NCBI RefSeq assembly: GCF_000519325.1
Contig: NZ_KI912613.1
Location: 13,874 to 48,073 of the forward strand
Direction: 5' to 3'
Length of the DNA: 34,200 bases
Source of the DNA: Patulibacter minatonensis DSM 18081
GTDB taxonomy: Bacteria > Actinomycetota > Thermoleophilia > Solirubrobacterales > Solirubrobacteraceae
Shown here: positions 1 to 34,200 of the stretch, one piece after another
How positions within the stretch are numbered: the stretch's first letter is position 1
Layout of the letters: every line of letters starts with the position of its first letter
Notes under the pieces: generated by a model
Told to the model about the DNA's origin: nothing
Database searches by the model: none
Seen by the model: the letters and a program-made list of their open reading frames with translations, nothing else
Translations under genes and position numbers: made by a program

Positions 1-1
1 G

Positions 2-811
2 GCGACGCTCGACGGCCCGGGCCTCGCACGCGCGGGCCTCGAGTCCGTGGCCGAGAACACCTCCGACGCCGTCGTCGCGCCGTTCGTCTGGGGCGCGCTC
101 CTCGGCGCGCCCGGCGTCGCGGCGCACCGCGCGCTGAACACCATGGACGCGATGGTCGGGCACCGATCGGAGCGCTACGCCCGCTTCGGCTGGGCGTCGG
201 CCCGCGCGGACGACGTCGCCGGCTGGCCCGCGGCGCGGCTGGCGGCCCTGGCGACGGGAGCGGTCGCGGGCGGCCTGGGTCCGGTCGGCGGCCACGACGC
301 CGGGACCCTCGATGGCGGCGCAGGCCGGGACGGCCGTGGCGCGGGCCAGGACGGCGGTGACTTGGGCCGGGACGGCGGCGGCGCGAGCGGGGACGGCGGC
401 AGCGCGAGCGGGGACGGCGGTGACGCGAGCGGGGACGGCGGTGACGCGGGCCGGGCTGACCGTGGCGAGGGCCGCACCGGCGGCAGCGCGGACCGGCCCG
501 GCGGCGGTGCGGCAGTCGGCGGTCCCCGCGCCGCCTGGCGCGCCTGGTGGCGCGACGGGGCCGCACATCCGAGCCCGAACGCCGGGCGCGTCGAGGCCGC
601 ATTCGCCGGCGCACTCGGCGTGCGGCTCGGCGGACGGAACGTCTACGGCGGCCGCGTCGAGGAGCGCCCCGTCCTCGGCGACGTGCCGGGCGCCCGGGAC
701 CCCGAGGCCGACGACCTCGAGCGCGCCGCGCGACTGTCGCTGCGGGTCGGGACGGCGACGGCGGTCGTGTGCGCGGTCGGTGCCGTCCTGATGCGCCGGG
801 CGCGCGGCTAG
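2..811 (+). CDS. cobD: Adenosylcobinamide-phosphate synthase CobD/CbiB, 5'-truncated by the window edge
   Basis: This is the C-terminal part of the integral-membrane enzyme that joins an aminopropanol arm to adenosylcobyric acid in cobalamin synthesis. The frame is open from base 2, so the start lies outside the window. Recognisable family blocks are SVAENTSDAVVAPFVWGALL, the NTMDAMVGHRSERYARFGWA segment, and HPSPNAGRVEAAFAGALGVR followed by LGGRNVYGG. The last residues form a hydrophobic helix ending in MRRARG. Between the ARLAAL segment and the RAAWRAWWRDG block lies a Gly/Asp/Ser-rich insert of roughly 80 residues built on a 7-residue repeat, which ordinary CobD proteins lack. cobQ follows on the same strand after a 323-bp repeat-bearing gap. 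Identification is firm; the effect of the insert is unknown. Confidence 0.93.
   Translation, partial: ATLDGPGLARAGLESVAENTSDAVVAPFVWGALLGAPGVAAHRALNTMDAMVGHRSERYARFGWASARADDVAGWPAARLAALATGAVAGGLGPVGGHDAGTLDGGAGRDGRGAGQDGGDLGRDGGGASGDGGSASGDGGDASGDGGDAGRADRGEGRTGGSADRPGGGAAVGGPRAAWRAWWRDGAAHPSPNAGRVEAAFAGALGVRLGGRNVYGGRVEERPVLGDVPGARDPEADDLERAARLSLRVGTATAVVCAVGAVLMRRARG
320..466 (+). repeat. In-frame 21-bp tandem repeat inside cobD (7 units)
   Basis: Units begin at 320, 341, 362, 383, 404, 425 and 446, exactly 21 bp apart, so the frame is preserved. The three central units share the core GCGAGCGGGGACGGCGG and encode ASGDGG(S/D); the outer units are diverged and encode AGRDGR-, AGQDGGD- and LGRDGGG-like heptads. 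The gradient, with the best-conserved copies in the middle, is what slippage or unequal exchange tends to leave. Confidence 0.9.
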
Positions 812-851
812 GGACGCCGCGGGAGGACCTTCGGCGGGTCGACTGCGGGCC

Positions 852-1050
852 GCAGTTTCGGACGCCGGCTCGTTTTCGACGGGGGTCTGGCGTTCGTTCC
901 TGCGGAGTCGGCGCAGTTTCGGACGCCGGCTCGCGGTCGACGGGGGTCTGGCGTTCGTTCCTGCGGTGTGGGCGCAGGTTCGAACGCCGGCCAGCGGACC
1001 ATGGACTGCCGGCGTTCATTCCAGCGGCCCGGCGTTGGTTCGTCCGCCGG
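852..1050. repeat. 61-bp tandem repeat carrying imperfect hairpins, upstream of cobQ
   Basis: The phrase GCAGTTTCGGACGCCGGCTC starts at 852 and 913, and a diverged copy starts at 974; a fourth, weaker copy follows near 1034. Each junction can fold. The best hairpin has left arm GCGTTCGTTCCTGCG (951-965), a 7-nt loop and right arm CGCAGGTTCGAACGC (973-987), that is 15 pairs with only the central TT/TT unpaired. Equivalent but weaker arms occur at 890-904/912-926 and 1012-1026/1033-1047. This fills most of the gap between cobD and cobQ, and I see no gene or B12-box in it. Confidence 0.85.
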
Positions 1051-1134
1051 CTCGTGCCGCCGCGGCCGGGCGGCGGTCGTCCCTGCGCCGACCGCACGCG
1101 CCCGTCGCCCTCGCCGTCCGTCAGGATCCCCGCC

Positions 1135-2880
1135 GTGGCCGTCCCGCGCACCCGCCCCGCCGATCCGGCCGCGCCCGCCGGCGCGCTGCTCGTCGCCGGG
1201 ACGACCTCGGACGCCGGCAAGTCGCTGATCACCGCCGGGATCTGCCGGTGGCTGCACCGCGAGGGCGTGTCGGTGTCCCCGTTCAAGGCGCAGAACATGG
1301 CGCTGAACGCGGCGGTCACGCCGGACGGGCTCGAGCTCGGCCGCGCCCAGGCGGTCCAGGCCGCCGCGTGCGGGATCGAGCCCGAGGCCATCATGAACCC
1401 CGTGCTCCTGAAGCCGACGGGCGAGCGGATGAGCCAGGTCGTGCTGCTCGGTCGGCCGCACGGGACGGCCGGGGCCCGCGACTACCGGCGGCTGCGGAGC
1501 GAGCTGCGGGGCGCGGTCCTCGAGAGCCTCGCCGAGCTGCGCGGCCGCTTCGACGCCGTGATCTGCGAGGGTGCCGGGTCGCCGGCGGAGATCAACCTGC
1601 GCGAGGGCGACTTCGTGAACATGGGACTGGCTCGTGACGCCGGGCTCCCCACGATCGTCGTCGGCGACATCGACCGCGGCGGCGTCCTGGCCGCGCACTA
1701 CGGCACGATCGCCCTGCTCGATCCCGCCGACCAGGCGCACGTCGCCGGGATGGTCATCAACAAGTTCCGTGGCGACCCGTCCCTGCTGGATCCCGGCGTC
1801 GAGGCGCTGCAGGCGATGACCGGGCGCCCGGTGCTCGGCGTCGTCCCGTGGGCCGAGGGGCTCGAGCTCGACGCCGAGGACGGACTCGCGCTGCGCACCT
1901 TCGACCGCGGCGCCGAGACCGCGGACCCGGTGCGCGTCGCCGTCGTCGGCCTGCGCCGGATCTCGAACTTCACCGACCTCGACGCGCTCGCGATCGAGCC
2001 CGACGTCGACCTGCGGCTGACGCGCGACCCGGACGTGCTGCGCGACGCCGACCTCGTCGTCGTGCCGGGCAGCAAGGCGACGGTCGCCGACCTCGCCGAC
2101 CTCCGGGACGCCGGCCTCGACCGCGTGCTGCGCGAGCGCGTCGCCGCGGGCCGGCCCGTGCTCGGGATCTGCGGCGGGTACCAGATGCTCGGCACGGCGA
2201 TCGAGGACGACGGCGTCGAGACCGGCACCGGCACCGTCGCCGGACTCGGTCTGTTGCCGGTCACGACCACGATGCACCCCGCGAAGATCACGCGGCGCCG
2301 CGAAGGCCGACTGCTGTTCACGCCGGACGGATCCGTCGGCGGGACGCCGCCGCACTCGCCGGGGTTCGCGCCGGTGCCCGGCCCCGGGGGGTCCGACGTC
2401 CCGGAGTCCGGGCGCGGGCGGCCGACGGGTCCGACGGCTCAGAACGGCGCGGGCCACGGGACGTGGGATCCGTCGTCCGCACCATCGGCCGTCCCCGCGG
2501 GCGGATACGAGATCCGCCACGGCCGGGTGGTCCGGCACGGAGGGGTCCCCCTGCTGTCGGCGGAGCCCGTGGTCGCCGCCGCGGGCGAGGACCCGCGGGT
2601 GCTGGCCGAGGGCTGCGTGGAAGGCGTGGTGGCCGGCACGTCGTGGCACGGGCTGCTCGAGCACGACGAGGCGCGGCACGTCCTGCTCGGCTGGGCCGCC
2701 CGCGTCCGCGGCCGGTCGTTCGCCCCCGGCCCCGCGCGCTTCGCCGACGTGCGCGAGCGCCGCTACGACGTCCTGGGTGACCTCGTCGCCGAGCACCTCG
2801 ACACCGACGCGCTGCTGCGGCTGCTCGAGCACGGCGTTCCGGCGGGCCTGCCGACGCTGGCCTGCGGGCCCGTCGGCTGA
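1135..2880 (+). CDS. cobQ: Cobyric acid synthase CobQ
   Basis: This glutamine-dependent amidotransferase amidates four carboxylates of adenosylcobyrinic acid diamide to give adenosylcobyric acid. The N-terminal synthetase domain has the nucleotide-binding GTTSDAGKSLITAGICRWL and the family block FKAQNMALNAAVTPDG. The C-terminal class-I glutaminase domain has Cys346 in LGICGGYQMLG and His505 in TSWHGLLEHDEAR. The GTG start was chosen because homology begins a few residues later and AGGA lies 9 nt upstream; the frame is open far upstream, but that part is the repeat region. At 581 aa it exceeds the usual 490-510 because a Pro/Gly/Ser-rich segment of about 55 residues sits between GRLLFTPDG and GGYEIRHGRV. 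It probably acts with cobD just upstream. Confidence 0.95.
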   Translation: MAVPRTRPADPAAPAGALLVAGTTSDAGKSLITAGICRWLHREGVSVSPFKAQNMALNAAVTPDGLELGRAQAVQAAACGIEPEAIMNPVLLKPTGERMSQVVLLGRPHGTAGARDYRRLRSELRGAVLESLAELRGRFDAVICEGAGSPAEINLREGDFVNMGLARDAGLPTIVVGDIDRGGVLAAHYGTIALLDPADQAHVAGMVINKFRGDPSLLDPGVEALQAMTGRPVLGVVPWAEGLELDAEDGLALRTFDRGAETADPVRVAVVGLRRISNFTDLDALAIEPDVDLRLTRDPDVLRDADLVVVPGSKATVADLADLRDAGLDRVLRERVAAGRPVLGICGGYQMLGTAIEDDGVETGTGTVAGLGLLPVTTTMHPAKITRRREGRLLFTPDGSVGGTPPHSPGFAPVPGPGGSDVPESGRGRPTGPTAQNGAGHGTWDPSSAPSAVPAGGYEIRHGRVVRHGGVPLLSAEPVVAAAGEDPRVLAEGCVEGVVAGTSWHGLLEHDEARHVLLGWAARVRGRSFAPGPARFADVRERRYDVLGDLVAEHLDTDALLRLLEHGVPAGLPTLACGPVG

Positions 2881-2884
2881 TCCC

Positions 2885-3229
2885 TCATCGCGCGGGCCGC
2901 GTCTCCGCCCGCACCCAGTCGAGGTACGGAGCGTGGCCGCCGGCCAGCGGGGCGACCAGCACCTCGGGCACGTCGTACGGGTGACGGTCGACGACCAGCG
3001 CGACGAGCTCGTCGGTCCGGTCCGCCGCCGTCTTCAGCGTCAGCGTCCACTCCTCCGCGGTCTCCGCGGCACCCTCCCACCGGTAGACGCTCGTCACCGG
3101 TCCGCCGACCTGCCCGCACGCCGCGAGGCGTGCGTCGATCGCCGCGCCGGCGATCGCCCCGAGGACGTCGCGGTCGTCGCCGACGACCGTCACCACGACC
3201 ACGTCGACCGGCTGTACGGGGTCCGCCAT
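2885..3229 (-). CDS. cutA: Divalent-cation tolerance protein CutA
   Basis: This is a small cytosolic trimeric protein of the CutA1 family, linked genetically to divalent-cation tolerance in E. coli; its biochemical role is still debated. At 114 aa the length is typical. Family features are the N-terminal strand VVVVTVVGDDRDVLGAIAGA, the ARLAACGQVGGPVTSVYRWEG block, and the C-terminal HPYDVPEVLVAPLAGGHAPY followed by LDWV. The ATG at 3229 has GGAAGG six bases upstream. The frame stays open well upstream through the tandem-repeat DNA, but that part has no family similarity. The stop lies 4 nt beyond the convergent cobQ stop, leaving no room for a separate terminator. Confidence 0.93.
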   Translation of the reverse strand: MADPVQPVDVVVVTVVGDDRDVLGAIAGAAIDARLAACGQVGGPVTSVYRWEGAAETAEEWTLTLKTAADRTDELVALVVDRHPYDVPEVLVAPLAGGHAPYLDWVRAETRPAR

Positions 3230-3320
3230 GGGACGGCCTTCCGCGCCGGGCCGGGGGATCCTCCGTACGGTGGTCGCAAGGCCGGCCGCGGCCTTCCCCG
3301 CCCCCGCGCGTGGGCCACCC

Positions 3321-3530
3321 GCCTCCGTGTCGGGTTCGGGACCTCTGCGGTACCGGATCCGACACGCCCGGCCTCGGCCGCCGGACGCCCGCCTCCGTGT
3401 CGGGTTCGGGACCTCTGCGGTACCGGATCGGACACGCCCGGCCTCGGCCGCGGGACGGCCGGCTCCGTGTCGGGTTCGGGACCTCTGCGGTACCAAAACC
3501 GACACGTCGGGACCGGCATGCCGTCCGGCC
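3321..3530. repeat. Three-copy 70-bp tandem array of imperfect palindromes
   Basis: Copies start at 3321, 3391 and 3461, exactly 70 bp apart. Each contains a 39-nt imperfect palindrome (3327-3365, 3397-3435, 3467-3505): left arm GTGTCGGGTTCGGGACC, 5-nt loop TCTGC, and right arm GGTACCGGATCCGACAC in copy 1. Three or four of the 17 pairs mismatch in each copy. Copy 3 carries a different right-arm centre (AAAA), yet keeps the GGTACC and CCGACAC ends. The array occupies the 388-bp gap between the cutA start and the antiporter stop; the rest of the gap holds only the hairpin at 3565-3581. Confidence 0.92.
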
Positions 3531-3564
3531 CTGCGACCCGCCCGCCGGTCGGTCCGCGACCCGC

Positions 3565-3581
3565 CGGGGCGCTCCGCCCCG
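3565..3581 (-). terminator. Hairpin downstream of the antiporter gene
   Basis: CGGGGCG and CGCCCCG form a perfect 7-bp stem around a 3-nt loop, 37 nt beyond the antiporter stop in its direction of transcription. There is no U-tract, so it is only a candidate terminator. Confidence 0.45.
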
Positions 3582-3617
3582 CGCTCCTCCCGCCGCGCCC
3601 TACCGCACCTCCCGTCC

Positions 3618-5018
3618 TCACCCCTCCCCCGCGACCGGCCGCCCCGACCGCCGGTCCTCCGCGCCCTCCTCGGCCTCCACCCGCTGCTCCTCCCCCGACT
3701 CGTCGCGATCACCCGCGACCGCCTCGCCGTGCGCCCGCGCGATCCGGTCGAGCCGGCGGCGCGCCGGGTCGCCCGCCAGGCCGTGGACGACGATCGAGAC
3801 GACGGTCAGGGCGACGACGGTCCAGAGGACGACGGCGGCCTCGTGGTCGGACAGCGCCCCGGAGGTCACGACGACCGCCGCGTAGAAGAGCGAGCCGACG
3901 CCGCGGACCCCGAAGAACGCGATGAAGGCGCGGTCCGACAGGCGCATCGAGGTCCCGAGCGTCGCGACGAGCCCCGCCGCCGGGCGGATCACGAACACGA
4001 CGAGCACGACGAGGCCCCAGCCAGCGAGGCCGGGGGTGCCGAGGCCGTCCAGGGTCAGCATCGACGCGGCGAACAGGACGACCGCGAGCTCGCCGAGGCG
4101 CTCGAACACCGAGGCGCCGCGGTGCGTCCCGGCCTGCATCTCGTGGTCGCGCTCGTAGCGCCGGAACGCGATGCCCGCCACGAACGCGGCGATGAAGCCG
4201 TAGGCATCGAGGATCTCCGTCACGCCGTAGACGCCGAGCACGACCCCGAGCCCGACCCACGCGTCGAAGTACTCCTGCATGAACCCGCGGTCGCGGGCCT
4301 CCCGGACGATCCGCGCCGCCAGCCACCCCAGCCCCACGCCGCAGAGGACGCCGACCGCGATCGCCCAGAGCACGTCGGACGCGAGCCACGTGAGGACGTT
4401 CCCGTCGTCCGCGTGGTGGGCGATCATGATCCCGGCGAGCACGAAGGGGTACGCCAGCCCGTCGTTGAAGCCCGCCTCGGCGGTCAGCGCGAAGCTCGTG
4501 TCGCGTTCGTCGGGCTCCCCGGGCGGTCCGATGCCGAGGTCCCCGGCGAGCACCGGGTCGGTCGGCGCGACCGCCCCGCCGAGCATCAGGGCGGCGCCGA
4601 GGGAGAGCCCCATCGCACCCCAGCCGAACAGCGTCACGGCGGCGATCGTCAGCGGCATCGCGATCAGCAGCAGGCGCAGCGCGTGGCTCCAGGCCCGCCA
4701 GTGCAACGGCCGGTCGACCGCCATCCCCGTGCCGAAGAGCGCGATGATCGCCACGACCTCGGTGAGGTGCTCGAGGAGGTCCGCGTCCTCCACCGGATCG
4801 AACGGCGTGCCGCCGACGGCCGCGATGCCGAGCGCGGCCACCACACCGAGCACGAGGTAGACAATCGCCGAGGTGAACGTGCGGCCGCCCTGGTTGCTCA
4901 GGGCGATCGTCGCCACGAGCAGCCCGGCGCCGGCGAGGACGAAGACCAGGACGCCCGCGTGGCTGCCGGGATGGAACCCCGGCTCGGAGGCCAGGGGCGT
5001 GAGCAGCGCGTCGAGCAA
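3618..5018 (-). CDS. NhaP-type cation/proton antiporter (CPA1 family)
   Basis: This 466-aa polytopic membrane protein has about a dozen hydrophobic segments and a short charged cytoplasmic tail. CPA1 hallmarks are GGAVAPTDPVLAGDLG, with the membrane-embedded TDP, and EAGFNDGLAYPFVLAG, with the Asn-Asp pair of Na+(K+)/H+ exchangers. A later FFGVRGVGSLFYAAVV block also matches the family. The TTG at 5018 is the first usable start in the frame and leaves about 20 residues before helix 1; no good Shine-Dalgarno is visible, and a GTG at 4952 would start almost inside that helix, so the start is uncertain. Ion selectivity cannot be read from sequence. Its position next to the TrkA/TrkH genes on the opposite strand suggests joint control of monovalent cations and pH. 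Confidence 0.88.
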   Translation of the reverse strand: MLDALLTPLASEPGFHPGSHAGVLVFVLAGAGLLVATIALSNQGGRTFTSAIVYLVLGVVAALGIAAVGGTPFDPVEDADLLEHLTEVVAIIALFGTGMAVDRPLHWRAWSHALRLLLIAMPLTIAAVTLFGWGAMGLSLGAALMLGGAVAPTDPVLAGDLGIGPPGEPDERDTSFALTAEAGFNDGLAYPFVLAGIMIAHHADDGNVLTWLASDVLWAIAVGVLCGVGLGWLAARIVREARDRGFMQEYFDAWVGLGVVLGVYGVTEILDAYGFIAAFVAGIAFRRYERDHEMQAGTHRGASVFERLGELAVVLFAASMLTLDGLGTPGLAGWGLVVLVVFVIRPAAGLVATLGTSMRLSDRAFIAFFGVRGVGSLFYAAVVVTSGALSDHEAAVVLWTVVALTVVSIVVHGLAGDPARRRLDRIARAHGEAVAGDRDESGEEQRVEAEEGAEDRRSGRPVAGEG

Positions 5019-5296
5019 CGAGGGCTCGGTACCCCGAGGTTGCTGCGCGTACGCTCGCCGCGGCTGGCCGTAGGCCTACGGTCCCGGCGCGACCCGGCCC
5101 GCGTGCTCGGCGGGGCGCGTCCCGGCGGGACGCACGCGGCAGGCCGGGCGCTCAGCGCGCGACGACCACGAACGTGGCGCGTCGCCGCTCGTCGCGGTCC
5201 GCAGGCCTCCCACCTGGCGGCGGATCCCTCCTCCCCCGGGGTCGACCTCAGGCCCGGACGGTGTCCGCACCCCGCCCGCGCGGGTAGTGTCGGCCT
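5019..5296. other. Divergent intergenic region with palindromes
   Basis: No gene is apparent. It holds a perfect 14-bp palindrome CCGTAGGCCTACGG at 5068-5081 (an operator candidate for the antiporter, about 50 bp before its start), a hairpin GCGTCCC-GGC-GGGACGC at 5117-5133, a second stem CCACG-AA-CGTGG around 5166-5177, and the -10 element of the next gene at its right end. Confidence 0.6.
5285..5290 (+). promoter_or_regulatory. -10 element TAGTGT, leaderless start predicted
   Basis: TAGTGT is followed by exactly 6 nt (CGGCCT) and then the ATG at 5297. With normal -10 to +1 spacing, transcription would begin at the start codon. No -35 hexamer is convincing. Confidence 0.6.
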
Positions 5297-5512
5297 ATGA
5301 AAGCGCCCAAGCTGCCCTCGGGCTTCGGCAGGCCGCACGACTACGGCCCCAAGGGCGGGCAGGCCGTCCTGTTCTACCTCGGGGTGATGGTCGTCTTCCT
5401 CGTCACCGGCTACGGGATGCGCGAGAACAACGTCATCGTGATCGCCATCGGCATCGTGCTCGCGCTGATGCTCGCCAAGAAGGTGAAGGTCTGGTACACG
5501 CCCAAGGAATGA
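5297..5512 (+). CDS. Small two-helix membrane protein, unknown function
   Basis: I do not recognise a family for this 71-aa protein. It has a basic, Gly/Pro-containing N-terminus (MKAPKLPSGFGRPHDYGPKG), two hydrophobic stretches at about residues 23-41 and 46-60, and the tail AKKVKVWYTPKE. The short linker YGMRENN between the helices implies a tight hairpin with both ends on the same, probably cytoplasmic, side. The ATG is fixed by the -10 hexamer six bases upstream. It lies 55 bp before trkA on the same strand, so a role as a small partner of the Trk system is possible but purely positional. G/C at third positions supports real coding. Confidence 0.75.
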   Translation: MKAPKLPSGFGRPHDYGPKGGQAVLFYLGVMVVFLVTGYGMRENNVIVIAIGIVLALMLAKKVKVWYTPKE

Positions 5513-5567
5513 CGGGAGGGGTCGTGCGCGCGCCCGTCCCGCCGCCCGTTCCGGCATCCTCGTCCCG

Positions 5568-6908
5568 ATGCGCGCACTGATCGCCGGGGCCGGAGAGGTC
5601 GGCTGGTACCTCGCCGGGCGCCTGGCGCGCGAGGGCCACGAGGTCGTCGTCCTCGACCTCGACCGGGAGCTCCTCCTGCACCGCTCCCGCGCCGGGATCG
5701 ACGTCCGCGTCGAGCGCGCCGACGCCTCGTCCCCGAAGGACCTCCTGGAGCACGAGGCGGGCGAGGCCGACCTCTTCGTCGCCGTCACCTCGATCGACGC
5801 GATCAACCTCGTCGCCTGCCTGCACGCCAAGGCGCAGGGGGCGACCCGCACGATGGCCCGCGTCCGCGACGCCGACTACTACCCGTCGGGCGAGGACACC
5901 GCCCAGGGCACGCTCGGCATCGACGTCCTCGTGTCGCCGGAGCTGGCGGCCGTCGGCGACATCGAATCCGCGCTGCGCATCCGCGGTGCCGTCCGCGTCG
6001 AGCGCTTCGCCGACGACCGCCTGGCGCTCGCGGAATGCATGGTCACCCCGAACTCGCCGGCCGCCCGGCGCTCGGTGGTCACGCGACCGCACGCCACGCA
6101 CTCGAAGATCGGCGCCCTCCTGCGCGACGGCCGCGTCCACCTGGCCAACAAGGACACGACGCCGCTGCCGGGCGACCACGTCGTCCTGGCGTGCTCGACC
6201 GACGAGCTGAAGGAGGCGTGCCGCGAGATCGACCCGGTCGCCCGCAGCGTGCACCGCGTCGCGATCTTCGGCGCCGGCCAGATCGGGGTGGCGCTCGCCG
6301 CGCGGCTGGCGCACCTGGGCCGCGAGGTCGTGGTGCTGGAACCCGACGAGCGGCGCGCCCGCGACGCCGCCGAGGTCCTCGAGGACCGCTCGATCGAGGT
6401 CCTCTGGGAGGAGGGCGCGTCCGAGGCCGCCCTCCGCGAGGCCGGCGTCGACACGTGCGACGCGTTCGTCTCTTGCGCCGACGACGACCGCGCCACGCTC
6501 CTCGCCTGCACCCACGCCGACCGGCTCGACATCGGGCTGGTGCTCGCCGTCCTCTCCCGCGAGGAGTTCGCGCCGCTCGCCGAGGCCCTGGGCGTCGACG
6601 GCATCATCGCGCCGCGCCTGGCGGCCGCCGAGCGCATCCTCCGCACCTCGCGCGGCACCGGCGCGCGCAAGAGCACGCTGATCGTCGACGGGCTCGAGGC
6701 GCTCGAGTACCGGATGGCCCCGGGCAACCCGCTGTGCGGCAAGCCGATCGCCGCGTCGCTGCCCCACGACACCGCGCTGACCGCCGTCGTCCGCGACGGC
6801 GAGGTGAAGTTCCCCAGCGAGATCGACCGCTACCAGCAGGGCGACATCGCCCTGGTGCTCGCCACCGGGGGCGGCGCCCAGAAGCTCGGGGCGGTGCTCG
6901 ACCGGTGA
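5568..6908 (+). CDS. trkA: Trk potassium-uptake regulatory subunit TrkA
   Basis: This cytosolic NAD(H)-binding gating subunit of the Trk/Ktr K+ channel has 446 aa and is a full-length double protein like E. coli TrkA: two RCK halves, each with a Rossmann domain followed by a TrkA_C domain. The first nucleotide motif is AGAGEVGWYLAGRLAREG at the very N-terminus; the second is FGAGQIGVALAARLAHLG, near residue 235. Acidic residues end the second strand in both halves (VVVLDLDRE and VVVLEPDERR), as expected for NAD(H) binding. The stop codon overlaps the trkH GTG start (GTGA), so the two are translationally coupled. The upstream CATCCT, 7 nt before the ATG, could be an imperfect -10 of a leaderless transcript. 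Confidence 0.95.
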   Translation: MRALIAGAGEVGWYLAGRLAREGHEVVVLDLDRELLLHRSRAGIDVRVERADASSPKDLLEHEAGEADLFVAVTSIDAINLVACLHAKAQGATRTMARVRDADYYPSGEDTAQGTLGIDVLVSPELAAVGDIESALRIRGAVRVERFADDRLALAECMVTPNSPAARRSVVTRPHATHSKIGALLRDGRVHLANKDTTPLPGDHVVLACSTDELKEACREIDPVARSVHRVAIFGAGQIGVALAARLAHLGREVVVLEPDERRARDAAEVLEDRSIEVLWEEGASEAALREAGVDTCDAFVSCADDDRATLLACTHADRLDIGLVLAVLSREEFAPLAEALGVDGIIAPRLAAAERILRTSRGTGARKSTLIVDGLEALEYRMAPGNPLCGKPIAASLPHDTALTAVVRDGEVKFPSEIDRYQQGDIALVLATGGGAQKLGAVLDR

Positions 6909-8425
6909 GCGCGACGTCCGCCGCGGCCGACCGGCGCCGACCGCGGTTCCGGATCCGCCGCCCACGGCCGCTGCGGCTGAACAAGCGGATCGGCCCGCTG
7001 ACCCGCCGCGCGCTGACCGCCGGCTCGATCGCGCTCGCGGTCGCCGCGCTGGTCTGCACGATCACCGCGGCGGTCTCCGACCAGCGGGCGATCGGGGCGT
7101 TCGGCGCCGCGACCGGCCTGGCGACGGTCCTGGCCCTGCTGCTCCGCCGCACGTGGGTGGGGCGGCCGATGCCGGCGCCGACCGGCCGCGACGGGCTGAT
7201 GGCCGCCGGCCTCACCTGGGTCGCGGCGAGCCTCTTCGCGGCGATCCCCCTGCTGCTCAGCGGGTCGTTCCCGCGCGTGGCCGACGCGATCTTCGAGGGC
7301 ACCAGCGGCATCACCACCACGGGCGCCACGGCGCTCGTCGACGTGGACCACCAGCCCCACGCCGTGCTGCTCTGGCGCTCCCTGACGCACTGGATCGGCG
7401 GCATCGGCATCGTCGTCCTGCTCGTCGCGATCGCCCCGGCCGCCGGTGGTGCGGCACGGCGGGTCCTGCTCGGCGAGTCGAGCCGCGCCGCGGAGGAGAC
7501 GGTGGCGCCGCAGATGCGCGACACCGCCCGCATCACCGCGCTGATCTACCTGACGGTCACCGGCATCGCCCTGATCGCGCTGCTCCTCGTCGGCCTGTCG
7601 CCGTGGGAGGCCGTCAACCACGCGATGTCCGTCGCGTCGACCGGCGGCTTCTCGACGCGTACGGCCTCGGCCGGCGGGTTCGAGTCGACCCCGGTCGAGG
7701 TCGCGCTGACGGTCCTCATGCTCGCCTCGGGCGTCTCGTACGTGATCTGGTGGCGCCTCGTCACCGGTCGCGGGCTCGGGATCCACGCGGTCGAGCTGCG
7801 GTCCTACGTGCTGTTCGTGATCGGGATCGGGATCCTGCTGGCGATCGGCGCCCGCGGCAGCGAGGCGCCGGGCAACGTGTTCGACGGCATCTTCACCGCG
7901 GCGTCGATCACCACCGGGACGGGGTTCACGACCGCCGACCCGGACCTGTGGGGGGAGGAGGCCCGGCTGCTCGTGCTGCTGGCGACCGCGTCGGGCGCCA
8001 TGGTGGGTTCGACGACCGGCGGCTTCAAGGTGCGGCGGTGGCTGACGATCTTCGGCGGCATCCGGGCCGAGATCCAACGGCAGATCGCACCGCAGCGGAT
8101 CGTCGTCGTGCGCATCGGCAAGAAGCCCGTGACCGACGACGCCGTCCGCGCGGCGTTCGGGTTCATGGCCGTGGCGTTCGTCGCGATGACGCTCGGGACG
8201 GCGCTCCTGGCGGCCTGCGGCTTCGACCTGCTCTCCGCGTTCTCCGGCTCGCTCGCGTGCCTGTTCAACGTCGGTCCCGCACTTGGGCAGCTCGGCGGGC
8301 TGGAGTCCTACTCCGAGGTCCCCGACGGCGGCCTGCTGGGACTGAGCTTCCTCATGCTGCTCGGCCGCCTCGAGCTGTTCACGATCCTCGCGCTGTTCAC
8401 CCGCGGGCTCTGGCGCGCGCGCTGA
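6905..8425 (+). CDS. trkH: Trk potassium-uptake membrane subunit TrkH
   Basis: This is the K+-translocating subunit that pairs with TrkA. The 506-aa protein contains four selectivity-filter-like repeats: TSGITTTGATAL, ASTGGFSTRTASAGGF, SITTGTGFTTADPDLW and LFNVGPALGQLG. Each is flanked by membrane helices. The intracellular GSTTGGFKVRRW block follows the third pore segment, as in TrkH/KtrB. The start is the GTG whose last two bases lie in the trkA stop TGA; it precedes a basic N-terminus (RRRPRFRIRRPRP), as expected for an inside-facing tail. The 3' end overlaps the convergent MBL-hydrolase gene by 29 bp, so the two transcripts share antisense ends. Confidence 0.95.
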   Translation: MSATSAAADRRRPRFRIRRPRPLRLNKRIGPLTRRALTAGSIALAVAALVCTITAAVSDQRAIGAFGAATGLATVLALLLRRTWVGRPMPAPTGRDGLMAAGLTWVAASLFAAIPLLLSGSFPRVADAIFEGTSGITTTGATALVDVDHQPHAVLLWRSLTHWIGGIGIVVLLVAIAPAAGGAARRVLLGESSRAAEETVAPQMRDTARITALIYLTVTGIALIALLLVGLSPWEAVNHAMSVASTGGFSTRTASAGGFESTPVEVALTVLMLASGVSYVIWWRLVTGRGLGIHAVELRSYVLFVIGIGILLAIGARGSEAPGNVFDGIFTAASITTGTGFTTADPDLWGEEARLLVLLATASGAMVGSTTGGFKVRRWLTIFGGIRAEIQRQIAPQRIVVVRIGKKPVTDDAVRAAFGFMAVAFVAMTLGTALLAACGFDLLSAFSGSLACLFNVGPALGQLGGLESYSEVPDGGLLGLSFLMLLGRLELFTILALFTRGLWRAR

Positions 8426-9449
8426 AGCGCACCGGGCCGCCGGCCGGCGCGTCCACGACCTCGACCTGCCCCGCCGCGCGCAGGACGCCGAGGCTCCCGA
8501 GCACGGTGCTGAGCAGCACGTGCGCCAGCGACGCCGGCGCCTGCGGCCACACTGACGCCGCCAGGCCCCCGGCCGTGAAGGGCGCGTCACCCGCCCGCGC
8601 GAGCAGGCCCGCGGCGTCGCGGTCCTGCTTGGCGAGGTGGTGCTCGACGACCTCTGCCGGGTCCCGGAACGCGCCGCCGTGCCCGGGGAGCACGAGGTCG
8701 ACCGGCAGCGGCGCCGTGGCGCGCAGCGACTCCCGGTACCGGATCGTCACGGCGACGTCGTCCTCGGACGGGTCCGGCGCCCGTGCGCCGTCGCCGGCCG
8801 GGAGCGGGCGGTCGCGCATCGACACCGACGGCGTGGCGCGCAGCAGGTGGTCGCCGCCGAACATCGCCCGCGCGGCGGCGTCGACGAACAGCACGTCGGT
8901 CTCGCTGTGCCCCGGGCGGTGCAGGAGCTCGAGCGTGCGGTCGCGGAGCGCGATCGTCGACCCCGCCACGAGCGGCACGGTGACGCGCGCGGAGCCCCCG
9001 GCGGCGTGGAAGCGCGCCCAGCCCTCCTCGTTGCCGGAGACCGCCGCCTCGTCGGCCCCGTGGCGGCGCAGGAGCTCCGCCATGTACGCGCGGTCCGCAG
9101 CCGCCTCCGCCGGGAAGTCCGCCAGGTAGGGCCCGAGCGGGGCCAGGCCGGCGAGCTCGGCCCCGGAACGCCGGACGATCTCGCCCGCCAGCCCCAGGTG
9201 GTCGGTGTGCTGGTGCGTCAGCAGGAGGAGGCCCAGGTCCTCGACCCGGCGGCCGACCGCGCGGAAGGCCGCTTCGAGCGCGTCGATCGCTCCGTCGTCG
9301 CCGATCCCCGCGTCGACGAGCACGAGCGGGTCGTCGTCGACGATCCACGCGTTCACGCGTCCCATCTCGTTGGCGGCGGGGAGCGACACGCGGTGGATCC
9401 CGAGCTCGCGCAGGCGGTCGGGGATCGCGTCGTCGTCCGGGGCGGCCAT
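8397..9449 (-). CDS. Metallo-beta-lactamase-fold hydrolase (LACTB2/glyoxalase II-like)
   Basis: This cytosolic di-zinc hydrolase has 350 aa. The signature HQHTDHLG gives His79, His81, Asp83 and His84; further metal ligands are the His in LLHRPGHSETDVLF, the Asp in FGGDHLL and the His in LPGHGGAF. The C-terminal 80 residues look like the winged-helix tail found in LACTB2-like and related MBL proteins, rather than in lactamases. The ATG at 9449 follows a purine-rich GGGAGACTGGG and begins where homology begins. Substrate cannot be predicted; thioesterase or endoribonuclease activity is known in this clade. The gene is convergent with trkH and divergent from the phospholipase gene, with a long regulatory gap between the starts. 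Confidence 0.88.
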   Translation of the reverse strand: MAAPDDDAIPDRLRELGIHRVSLPAANEMGRVNAWIVDDDPLVLVDAGIGDDGAIDALEAAFRAVGRRVEDLGLLLLTHQHTDHLGLAGEIVRRSGAELAGLAPLGPYLADFPAEAAADRAYMAELLRRHGADEAAVSGNEEGWARFHAAGGSARVTVPLVAGSTIALRDRTLELLHRPGHSETDVLFVDAAARAMFGGDHLLRATPSVSMRDRPLPAGDGARAPDPSEDDVAVTIRYRESLRATAPLPVDLVLPGHGGAFRDPAEVVEHHLAKQDRDAAGLLARAGDAPFTAGGLAASVWPQAPASLAHVLLSTVLGSLGVLRAAGQVEVVDAPAGGPVRFSARARARG

Positions 9450-9584
9450 CGGGCCCAGTCTCCCAGCCGGCGGACACGGGCGCGGGCGCCGCCGGATCCG
9501 GGTGCGACGGCCACAGGACGGGTGGGGGGCGGCGGCAGGCGACGTCGTCCCCGGGACCGTCGGGCGGGCGCTCGACGCCGGTGG

Positions 9585-9671
9585 GTGACCGTCCGGTGTC
9601 CCGTTCGTGAGAGCCCTGTGAGGGGTCGTGAGAGCACCGTGAGGGAGCCGTGAGAGGTCCGTGAGGACCAC
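9585..9671. promoter_or_regulatory. Helically phased array of eight GTGAG-type direct repeats
   Basis: GTGAG begins at 9607, 9618, 9628, 9639, 9650 and 9661, preceded in the same phase by GTGAC at 9585 and GTGTC at 9596. Spacings are 11, 11, 11, 10, 11, 11 and 11 bp, about one helical turn. Several units read CCGTGAG, or CTCACGG on the other strand. The array ends about 24 bp before a -10-like CAGATT (9695-9700) of the secreted phospholipase gene. Eleven-bp direct repeats are the usual operator form of PhoB/OmpR-family regulators, including the TCAC-containing PhoP boxes of actinobacteria. Confidence 0.8.
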
Positions 9672-9732
9672 CCCTCGGCGCTGCTCGACGGTGGCAGATT
9701 CGCAGGCACCCCAACCCCCGAGAAGGACCCCG

Positions 9733-10644
9733 ATGCACCTCCCCCGCGTGTCACCCCGACGGCTCCTCGCCGTGCTCCTCGCGCTGCTCTGTGCGGCGTT
9801 CGCCGCCCCCGCCGCCGCCTCGGCCGCGAAGGTCACGGGCCCCGGCCCGTGGAGGGTCGACAACACCTACCTCGTCCGCGCCGACCTCGACGGCCGCACG
9901 AGGCCGAAGCTGAAGCCGGTCGCCCGCGTCGACCACGTCAAGGCGGGCCAGTGGATCCGGATCCAGTGCCAGACCGGCGGCGAGGTCGCCTACGGGTCGA
10001 AGGTCTGGATCAAGACCGGGGGGTTCTACGTGCCCGACCACTACGTCAAGACGTACACGGACGGGCTCCTCGCGAACGTCCCGACGTGCGCCCCCAACCC
10101 GGGCCCGGTGCCCCCGGACCCGTCGCCGACGCCGCCCTACGTCCCGGCGCCGCCGTCCGCGCCGACCCACGACAACCTGGTCGTCATCGCCCGCGCGGTC
10201 GAGTTCGAGGACGTCGGCGGGTCGAACTACGGGCGGTACAAGAAGCTCTACCCCGAGACGCGCAAGGACGTCGACGGGCACAGCATCAACTGGGGGACCA
10301 ACGGCTGCAGCGTCCCCGAGAACCTCGCGAACGCGGAGTTCAGTCTCGCCGGCAAGACGGGCAAGCCGATCAAGTACTACTCGGACCTCTTCGAGAAGTC
10401 CTGCGATCGTCACGACTTCGGCTACCGCAACTTCGGCTCGAAGTCGGCCGGACTGATGGCCGCTCCGACCAAGGCCGGGAAGGACTCCATCGACAGCCGG
10501 TTCAGGTCGAACATGAAGATCCAGTGCGACGAGCGGTTCGACCGCAAGTACCTCGAGGCCGTGCAGCGCGGATTCTGCAAGAAGGTCGCCGACGTCTTCT
10601 ACAAGGCCGTCAGCACGTTCGGCGGGAAGAACTACTACCGCTGA
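9733..10644 (+). CDS. Secreted prokaryotic-type phospholipase A2 with N-terminal SH3-like domain
   Basis: The protein is predicted to hydrolyse the sn-2 ester of phospholipids outside the cell. A signal peptide (basic VSPRR, then LLAVLLALLCAAFAAPAAA) is followed by an SH3b-like segment (about residues 45-115), a Pro-rich linker (about 118-145) and the catalytic domain. The hallmark SCDRHDFGYRNF of prokaryotic PLA2 is present with catalytic His227 and adjacent Asp228; DERFDRKYLEA supplies the partner Asp. NGCSVP and late Cys residues fit the family disulfides. At 303 aa it is about twice the size of the streptomycete enzyme because of the extra N-terminal domain. The ATG has GAGAAGGA upstream. 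Expression is probably controlled through the phased repeat array ending about 60 bp before the start. Confidence 0.88.
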   Translation: MHLPRVSPRRLLAVLLALLCAAFAAPAAASAAKVTGPGPWRVDNTYLVRADLDGRTRPKLKPVARVDHVKAGQWIRIQCQTGGEVAYGSKVWIKTGGFYVPDHYVKTYTDGLLANVPTCAPNPGPVPPDPSPTPPYVPAPPSAPTHDNLVVIARAVEFEDVGGSNYGRYKKLYPETRKDVDGHSINWGTNGCSVPENLANAEFSLAGKTGKPIKYYSDLFEKSCDRHDFGYRNFGSKSAGLMAAPTKAGKDSIDSRFRSNMKIQCDERFDRKYLEAVQRGFCKKVADVFYKAVSTFGGKNYYR

Positions 10645-10707
10645 GGACCGGCGGGCCCGACCTCGCGTCGCCCACCGGCCGGCGGTGCCCTCGCGCCGCC
10701 GACCGGA

Positions 10708-10723
10708 CGTCCGCGGCCGGACG
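10708..10723. terminator. Hairpin between convergent phospholipase and MFS genes
   Basis: CGTCCG and CGGACG pair around a CGGC loop, directly abutting the MFS stop codon. It is the best stem in the 80-bp convergent gap. It lacks a U-tract, so it is only a possible bidirectional terminator. Confidence 0.4.
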
Positions 10724-10724
10724 G

Positions 10725-12023
10725 TCAGGCGTTCGTGACCACCCGCGGCGCCGGCGACGGTGCCGCGGCCCCGCCCACACCGGGATCCCCGGCCCCGGCC
10801 GGAGCGTCCGCGACCCGGTCCGCGACCCGGCGGTACGCCCACCAGGCCCCGGCCGCCGCGACGAGCGCCGCCACCCCGCCGACCGCCATCCCGGCCCGCG
10901 GCCCGGCCCATCCGGCGATCCAGCCGACCAACGGCGCGCCGATCGGTGTCGAGCCGAGGAAGACCAGCGAGTACAGCGCCATCACGCGGCCGCGCATCGC
11001 CGGCTCGACCTGGAGCTGCAGCGTCGAGTTGACGCCGGAGGAGAACGTCACCGACGCCATCCCGAGGAACACCAGCGGCAGCAGCTGGAGCGGCAGGACG
11101 GGCGCGACGGCCGCGAGCAGCTGGAACGTGCCGAAGAGGGTCGCCGCACCGACCAGGAGCCGCGGCGTGATCTCGCGGCGGTTGCCGGCCACGAGCGCCC
11201 CGATCACCGACCCGACGGCCATCGTCATCGTCAGCAGCGTGAACGTCGTGGCCGTGCCCCGCCACGTGTCGTGCGCCATCAGCGGCAGGACGATCTGGAA
11301 GTTGAAGGACAGGAGGCCGATGACCGCCATCATCGCCAGCGGGATCACGAGGTGCGGGGCACCACGGACGTAGCGGACGCCCTCGCGCAGCGCGCCCTTG
11401 CGCCGGGCGGCCCGCGGGGACTCGCCCATCTGCTCGGGGTCCAGGCGCAGCAGGGCCACGATCATCGCCAGGAACGACAGCGCGTCGACGACGAAGCACC
11501 ACGCGATGCCGACGACCGCGATCAGGAGGCCCGCGACGCCCGGCCCGATGATCCGGGACGTCTGGATCACGACGCTGTTGAGGGCCACCGCGTTGACGAC
11601 CCGATCCGGTCCGACGAGCTCGATCGGCAGCGCCTGCCGGGCGGGGTTGTCGATCGCCATCGCCGTGCCGCGGAGGAAGACCATCGCGTAGATCACGAGC
11701 GGCGTGACCGTCCCGGTGAAGGTCGTCGCGGCCAGCACGACCGCCGGCACCATCAGCCCAAGCTGCGTGCCGATCAGGAGCCGTCGCTTGTCGACGCGGT
11801 CGGCGAGCAGGCCGCCCCACGCCCCGAAGAGCATGAGCGGCAGGAACTGCAGCGCGGCGGTGAGCCCGACGGCGAGACCGTCGCCGGTCAGCTTCACCAT
11901 CAGCCACATCGCGGCGACGTTCTGGATCCAGTTGCCGGAGACCGAGACGACCTGGCCCGCGAAGTAGCGGCGGTAGTTCGGGACGTGCAGGGAGTCGAAG
12001 GTGCGGTGGATCGTGGGGCTCAA
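10725..12023 (-). CDS. MFS transporter (EntS/MFS_3-like, probable exporter)
   Basis: This 432-aa protein has about 12 hydrophobic helices. The N-terminus FDSLHVPNYRRYFAGQVVS and the following SGNWIQNVAAMWLMVKLT match the MFS_3/EntS-type branch, as does GGLLADRVDKRRLLIGTQL (motif A) after helix 2. A charged central loop, DPEQMGESPRAARRKGALRE, divides two six-helix halves. The start is a TTG at 12023: the frame offers no ATG or GTG nearby, and a strong GAGGAGG lies 7 nt upstream. A MarR regulator lies 104 bp upstream on the same strand, which suggests export of a small toxic ligand sensed by that regulator. Substrate is unknown. The C-terminus is a low-complexity Ala/Pro/Gly tail. Confidence 0.9.
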   Translation of the reverse strand: MSPTIHRTFDSLHVPNYRRYFAGQVVSVSGNWIQNVAAMWLMVKLTGDGLAVGLTAALQFLPLMLFGAWGGLLADRVDKRRLLIGTQLGLMVPAVVLAATTFTGTVTPLVIYAMVFLRGTAMAIDNPARQALPIELVGPDRVVNAVALNSVVIQTSRIIGPGVAGLLIAVVGIAWCFVVDALSFLAMIVALLRLDPEQMGESPRAARRKGALREGVRYVRGAPHLVIPLAMMAVIGLLSFNFQIVLPLMAHDTWRGTATTFTLLTMTMAVGSVIGALVAGNRREITPRLLVGAATLFGTFQLLAAVAPVLPLQLLPLVFLGMASVTFSSGVNSTLQLQVEPAMRGRVMALYSLVFLGSTPIGAPLVGWIAGWAGPRAGMAVGGVAALVAAAGAWWAYRRVADRVADAPAGAGDPGVGGAAAPSPAPRVVTNA

Positions 12024-12127
12024 TCCGGGTCCTCCTCGGGTCGTGGGCGGGGGTGGTCCGGGATCCCGGCGTCGGCCGGCGGACGGTCGGGTCCCGACGG
12101 CGGGGCGCGACCCGGTGCGCCGGCCGG

Positions 12128-12589
12128 TCAGTCCGGTCGGTCCTCGAGCAGCAGGTCCTCGAGGAGGTCCGCGGCACGGTCGAGGGTCGCGCGGTCCTCG
12201 GGGGAGAGCTCCTCGAGGCGCCGCGCCAGGAACGCGTCCTTGCGGGAGCGCACGTCGGCGATGTGGGCGGCACCCGCCCCGGTCAGGCTGACCCGGAACG
12301 ACCGGCCGTCCTCGGGGTCGGGCTCGCGCGCCACGAGACCCTCCTCCTCGAGCTTGGCGACCAGCCGCGTCGCGGACGGGCGGCGGATGCCCTCGCGGTC
12401 GGCGAGCTCGCTCGGGCTGAGCGGGCCGAACCGCTCGACGGTCGCGAGCGCGGCCCCGAGCGACGGCCCGAGCCCGGTGCCGGCCTCCGCGCGCAGCCGC
12501 CGCGCGGCCCGCGTGACGACGAGGCGCAGGTGCGCCGCGACCTCGGGGGTCGAGGTGCGGGGAGCGACGGCTGTCCTGGTGGTTCGCAC
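12128..12589 (-). CDS. MarR-family transcriptional regulator
   Basis: This winged-helix dimeric regulator has 153 aa, a typical length. The core is PLSPSELADREGIRRPSATR as helix-turn-helix, then LVAKLEEEGLVAREPDPEDG and RSFRVSLTGAG as the wing, with dimerisation helices at both ends. The GTG start lies inside a palindrome (12581-12610) and 8 nt after a TACACT hexamer, which suggests a leaderless, self-repressed transcript. The MFS gene downstream is the likely co-transcribed target. MarR proteins usually lose DNA binding when a phenolic or other small ligand binds; the ligand here is unknown. Confidence 0.9.
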   Translation of the reverse strand: MRTTRTAVAPRTSTPEVAAHLRLVVTRAARRLRAEAGTGLGPSLGAALATVERFGPLSPSELADREGIRRPSATRLVAKLEEEGLVAREPDPEDGRSFRVSLTGAGAAHIADVRSRKDAFLARRLEELSPEDRATLDRAADLLEDLLLEDRPD

Positions 12590-12610
12590 TGGTAATTAGT
12601 GTAGCGAACC
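12581..12610. promoter_or_regulatory. Palindromic operator over the marR start
   Basis: GGTTCGC and GCGAACC form perfect 7-bp outer arms 16 bp apart, with TAATTA in the centre, an A/T island in this G+C-rich DNA. It covers the GTG start and the -10, the expected place for a MarR autorepressor site. Confidence 0.65.
12598..12603 (-). promoter_or_regulatory. -10 element TACACT of the MarR gene
   Basis: On the minus strand TACACT is followed by 8 nt and then the GTG start at 12589. It lies within the palindromic operator, so repressor binding would block polymerase. Confidence 0.6.
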
Positions 12611-12682
12611 ATTCGACTCGGGGGTACCTCCCAGGCCTCGAACCCGGCGTTCCGGGTGCGGATGCACGTCGCCACGTACGTA

Positions 12683-12793
12683 GTTCGTTGAGCGGGCTCG
12701 ATCTGTGACCGCTTTTTGCGTATCGCGCGCGAAACGGACCGGTTTTCGACCCTGGCGCGCGCACGTTCGTCGAGTGGGCAGGACTGTGACCGC
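12683..12793 (+). repeat. Direct repeat pair upstream of the secreted-protein/sigma cluster
   Basis: Copy 1 starts at 12683 (GTTCGTTGAGCGGGC, ending CTGTGACCGC at 12712). Copy 2 starts at 12765 (GTTCGTCGAGTGGGC, ending CTGTGACCGC at 12793). They match at most positions over about 30 bp, are 82 bp apart, and point at the gene starting at 12879. A third fragment, GTTCGAGCGG, follows near 12805. The rest of the 288-bp gap has no gene. Confidence 0.65.
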
Positions 12794-12878
12794 ACTGGAC
12801 GTAGGTTCGAGCGGCCGTCGAGCCCCCGGGCGGCACGGATCCCCGATCTCCCACGACCGACCCCTCGAAAGACGCCTC

Positions 12879-13277
12879 ATGCTTATCTCAGCACGTCGGC
12901 ACGCCCCACGGGCCGCTGCACTGATCTGTTCATCACTCGCCCTCGGACTCGCCGGCCTGGCCGCCGCGCCGGGCGCCCGGGCCGCGCAGAACAGCTTCGC
13001 CTACTCGCTCGGCCAGAACGTCCAGAAGACGCACCCCGAGCGGCACTCGCTGTACTCGGCCTCCGCCTACACGTCGCGGGGCACCGCGGTCAGCGCCGCG
13101 GCGAGCACGTACTCCAACACGGGCGCTCCGCTGTACGCGAACTGGGACTACGGCTACGGCTACGCCTGCCACTACTACAGCGGCGCGAACCTGCTCTACC
13201 CCGTCATCCGGAACAACGCGTCGACCACCACGATCCTCGGCACGTCGACGTGGGGCTCGGGGGCGGCGGGATGCTGA
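12879..13277 (+). CDS. Small secreted protein of unknown function
   Basis: No known family is recognised. This 132-aa protein has a clear signal peptide (SARRHAPRAAALICSS then LALGLAGLAAAPGARA, predicted cleavage before AQNSF). The mature part of about 100 residues is rich in Tyr, Ser, Ala and Thr. It has two Cys: one in YGYACHYYSG and one as the final residue, and they could form a disulfide. Size, export and composition recall secreted peptides or structural coat proteins, but there is no specific match. The ATG has only a weak GAAAG upstream. The stop overlaps the next start by 7 nt, so the gene is translationally coupled to the exported protein and probably to the sigma-factor operon. Confidence 0.75.
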   Translation: MLISARRHAPRAAALICSSLALGLAGLAAAPGARAAQNSFAYSLGQNVQKTHPERHSLYSASAYTSRGTAVSAAASTYSNTGAPLYANWDYGYGYACHYYSGANLLYPVIRNNASTTTILGTSTWGSGAAGC

Positions 13278-13924
13278 GCGCACGCGGTCGCCGCGTCCGC
13301 CGCCTCGTCTCCGGCGGGATCGCCGTCGGCCTGGTGACCGGCGTCGCGGTCGTCCCGGCCGTCGCCGAGGACGCGCCCGAGCCGGACCCCGTCTCGCCGA
13401 CGGCGGCCCAGCCGACGGCCATCCCCGCGGTCCAGGCCGACCAGCGGGAGACGCTGCGGATCTTCCGCCGCGCCCGCACCGCGAAGGACGCGCTGCCCGC
13501 CGAGGCCGTGCCGGTCGCGTCGGATGCGCGGTTCGGACGCAACCCGCACCTGTCGCGGGCGATCGACACGCCGACCGGCAAGGGGTGGGTCGTCCCCGGC
13601 GACGACGTCGTGTGCGTGGTCGTCCCGGACCCGGTCGACGGGTACGGCACGAGCTGCGCCCCGACGGCGGTCGTCGAGCGCGACGGCCTGACGGTCGGGA
13701 TCGTCGGCGACGACACGTCGGCGGCGATCACGCTGGTGCCCGACGGCGCGTCGGTCAGCACCACCGACGACGCCGATCGCACCACGGCGGTGCGTCCCGA
13801 CGCCTCGGGCGTGGTGGTGACGGACCCGGAGAGGACCGACAGCATCGCCGTGCGGACGGACAACGGCACGTCCGAGACGACGCTCCTGGACTTCGACGAC
13901 CTGCAGGGCGGGCAGTCCCGATAG
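13271..13924 (+). CDS. Exported protein of unknown function, paralogue of the membrane protein after sigma
   Basis: This 217-aa protein starts with the basic RGRRVRRLV, then a hydrophobic segment GGIAVGLVTGVAVVPAVA, so it is secreted or anchored. After a Pro-rich stretch it has AVQADQRETLRIFRRARTAKD, then two Cys (VVCVVV and TSCAPT), a Gly-rich turn and ITLVPDGASVSTTDD. The same order occurs in the 252-aa protein encoded after the sigma factor (AEQRAVLGVLRREQTAAD, LCVYL, TKCFG, WVLLPDGVARVVV), so I infer a shared domain; no named family is recognised. It overlaps the preceding gene by 7 nt and lies 119 bp before the sigma gene. It may be an extracytoplasmic partner or target of the sigma regulon. 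Confidence 0.75.
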   Translation: MLSARGRRVRRLVSGGIAVGLVTGVAVVPAVAEDAPEPDPVSPTAAQPTAIPAVQADQRETLRIFRRARTAKDALPAEAVPVASDARFGRNPHLSRAIDTPTGKGWVVPGDDVVCVVVPDPVDGYGTSCAPTAVVERDGLTVGIVGDDTSAAITLVPDGASVSTTDDADRTTAVRPDASGVVVTDPERTDSIAVRTDNGTSETTLLDFDDLQGGQSR

Positions 13925-14043
13925 GCACGCCGGCCGCCACCCCCGCATTGATGGCCCGCGCCCTGCCGGTGGGAGGACACCGGTGGGGCACGGAGAACCG
14001 CGATCAGCGGTCACAGATCCCGGCCGCCGACCGAACAGGAACC

Positions 14044-14604
14044 GTGAACCGCGAGCAAGCACGCAGCGACGAGGACCTCCTCGCCGAGAAGCGCTTCGAC
14101 CGCTCGACCGCCGCCTTCGCGGAGTTCTACGAGCGGTACGAGGCCGCGATCCTCGCGTACCACCGGCGCCGCGTCGGGCTGCCCGAGGTGGCGGCCGACC
14201 TGACCGCCGAGACGTTCGCGAAGGCGCTGGCGTCGCGGGCGCGGTTCAAGCCGTCGCGTGGCGACGCCGCGGGCTGGCTCTTCGGGGTCGCGCACAACGT
14301 GCTGGTCGACAGCGCGCGTCGCGGGACCGTCGAGCAGAAGGCGCGGGAGAAGCTCCAGATGATGCCGCTCGAGCTCGACGACGAGGACCTCGAGCGCGTC
14401 AACGCGCTGGGGGAGAACGACCGCCTCCACGCGGCGCTGGAGCGGTTGCCCGAGGAGCAGCGGGAGGCGATCGTCGCCCGCTTCGTGCAGGACGAGACGT
14501 ACGACGAGACGGCCGAGCGGTTGAAGACCTCGTCGAGCGTCGTGCGCAAGAGAGTGAGCCGTGGTCTGACCCGGCTCCGCGACCAGATGATGGGATGGGC
14601 ATGA
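14044..14604 (+). CDS. ECF-type RNA polymerase sigma factor
   Basis: This sigma-70-family protein has only regions 2 and 4 (186 aa). Region 2 is FAEFYERYEAAILAYHRRRV through ETFAKALASRARF and DAAGWLFGVAHNVLVDSARR. Region 4 is LHAALERLPEEQREAIVARF with the helix-turn-helix YDETAERLKTSSSVVRKRVS. The GTG start has AGGA 5 nt upstream. The stop overlaps the next gene (ATGA). No neighbour encodes a recognisable zinc-type anti-sigma domain (HxxxCxxC); the downstream one-helix membrane protein holds that position instead. A related exported protein is encoded upstream, so the sigma factor sits between two similar envelope proteins. Target promoters are unknown. Confidence 0.93.
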   Translation: MNREQARSDEDLLAEKRFDRSTAAFAEFYERYEAAILAYHRRRVGLPEVAADLTAETFAKALASRARFKPSRGDAAGWLFGVAHNVLVDSARRGTVEQKAREKLQMMPLELDDEDLERVNALGENDRLHAALERLPEEQREAIVARFVQDETYDETAERLKTSSSVVRKRVSRGLTRLRDQMMGWA

Positions 14605-15359
14605 TCCAGCTTCCGCAGTTGCAGGAGAGCCTGCTGATCGCCAACGAGCGCCTGGTCGACCGGGCGCGCCGTCGGGCACGCCTGTTCCGCACGGGCCTCA
14701 TGACGAGCGCCGCCGTGGTCTCCGTGGGCGGCGTCGCCGCCGCCGGCATCGCGCTCTGGGACCCGCCGCTCGGGCACGAGGACGGGAACCGCCCCTCGCT
14801 CAGCTCCACGCCCGTGCCCGCCGAGCAGCGGGCCGTGCTCGGCGTGCTCCGACGCGAGCAGACCGCCGCGGACCGGACGGCGGTCGCCCGGCGGGCGCTG
14901 ACGGTCCTGACCCGGCCGTACCAGGGGATCCGCCTTGACGCGCTCCGTGTCGTCGTCCAGGGCCCGGGTGACGACGGCATCGTGCTGGCGTCCGTCGCGG
15001 ACCTCCAGCCGCGGACGGTGGTCCCCGCCACCGCCGCGAAGGACGCCCTGTGCGTGTACCTGGCGACGGGGCCCGACTCCAGCACGAAGTGCTTCGGGCT
15101 GACCGACGTGCGGCGGGGCACCGCCACGGGACGGACCGGGGATCTCGTCTGGGTGCTCCTGCCCGACGGTGTCGCGCGGGTCGTCGTCCACGAGCCCGGG
15201 GGCGCGGACCGCGAGGTGCCGGTGACCTCCAACGTGCTCGCCCTCGACGCGGGCGAGGTCGACCCGCGGGCCAGCGACCTCCGGTGGCTCGCGCAGGACG
15301 GCAGCGACGTGACGCCGAACGGTGCGCTGCCGCTGCTGGTGTTCCCGGAGGACCGGTAA
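14601..15359 (+). CDS. Single-pass membrane protein coupled to the ECF sigma factor; candidate anti-sigma or envelope sensor
   Basis: This 252-aa protein begins with a cytoplasmic segment of about 35 residues (IQLPQLQESLLIANERLVDR plus a very basic run), then one membrane helix (TSAAVVSVGGVAAAGIALW) and an exported domain of about 200 residues. The exported part contains AEQRAVLGVLRREQTAAD, Cys in LCVYL and TKCFG, and WVLLPDGVARVVV, echoing the 217-aa protein before the sigma gene. The ATG overlaps the sigma stop (ATGA); an in-frame ATG at 14595 is also possible. Topology and coupling resemble an anti-sigma factor, but the short cytoplasmic part has no zinc anti-sigma motif, so that role is inference. 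It converges on the next gene with a 19-bp gap. Confidence 0.78.
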   Translation: MIQLPQLQESLLIANERLVDRARRRARLFRTGLMTSAAVVSVGGVAAAGIALWDPPLGHEDGNRPSLSSTPVPAEQRAVLGVLRREQTAADRTAVARRALTVLTRPYQGIRLDALRVVVQGPGDDGIVLASVADLQPRTVVPATAAKDALCVYLATGPDSSTKCFGLTDVRRGTATGRTGDLVWVLLPDGVARVVVHEPGGADREVPVTSNVLALDAGEVDPRASDLRWLAQDGSDVTPNGALPLLVFPEDR

Positions 15360-15378
15360 GGCGGGCAGGCCGGCCGCG

Positions 15379-17013
15379 TCAGACCGCGGACCCGCCCCCG
15401 GCGCTCCGCAGCTCGGTCCAGTCGAGGTCGAAGACGTCGGGGTCCGCGGCGGCCCACCAGCGGCCCCAGTCGCCGGGAGCACCGCGGAGCAGCGCGCCGT
15501 CCTCCAGCGGGGCGTAGAGCTCCGCCAGGTTCTGGGAGGACTCGACCGAGATCCGGCGGCGCAGCTGCGAGCGCCGGAGGTCCGCGGGGTCGGTGACGCC
15601 CATCGCGGCCATCAGCCGCTGCGCGCTCTGGACCGTCGCCTGCTGGTACCGCGTGACGCGCGGCGCCTTGTCCGCCACGACGAGCGACCGGAAGCGCTTC
15701 GGGTCCTGCGTCGCGACCCCGGACGGGCACGTGTTCAGGTGGCAGCGCTCGGCCTGGATGCAGCCCAGCGCGAACATCATCGAGCGCGCCGCGTTCAGGA
15801 AGTCCGCCCCCTGGATCATCCGCTTGACCATGTCCGCGCCGGTGGCGACCTTGCCGCTCGCGCCGATCCTGATCCGGTCGCGCAGACCGCATCCCACGAG
15901 CGCGTCGGCGACGAACATCAGGCCCTCGGTGAGCGGCAGGCCGACGTGGTCCTCGAACTCGAGCGGTGCCGCACCGGTGCCGCCCTCGGCACCGTCGACG
16001 ATGATGAAGTCCGGCGTGATCCCGGTGTCGACCATCGCCTTGCAGACCGCCAGGAACTGCACGCGGGAGCCGACGCAGAGCTTGAAGCCGACGGGCTTGC
16101 CGCCGGCGAGCTCGCGCATCCGGGCGAGGAACGCCACCAGCTCGCGGGGCGTCGAGTAGACGCGGTGCCCGGGCGGCGAGGTGACGGTCCGCCCCTGCGG
16201 GACCTCGCGGGCCGCCGCGATCTCGGGCGTGACCTTGCCGCCGGGCAGCACCCCGCCGATCCCGGGCTTGGCGCCCTGGGAGACCTTGAGCGAGACCATC
16301 CGCACCTGCTCCCGCGCGGCCTGCTCGGCGAAGCGGTCGGGGTCGAAGTCGCCGTCCTTCGTGCGGCAGCCGAAGTAGCCGGTGCCGATCTCCCAGACGA
16401 GGTCGCCGCCGGGCTCCAGGTGGTACCTCGAGAGCCCGCCCTCCCCGGTGTCGTGGGCGAAGCCGCCCTCGCGGGCGCCCTGGTTCAGCGCCAGGATCGC
16501 GGGCCTCGAGAGTGCGCCGAAGCTCATGGCGGAGACGTTCAGGAGCGCCATCTCGTACGGGTGCGCGCAGTCGGGGCCGCCGATCCGGACGCGCGGCGGC
16601 GGCGCGTCCGCCGAGGGTGTCGGCGCCGGCGCCATCGAGTGCACGAGGTACTCGCGGCCGACGACGTCGAGGTCGAGCTCGGTGCCGAACGGGGACTCGG
16701 CCTCGTCGCCCTTCGCGCGCTCGTAGACGATGGTGCGGGTGTCGCGGTCGAAGGGCCGGCCGTCGGTGTCCGACTCGACGAAGTACTGCTGGATCTCGGG
16801 CCGCAGCGCCTCGGCGATCCATCGTCCGTGGCCGACGATCGGGTAGGTCCGCAGGACGACGTGCCGGGTCTGGACCAGGTCGTACGCCGCCAGGGCGGTG
16901 AGCGCCAGGAACGGCACGGCGGCCCACCACCAGCCGGCGCCGGACAGGATGGCGAGGAGCGTGGTGAGCGCCGCGACGGCGAGGGAGCCGGCGGCGGGGA
17001 GGTAGCGGAGCAT
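15379..17013 (-). CDS. FMN-binding glutamate-synthase-family protein (membrane-anchored GltB-like)
   Basis: This 544-aa protein resembles the central/FMN domain of glutamate synthase large subunit, as in the stand-alone YerD-type proteins. Two N-terminal hydrophobic segments (residues about 5-45) suggest membrane attachment. The barrel has MSFGALSRPAILALNQGAR, HDTGEGGLSRYH, VSLKVSQGAKPGIGGVLPGG, DGAEGGTGAAPLEF and RIRIGASGKVATGADMVKR. CIQAERCHLNTCPSGVATQ supplies the C-x5-C-x4-C cysteines of a 3Fe-4S cluster. No glutaminase domain is present, so ammonia or another partner would be the nitrogen source, or the reaction differs. The ATG is 6 nt after TATCCG, an imperfect -10. It is divergent from the histidine kinase gene, with 62 bp between starts. 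Confidence 0.9.
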   Translation of the reverse strand: MLRYLPAAGSLAVAALTTLLAILSGAGWWWAAVPFLALTALAAYDLVQTRHVVLRTYPIVGHGRWIAEALRPEIQQYFVESDTDGRPFDRDTRTIVYERAKGDEAESPFGTELDLDVVGREYLVHSMAPAPTPSADAPPPRVRIGGPDCAHPYEMALLNVSAMSFGALSRPAILALNQGAREGGFAHDTGEGGLSRYHLEPGGDLVWEIGTGYFGCRTKDGDFDPDRFAEQAAREQVRMVSLKVSQGAKPGIGGVLPGGKVTPEIAAAREVPQGRTVTSPPGHRVYSTPRELVAFLARMRELAGGKPVGFKLCVGSRVQFLAVCKAMVDTGITPDFIIVDGAEGGTGAAPLEFEDHVGLPLTEGLMFVADALVGCGLRDRIRIGASGKVATGADMVKRMIQGADFLNAARSMMFALGCIQAERCHLNTCPSGVATQDPKRFRSLVVADKAPRVTRYQQATVQSAQRLMAAMGVTDPADLRRSQLRRRISVESSQNLAELYAPLEDGALLRGAPGDWGRWWAAADPDVFDLDWTELRSAGGGSAV

Positions 17014-17061
17014 GCGGGACGGATACTCCCCGCGGACGACGACGGATCATCCGGGGCGACG

Positions 17062-17067
17062 TAGGGT
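17062..17067 (+). promoter_or_regulatory. -10 element TAGGGT, leaderless start predicted
   Basis: TAGGGT is followed by 8 nt and the histidine-kinase ATG at 17076, with no purine-rich ribosome site between. Confidence 0.55.
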
Positions 17068-17075
17068 GGTCCGCG

Positions 17076-18242
17076 ATGCCCGTCCGTCCCGGTCCCGAGC
17101 TCCGCGAGGCCGCGCTCCTGACCGGGGTGGCGGCCGCGCTGCTCGTCGACGGCGCGGTGGGGTCCGGCGACGGACTCTCGGTGGCCGGGGTGCTCGCCGT
17201 CGGCCTGGCCGTCGCGGTCCTCGCGGCGCGCCGGCGTGCGCCGCTCGTCGCGGTCCCGGCGATGTGCCTCGCGATCGCGGCGTGCCTGGCGACCCTGAGT
17301 CCCGGCGACACCGTCTTCCTCCCCGGCGGGATCGCCGCGTTCTCCGGCGCGCTGCACGGCGACCGCCGGCGGTCGCTCCTCCTGGCCGCGGTGCTCGTTC
17401 CCGTCGCCGCCGGACTCGTCGTCGGGTTCTCGAGCGACCTCGAGGTCGGGAAGATCCTCTTCAACGCCGGGGTCGTCGCCGGCGCCGTGGTGCTCGGCGA
17501 CAGCGTCCGGGCCCGCGCGGACGCCCGGCGCGCCGACGAGGAGCGCCGGGCCCAGGAGGACCGCGAGCGGGAGCTCGACGCCCGGAGGCGCGTGGCCGAG
17601 GAGCGCCTGCGGATCGCGCGCGACGTGCACGACGTCGTCGCCCACTCGATCGTCGCGATCAACGTCCAGGCCGGGGTCGCCGCCCACCTGCTGCACTCCC
17701 GGCCCGAGAACGCCGAGGCCGCGTTGAAGGAGATCAAGCGCGTCTCCGGCGCCGCGCTCCAGGACCTCCGCACCACGCTGGGCGTCCTCCGCGACGAGGA
17801 CGAGGCGGACGTCCCGCCCCTGCGCCCCGTCGATCCGCTCGGCCGCCTCGACGGGCTCGCGGAGCCCCTGCGCGCCGCCGGGGTCGACGTCCGCGTGCGG
17901 ATCGACGGCCCGCAAGGGGACGTGCCGACCGCGGTGGCGACCGCGGCGTACCGGATCGTGCAGGAGGCCCTGACCAACGTGCTGCGCCACGCGGACGCGC
18001 GGGCGGCGGGGGTCGACGTGGCGGTCGGGCGGGACGCGGTCGAGGTGGTCGTGACCGACGACGGCGGGGACGCGGAGGGCGCGGGGGCCGCCGGACCGAC
18101 GGACGGCGCGGGCGCCGGTCTCCGCGGGATGCGCGAGCGGGCCGCGGCGGTCGGCGGGACGGCCGAGGCCGGCCGTGCCGACGGCGCCTGGACCGTCCGC
18201 GCCCGCCTGCCGCTGCGCGCGGTCGCGGAGGGGACGTCGTGA
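17076..18242 (+). CDS. NarL-type (HisKA_3) sensor histidine kinase
   Basis: This membrane sensor kinase has 388 aa. About five or six hydrophobic helices fill residues 10-150 and there is no large external domain, so it probably senses within or at the membrane. A charged coiled coil (ADARRADEERRAQEDRERE) leads into the HisKA_3 dimerisation box RIARDVHDVVAHSIVAINVQ with His185 as the phosphorylated residue. The HATPase domain has the N-box IVQEALTNVLRHA and a Gly-rich GAGLRGMRERAAAVGG lid. It is translationally coupled to the response regulator (GTGA overlap). Together with the MMPL gene downstream it resembles envelope-stress pairs of actinobacteria in which the regulator controls an adjacent exporter. 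Confidence 0.93.
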   Translation: MPVRPGPELREAALLTGVAAALLVDGAVGSGDGLSVAGVLAVGLAVAVLAARRRAPLVAVPAMCLAIAACLATLSPGDTVFLPGGIAAFSGALHGDRRRSLLLAAVLVPVAAGLVVGFSSDLEVGKILFNAGVVAGAVVLGDSVRARADARRADEERRAQEDRERELDARRRVAEERLRIARDVHDVVAHSIVAINVQAGVAAHLLHSRPENAEAALKEIKRVSGAALQDLRTTLGVLRDEDEADVPPLRPVDPLGRLDGLAEPLRAAGVDVRVRIDGPQGDVPTAVATAAYRIVQEALTNVLRHADARAAGVDVAVGRDAVEVVVTDDGGDAEGAGAAGPTDGAGAGLRGMRERAAAVGGTAEAGRADGAWTVRARLPLRAVAEGTS

Positions 18243-18907
18243 CCGTCTCCGTCCTCCTCGCCGACGACCAGGGCCTCGTCCGCGCCGGCTTCTCCGCGCT
18301 GATCGCCGCCGAGGACGGGCTCGAGGTGTGCGCGGAGGTCGCCGACGGCGCCGCCGCGGTGGCCGCCGCGCGCGAGCACCGCCCCGACGTCGTGCTGATG
18401 GACGTCCGCATGCCCGTGATGGACGGCCTGGAGGCCACCGCGGCGATCACCGCCGACCCTGCGCTGGCGGGCGTGAAGGTGATCGTCCTGACGACGTTCG
18501 AGCTCGACGACTACGTCTTCGGCGCGCTGCGGGCAGGTGCCGCGGGGTTCCTCCTCAAGGACGTCGAGCCCGCCGACCTGCTCCGCGCCGTGCGCGTGGT
18601 CGCGGCCGGCGACGCGCTCCTGCACCCCCGCGTCACGCGCCGGCTGATCGCCGCGTTCGCCGCCCGCTCGGACGCCGAGCCGCTCGTCCGCCCCGCGGCC
18701 CTCGACGAGCTCACGGAGCGCGAGCTGGAGGTCCTCGTCCTCGTGGCCCGCGGCCGGTCGAACGCCGAGATCGCCGACGACCTGGTGATCTCTCCGCTGA
18801 CCGCGAAGACCCACGTCTCGCGGATCCTCATGAAGCTCGGCGCGCGGGACCGCACGCAGCTCGTCGTCACCGCGTACGAGGCCGGCGTCGTCGTGCCCGG
18901 CGCCTGA
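18239..18907 (+). CDS. NarL/LuxR-type response regulator
   Basis: This 222-aa DNA-binding partner of the upstream kinase has a receiver domain with the acidic pair in LLADDQGLVRAGF, phospho-acceptor Asp55 in VLMDVRMPVMDG, Thr in VLTTFELDDY and Lys in GFLLKDVEP. The output domain is a LuxR-type helix-turn-helix: LTERELEVLVLVARGRSNAE and IADDLVISPLTAKTHVSRIL. The GTG start overlaps the kinase stop by 4 nt. The likely target is the MMPL gene, since a perfect 18-bp palindrome, the form of site such dimers bind, lies 17 bp past this stop. Confidence 0.94.
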   Translation: MTVSVLLADDQGLVRAGFSALIAAEDGLEVCAEVADGAAAVAAAREHRPDVVLMDVRMPVMDGLEATAAITADPALAGVKVIVLTTFELDDYVFGALRAGAAGFLLKDVEPADLLRAVRVVAAGDALLHPRVTRRLIAAFAARSDAEPLVRPAALDELTERELEVLVLVARGRSNAEIADDLVISPLTAKTHVSRILMKLGARDRTQLVVTAYEAGVVVPGA

Positions 18908-18923
18908 GCCGCCGCCCGACGCC

Positions 18924-18941
18924 GTACTCCGCGCGGAGTAC
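18924..18941. promoter_or_regulatory. Perfect 18-bp palindrome, candidate response-regulator operator
   Basis: GTACTCCGC followed by GCGGAGTAC is a perfect dyad centred between 18932 and 18933. There is no U-tract, so a terminator is unlikely. A -10-like TAGCGT lies at 18987-18992. If that is used, the palindrome sits near -66, a typical activator position for LuxR-type regulators. Confidence 0.6.
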
Positions 18942-19026
18942 GCCCGGTGCGTCCGCGCCGCCGACGACGCGCCGGACCCCCGCTCGTAGCGTCGTGGTCG
19001 ACCCTCCCCCACCCCCGGAGCCGACC

Positions 19027-21174
19027 ATGCACCAGACATCCGAAGCCCCCGACAGGACCCCGCTCGGACGCCTCGCGTCCGTGGCCTTCCGGCGACGCAG
19101 GACGGTCGTCCTCGGCTGGCTCGTGGCGCTCGTCGTCGCGACCGTCGCCTCGATGCAGCTGGGCGGCGACTTCGTCGTCAGCTACGACACCCCCGGCTCG
19201 GAGTCGCAGGCGGCCACGCGGACGATCGACCGCGAGTTCGGCGGCCGCTCGACCGACGAGGTCGAGATCGTCTGGAAGGACGCGGCCGGGGCCGACCGGC
19301 CACGGGCCACCGCCACGATCGACGGGCTGCTCGCCCGCACCGAGCGGCTCCCCGGCGTCGGGGACGGCGTCACGACGAAGGACGCCGCCGTGTCCCGCGA
19401 CGGGACCACGGCCGTCGTCCGCATCCCGCTGACCGAGGACCACCAGGCGGTCCCGGAGTCCACGGGCACGGCGCTCATGGACCTCGCGTCGCGGGCGTCG
19501 GACGACGGCGTGCGGACGTACGCGTCCGGCGGGATCTCCGGGATGGAGGAGGAGGCCGGCATGTCGTCGGAGATCGCGGGCTTCGCGGTCGCGGCGATCG
19601 TCCTGCTGCTGACGTTCGGCTCCGCGGTCGCGGCCGGGCTGCCGCTCGTCGTCGCGCTGATGGGCGTCGGCGTGGCGCTCGGCGTCGGTGGCCTGCTCGC
19701 CGCCGTGGTCGACACGCCCGACTGGGCCGTCCAGATGGCCCTGATGCTCGGCGTCGGCGTCGGAATCGACTACGCCCTGATCATCATCACCCGCTTCCGG
19801 ACCGCGCGGGCCGCGGGCCGGGCGCCGCACGACGCGACCGTCGAGGCGATGACCACCGCCGGGCGGTCCGTCCTGGTCGCCGGCGGGACGGTGGTCGTGT
19901 CGCTGCTCGGCCTGTACCTCATGGGCCTGCCGTACCTCCACGGCGTCGCCCTGGCGTCCAGCGCGTCGGTGCTCGTGGTCCTGGCCGCGTCGCTGACGCT
20001 GCTCCCGGCGCTCCTCGGGTTCGCGGGACGGCGGATCGAGCGCCTGCGGATCCTCGGGGTGCGCACCGAGCCGCGCGACCCGGACGGTGCACCGGGCGCG
20101 CGGTGGGCCCGGCGCGTCCAGCGACGGCCGGTGCTCGCGACCGTGCTCTCCCTCGCGCTGCTCGCGCTGCTCGCGGCGCCCGCCACCACCCTGCGGTTCG
20201 GGTTCCCCGACGCCGGCAACGACGCCACGGGCACCGCGAAGCGGGAGGCCTACGACCTCGTGACCGCCGGCTTCGGCCCGGGGCAGAACGGCCCGCTGGT
20301 CGCGGTCGCCGCCACGCCGCGGGGCGCGGCGGACCGCCCCGCGCTGGAGCGCCTCGCGTCCGGCCTGCGCGCGGACCGCGGGGTGGCGTCGGTCGGCGCG
20401 CCCGTCGCCAACGACCGCGGCACGGCGGCGCTGATCCAGGTCGTCCCGCGGACCTCGCCGCAGAGCACCGCGACGAAGGACCTCGTCGAGCGGCTCCGGG
20501 ACGGACCGTTGCACCGCGCCGGTCTGCAGGTCGACCTCGGCGGGGCGACCGCGAGCGCCGTCGACCAGGGCGTCGCGACGGCGGACCGGCTGCCGCTCTT
20601 CGTCGGCGGGGTCGTCCTGATCTCGTTCCTGCTGCTCGTCGCCGCGTTCCGGGCGCCGGTCGTCGCGGCCAAGGCGGGCGTGATGAACCTGCTCTCGATC
20701 GGCGCGGCCTTCGGCGTCGTGGGGCTCGTGGCCCAGGGCGGCTGGGCCGGGCAGCTCGTCGGCATCGACACGCCGCTGCCCGTGCCGCCGTTCATCCCGG
20801 TGATCATGTTCGCCGCGCTGTTCGGGCTGTCGATGGACTACGAGGTGTTCCTCATGTCGGCGATCCGGGAGCGGTTCGCGCGGCACGGCGACGCCGGCGC
20901 GGCGGTCGCGGAGGGCGTGGCCCGCACCGCACGGGTGATCACCGCCGCGGCCGCGATCATGGTCGCCGTCTTCGCGGCGTTCGCGCTCAGCCCGGAGGTC
21001 TTCCTCAAGCTCATGGGCCTGGGACTGGCGACCGCGATCCTCGTCGACGCGACGATCGTCCGGATGGTGCTCGTGCCCGCCGTGATGCAGCTCCTGGGCG
21101 CCCGCGCCTGGTGGTCGCCGCGGTGGCTGCGGGACCGCCGCGGGCGAGCGACGTCGCCGGTGGCGGCGGACTGA
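19027..21174 (+). CDS. MMPL-family RND transporter
   Basis: This 715-aa proton-driven inner-membrane exporter is of the MmpL/YdfJ type. It has the two-repeat layout: helix 1 (TVVLGWLVALVVATVASMQL), a periplasmic domain (about residues 58-170), five or six helices, a cytoplasmic linker, then a second helix-domain-helices set. Family signatures are GVGVGIDYALIIITRFR in the first half and FGLSMDYEVFLMSAIRERF in the second, with the membrane-embedded Asp-Tyr pairs used for proton relay. The ATG has CCGGAG upstream. It follows a histidine kinase/response regulator pair and a palindromic operator, so I infer induction by that system. Substrates of this family range from lipids to antibiotics; none can be assigned. 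Confidence 0.92.
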   Translation: MHQTSEAPDRTPLGRLASVAFRRRRTVVLGWLVALVVATVASMQLGGDFVVSYDTPGSESQAATRTIDREFGGRSTDEVEIVWKDAAGADRPRATATIDGLLARTERLPGVGDGVTTKDAAVSRDGTTAVVRIPLTEDHQAVPESTGTALMDLASRASDDGVRTYASGGISGMEEEAGMSSEIAGFAVAAIVLLLTFGSAVAAGLPLVVALMGVGVALGVGGLLAAVVDTPDWAVQMALMLGVGVGIDYALIIITRFRTARAAGRAPHDATVEAMTTAGRSVLVAGGTVVVSLLGLYLMGLPYLHGVALASSASVLVVLAASLTLLPALLGFAGRRIERLRILGVRTEPRDPDGAPGARWARRVQRRPVLATVLSLALLALLAAPATTLRFGFPDAGNDATGTAKREAYDLVTAGFGPGQNGPLVAVAATPRGAADRPALERLASGLRADRGVASVGAPVANDRGTAALIQVVPRTSPQSTATKDLVERLRDGPLHRAGLQVDLGGATASAVDQGVATADRLPLFVGGVVLISFLLLVAAFRAPVVAAKAGVMNLLSIGAAFGVVGLVAQGGWAGQLVGIDTPLPVPPFIPVIMFAALFGLSMDYEVFLMSAIRERFARHGDAGAAVAEGVARTARVITAAAAIMVAVFAAFALSPEVFLKLMGLGLATAILVDATIVRMVLVPAVMQLLGARAWWSPRWLRDRRGRATSPVAAD

Positions 21175-21185
21175 GCGACGAGTGG

Positions 21186-21212
21186 GCGGGCGGGGCCTCC
21201 GGTCCCGCCCGC
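21186..21212. terminator. Strong hairpin between convergent MMPL and protease genes
   Basis: GCGGGCGGG (21186-21194) and CCCGCCCGC (21204-21212) are perfectly complementary, and the 9-nt loop can pair further. It lies 12 nt after the MMPL stop and 34 nt after the protease stop in the other direction. It is a probable bidirectional terminator of the U-tract-free type. Confidence 0.6.
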
Positions 21213-21245
21213 GGCGCCGCCCGGGAGCCTCGCCGTCGGAGCGGC

Positions 21246-22112
21246 TCAGAACCGACCGGGGACGAACGGCTCCTCGATCGGGACCGTCGTCCACCCCGGA
21301 TCGGTGGCCTCGAGGAACCGGCGCTCCGCGGAGACGCGGGCGAAGACCTCGGGGTCGCCATCGCGGGTCCCGCACGCCACGCCCCACGAGTCGACCCCGA
21401 CGACGACGGTCCGGCCCCGGGGCGTCGTCCGGGTCAGGGGCGCCCCGCTGTCCCCGTAGCACCCGGACGCGAACGGCCGGCGCCCGTCGGCGTCCTGGGT
21501 GCAGAGCATCACGCGGCCGCGGTACTGGGCGCCCTGGCCGGGGGCCGCGCGCCCGAGCTCGCGCCGGCAGACCGCGGCGGACCGCACCACCAGCCTCGCG
21601 CGACGGAGCACCCCGTAGTCGCCGGGACGGTCCGCCCTGCCGGTGCCGTACCCGGAGAGCTCGACCTCCTGCCCCGCCCGGACGTGCCCGCGGGCGACCG
21701 CGATCGGCCGGACCCCGGTCACGTCGCGGTCGAGCTCGACCAGTCCGAGATCGCGGTAGGGCTCGGCGGGGAAGTCGGGCGTCAGGTACTGGAACCGGGG
21801 ATGACGGGCGACCCGGACGGCGACGTACCGCGCGCCCCCGATCCGCACCGCCGTCGTCCCGGGCACGACGTGCGAGACGCAGTGCGCCGCCGTCAGCAGC
21901 CGCCGCGGGGCGACGAGCGTCGCGGTGCAGGCCTCCGCGAGCCGCACGACCGCGGGCCGGCTCGACGGCTCGACCCGCACGCCGGACACGATCGCGGCCG
22001 GCGCCGCCACGATCGGCATGCCGATCAGCGTCCAGACGAGCACCGCGGCGCCGGCCACGGCCCGCACGACGATCGGGCCGCGGGGCCGGAGGCCGACGAG
22101 GACTCGGGACAT
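21246..22112 (-). CDS. Secreted trypsin-like serine protease (S1 family)
   Basis: This 288-aa exported protease has an N-terminal hydrophobic segment (VVRAVAGAAVLVWTLIG then MPIVAAPAA) as signal peptide or anchor. The chymotrypsin triad is complete: His77 in LLTAAHCVS, Asp121 in YRDLGLVEL and Ser222 in SGCYGDSGAPL. Two Cys flank the active site as in the family, and GVDSWGVACG matches the substrate-pocket strand. The mature domain begins around AIVSGVRV, like the activated N-terminus of trypsins. ATG 22112 is preferred over the adjacent GTG because TAGGCT lies exactly 6 nt upstream. It is divergent from the cutinase fusion gene. Confidence 0.92.
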   Translation of the reverse strand: MSRVLVGLRPRGPIVVRAVAGAAVLVWTLIGMPIVAAPAAIVSGVRVEPSSRPAVVRLAEACTATLVAPRRLLTAAHCVSHVVPGTTAVRIGGARYVAVRVARHPRFQYLTPDFPAEPYRDLGLVELDRDVTGVRPIAVARGHVRAGQEVELSGYGTGRADRPGDYGVLRRARLVVRSAAVCRRELGRAAPGQGAQYRGRVMLCTQDADGRRPFASGCYGDSGAPLTRTTPRGRTVVVGVDSWGVACGTRDGDPEVFARVSAERRFLEATDPGWTTVPIEEPFVPGRF

Positions 22113-22118
22113 CACCGC

Positions 22119-22124
22119 AGCCTA
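22119..22124 (-). promoter_or_regulatory. -10 element TAGGCT of the protease gene
   Basis: On the minus strand TAGGCT is followed by GCGGTG and then ATG at 22112. This fits a leaderless mRNA and decides between the GTG and ATG candidates. Confidence 0.6.
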
Positions 22125-22215
22125 GACGGGACCGCGGCCGACGCGCCGCGGCGAACGCTCAAGATCCGTCGTCTGGCGGATGGTCGCGTCCGCGCGACGC
22201 TGGTGTACTCGGGCG

Positions 22216-24318
22216 GTGCTGCGTCCACGCTCCCGACCACTGCTCGTCACCGCCCTCGCCGGTGCGGGCCTCCTCGGCCTGGCGGCCCCCGGAGGAGCGT
22301 CCGCGGCGGCGAGCCCGAAGTACCCGAAGTACCTTCCCGAGTGCCGCCCGGTCGTCGCCGTGAACGTGCGCGGCTCCGGGCAGACCGGACCGACGGACCT
22401 CCGCCACCCCCGCCACGGGATGCCGCAGGAGGATCCGGCCAGGACCGTGCTCACGGATCTCTCCTCGCTCGTCGGCGCCGACGTCTGGGCCAACGTGTCG
22501 ATGACCGACGTCCCGTACGCGGCGATCAAGGTCGGCAAGGGCGGCTTCTACTACACGATGGAGTACGACGTCAGCAGGAAGGACGGCGAAGGCAGCCTCG
22601 GCCTCGTCCTGAGCGCCCTGAACTCGAAGTGCCCCGGCGCGCAGGTCATCCTCACCGGGTACTCGCAGGGCGCCGACGCGATCGGCGACGAGCTCCCGCG
22701 CGTCGCCCCGGACGTCCGGAAGAAGATCCTCGGTGTCGTGCTCTTCGGCGACCCGCGGTTCAACCCGTCGTCACGGGCGGTGAAGGGCTCGTTCAACCCC
22801 GACCGCAGCGGCGTCCGCGGGTCCCGGCCGGAGTTCCCCGCCGAGGTCCCGGTGGTCTCGTACTGCCGCAGCCTCGACCCCGTGTGCCAGGGGCCGATCG
22901 GCTTTCGCATCGTCGGCGGAGGTCTCGGGGGACTCACGCCCACGGTCGTCACGGAGGGATTCGACGTGAACGCTCACCTCCGCTACCCCGAGGACGAGGC
23001 GCACAAGGCGGCGCAGTGGCTGCGCGCCCGTCTGTCGGACCGCGGCCTGCTCGGCCTGTCCCGTCCCACGGCGTCCCTGACGCCGCTCGACGTGAGCTTC
23101 GTGATCGACTCCACCGGATCGATGGACGACGCCATCTCGAGCGTTCGTGACGACGTCGCAGCGATCCGGGCCCAGCTGGCGTCGCAGACGACGTCGTTCC
23201 AGGCGGCGCTGACCGAGTACCGCGACGAGCCCGACGAGGACTCCGCCTTCCAGGCACGTCTCGTCACCGATCTGACACCCGATGCCGACACGTTCGCCGC
23301 AGCGCTCGGGCGCCTCGACGCGGACGGCGGCGGCGACTGGGCCGAGTCCGTCTTCGCGGGGCTGAACCAGGGCCTCGCCGTCAGCTGGCGCGCACCGGCG
23401 TCGAAGGCGGTGGTCCTCGTCGGCGACGCTCCGCCGAAGGACCCGGAACCCGTGACCGGGAGCACGCTCGACGCGACGATCCGACGGGCCAACCTGCTGG
23501 GCGTCCCGGTCCACACCATGGTCGTCGGCGACGACACGGACACGCAGGCGGCCTTCTCCGCGATCTCCCAGCGGACCTCGGGCACGTCGGTGACGGTCGG
23601 CGACCCGGGCCAGGTCGCCCAGTCGATCATCGCCACGCTGCAGCGCAACGCCGGTGCCCCGACCGCCGCCCGCACCCGGACGGCGGCTCGCCCGCGCACC
23701 GCCGGGGACGGTGGCGAGGGCACCGGCGGCTTCGTCGGTGTCCCGGTGCGGTTCTCGGCCGCGAGCTCCGACAGCCCGCTCGGCGACACCCTCACCTACG
23801 CCTGGGACTTCGGCGACGGCCAGACGGCCACGACGGCTTCGCCGGTCGTGGCCCACACGTACGCCGCGCCCTACACCGGGGACGTCACGCTGACCGTCAC
23901 CGACTCGCAGGGCCGCGCCGGCCGCGCCGTACGGCCCGTCGGGATCGGCGCCGGCGCCCCGGCTGCGGTCGGCCCCGCCACGGGGATCAACGTCCGTCGC
24001 GAGCCCGGTGCGCTCCGCATCCGTTGGAAGCGCCCCCTGGCGGGGGCCCCGGCGGTCTACCGCGTCATGAACGGGTCCGCGGTGCTCGCGACGCTGAGCC
24101 CGAAGAAGGACCGCCCGGCCTATTCCTTGACGCTCGATCGCGTGCCGCGGTGCACCCGCCTGCGTCTGCGCGTCGCCACCTCCGACGCACTGGGCCGGAC
24201 GGCGCAGTCCGTCCGCACCGGCTCGGTCGTCGTCCGGCCCGCCAAGCGCACGACGGTCCGGCGTCACGGCCGTCGGGCGGTGCGGCTCGTCGAAGGGCGC
24301 TGCCCGAAGCGCCGCTGA
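22216..24318 (+). CDS. Secreted cutinase-like esterase fused to vWA, PKD and Fn3-like domains
   Basis: This 700-aa exported multidomain protein starts with a signal peptide (RPLLVTALAGAGLLGLAA). The cutinase/Culp alpha/beta-hydrolase has Ser150 in LTGYSQGADAIG, Asp in SYCRSLDPVCQG and His in NAHLRYPED, so the triad is complete. A von Willebrand A domain follows, with MIDAS DSTGSM in SFVIDSTGSMDDAISS, then a Thr/Arg-rich linker, a PKD domain (YAWDFGDGQ and VTLTVTDSQGR) and a fibronectin-III-like end with a very basic tail (RRHGRR, CPKRR). GTG 22216 directly precedes the signal peptide; an in-frame ATG at 22180 would add 12 residues. The esterase would act on lipid or polyester substrates, and vWA/PKD probably give adhesion or metal-dependent protein contacts. 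I do not know this exact architecture. Confidence 0.85.
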   Translation: MLRPRSRPLLVTALAGAGLLGLAAPGGASAAASPKYPKYLPECRPVVAVNVRGSGQTGPTDLRHPRHGMPQEDPARTVLTDLSSLVGADVWANVSMTDVPYAAIKVGKGGFYYTMEYDVSRKDGEGSLGLVLSALNSKCPGAQVILTGYSQGADAIGDELPRVAPDVRKKILGVVLFGDPRFNPSSRAVKGSFNPDRSGVRGSRPEFPAEVPVVSYCRSLDPVCQGPIGFRIVGGGLGGLTPTVVTEGFDVNAHLRYPEDEAHKAAQWLRARLSDRGLLGLSRPTASLTPLDVSFVIDSTGSMDDAISSVRDDVAAIRAQLASQTTSFQAALTEYRDEPDEDSAFQARLVTDLTPDADTFAAALGRLDADGGGDWAESVFAGLNQGLAVSWRAPASKAVVLVGDAPPKDPEPVTGSTLDATIRRANLLGVPVHTMVVGDDTDTQAAFSAISQRTSGTSVTVGDPGQVAQSIIATLQRNAGAPTAARTRTAARPRTAGDGGEGTGGFVGVPVRFSAASSDSPLGDTLTYAWDFGDGQTATTASPVVAHTYAAPYTGDVTLTVTDSQGRAGRAVRPVGIGAGAPAAVGPATGINVRREPGALRIRWKRPLAGAPAVYRVMNGSAVLATLSPKKDRPAYSLTLDRVPRCTRLRLRVATSDALGRTAQSVRTGSVVVRPAKRTTVRRHGRRAVRLVEGRCPKRR

Positions 24319-24328
24319 GACGGTTCAC

Positions 24329-24350
24329 GGGACGGCCGCGGGGCCGTCCC
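24329..24350 (+). terminator. Hairpin after the cutinase-fusion gene
   Basis: GGGACGGCC and GGCCGTCCC form a perfect 9-bp stem with a 4-nt loop, 11 nt after the stop. No U-tract follows. Confidence 0.6.
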
Positions 24351-24432
24351 GAATACCGGCCGGCTTCGTCCGTGTCAAGCACCGCCCGCACGACTGCGGG
24401 GGGTCGGGGCGGGGCGGGAGGGTCCGCATCCC

Positions 24433-24438
24433 TATCCT
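24433..24438 (+). promoter_or_regulatory. -10 element TATCCT upstream of typA
   Basis: TATCCT lies 10 nt before the ATG. The intervening TCCCCGTCGC is pyrimidine-rich and contains no Shine-Dalgarno, so the leader is absent or only a few bases long. Confidence 0.5.
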
Positions 24439-24448
24439 TCCCCGTCGC

Positions 24449-26293
<1,845 letters not shown>

Positions 26294-26317
26294 GCCCCCG
26301 CGGCCCCGCCCCGACGC

Positions 26318-26887
26318 TCACCGACGGACGACCCGGAGCTCCACCCGGCGGTTGCGGGCCCGGCCGTCGGGATCGTCCTCGCCGTCGGGCGTCGTCTCGT
26401 CGGCCACCGGATCGTCCTCCCCGCGGCCCGTGGCGACGATCCGGACCACGCCCGGCAGCCCGGGGCGCAGGACGGCCGCGACCGCCCGCGCCCGACGTCG
26501 CGAGAGCGCCCGGTTGACCGCGTCGTCCCCGACGCCGTCGGTGTGGCCGACCACGCGCAGGACCCCCGTCCCGGTCGCGACCGACCGGGCGAGCCGGACG
26601 AGCGCCCGCCGGCCCACGGGCCGCACGGACGCCCGGCCGAAGTCGAAGAGGACGTCGGCCGGCACGGCCGTGCGCCCCCGACGCGGACGCGGCGCGACCG
26701 GCCGGACGGTCGACCCCGGCCGCAGCAGCTCGATCGGGGCGGAGAGTGGGACGACGGACGCGGCGAGCTCGTCGGCGGTCGGCTCGGCCTGCGCCGCGCC
26801 TCCGCCGGCGAGGAGCACCGCGACGCCGAGGACACCGACGGCGACGCCCCGGAGCACCCCGGCCGGGGTGCTGCCGACGACGGTCAT
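26318..26887 (-). CDS. OmpA-family C-terminal domain protein
   Basis: This 189-aa exported protein has a signal peptide (LRGVAVGVLGVAVLLAGGG) and a C-terminal OmpA/MotB-like peptidoglycan-binding domain. Domain landmarks are VLFDFGRASVRPVGRRALVR, LRVVGHTDGVGDDAVNRALS, RRRARAVAAVL, VATGRGEDDPVADE and ARNRRVELRV, including the conserved Asp/Arg residues that hold diaminopimelate. It has no outer-membrane barrel, as in other Gram-positive-type OmpA-domain proteins, so it probably tethers a partner to the wall. The ATG overlaps the stop of the upstream lipoprotein gene (ATGA), so the two are made together. Confidence 0.9.
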   Translation of the reverse strand: MTVVGSTPAGVLRGVAVGVLGVAVLLAGGGAAQAEPTADELAASVVPLSAPIELLRPGSTVRPVAPRPRRGRTAVPADVLFDFGRASVRPVGRRALVRLARSVATGTGVLRVVGHTDGVGDDAVNRALSRRRARAVAAVLRPGLPGVVRIVATGRGEDDPVADETTPDGEDDPDGRARNRRVELRVVRR

Positions 26888-27600
26888 CGGCGGGTCACCG
26901 GGACCTCGCGGAAGACCGGCCAGCTCCCGACCTGGACGTCCATCGCGTCCACGCCCTCGGGCGGCGCGGCGAACATCCAGCTCGCGTCCATGGCCTGCCC
27001 CTCGCCGCTCTGGCCCGCGAAGTTCATGTCCGCGAGCTCCTCGCCCTCGCTGTCCTGGAGCGGCAGGTGGCGCCGGAGGTGGACGGGGTCGATCAGCTGG
27101 GCGCTGACGGTGTCCGTGTTCCTCCCCGGATTGATGTCGTAGAGCGCCGGGGCGGACGGGGGCGAGCCGCCATCGGTGCGCGGCTCCTCGTAGTCCCAGT
27201 CGTGCAGGACGGCGGTGAAGCGCAGGGTGGCGACGCGCCCCCGGACCGTCAGCCCGCGGATCAGGAGGTCCGCCCGCGGGCGCGTCGACGTCCGTGCGTC
27301 GGGCGCCCGGCGGACCGCCACCGTGCGGCGGGCGACGACGTCGCGGTCCTCCGCGCCGCCCGGCCACGCGGCCGAGCGGTCCGCGCCGCGCGTCCCCGCC
27401 CGCACGGCGGCGGTCCCGGCAGGGGCGGACGCGGCGTCCGGGTCCGCGCCGGAGCCGCCGCACGCCGCGAGCGGGGCCAACGAGCTCGTCGCGACGACCA
27501 TCAGCGCGAACCGGCGGGCCCGGCGGCCGGAGGTGCCGGGCCGGCGGGGACGGGACGGTCCGTCGGAGGTGGGCAGGCGTCCTGCGGGGCGGTCGGGCAT
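26884..27600 (-). CDS. Lipoprotein co-translated with the OmpA-domain protein
   Basis: This 238-aa predicted lipoprotein has a long basic n-region, a hydrophobic stretch FALMVVATSSLAPLAAC with lipobox Cys47, then an Ala/Gly-rich spacer. The folded part, from about residue 105, has LIRGLTVRGRVATLRFTAV and ALYDINPGRNTDTVSAQLID, then FAGQSGEGQAMDASWMFAA and a final VGSWPVFREVPVTRR; it looks like a beta-rich domain. I know no named family for it. The 4-bp overlap with the OmpA gene suggests that the pair forms a membrane-to-wall complex. The start is supported by TAGCGT 7 nt upstream. Confidence 0.82.
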   Translation of the reverse strand: MPDRPAGRLPTSDGPSRPRRPGTSGRRARRFALMVVATSSLAPLAACGGSGADPDAASAPAGTAAVRAGTRGADRSAAWPGGAEDRDVVARRTVAVRRAPDARTSTRPRADLLIRGLTVRGRVATLRFTAVLHDWDYEEPRTDGGSPPSAPALYDINPGRNTDTVSAQLIDPVHLRRHLPLQDSEGEELADMNFAGQSGEGQAMDASWMFAAPPEGVDAMDVQVGSWPVFREVPVTRR

Positions 27601-27607
27601 GGCCTCG

Positions 27608-27613
27608 ACGCTA
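27608..27613 (-). promoter_or_regulatory. -10 element TAGCGT of the lipoprotein gene
   Basis: On the minus strand TAGCGT is followed by 7 nt (CGAGGCC) and the ATG at 27600, the leaderless geometry seen elsewhere in this window. Confidence 0.55.
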
Positions 27614-27628
27614 GGGACGACGGTGTTG

Positions 27629-27670
27629 CACGGGACCCGCGAACCGCACCGACTTCGTGCCGGTCCCGTG
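27629..27670. promoter_or_regulatory. Long inverted repeat in a divergent promoter region
   Basis: CACGGGACC (27629-27637) and GGTCCCGTG (27662-27670) are perfect 9-bp arms 24 nt apart. A smaller GCAC/GTGC pair lies inside. It sits between the divergent lipoprotein and SanA genes, upstream of both -10 elements, so a shared operator is plausible. Confidence 0.45.
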
Positions 27671-27737
27671 ACGCCCCGCGACACGGCGCGCCGGACCGCG
27701 CGCGCACGACCCGGCGCGGGGCCGCGGACGGCGGGGG

Positions 27738-27743
27738 TACGCT
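27738..27743 (+). promoter_or_regulatory. -10 element TACGCT of the SanA-like gene
   Basis: TACGCT is followed by 6 nt (GCACGC) and the ATG at 27750, predicting a leaderless transcript. Confidence 0.6.
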
Positions 27744-27749
27744 GCACGC

Positions 27750-29516
27750 ATGCGTGCGTTCCCGCGATCACGGCTCGCCCGGCTCGTCCTCGGGCTCGTG
27801 CTCGCCGTCGCCGCCGTCGTGTCCGCGACCAACGGCTACGTGCTCGCCCGCGGCACCGGCGGAACCGACGACGTCGCCCGGGTGCGCCCGGCGCAGACCG
27901 CGATCGTCCTCGGTGCGCTCGTGAACCCCGACGGCCGGATGAGCGGGATGCTGCAGGACCGCGTCGACCGGGCCCTGCAGCTGTGGCGGTCCGGCAAGGT
28001 CCGCCGGATCCTCGTCTCCGGGGATCACCTGACGTGGGGCTACGACGAGCCCGACACCATGCGCCGGGCCCTCCAGGCCGCCGGCGTTCCCGGCCGCGCG
28101 ATCTTCACCGACCACGCCGGGGTCGACACGCGGGCGACGATGGTGCGCGCCCGCGAGGTCTTCGGGGTCCGCGACGCGATCGTCGTCACGCAGGGCTTCC
28201 ACATGGCCCGCGCGCTGTACCTCGGACGTGCGTCGGGCCTCGACGTCCAGGGCGTGACGAGCGACCTGCACCACTACGGACGACAGGGCCAGAGGAGCGA
28301 CCTGCGCGAGATCCTCGCCCGGACGAAGAGCGTGGTGACGCAGGTGACGGACGCGCACGTGCTGCTGGGGCCGCCGCACCCGATCGCGGGCGACGGCCGC
28401 GGCAGCTGGGGTCCGACGGGACCGCCACGGGCGTCGCGCACGACGCCCGCTCCGCGCCAGGCGCACCCCGCGGGGTCGAACAACCGTCGACCACGCGAAT
28501 CCAGTCGGCCTCCGCGGTCGAAGAATCAGGGCCGGGCCGTCCTCGCGCGCGCGGGAGTCGCCGGCGCACGACCTCCGGGGTGGACCAGTCCGCACCGGAG
28601 CCGACGCGGTCACGGGGCCCCGACCCGGACCTGCCTCGGACCCACCCCAGCCCGCCGACCCGCCAGGACCAGCAGTGAAGCCGACCAGCAGGTATTCCGC
28701 AGCGCCGGCCACCGGTTCGCCGGGCGGGGTCCACCGGTTCGTGGTGCCCACGGAGCACGGCGCACCACCGGACGGCGGCGACCGGGCTCGGGTCCACTCG
28801 CCGAGCGAGCTCCGCGCCGAGGCCCTCTCTGTCCTCGAGCGGACGAGGAGCATCGGCCCGTCGCTGCGTCGCGGCTCGCGTCAGGCCATCGACGAGATCG
28901 ACGCGCTGACCGCGTCGATCCGGCTCCTCCAGGAACGGGTCGACGCCGCCGCCCGACGGCCGCAGGGCGTCGCCGCCGCGACGGAGCTGGTCGCCGCCCG
29001 TCGCTGCATCCAGGCGTCGCTCACCGTCGTCCTGGACCTGCTCGCCGAGCTCGACCACTGACGCCGACCCCGGGCCCGTCCCGGTCGACCACTGCGGATT
29101 CCCACGGAGGGGGCCTATACGGCTCCGTACGAGCCCCGTATCATGCCCGTGCGCGTCCGCCCGCAAGGCGGCGCCCACGCCCTGCAACCCGCTGTCGGGG
29201 ATCCGCCGCATGTCCGCATCACGCTCCCCGATCGAACGCCGTCCCGCCGTCCCGCAGCCCCGGACCGTCGAGGCCGGCGCCGCCGGTCAGGACCCGGCGT
29301 CAGCCCGCCGGGCCGCCGACGCGCTGGACCGCCTGCGCAGCCAGCTCTCGGCAACGCAGGACGTCCTCGACGACTTCCTCGTGCGACTCGACGAGGCCGG
29401 GCGCACCGACCCCGACTGATCGCGGGCTGCGGCGGCGACACCTTCCGCCGGGCGCCGGCCGATCGATGAGTCGGTGCAGGCCCGTCCCACGCGGCGTCGC
29501 ACGGCCGGTGGGCTAG
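27750..29516 (+). CDS. SanA/YdcF-like (DUF218) membrane protein with run-on frame, probable frameshift near 28408
   Basis: The real domain is about the first 218 residues. It has an N-terminal anchor helix (LVLGLVLAVAAVVSATNGY) and the DUF218 fold: AIVLGALVNPDGRMSGMLQD, RRILVSGDH, EPDTMRRAL, DTRATMVRA and VVTQGFHMARALYL. It ends with GPPHPIAGDGRGSW, where SanA-type proteins normally stop. SanA affects envelope barrier function in enterics. As given, the frame continues to 29516 through two other small genes as Pro/Arg-rich sequence with poor third-position G/C bias, so I do not believe that tail. Adding one G to the GGGG run at 28408-28411 would instead give a frame ending at 28678 (about 309 aa) with a GTGA overlap to the next gene. 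Confidence 0.7.
   Translation: MRAFPRSRLARLVLGLVLAVAAVVSATNGYVLARGTGGTDDVARVRPAQTAIVLGALVNPDGRMSGMLQDRVDRALQLWRSGKVRRILVSGDHLTWGYDEPDTMRRALQAAGVPGRAIFTDHAGVDTRATMVRAREVFGVRDAIVVTQGFHMARALYLGRASGLDVQGVTSDLHHYGRQGQRSDLREILARTKSVVTQVTDAHVLLGPPHPIAGDGRGSWGPTGPPRASRTTPAPRQAHPAGSNNRRPRESSRPPRSKNQGRAVLARAGVAGARPPGWTSPHRSRRGHGAPTRTCLGPTPARRPARTSSEADQQVFRSAGHRFAGRGPPVRGAHGARRTTGRRRPGSGPLAERAPRRGPLCPRADEEHRPVAASRLASGHRRDRRADRVDPAPPGTGRRRRPTAAGRRRRDGAGRRPSLHPGVAHRRPGPARRARPLTPTPGPSRSTTADSHGGGLYGSVRAPYHARARPPARRRPRPATRCRGSAACPHHAPRSNAVPPSRSPGPSRPAPPVRTRRQPAGPPTRWTACAASSRQRRTSSTTSSCDSTRPGAPTPTDRGLRRRHLPPGAGRSMSRCRPVPRGVARPVG
28675..29061 (+). CDS. Small helical protein of unknown function
   Basis: This 128-aa protein has no recognised family. 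After a disordered Pro/Gly-rich N-terminus of about 40 residues it is helical: SELRAEALSVLERTRSIGPS, RQAIDEIDALTASIRLLQER and RCIQASLTVVLDLLAELDH, with hydrophobic spacing of a coiled coil. Third-position G/C bias in this frame is strong, supporting it over the frame running through from the SanA gene. The GTG has AGGA 6 nt upstream. Its last helix resembles the end of the 69-aa protein encoded 148 bp downstream (TQDVLDDFLVRLDEAG), so the two may be distant paralogues. Confidence 0.65.
   Translation: MKPTSRYSAAPATGSPGGVHRFVVPTEHGAPPDGGDRARVHSPSELRAEALSVLERTRSIGPSLRRGSRQAIDEIDALTASIRLLQERVDAAARRPQGVAAATELVAARRCIQASLTVVLDLLAELDH
29118..29140. promoter_or_regulatory. Inverted repeat and possible promoter before the 69-aa gene
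   Basis: TACGGCTC, then CGTAC, then GAGCCCCGTA form an imperfect dyad (a two-base bulge in the right arm). It overlaps the TATCAT hexamer at 29139-29144, which could be a -10 giving a leader of about 60 nt. Confidence 0.35.
29210..29419 (+). CDS. Small helical protein of unknown function (69 aa)
   Basis: No known family is recognised. After a short Pro/Arg-rich N-terminus, the region DPASARRAADALDRLRSQLS and ATQDVLDDFLVRLDEAG is predicted to be two amphipathic helices. GGGGA lies about 10 nt before the ATG, and third positions are strongly G/C. It resembles the C-terminal helix of the 128-aa protein upstream. It is probably a small cytosolic accessory protein; function cannot be assigned. 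Confidence 0.6.
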   Translation: MSASRSPIERRPAVPQPRTVEAGAAGQDPASARRAADALDRLRSQLSATQDVLDDFLVRLDEAGRTDPD

Positions 29517-29519
29517 CCT
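29514..29519 (+). promoter_or_regulatory. -10 element TAGCCT of the DUF3253 gene
   Basis: TAGCCT is followed by 6 nt (CGGCGC) and the ATG at 29526, with no ribosome-binding site between. Confidence 0.6.
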
Positions 29520-29525
29520 CGGCGC

Positions 29526-29780
29526 ATGGCCGTCCCGTCCGACGCACGCATCGCCGACGCGATCGACCGGCTCCTGGACGGCCGGGCCGACGGGACGACG
29601 ATCTGCCCGTCGGAGGCCGCCCGCGCCCTGCGGCCGGACGGCGACTGGCGCGCCCTGATGGACGACGTGCGGCGGGTCGCGGCCGACGAGGCCGCGGCGG
29701 GCCGGCTCGAGGTGCGACAGGGCGGCGAGCGCGTAGATCCGGCCGGTGCACGGGGGCCGATCCGCCTCGCGCGCCCGTGA
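29526..29780 (+). CDS. DUF3253 family protein
   Basis: This 84-aa protein matches the small DUF3253 family: RIADAIDRLLDGRADGTTIC leading into PSEAARALRPDGDWRALMDD, VRRVAADEAAAGRLEVRQGG and the terminal VDPAGARGPIRLARP. The arrangement of helices and a short beta wing, with ICPSEVAR-like and GRLxVxQxG blocks, suggests a winged-helix fold, but no function is established. Length is typical. The start is fixed by a -10 hexamer 6 nt upstream. The stop codon is part of a hairpin that also contains the stop of the convergent SDR gene. Confidence 0.88.
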   Translation: MAVPSDARIADAIDRLLDGRADGTTICPSEAARALRPDGDWRALMDDVRRVAADEAAAGRLEVRQGGERVDPAGARGPIRLARP

Positions 29781-29801
29781 ACGGGCGGACGTTCCCGTTC
29801 A
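29778..29801. terminator. Bidirectional hairpin containing both convergent stop codons
   Basis: TGAACGGG (29778-29785) and CCCGTTCA (29794-29801) are perfectly complementary around an 8-nt loop. The first three bases are the DUF3253 stop, and the last three are the SDR stop read on the other strand. Confidence 0.6.
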
Positions 29802-30704
29802 GTCTGGCGTGTTCGCCCCGAACCGGCGGTCGAGCGCGCGGGACTCGCGGTCCATCCGGGGCAGCAGGCGGTGCCCGAGCAGCCCCATCGTCGCCTCGCC
29901 CGCGCGGCTCGTCAGCACCGGGCGGGTCCAGCGGAGGATGCCCAGCCCGCGGGGCACCATGACCCTGCGGCGCCGGTCCGCGATCCCGTCGGCGAGCGCT
30001 GCGGCGGCGACCTCGGGGGACGTCGTCGCGCGCAGGGGCCACGGCAGGCGACGGCGCAGCAGCCGCAGCGACGGCAGCAGCGCATCGACGTCGCGCACGA
30101 GGTCGGTGTCGACCCAGCCGAGGTAGGCGCAGCCGACGCTGACCCCCGTCGGCCGCAGCTCCTGCGAGAGCGCGTCGGCGAAGGCCTCCACGCCCGCCTT
30201 GCTCGCGGTGTAGGCGGCCATGCCCGCGGTCGGCCCCAGAGCGGACGACGAGGAGACGACGAGGACGTGCCCGCGGGCGTCGATCACCGGATCGAGCGCG
30301 GCGCCGACGGTCCGGACGACGCCCTGGAGGTTGACGTCGATCGTGCGCAGCAGGTCCTCGGTGCGTGACCCCGCGACCGTCCCGAGGTTGACGATCCCGG
30401 CGTTGGCGACCACGACGTCGAGGCCCCCGAAGCGCTCGACGGCCCCCGCGACGGCGGACCACACGGCGTCGAGGTCGCGGACGTCGGCGGGGAACCACGC
30501 GTGCGGGCCGGCGGCGGGGGCCTGGTCGTCGAGCTCGGTGCACAGCGCCGCGAGCCGTTCGTCCTCGAGTCCCACGAGCGCCACCCGCGCCCCGCGTGCA
30601 GCGAGGTCCCTCGCGAGCGCCGCCCCGATCCCCCGGGCCGCACCGGTGATCAGGACGCGTCGGCCGGCGAGGCCTTCCGGGAACGGCCGGGCGCGAGGCG
30701 ACAT
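29799..30704 (-). CDS. Short-chain dehydrogenase/reductase
   Basis: This 301-aa NAD(P)-dependent oxidoreductase is of the classical SDR type. The Rossmann motif VLITGAARGIGAALARDLAA and an NADP-type basic region open the domain. DVRDLDAVW, NAGIVNLGTV, Ser in VVSSSSALG and the catalytic YTASK (Tyr-x-x-x-Lys) follow. The C-terminal extension (RRRRVMVPRGLGILRWTRPV then LTSRAGEATMGLLGHRLLPR) resembles the amphipathic tail of membrane-associated SDRs acting on lipids or sterols. ATG 30704 was chosen at the start of homology; no good ribosome site or TANNNT hexamer is seen, and an in-frame GTG at 30761 is possible. Substrate is unknown. The divergent neighbour is the repeat protein gene. Confidence 0.9.
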   Translation of the reverse strand: MSPRARPFPEGLAGRRVLITGAARGIGAALARDLAARGARVALVGLEDERLAALCTELDDQAPAAGPHAWFPADVRDLDAVWSAVAGAVERFGGLDVVVANAGIVNLGTVAGSRTEDLLRTIDVNLQGVVRTVGAALDPVIDARGHVLVVSSSSALGPTAGMAAYTASKAGVEAFADALSQELRPTGVSVGCAYLGWVDTDLVRDVDALLPSLRLLRRRLPWPLRATTSPEVAAAALADGIADRRRRVMVPRGLGILRWTRPVLTSRAGEATMGLLGHRLLPRMDRESRALDRRFGANTPD

Positions 30705-30778
30705 CGGGTCAGGGTCCCATGTCCGGTCCGGGAACGCCGCGGTGCATCCGGGGGCGACCACCGACTCGGACCTCCAGC

Positions 30779-31465
30779 ATGCGCTCCACCGCGTTCGAGC
30801 TCGTCGACGACTCCGGGGCCGTGCGCGCCCGCCTCGGGGTGACGCCCGACGGCGGCGTCGCGCTCGACCTGGCCGACGCCGACGGCCGCATCCGCGCGAC
30901 CGTCGCGGTCGAGCCGGAGGGCTCCGCCGCGATCAAGCTCGCGGATCGCGCGGGCACGTTCCGCGCGGCGCTCGGCACCTGGATCGACGGGTCCTCGTCG
31001 GTCGAGCTGTTCGACGCCGGGCGCAACCACCGGATCAGCCTCGGCGAGGGCGGCGGGCGGCCGACCGGGCTCTCGGTCTGGGACGGGGCGGGCCGGCTCC
31101 GGGCGCTCCTGGCGGAGGGCCCGCAGGACGACCGCGACGCGAGCCTCGAGTTCTGGGACCGGGACGGCGCCTACCGCGCGGGCGTCGGCGTGTGGCCCGA
31201 CGGGGGCACCGGGATCGAGCTGCAGGACGACGTGGGGGTGCTCCGGGCCCGCCTGGGCCAGCGTCCCGCGGACTCGTCGGGGGCCGACGAGCACCCGCAC
31301 GCCCCGCGCGACCCGGCGACGCTCGAGCTCTACGGCGCCGACGGCGCGTTCCGCGTCGCCGCGGGCGAGTACCCCGACGGCGCGGGCCGCGTCAACCTGT
31401 GGGCTCGCGACGGCCGGTCGATGTCCGGCCCGCTGACCGACCCGACGGTCCCGGACGACGACTGA
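30779..31465 (+). CDS. Tandem-repeat protein with about eight 27-30-residue beta repeats
   Basis: No named family is recognised. The 228 residues consist almost entirely of repeats of the form x-L-x-D-x-x-G-x-x-R-A-x-L-G-x-x-P-D-G: FELVDDSGAVRARLGVTPDG, LADADGRIRATVAVEPEG, LADRAGTFRAALGTWIDG, VWDGAGRLRALLAEG, FWDRDGAYRAGVGVWPDG, LQDDVGVLRARLGQRP, LYGADGAFRVAAGEYPDG and the last LWARDG. Alternating small hydrophobics with Asp/Gly turns suggest a beta-solenoid or beta-meander, as in fibre-like repeats. There is no signal peptide or membrane segment, so it is probably cytosolic. An in-frame ATG at 30719 exists, but the repeats begin only after 30779. It may act as a scaffold; this is inference. 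Confidence 0.78.
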   Translation: MRSTAFELVDDSGAVRARLGVTPDGGVALDLADADGRIRATVAVEPEGSAAIKLADRAGTFRAALGTWIDGSSSVELFDAGRNHRISLGEGGGRPTGLSVWDGAGRLRALLAEGPQDDRDASLEFWDRDGAYRAGVGVWPDGGTGIELQDDVGVLRARLGQRPADSSGADEHPHAPRDPATLELYGADGAFRVAAGEYPDGAGRVNLWARDGRSMSGPLTDPTVPDDD

Positions 31466-31486
31466 CGCCCCGCCGCCGTCCTCGGG

Positions 31487-31522
31487 GCCGGTCCCGCGTC
31501 GACCGACGTCGTCGGGACCGGC
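31487..31522. terminator. Hairpin between convergent repeat-protein and PH-like genes
   Basis: GCCGGTCCCG (31487-31496) and CGGGACCGGC (31513-31522) form a perfect 10-bp stem. The 16-nt loop contains a smaller CGTCG-AC-CGACG stem. It is a probable bidirectional terminator. Confidence 0.6.
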
Positions 31523-31532
31523 GCTCGAAGGC

Positions 31533-31904
31533 TCAGGCGCCGCCCTCGGCGCGGACCCGTGCGTCGACGGCCGCCTCGGCCGCGATCGCGAGCAGCTCCT
31601 CCGCCGCCGCCCTCGGGTCCGGGACGACGAAGAGGTGCGTCGTCCCGCGCCCGACGTCGAGCGCGAGCCGTGGGCGCAGCCCGCCGACGATCGCGTCCGC
31701 GACGCGCACCGGGGCGACCCGGAAGCCCGTGATGTCCGCCAGGGCGAGCGACCAGTCCTCGGCGTGCATGCGGCGCTCGAGCTCCGACGGCAGGAACACG
31801 AGGCGGTCGCCGGCGACGCGGAGCGTGCCCCCGACGGCCTTCACCCGCGACACGCGGTGGGTGCCCTTGCGCTTCCAGTCCGGCGCGGGGTCCTGCGACG
31901 CCAT
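31533..31904 (-). CDS. PH/GRAM-like domain protein
   Basis: This 123-aa cytosolic protein resembles a small GRAM or bacterial PH domain: WKRKGTHRVSRVKAVGGTLR, VAGDRLVFLPSELERRMHAE, WSLALADITGFRVAPV, a basic loop, THLFVVPDPRAAAEELLA and a C-terminal helix. The pattern 'strand, x-D-R-L-V-F-L-P, strand, D-I-x-G-F' is typical of the GRAM fold, which often binds phosphoinositides or peptides; bacterial ligands are unknown. The ATG is 3 nt after the stop of the upstream cupin gene, so the two are co-expressed. Confidence 0.75.
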   Translation of the reverse strand: MASQDPAPDWKRKGTHRVSRVKAVGGTLRVAGDRLVFLPSELERRMHAEDWSLALADITGFRVAPVRVADAIVGGLRPRLALDVGRGTTHLFVVPDPRAAAEELLAIAAEAAVDARVRAEGGA

Positions 31905-31907
31905 CGC

Positions 31908-32339
31908 TCAGGCGCTCCGCAGCTCGGCGGCCGGCAGGTCGTCCGGGAGCGGCACGTCGGGGACGGCCTGCGGCTCGGCGTCCCAGTCCGCGAACGCCCG
32001 GGCGTCGCGCGGCTCGTGCTCGCCGGAGCCGCCGAGGGCGAGCAGCGAGACGCGGTCCGGACCGCGGTTCAGCAGCCGCCGGCGGACCTCCGGCGCGATG
32101 CGGACGAGCTCCTCGGGGCCGAAGTCGTGCTCCTCCCCCTCGATCTCGATCGTCAGCCGGCCGGCGAGGACGAGGTAGACCTCCTCCTGCTGCTCGTGCA
32201 GGTGGATCCGCATCCGTTGCCCGGGCTCGAGCACCATCTGGTTGATGCCGAAGCTCGTGACGCCGAGCGGCTTGCGGAGCCGGTGGAACCGCTCCGGGGC
32301 GGCCCCGGCGAGCGTGGCGGTGGAGAAGGACTCGGGCAT
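31908..32339 (-). CDS. Cupin-domain protein
   Basis: This 143-aa single-cupin protein has first motif GQRMRIHLHEQQEEVYLVLAG, with His, His and Glu metal-ligand positions, and second motif region LVRIAPEVRRRLLNRGP, in which the usual His is not obvious. The beta-barrel strands MVLEPGQRMRI and RLTIEIEGEEHDFGPEEL fit the cupin_2 fold. The C-terminus is acidic and Pro-rich (PQAVPDVPLPDDLPAAEL). It may act as a small metal-dependent enzyme or a sugar or signal binder; nothing specific can be assigned. Start: TAGGGT lies 6 nt upstream. It forms an operon with the PH/GRAM-like gene. Confidence 0.88.
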   Translation of the reverse strand: MPESFSTATLAGAAPERFHRLRKPLGVTSFGINQMVLEPGQRMRIHLHEQQEEVYLVLAGRLTIEIEGEEHDFGPEELVRIAPEVRRRLLNRGPDRVSLLALGGSGEHEPRDARAFADWDAEPQAVPDVPLPDDLPAAELRSA

Positions 32340-32345
32340 GGCCGG

Positions 32346-32351
32346 ACCCTA
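32346..32351 (-). promoter_or_regulatory. -10 element TAGGGT of the cupin gene
   Basis: On the minus strand TAGGGT is followed by 6 nt (CCGGCC) and the ATG at 32339, predicting a leaderless transcript. Confidence 0.6.
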
Positions 32352-32434
32352 ACGCGGCGGGGCCGCCGATCGTCGTCCTGGCGCGACGACGCTCGCGCCC
32401 CGGCCGTGGGGTCCGACGATCGGCGGACGGTGCG

Positions 32435-32462
32435 GGCCGGAGGACGGCGGACCGCTCCGGCC
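32435..32462 (-). terminator. Hairpin downstream of the VanW-family gene
   Basis: GGCCGGAG and CTCCGGCC are a perfect 8-bp pair around a 12-nt loop, 6 nt beyond the VanW stop. It separates that gene from the cupin gene on the same strand. Confidence 0.5.
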
Positions 32463-32468
32463 GGGCCG

Positions 32469-34160
32469 TCACTCCGACGGCCCCTCCTGCTCGTTCTCGT
32501 ACCGCGTGGTCGAGTCCGACGACACGGTCCGGCCGTCGCCGTACCGGATCGTCCGCGTCACGGTGATCTGGAAGTCGCCGCCGTCCGCCTTCTGGCGGTC
32601 GCCCGGCTTCGCGGTCACGCGCCGGCCCCCGTTGTCGCCGTAGAGCCGCACCGTCACGCCGGCGTCGTCGTAGCTCGTGCGGACGACGATCGGCGTCTGG
32701 GTGTCGTTCGTCCACCGCATGTCGATGTCGGGGAAGTTCAGCGTCGACTCGCGGCCGGGCGGATAGCGATCGATGTAGAGGCTGTGCGGCTGGTGCGCGT
32801 CGATCTGCAGGCCGGCGAAGAACGCGGCGTTGTACATCGTGGTCGAGAACTGCGACACGCCGCCGCCGACCGACGGCTCGATCTTGTTGTTCGAGATGAA
32901 CGGCGCCTCGACGTAGCCCTTGGCCTTCGTCCGCTCGCCGGTGATGCCGTTCAGCGAGAACTGGGCGCCCGGGGCGATCACCGTCCCGTCGACCGTGCGG
33001 GCCATCTGCTGGATGTTCTTCACCCGCGGCTGCCCGGCGACGTACGGGGTGGTGAACGTGCCGATCAGCGCATCGATCCTCCGGGCGGTCGTGGACGTGA
33101 CCTTCGGCTGCACCGTCCTCCGCGGCACGGCGACCGTGTGGCGTCCGGCCTGGACCGCCGCCTCGATCCGCTGGGCGAGCAGGTCGCGCCGGACCTCGCG
33201 GCCCGTGCGACCGGGCCGGACGGTCACCGACGCCGGCTTCGGCCGCCAGCTGACCTCGCCCTTCGCGGTGAGGCTCGCGCCGCCGGCGGGCGCCGACACC
33301 CGGGCGTCGCGCGGCAGCTTGCGGCCCCGGTTCTCGATGCGGTCCAGGAGCGCCGTCAGCGCCTTGCCGCCCGCGCCGAGGACGGCCTTCCGCCCGGCGG
33401 AGCGGCTCTCGAGCGCGAGGAGGTCGGCCGTCTGGGCGGTCGACAGCGTGAGCGGCGTCCCGGCGCCGGTGAGCCGCAGCGGCTGGCGCAGGTAGTCCTC
33501 GGCCTGGCCTGCGACCTCCTGCAGCCGGGACTCCGGGACGGCGGGGACGGACTTCAGCGGCACGTCCAGCGGCCCGCGGCGGCCGGCGCGCAGCTCGCTG
33601 CGGATCCGGGAGACGAGCTCGGCGGTGTCGACGGTCCGCCCCGGCCGCGACCTCGTCGTCGAGACCTCGAGGGACTCCGGGTCGACCTTCAGGGCCCCGG
33701 CGTACGCGCTGCGGCTGACCTTCTCGGCCACCGGCGCGAGGGCCTTGCGCGCCTTGGCGGTGTCGAACGTGGACCGCACCGCGACGTCGCGCTCGGTGAC
33801 GAGCCCGCGCAGCGGCCCGACGATCGCGTCGAGGCCGCCCCCGTGCCCGGCCGCCACCGCGGCCCGCGCCGTCGCCGGCAGGTCGACCGCGTAGCCGAGG
33901 TCCGACGCCTTCACCGGCACGATGTCGCCGTCGGCGCGCAGCAGCACCGTGCGCTGGGCGCCCAGGACGGGGCGCAGGCGCTCTTCGATCCGCTCGGCCG
34001 AGATGCCGGCGACGTCGATGCGTGCCACCCGCGTGCCGGGCAGGGCCTCGCCGGAGTGCGCCTCGCGCACGACGAGCGACGTGACGACCACGGCCAACAC
34101 CACGCCGAGCAGCACGATCGCGACGAGCGGCAGCCCGAAGATGCGTCGCGGCGGCCGCAT
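32469..34160 (-). CDS. VanW family protein with peptidoglycan-binding-like repeats (YoaR-like)
   Basis: This 563-aa membrane-anchored wall protein has one N-terminal helix (FGLPLVAIVLLGVVLAVVV) followed by an extracellular part. Two PG_binding_4-like segments cover about residues 45-330 (VARIDVAGISAERIEERLRP; GTPLTLSTAQTADLLALESR). The VanW domain follows: RVKNIQQMARTVDGTVIAPG, AQFSLNGITGERT, GGGVSQFSTTMYNAAFFAGL and LYIDRYPPGRESTLNFPD, then VVRTSYDDAGVTVRLYGDN. The C-terminus is a short beta G5-like end rich in Ser/Thr. VanW accompanies some vancomycin-resistance clusters, but the biochemical role is not settled; here no resistance genes adjoin it. The ATG at 34160 lies 40 bp from the window edge, so a longer start cannot be excluded. 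Confidence 0.9.
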   Translation of the reverse strand: MRPPRRIFGLPLVAIVLLGVVLAVVVTSLVVREAHSGEALPGTRVARIDVAGISAERIEERLRPVLGAQRTVLLRADGDIVPVKASDLGYAVDLPATARAAVAAGHGGGLDAIVGPLRGLVTERDVAVRSTFDTAKARKALAPVAEKVSRSAYAGALKVDPESLEVSTTRSRPGRTVDTAELVSRIRSELRAGRRGPLDVPLKSVPAVPESRLQEVAGQAEDYLRQPLRLTGAGTPLTLSTAQTADLLALESRSAGRKAVLGAGGKALTALLDRIENRGRKLPRDARVSAPAGGASLTAKGEVSWRPKPASVTVRPGRTGREVRRDLLAQRIEAAVQAGRHTVAVPRRTVQPKVTSTTARRIDALIGTFTTPYVAGQPRVKNIQQMARTVDGTVIAPGAQFSLNGITGERTKAKGYVEAPFISNNKIEPSVGGGVSQFSTTMYNAAFFAGLQIDAHQPHSLYIDRYPPGRESTLNFPDIDMRWTNDTQTPIVVRTSYDDAGVTVRLYGDNGGRRVTAKPGDRQKADGGDFQITVTRTIRYGDGRTVSSDSTTRYENEQEGPSE

Positions 34161-34200
34161 GGCGGCGGCGCGGGCGGTGCCGGTCGAGCGGGGCGGGCGC

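What the first reader, a model, noticed from the sequence alone, without database searches (positions are those of the whole stretch)
9585..9671. Eight-unit helically phased GTGAG array controlling a secreted phospholipase A2
Seen: GTGAG-type pentamers recur at 9585, 9596, 9607, 9618, 9628, 9639, 9650 and 9661, that is every 10-11 bp, so all face the same side of the helix. Known: PhoB/OmpR-family regulators, including Streptomyces and mycobacterial PhoP, bind TCAC-containing direct repeats with an 11-bp period; normal sites have two to four units. Inference: cooperative loading of such a regulator on eight units controls this gene, possibly linking phospholipid degradation to phosphate starvation.
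Basis: partly seen in the sequence, partly recalled or inferred. Interest (0 to 1): 0.78.

Follow-up and report, generated by a model that had tools for sequence, protein, structure and literature searches.

The report
Operator array of a secreted-enzyme regulon
The repeated GTGAG motif before this secreted phospholipase gene is a real, evolutionarily conserved control site, and it very likely belongs to a previously undescribed two-component sensor system that switches on a set of secreted proteins in Patulibacter soil bacteria, not to phosphate control.

Summary
The array is real. Six exact GTGAG units lie at 9607-9665, spaced 11-10-11-11-11 bp. The two further units claimed (9585 GTGAC, 9596 GTGTC) are degenerate and unconserved. 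In two Patulibacter relatives the phospholipase A2 (PLA2) promoter has six units in the same register, but with the two distal ones inverted (CTCAC). The odd 10-bp step is the centre of that palindrome.

GTGAGN6GTGAG is a genome-wide motif: 23 hits against 1 for the reversed control. About three quarters of sites face genes for exported proteins (PLA2, trypsin, subtilase, M23 peptidase, RTX).

The likely binder is an OmpR-family response regulator encoded just beyond the window. Its orthologues sit in an operator-RTX-regulator-kinase operon headed by CTCACN6CTCACN5GTGAGN6GTGAG in 16 of 19 genomes (17 of 19 genomes hold that operator somewhere), against 2 of 82 genomes without an orthologue. 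A relative without the regulator has the PLA2 gene but no units.

The phosphate/PhoP reading is not supported: the genome's pst cluster has its own GTTCAC box, and no exact GTGAG pair lies near the three PstS-type genes checked. The architecture-level guess (OmpR-type cooperative direct repeats) is supported. Binding and the activating signal are inferred, not shown.

The parts
9607..9665 (+). operator array: six GTGAG units = three 11-bp direct-repeat (dimer) sites [9607+9618], [9628+9639], [9650+9661]; the 10-bp step 9618->9628 matches the palindrome centre of the relatives' operator
9607..9622 (+). distal dimer site GTGAGAGCCCTGTGAG; in G002/G007 the same positions carry the inverted CTCACN6CTCAC/T
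9628..9643 (+). middle dimer site GTGAGAGCACCGTGAG
9650..9665 (+). promoter-proximal dimer site GTGAGAGGTCCGTGAG, 29 bp before the -10-like hexamer, the spacing that is enriched genus-wide
9585..9600 (+). degenerate GTGAC/GTGTC claimed as units 1-2; not conserved, probably not functional
9692..9700 (+). extended -10-like element TGG-CAGATT (conserved as TGGnAnnnT in three relatives at the same or +1 spacing)
   Evidence: inference that it is the promoter
9733..10644 (+). secreted phospholipase A2 (signal peptide, SH3-like N-terminal part, PF09056 catalytic domain with CDRHDFGYRN motif)

Best explanation
The array is a multi-dimer operator for an OmpR/PhoB-family response regulator that is, as far as I could find, uncharacterised. 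The regulator is encoded at G000:C1:50232-50918, about 2.2 kb right of the window's end. Its gene follows that of a small exported RTX calcium-binding protein and precedes that of its histidine kinase. Each GTGAGN6GTGAG binds a head-to-tail regulator dimer. The canonical operator is a palindrome of two such dimer sites (CTCACN6CTCACN5GTGAGN6GTGAG), which in most relatives also heads the regulator's own operon. Before PLA2 three dimer sites are stacked, ending about 29 bp before the -10, so phosphorylated regulator would load cooperatively and activate transcription of PLA2 together with other secreted hydrolases and exported proteins. Shown by computation: motif, conservation, register, regulon composition and co-occurrence with the regulator. 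Inferred: binding, phosphorylation dependence, activation rather than repression, and the signal (envelope state or Ca2+ are guesses).
For: Genome-wide motif: GTGAGN6GTGAG 23 hits vs 1 reversed control. Six Patulibacter genomes with the regulator together have 77 N6 sites vs 21 at N7 spacing; the two without it have 3 and 3. PLA2 operator conserved in G002, G007 and P. americanus, with six units in identical register in G000/G002/G007; absent in G001, which lacks the regulator. Composite operator 5' of 16 of 19 regulator orthologues >=72% identical and none of 11 paralogues; a 17th (G002) has it on a separate contig beside the genes that flank it in G007. Operator present in 17/19 vs 2/82 genomes with/without the orthologue, Fisher 3e-15. 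An RTX gene lies between operator and regulator in all 18 orthologues with upstream sequence. Independent promoters facing an exported-protein gene: 15/20 (own) and 28/35 (relatives) vs 38/134 pseudo-sites, P = 9e-5 and 4e-8. TANNNT peaks 29-30 bp after the pair, 0 of 2000 shuffles. Regulator keeps PhoP's base-contacting N212, V213 and Y220.
Against: No binding or expression data. A paralogue (G000:C1:2673096) has nearly the same recognition helix and occurs only in the three Patulibacter with the largest GTGAG regulon, so it could share or own some sites, although it has no operator of its own where the upstream is held. In the window's genome the regulator operon carries only one exact pair, not the full palindrome. 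Some sites point away from the nearest exported gene (e.g. L058, L064). Outside Patulibacter the composite operator is mostly confined to the regulator's own promoter. Signal peptides and gene starts are my heuristic calls.
Confidence: 0.8

Rival explanations
1. The array is a PHO box: a PhoP/PhoB-type regulator induces PLA2 on phosphate starvation.
For: OmpR-type 11-bp direct repeats with a TCAC core (GTGAG = CTCAC on the other strand), as in Mtb PhoP TCACAGC and Streptomyces GTTCACC (PMC4832192).
Against: The genome has a distinct GTTCAC x3 box at 11-bp spacing before the winged-helix gene that precedes a PstS-type gene. No exact or one-mismatch GTGAG pair lies near the three PBP_like_2 (PstS-type) loci. 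GTGAG targets are secreted proteins.
Confidence: 0.05
2. A paralogous regulator (G000:C1:2673096 type) with nearly the same recognition helix is the main binder at the exported-protein promoters, or shares them with the RTX-operon regulator.
For: Helix TNVVDVFVGYLRRKLE vs TNVADVFVGYLRRKLE. Found at 68-76% identity only in G002 and G007, which like G000 have 16-23 pairs, while Patulibacter with only the RTX-operon regulator have 6-7.
Against: No GTGAG pair before it in G000 or G007, the genomes where its upstream is held. The PLA2 operator is kept in P. americanus, which lacks it.
Confidence: 0.12
3. A recent tandem duplication (minisatellite-like) with no regulatory role.
For: Alternating AG/GG after GTGAG gives a 21-22-bp higher period.
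Against: Identical register in three species with different spacers and with two units inverted. Genome-wide sites and promoter spacing.
Confidence: 0.02
4. The array acts on the divergent metallo-beta-lactamase-fold gene rather than on PLA2.
For: It lies in the shared intergenic region 9453-9732.
Against: P. americanus keeps the operator before PLA2 without that neighbour. Spacing to the -10 fits PLA2.
Confidence: 0.05

Closest known systems
Mtb PhoP box (TCACAGC N4 TCACAGC) and its tandem-dimer structure (PMC4832192)
   Same: 11-bp direct repeats, TCAC core, cooperative tandem dimer; three of six base-contacting residues kept (N, V, Y), E->D and Y->F conservative
   Different: different unit (CTCAC), palindromic stacking of dimer sites, targets are exported hydrolases, regulator only 186 bits to PhoP
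Mtb PrrA (PDB 1ys6)
   Same: closest solved relative (226 bits), same recognition-helix contact residues
   Different: I found no PrrA operator in the papers searched; no RTX gene is known to me beside prrAB
MtrA boxes of Streptomyces/Mycobacterium (GTNAC-type direct repeats; PMC5650626, PMC6265350)
   Same: direct 5-6-bp repeats one helical turn apart, several cell-wall targets
   Different: half-site GTGAG not GTNAC; regulator below the MtrA equivalog cut-off (195 of 300 bits)
Streptomyces-type PHO box (GTTCACC N4 GTTCACC)
   Same: 11-bp direct repeats bound by an OmpR-family regulator; one exists in this genome
   Different: that box sits before the pst cluster, not at PLA2, and its unit differs

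Membership tests
OmpR/PhoB-family direct-repeat operator | short half-sites repeated one turn (10-11 bp) apart in the same orientation | tested here: met
   N7 spacing near background in most genomes
OmpR/PhoB-family direct-repeat operator | co-conservation with an OmpR-family regulator and presence at its own promoter | tested here: met
OmpR/PhoB-family direct-repeat operator | the regulator binds the sites | not testable with these tools
   needs footprint or ChIP
PHO box / phosphate regulon (PhoB/PhoP) | sites lie before pst-type genes | tested here: not met
   no GTGAG pair at three PBP_like_2 loci; GTTCAC box at one of them instead
PHO box / phosphate regulon (PhoB/PhoP) | regulator reaches the PhoB equivalog cut-off | tested here: not met
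   TIGR02154 186 of 296 bits
MtrA regulon | regulator reaches the MtrA equivalog cut-off | tested here: not met
   NF040689 195 of 300 bits
PrrA family | the regulator groups with PrrA in a tree or reaches a PrrA model | tested here: inconclusive
   closest solved relative is 1ys6, 226 bits vs 186 for PhoP; no PrrA model or tree was used, so membership is open
Prokaryotic secretory phospholipase A2 (PF09056) | domain over the gathering score, His-Asp motif, signal peptide | tested here: met
   63.4 vs 29.4 bits; CDRHDFGYRN aligned to 4aup; signal peptide by heuristic

The most novel reading that the evidence does not exclude
A calcium- or envelope-sensing two-component system, widespread in Solirubrobacterales and operonic with an exported RTX Ca2+-binding protein, controls an exoenzyme regulon through a 37-bp head-to-head pair of direct-repeat dimer sites in which individual dimer sites can flip orientation during evolution without losing register; the RTX protein feeds back on the kinase.
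Probability: 0.2. Interest if true: 0.7.

Novelty: new variant of a known kind. Interest (0 to 1): 0.55.

Why it matters
It gives a concrete operator, a candidate regulator and a target list for a clade (Patulibacter/Solirubrobacterales) for which I found no described two-component regulon. It offers a natural experiment on how OmpR-type operators evolve: three species with dimer sites in the same register, one of them with a whole dimer site flipped. It also makes the link between RTX calcium-binding proteins, a sensor kinase and secreted hydrolases directly testable.

Tried and rejected
Eight-unit count: rejected, units 1-2 are degenerate and unconserved. Phosphate/PhoP: rejected because of the separate GTTCAC box at the pst cluster. 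Array for the divergent MBL gene: the operator is kept without that neighbour in P. americanus. MtrA/PhoB/CseB membership: below the equivalog cut-offs. Literature searches for GTGAG/CTCAC operators and for Patulibacter or Solirubrobacter two-component systems gave nothing relevant. The composite search at 3 mismatches also gives some isolated hits that look like chance (e.g. G038, G069, G070). An unbiased 400-kb sample of the genome held no exact pair at all, which fits their rarity but gave no further targets.

Full report
What is there. The window lies in the 5.52-Mb single-contig genome of a Patulibacter species; the genus is inferred from the record titles of same-genus relatives, among them P. 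americanus DSM 16676. Upstream of a secreted phospholipase A2 (ATG 9733; PF09056, 63 bits) are six exact GTGAG units at 9607, 9618, 9628, 9639, 9650 and 9661. The window holds five 10-11-bp-spaced pairs against 0.17 expected, and no other place in the genome has three consecutive exact units.

It is conserved, and its odd step is explained. Orthologues of the PLA2 in G002 and G007 (67-68% identity) carry CTCAC-6-CTCAC/T-5-GTGAG-6-GTGAG-6-GTGAG-6-CTGAG. Measured from the conserved -10-like TGGnAnnnT, the six units stand at -85, -74, -64, -53, -42 and -31 in all three species. In the window's genome the two distal ones read GTGAG instead of CTCAC. So the single 10-bp step lies at the centre of the relatives' palindrome, and the array is best read as three dimer sites. 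P. americanus keeps four units (CTCAT-6-CTCAC-5-CTGAG-6-GTGAG). G001, which lacks the candidate regulator, has the PLA2 orthologue but none of the units.

It is one member of a regulon. GTGAGN6GTGAG has 23 hits in the genome and 1 reversed control. The motif is spacing-specific: 77 N6 against 21 N7 sites in the six regulator-bearing Patulibacter genomes, although P. americanus (7 vs 5) and G006 (6 vs 6) contribute little to this contrast. Counting each promoter once, 15 of 20 own sites and 28 of 35 in relatives face a gene with a signal-peptide-like start, against 38 of 134 pseudo-sites placed before random genes of the window's genome (P = 9e-5 and 4e-8). Annotated targets are PLA2, a trypsin-like protease, a subtilase, an M23 peptidase, a ferritin-like protein and an RTX protein; most others have no Pfam domain. 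TANNNT hexamers concentrate 29-30 bp downstream of the pair (10 of 64; no shuffle in 2000 reached this). That puts the site just upstream of the -35 region, the usual place for an activator of this family (family knowledge; inference here). Several targets look leaderless.

The candidate regulator. Of about 25 OmpR-type regulators in the genome, only one has an exact pair upstream: G000:C1:50232-50918, preceded by a small exported RTX Ca2+-binding protein gene and followed by a HAMP/HisKA kinase gene. Nineteen genomes have an orthologue at 72% identity or more, with a gap to 63% for the next proteins. Sixteen of these loci carry CTCACN6CTCACN5GTGAGN6GTGAG upstream with at most 4 mismatches (15 with at most 2), and none of 11 paralogue loci does. 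In G002 the upstream is cut by a contig end, but the palindrome is found on contig C85 between the divergent genes seen in G007. All 18 loci with upstream sequence have RTX repeats between operator and regulator, and no paralogue locus does. Across 101 genomes, 17 of 19 with the orthologue and 2 of 82 without it have the composite operator at 2 or fewer mismatches anywhere in the genome (Fisher 3e-15). In the window's own genome these hits lie at target genes, not at the regulator operon, which carries a single exact pair. The genomes are phylogenetically related, so this P value overstates independence.

How it probably works. In the Mtb PhoP-DNA structure a tandem dimer sits on two direct repeats and helix alpha-8 contacts the bases through N212, V213, E215, S216, Y217 and Y220 (PMC4832192). 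Aligned by eye, this regulator has N, V, D, V, F and Y at those positions. The prediction is one head-to-tail dimer per GTGAGN6GTGAG, stacked dimers on the same face of the helix, and activation from the promoter-proximal site at 9650-9665. Activation, phosphorylation and signal are inferences. The constant RTX neighbour, and RTX proteins on both sides of the operator in G007, make extracellular Ca2+ or envelope state reasonable guesses only.

Why not phosphate. The winged-helix gene before a PstS-type gene has GTTCACACCGCGTTCACGGTCGGTTCAC upstream, a Streptomyces-like PHO box, and no exact or one-mismatch GTGAG pair lies in any of the three PBP_like_2 loci. The regulator fails the PhoB cut-off.

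Limits. No binding or expression data exist here. A paralogue with almost the same recognition helix occurs in just those three Patulibacter with the largest number of sites and may share them. Gene starts and signal peptides were called by simple scripts. The literature held is open-access only; finding nothing on this system does not prove that nothing is published.

Noticed in passing
outside window, L289 about 690-722 (G000:C1 about 3351861-3351893): Three GTTCAC repeats at 11-bp spacing before a winged-helix gene that precedes a PstS-type gene: a Streptomyces-like PHO box in Patulibacter.
   Followed up: partly
G000:C1:2673096-2673770 (L291), G007 and G002 homologues L292, L293, L299: Paralogous response regulator with nearly the same recognition helix, preceded by an exported-protein gene in G000 and G007 C121; found only in the three Patulibacter with the most GTGAG sites and without a GTGAG operator where the upstream is held.
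   Followed up: partly
G000:C1:2729510-2729707 (L040): A stretch 86% identical to PLA2 residues 194-259 lies inside a 1172-aa open frame: a PLA2-like domain in a much larger protein.
   Followed up: no
L278 (G007:C29:29000-30900): Two divergent exported RTX-protein genes flank the composite operator of the regulator operon.
   Followed up: partly
L256, L258, L273, L283, L057, L060: Many regulon genes appear leaderless: TANNNT lies about 6-10 nt before the start codon.
   Followed up: no
window 314-512, 851-1027 and 3318-3506: Tandem repeats of 21, 61 and 70 bp (the last 2.7 copies, 93% matches).
   Followed up: no
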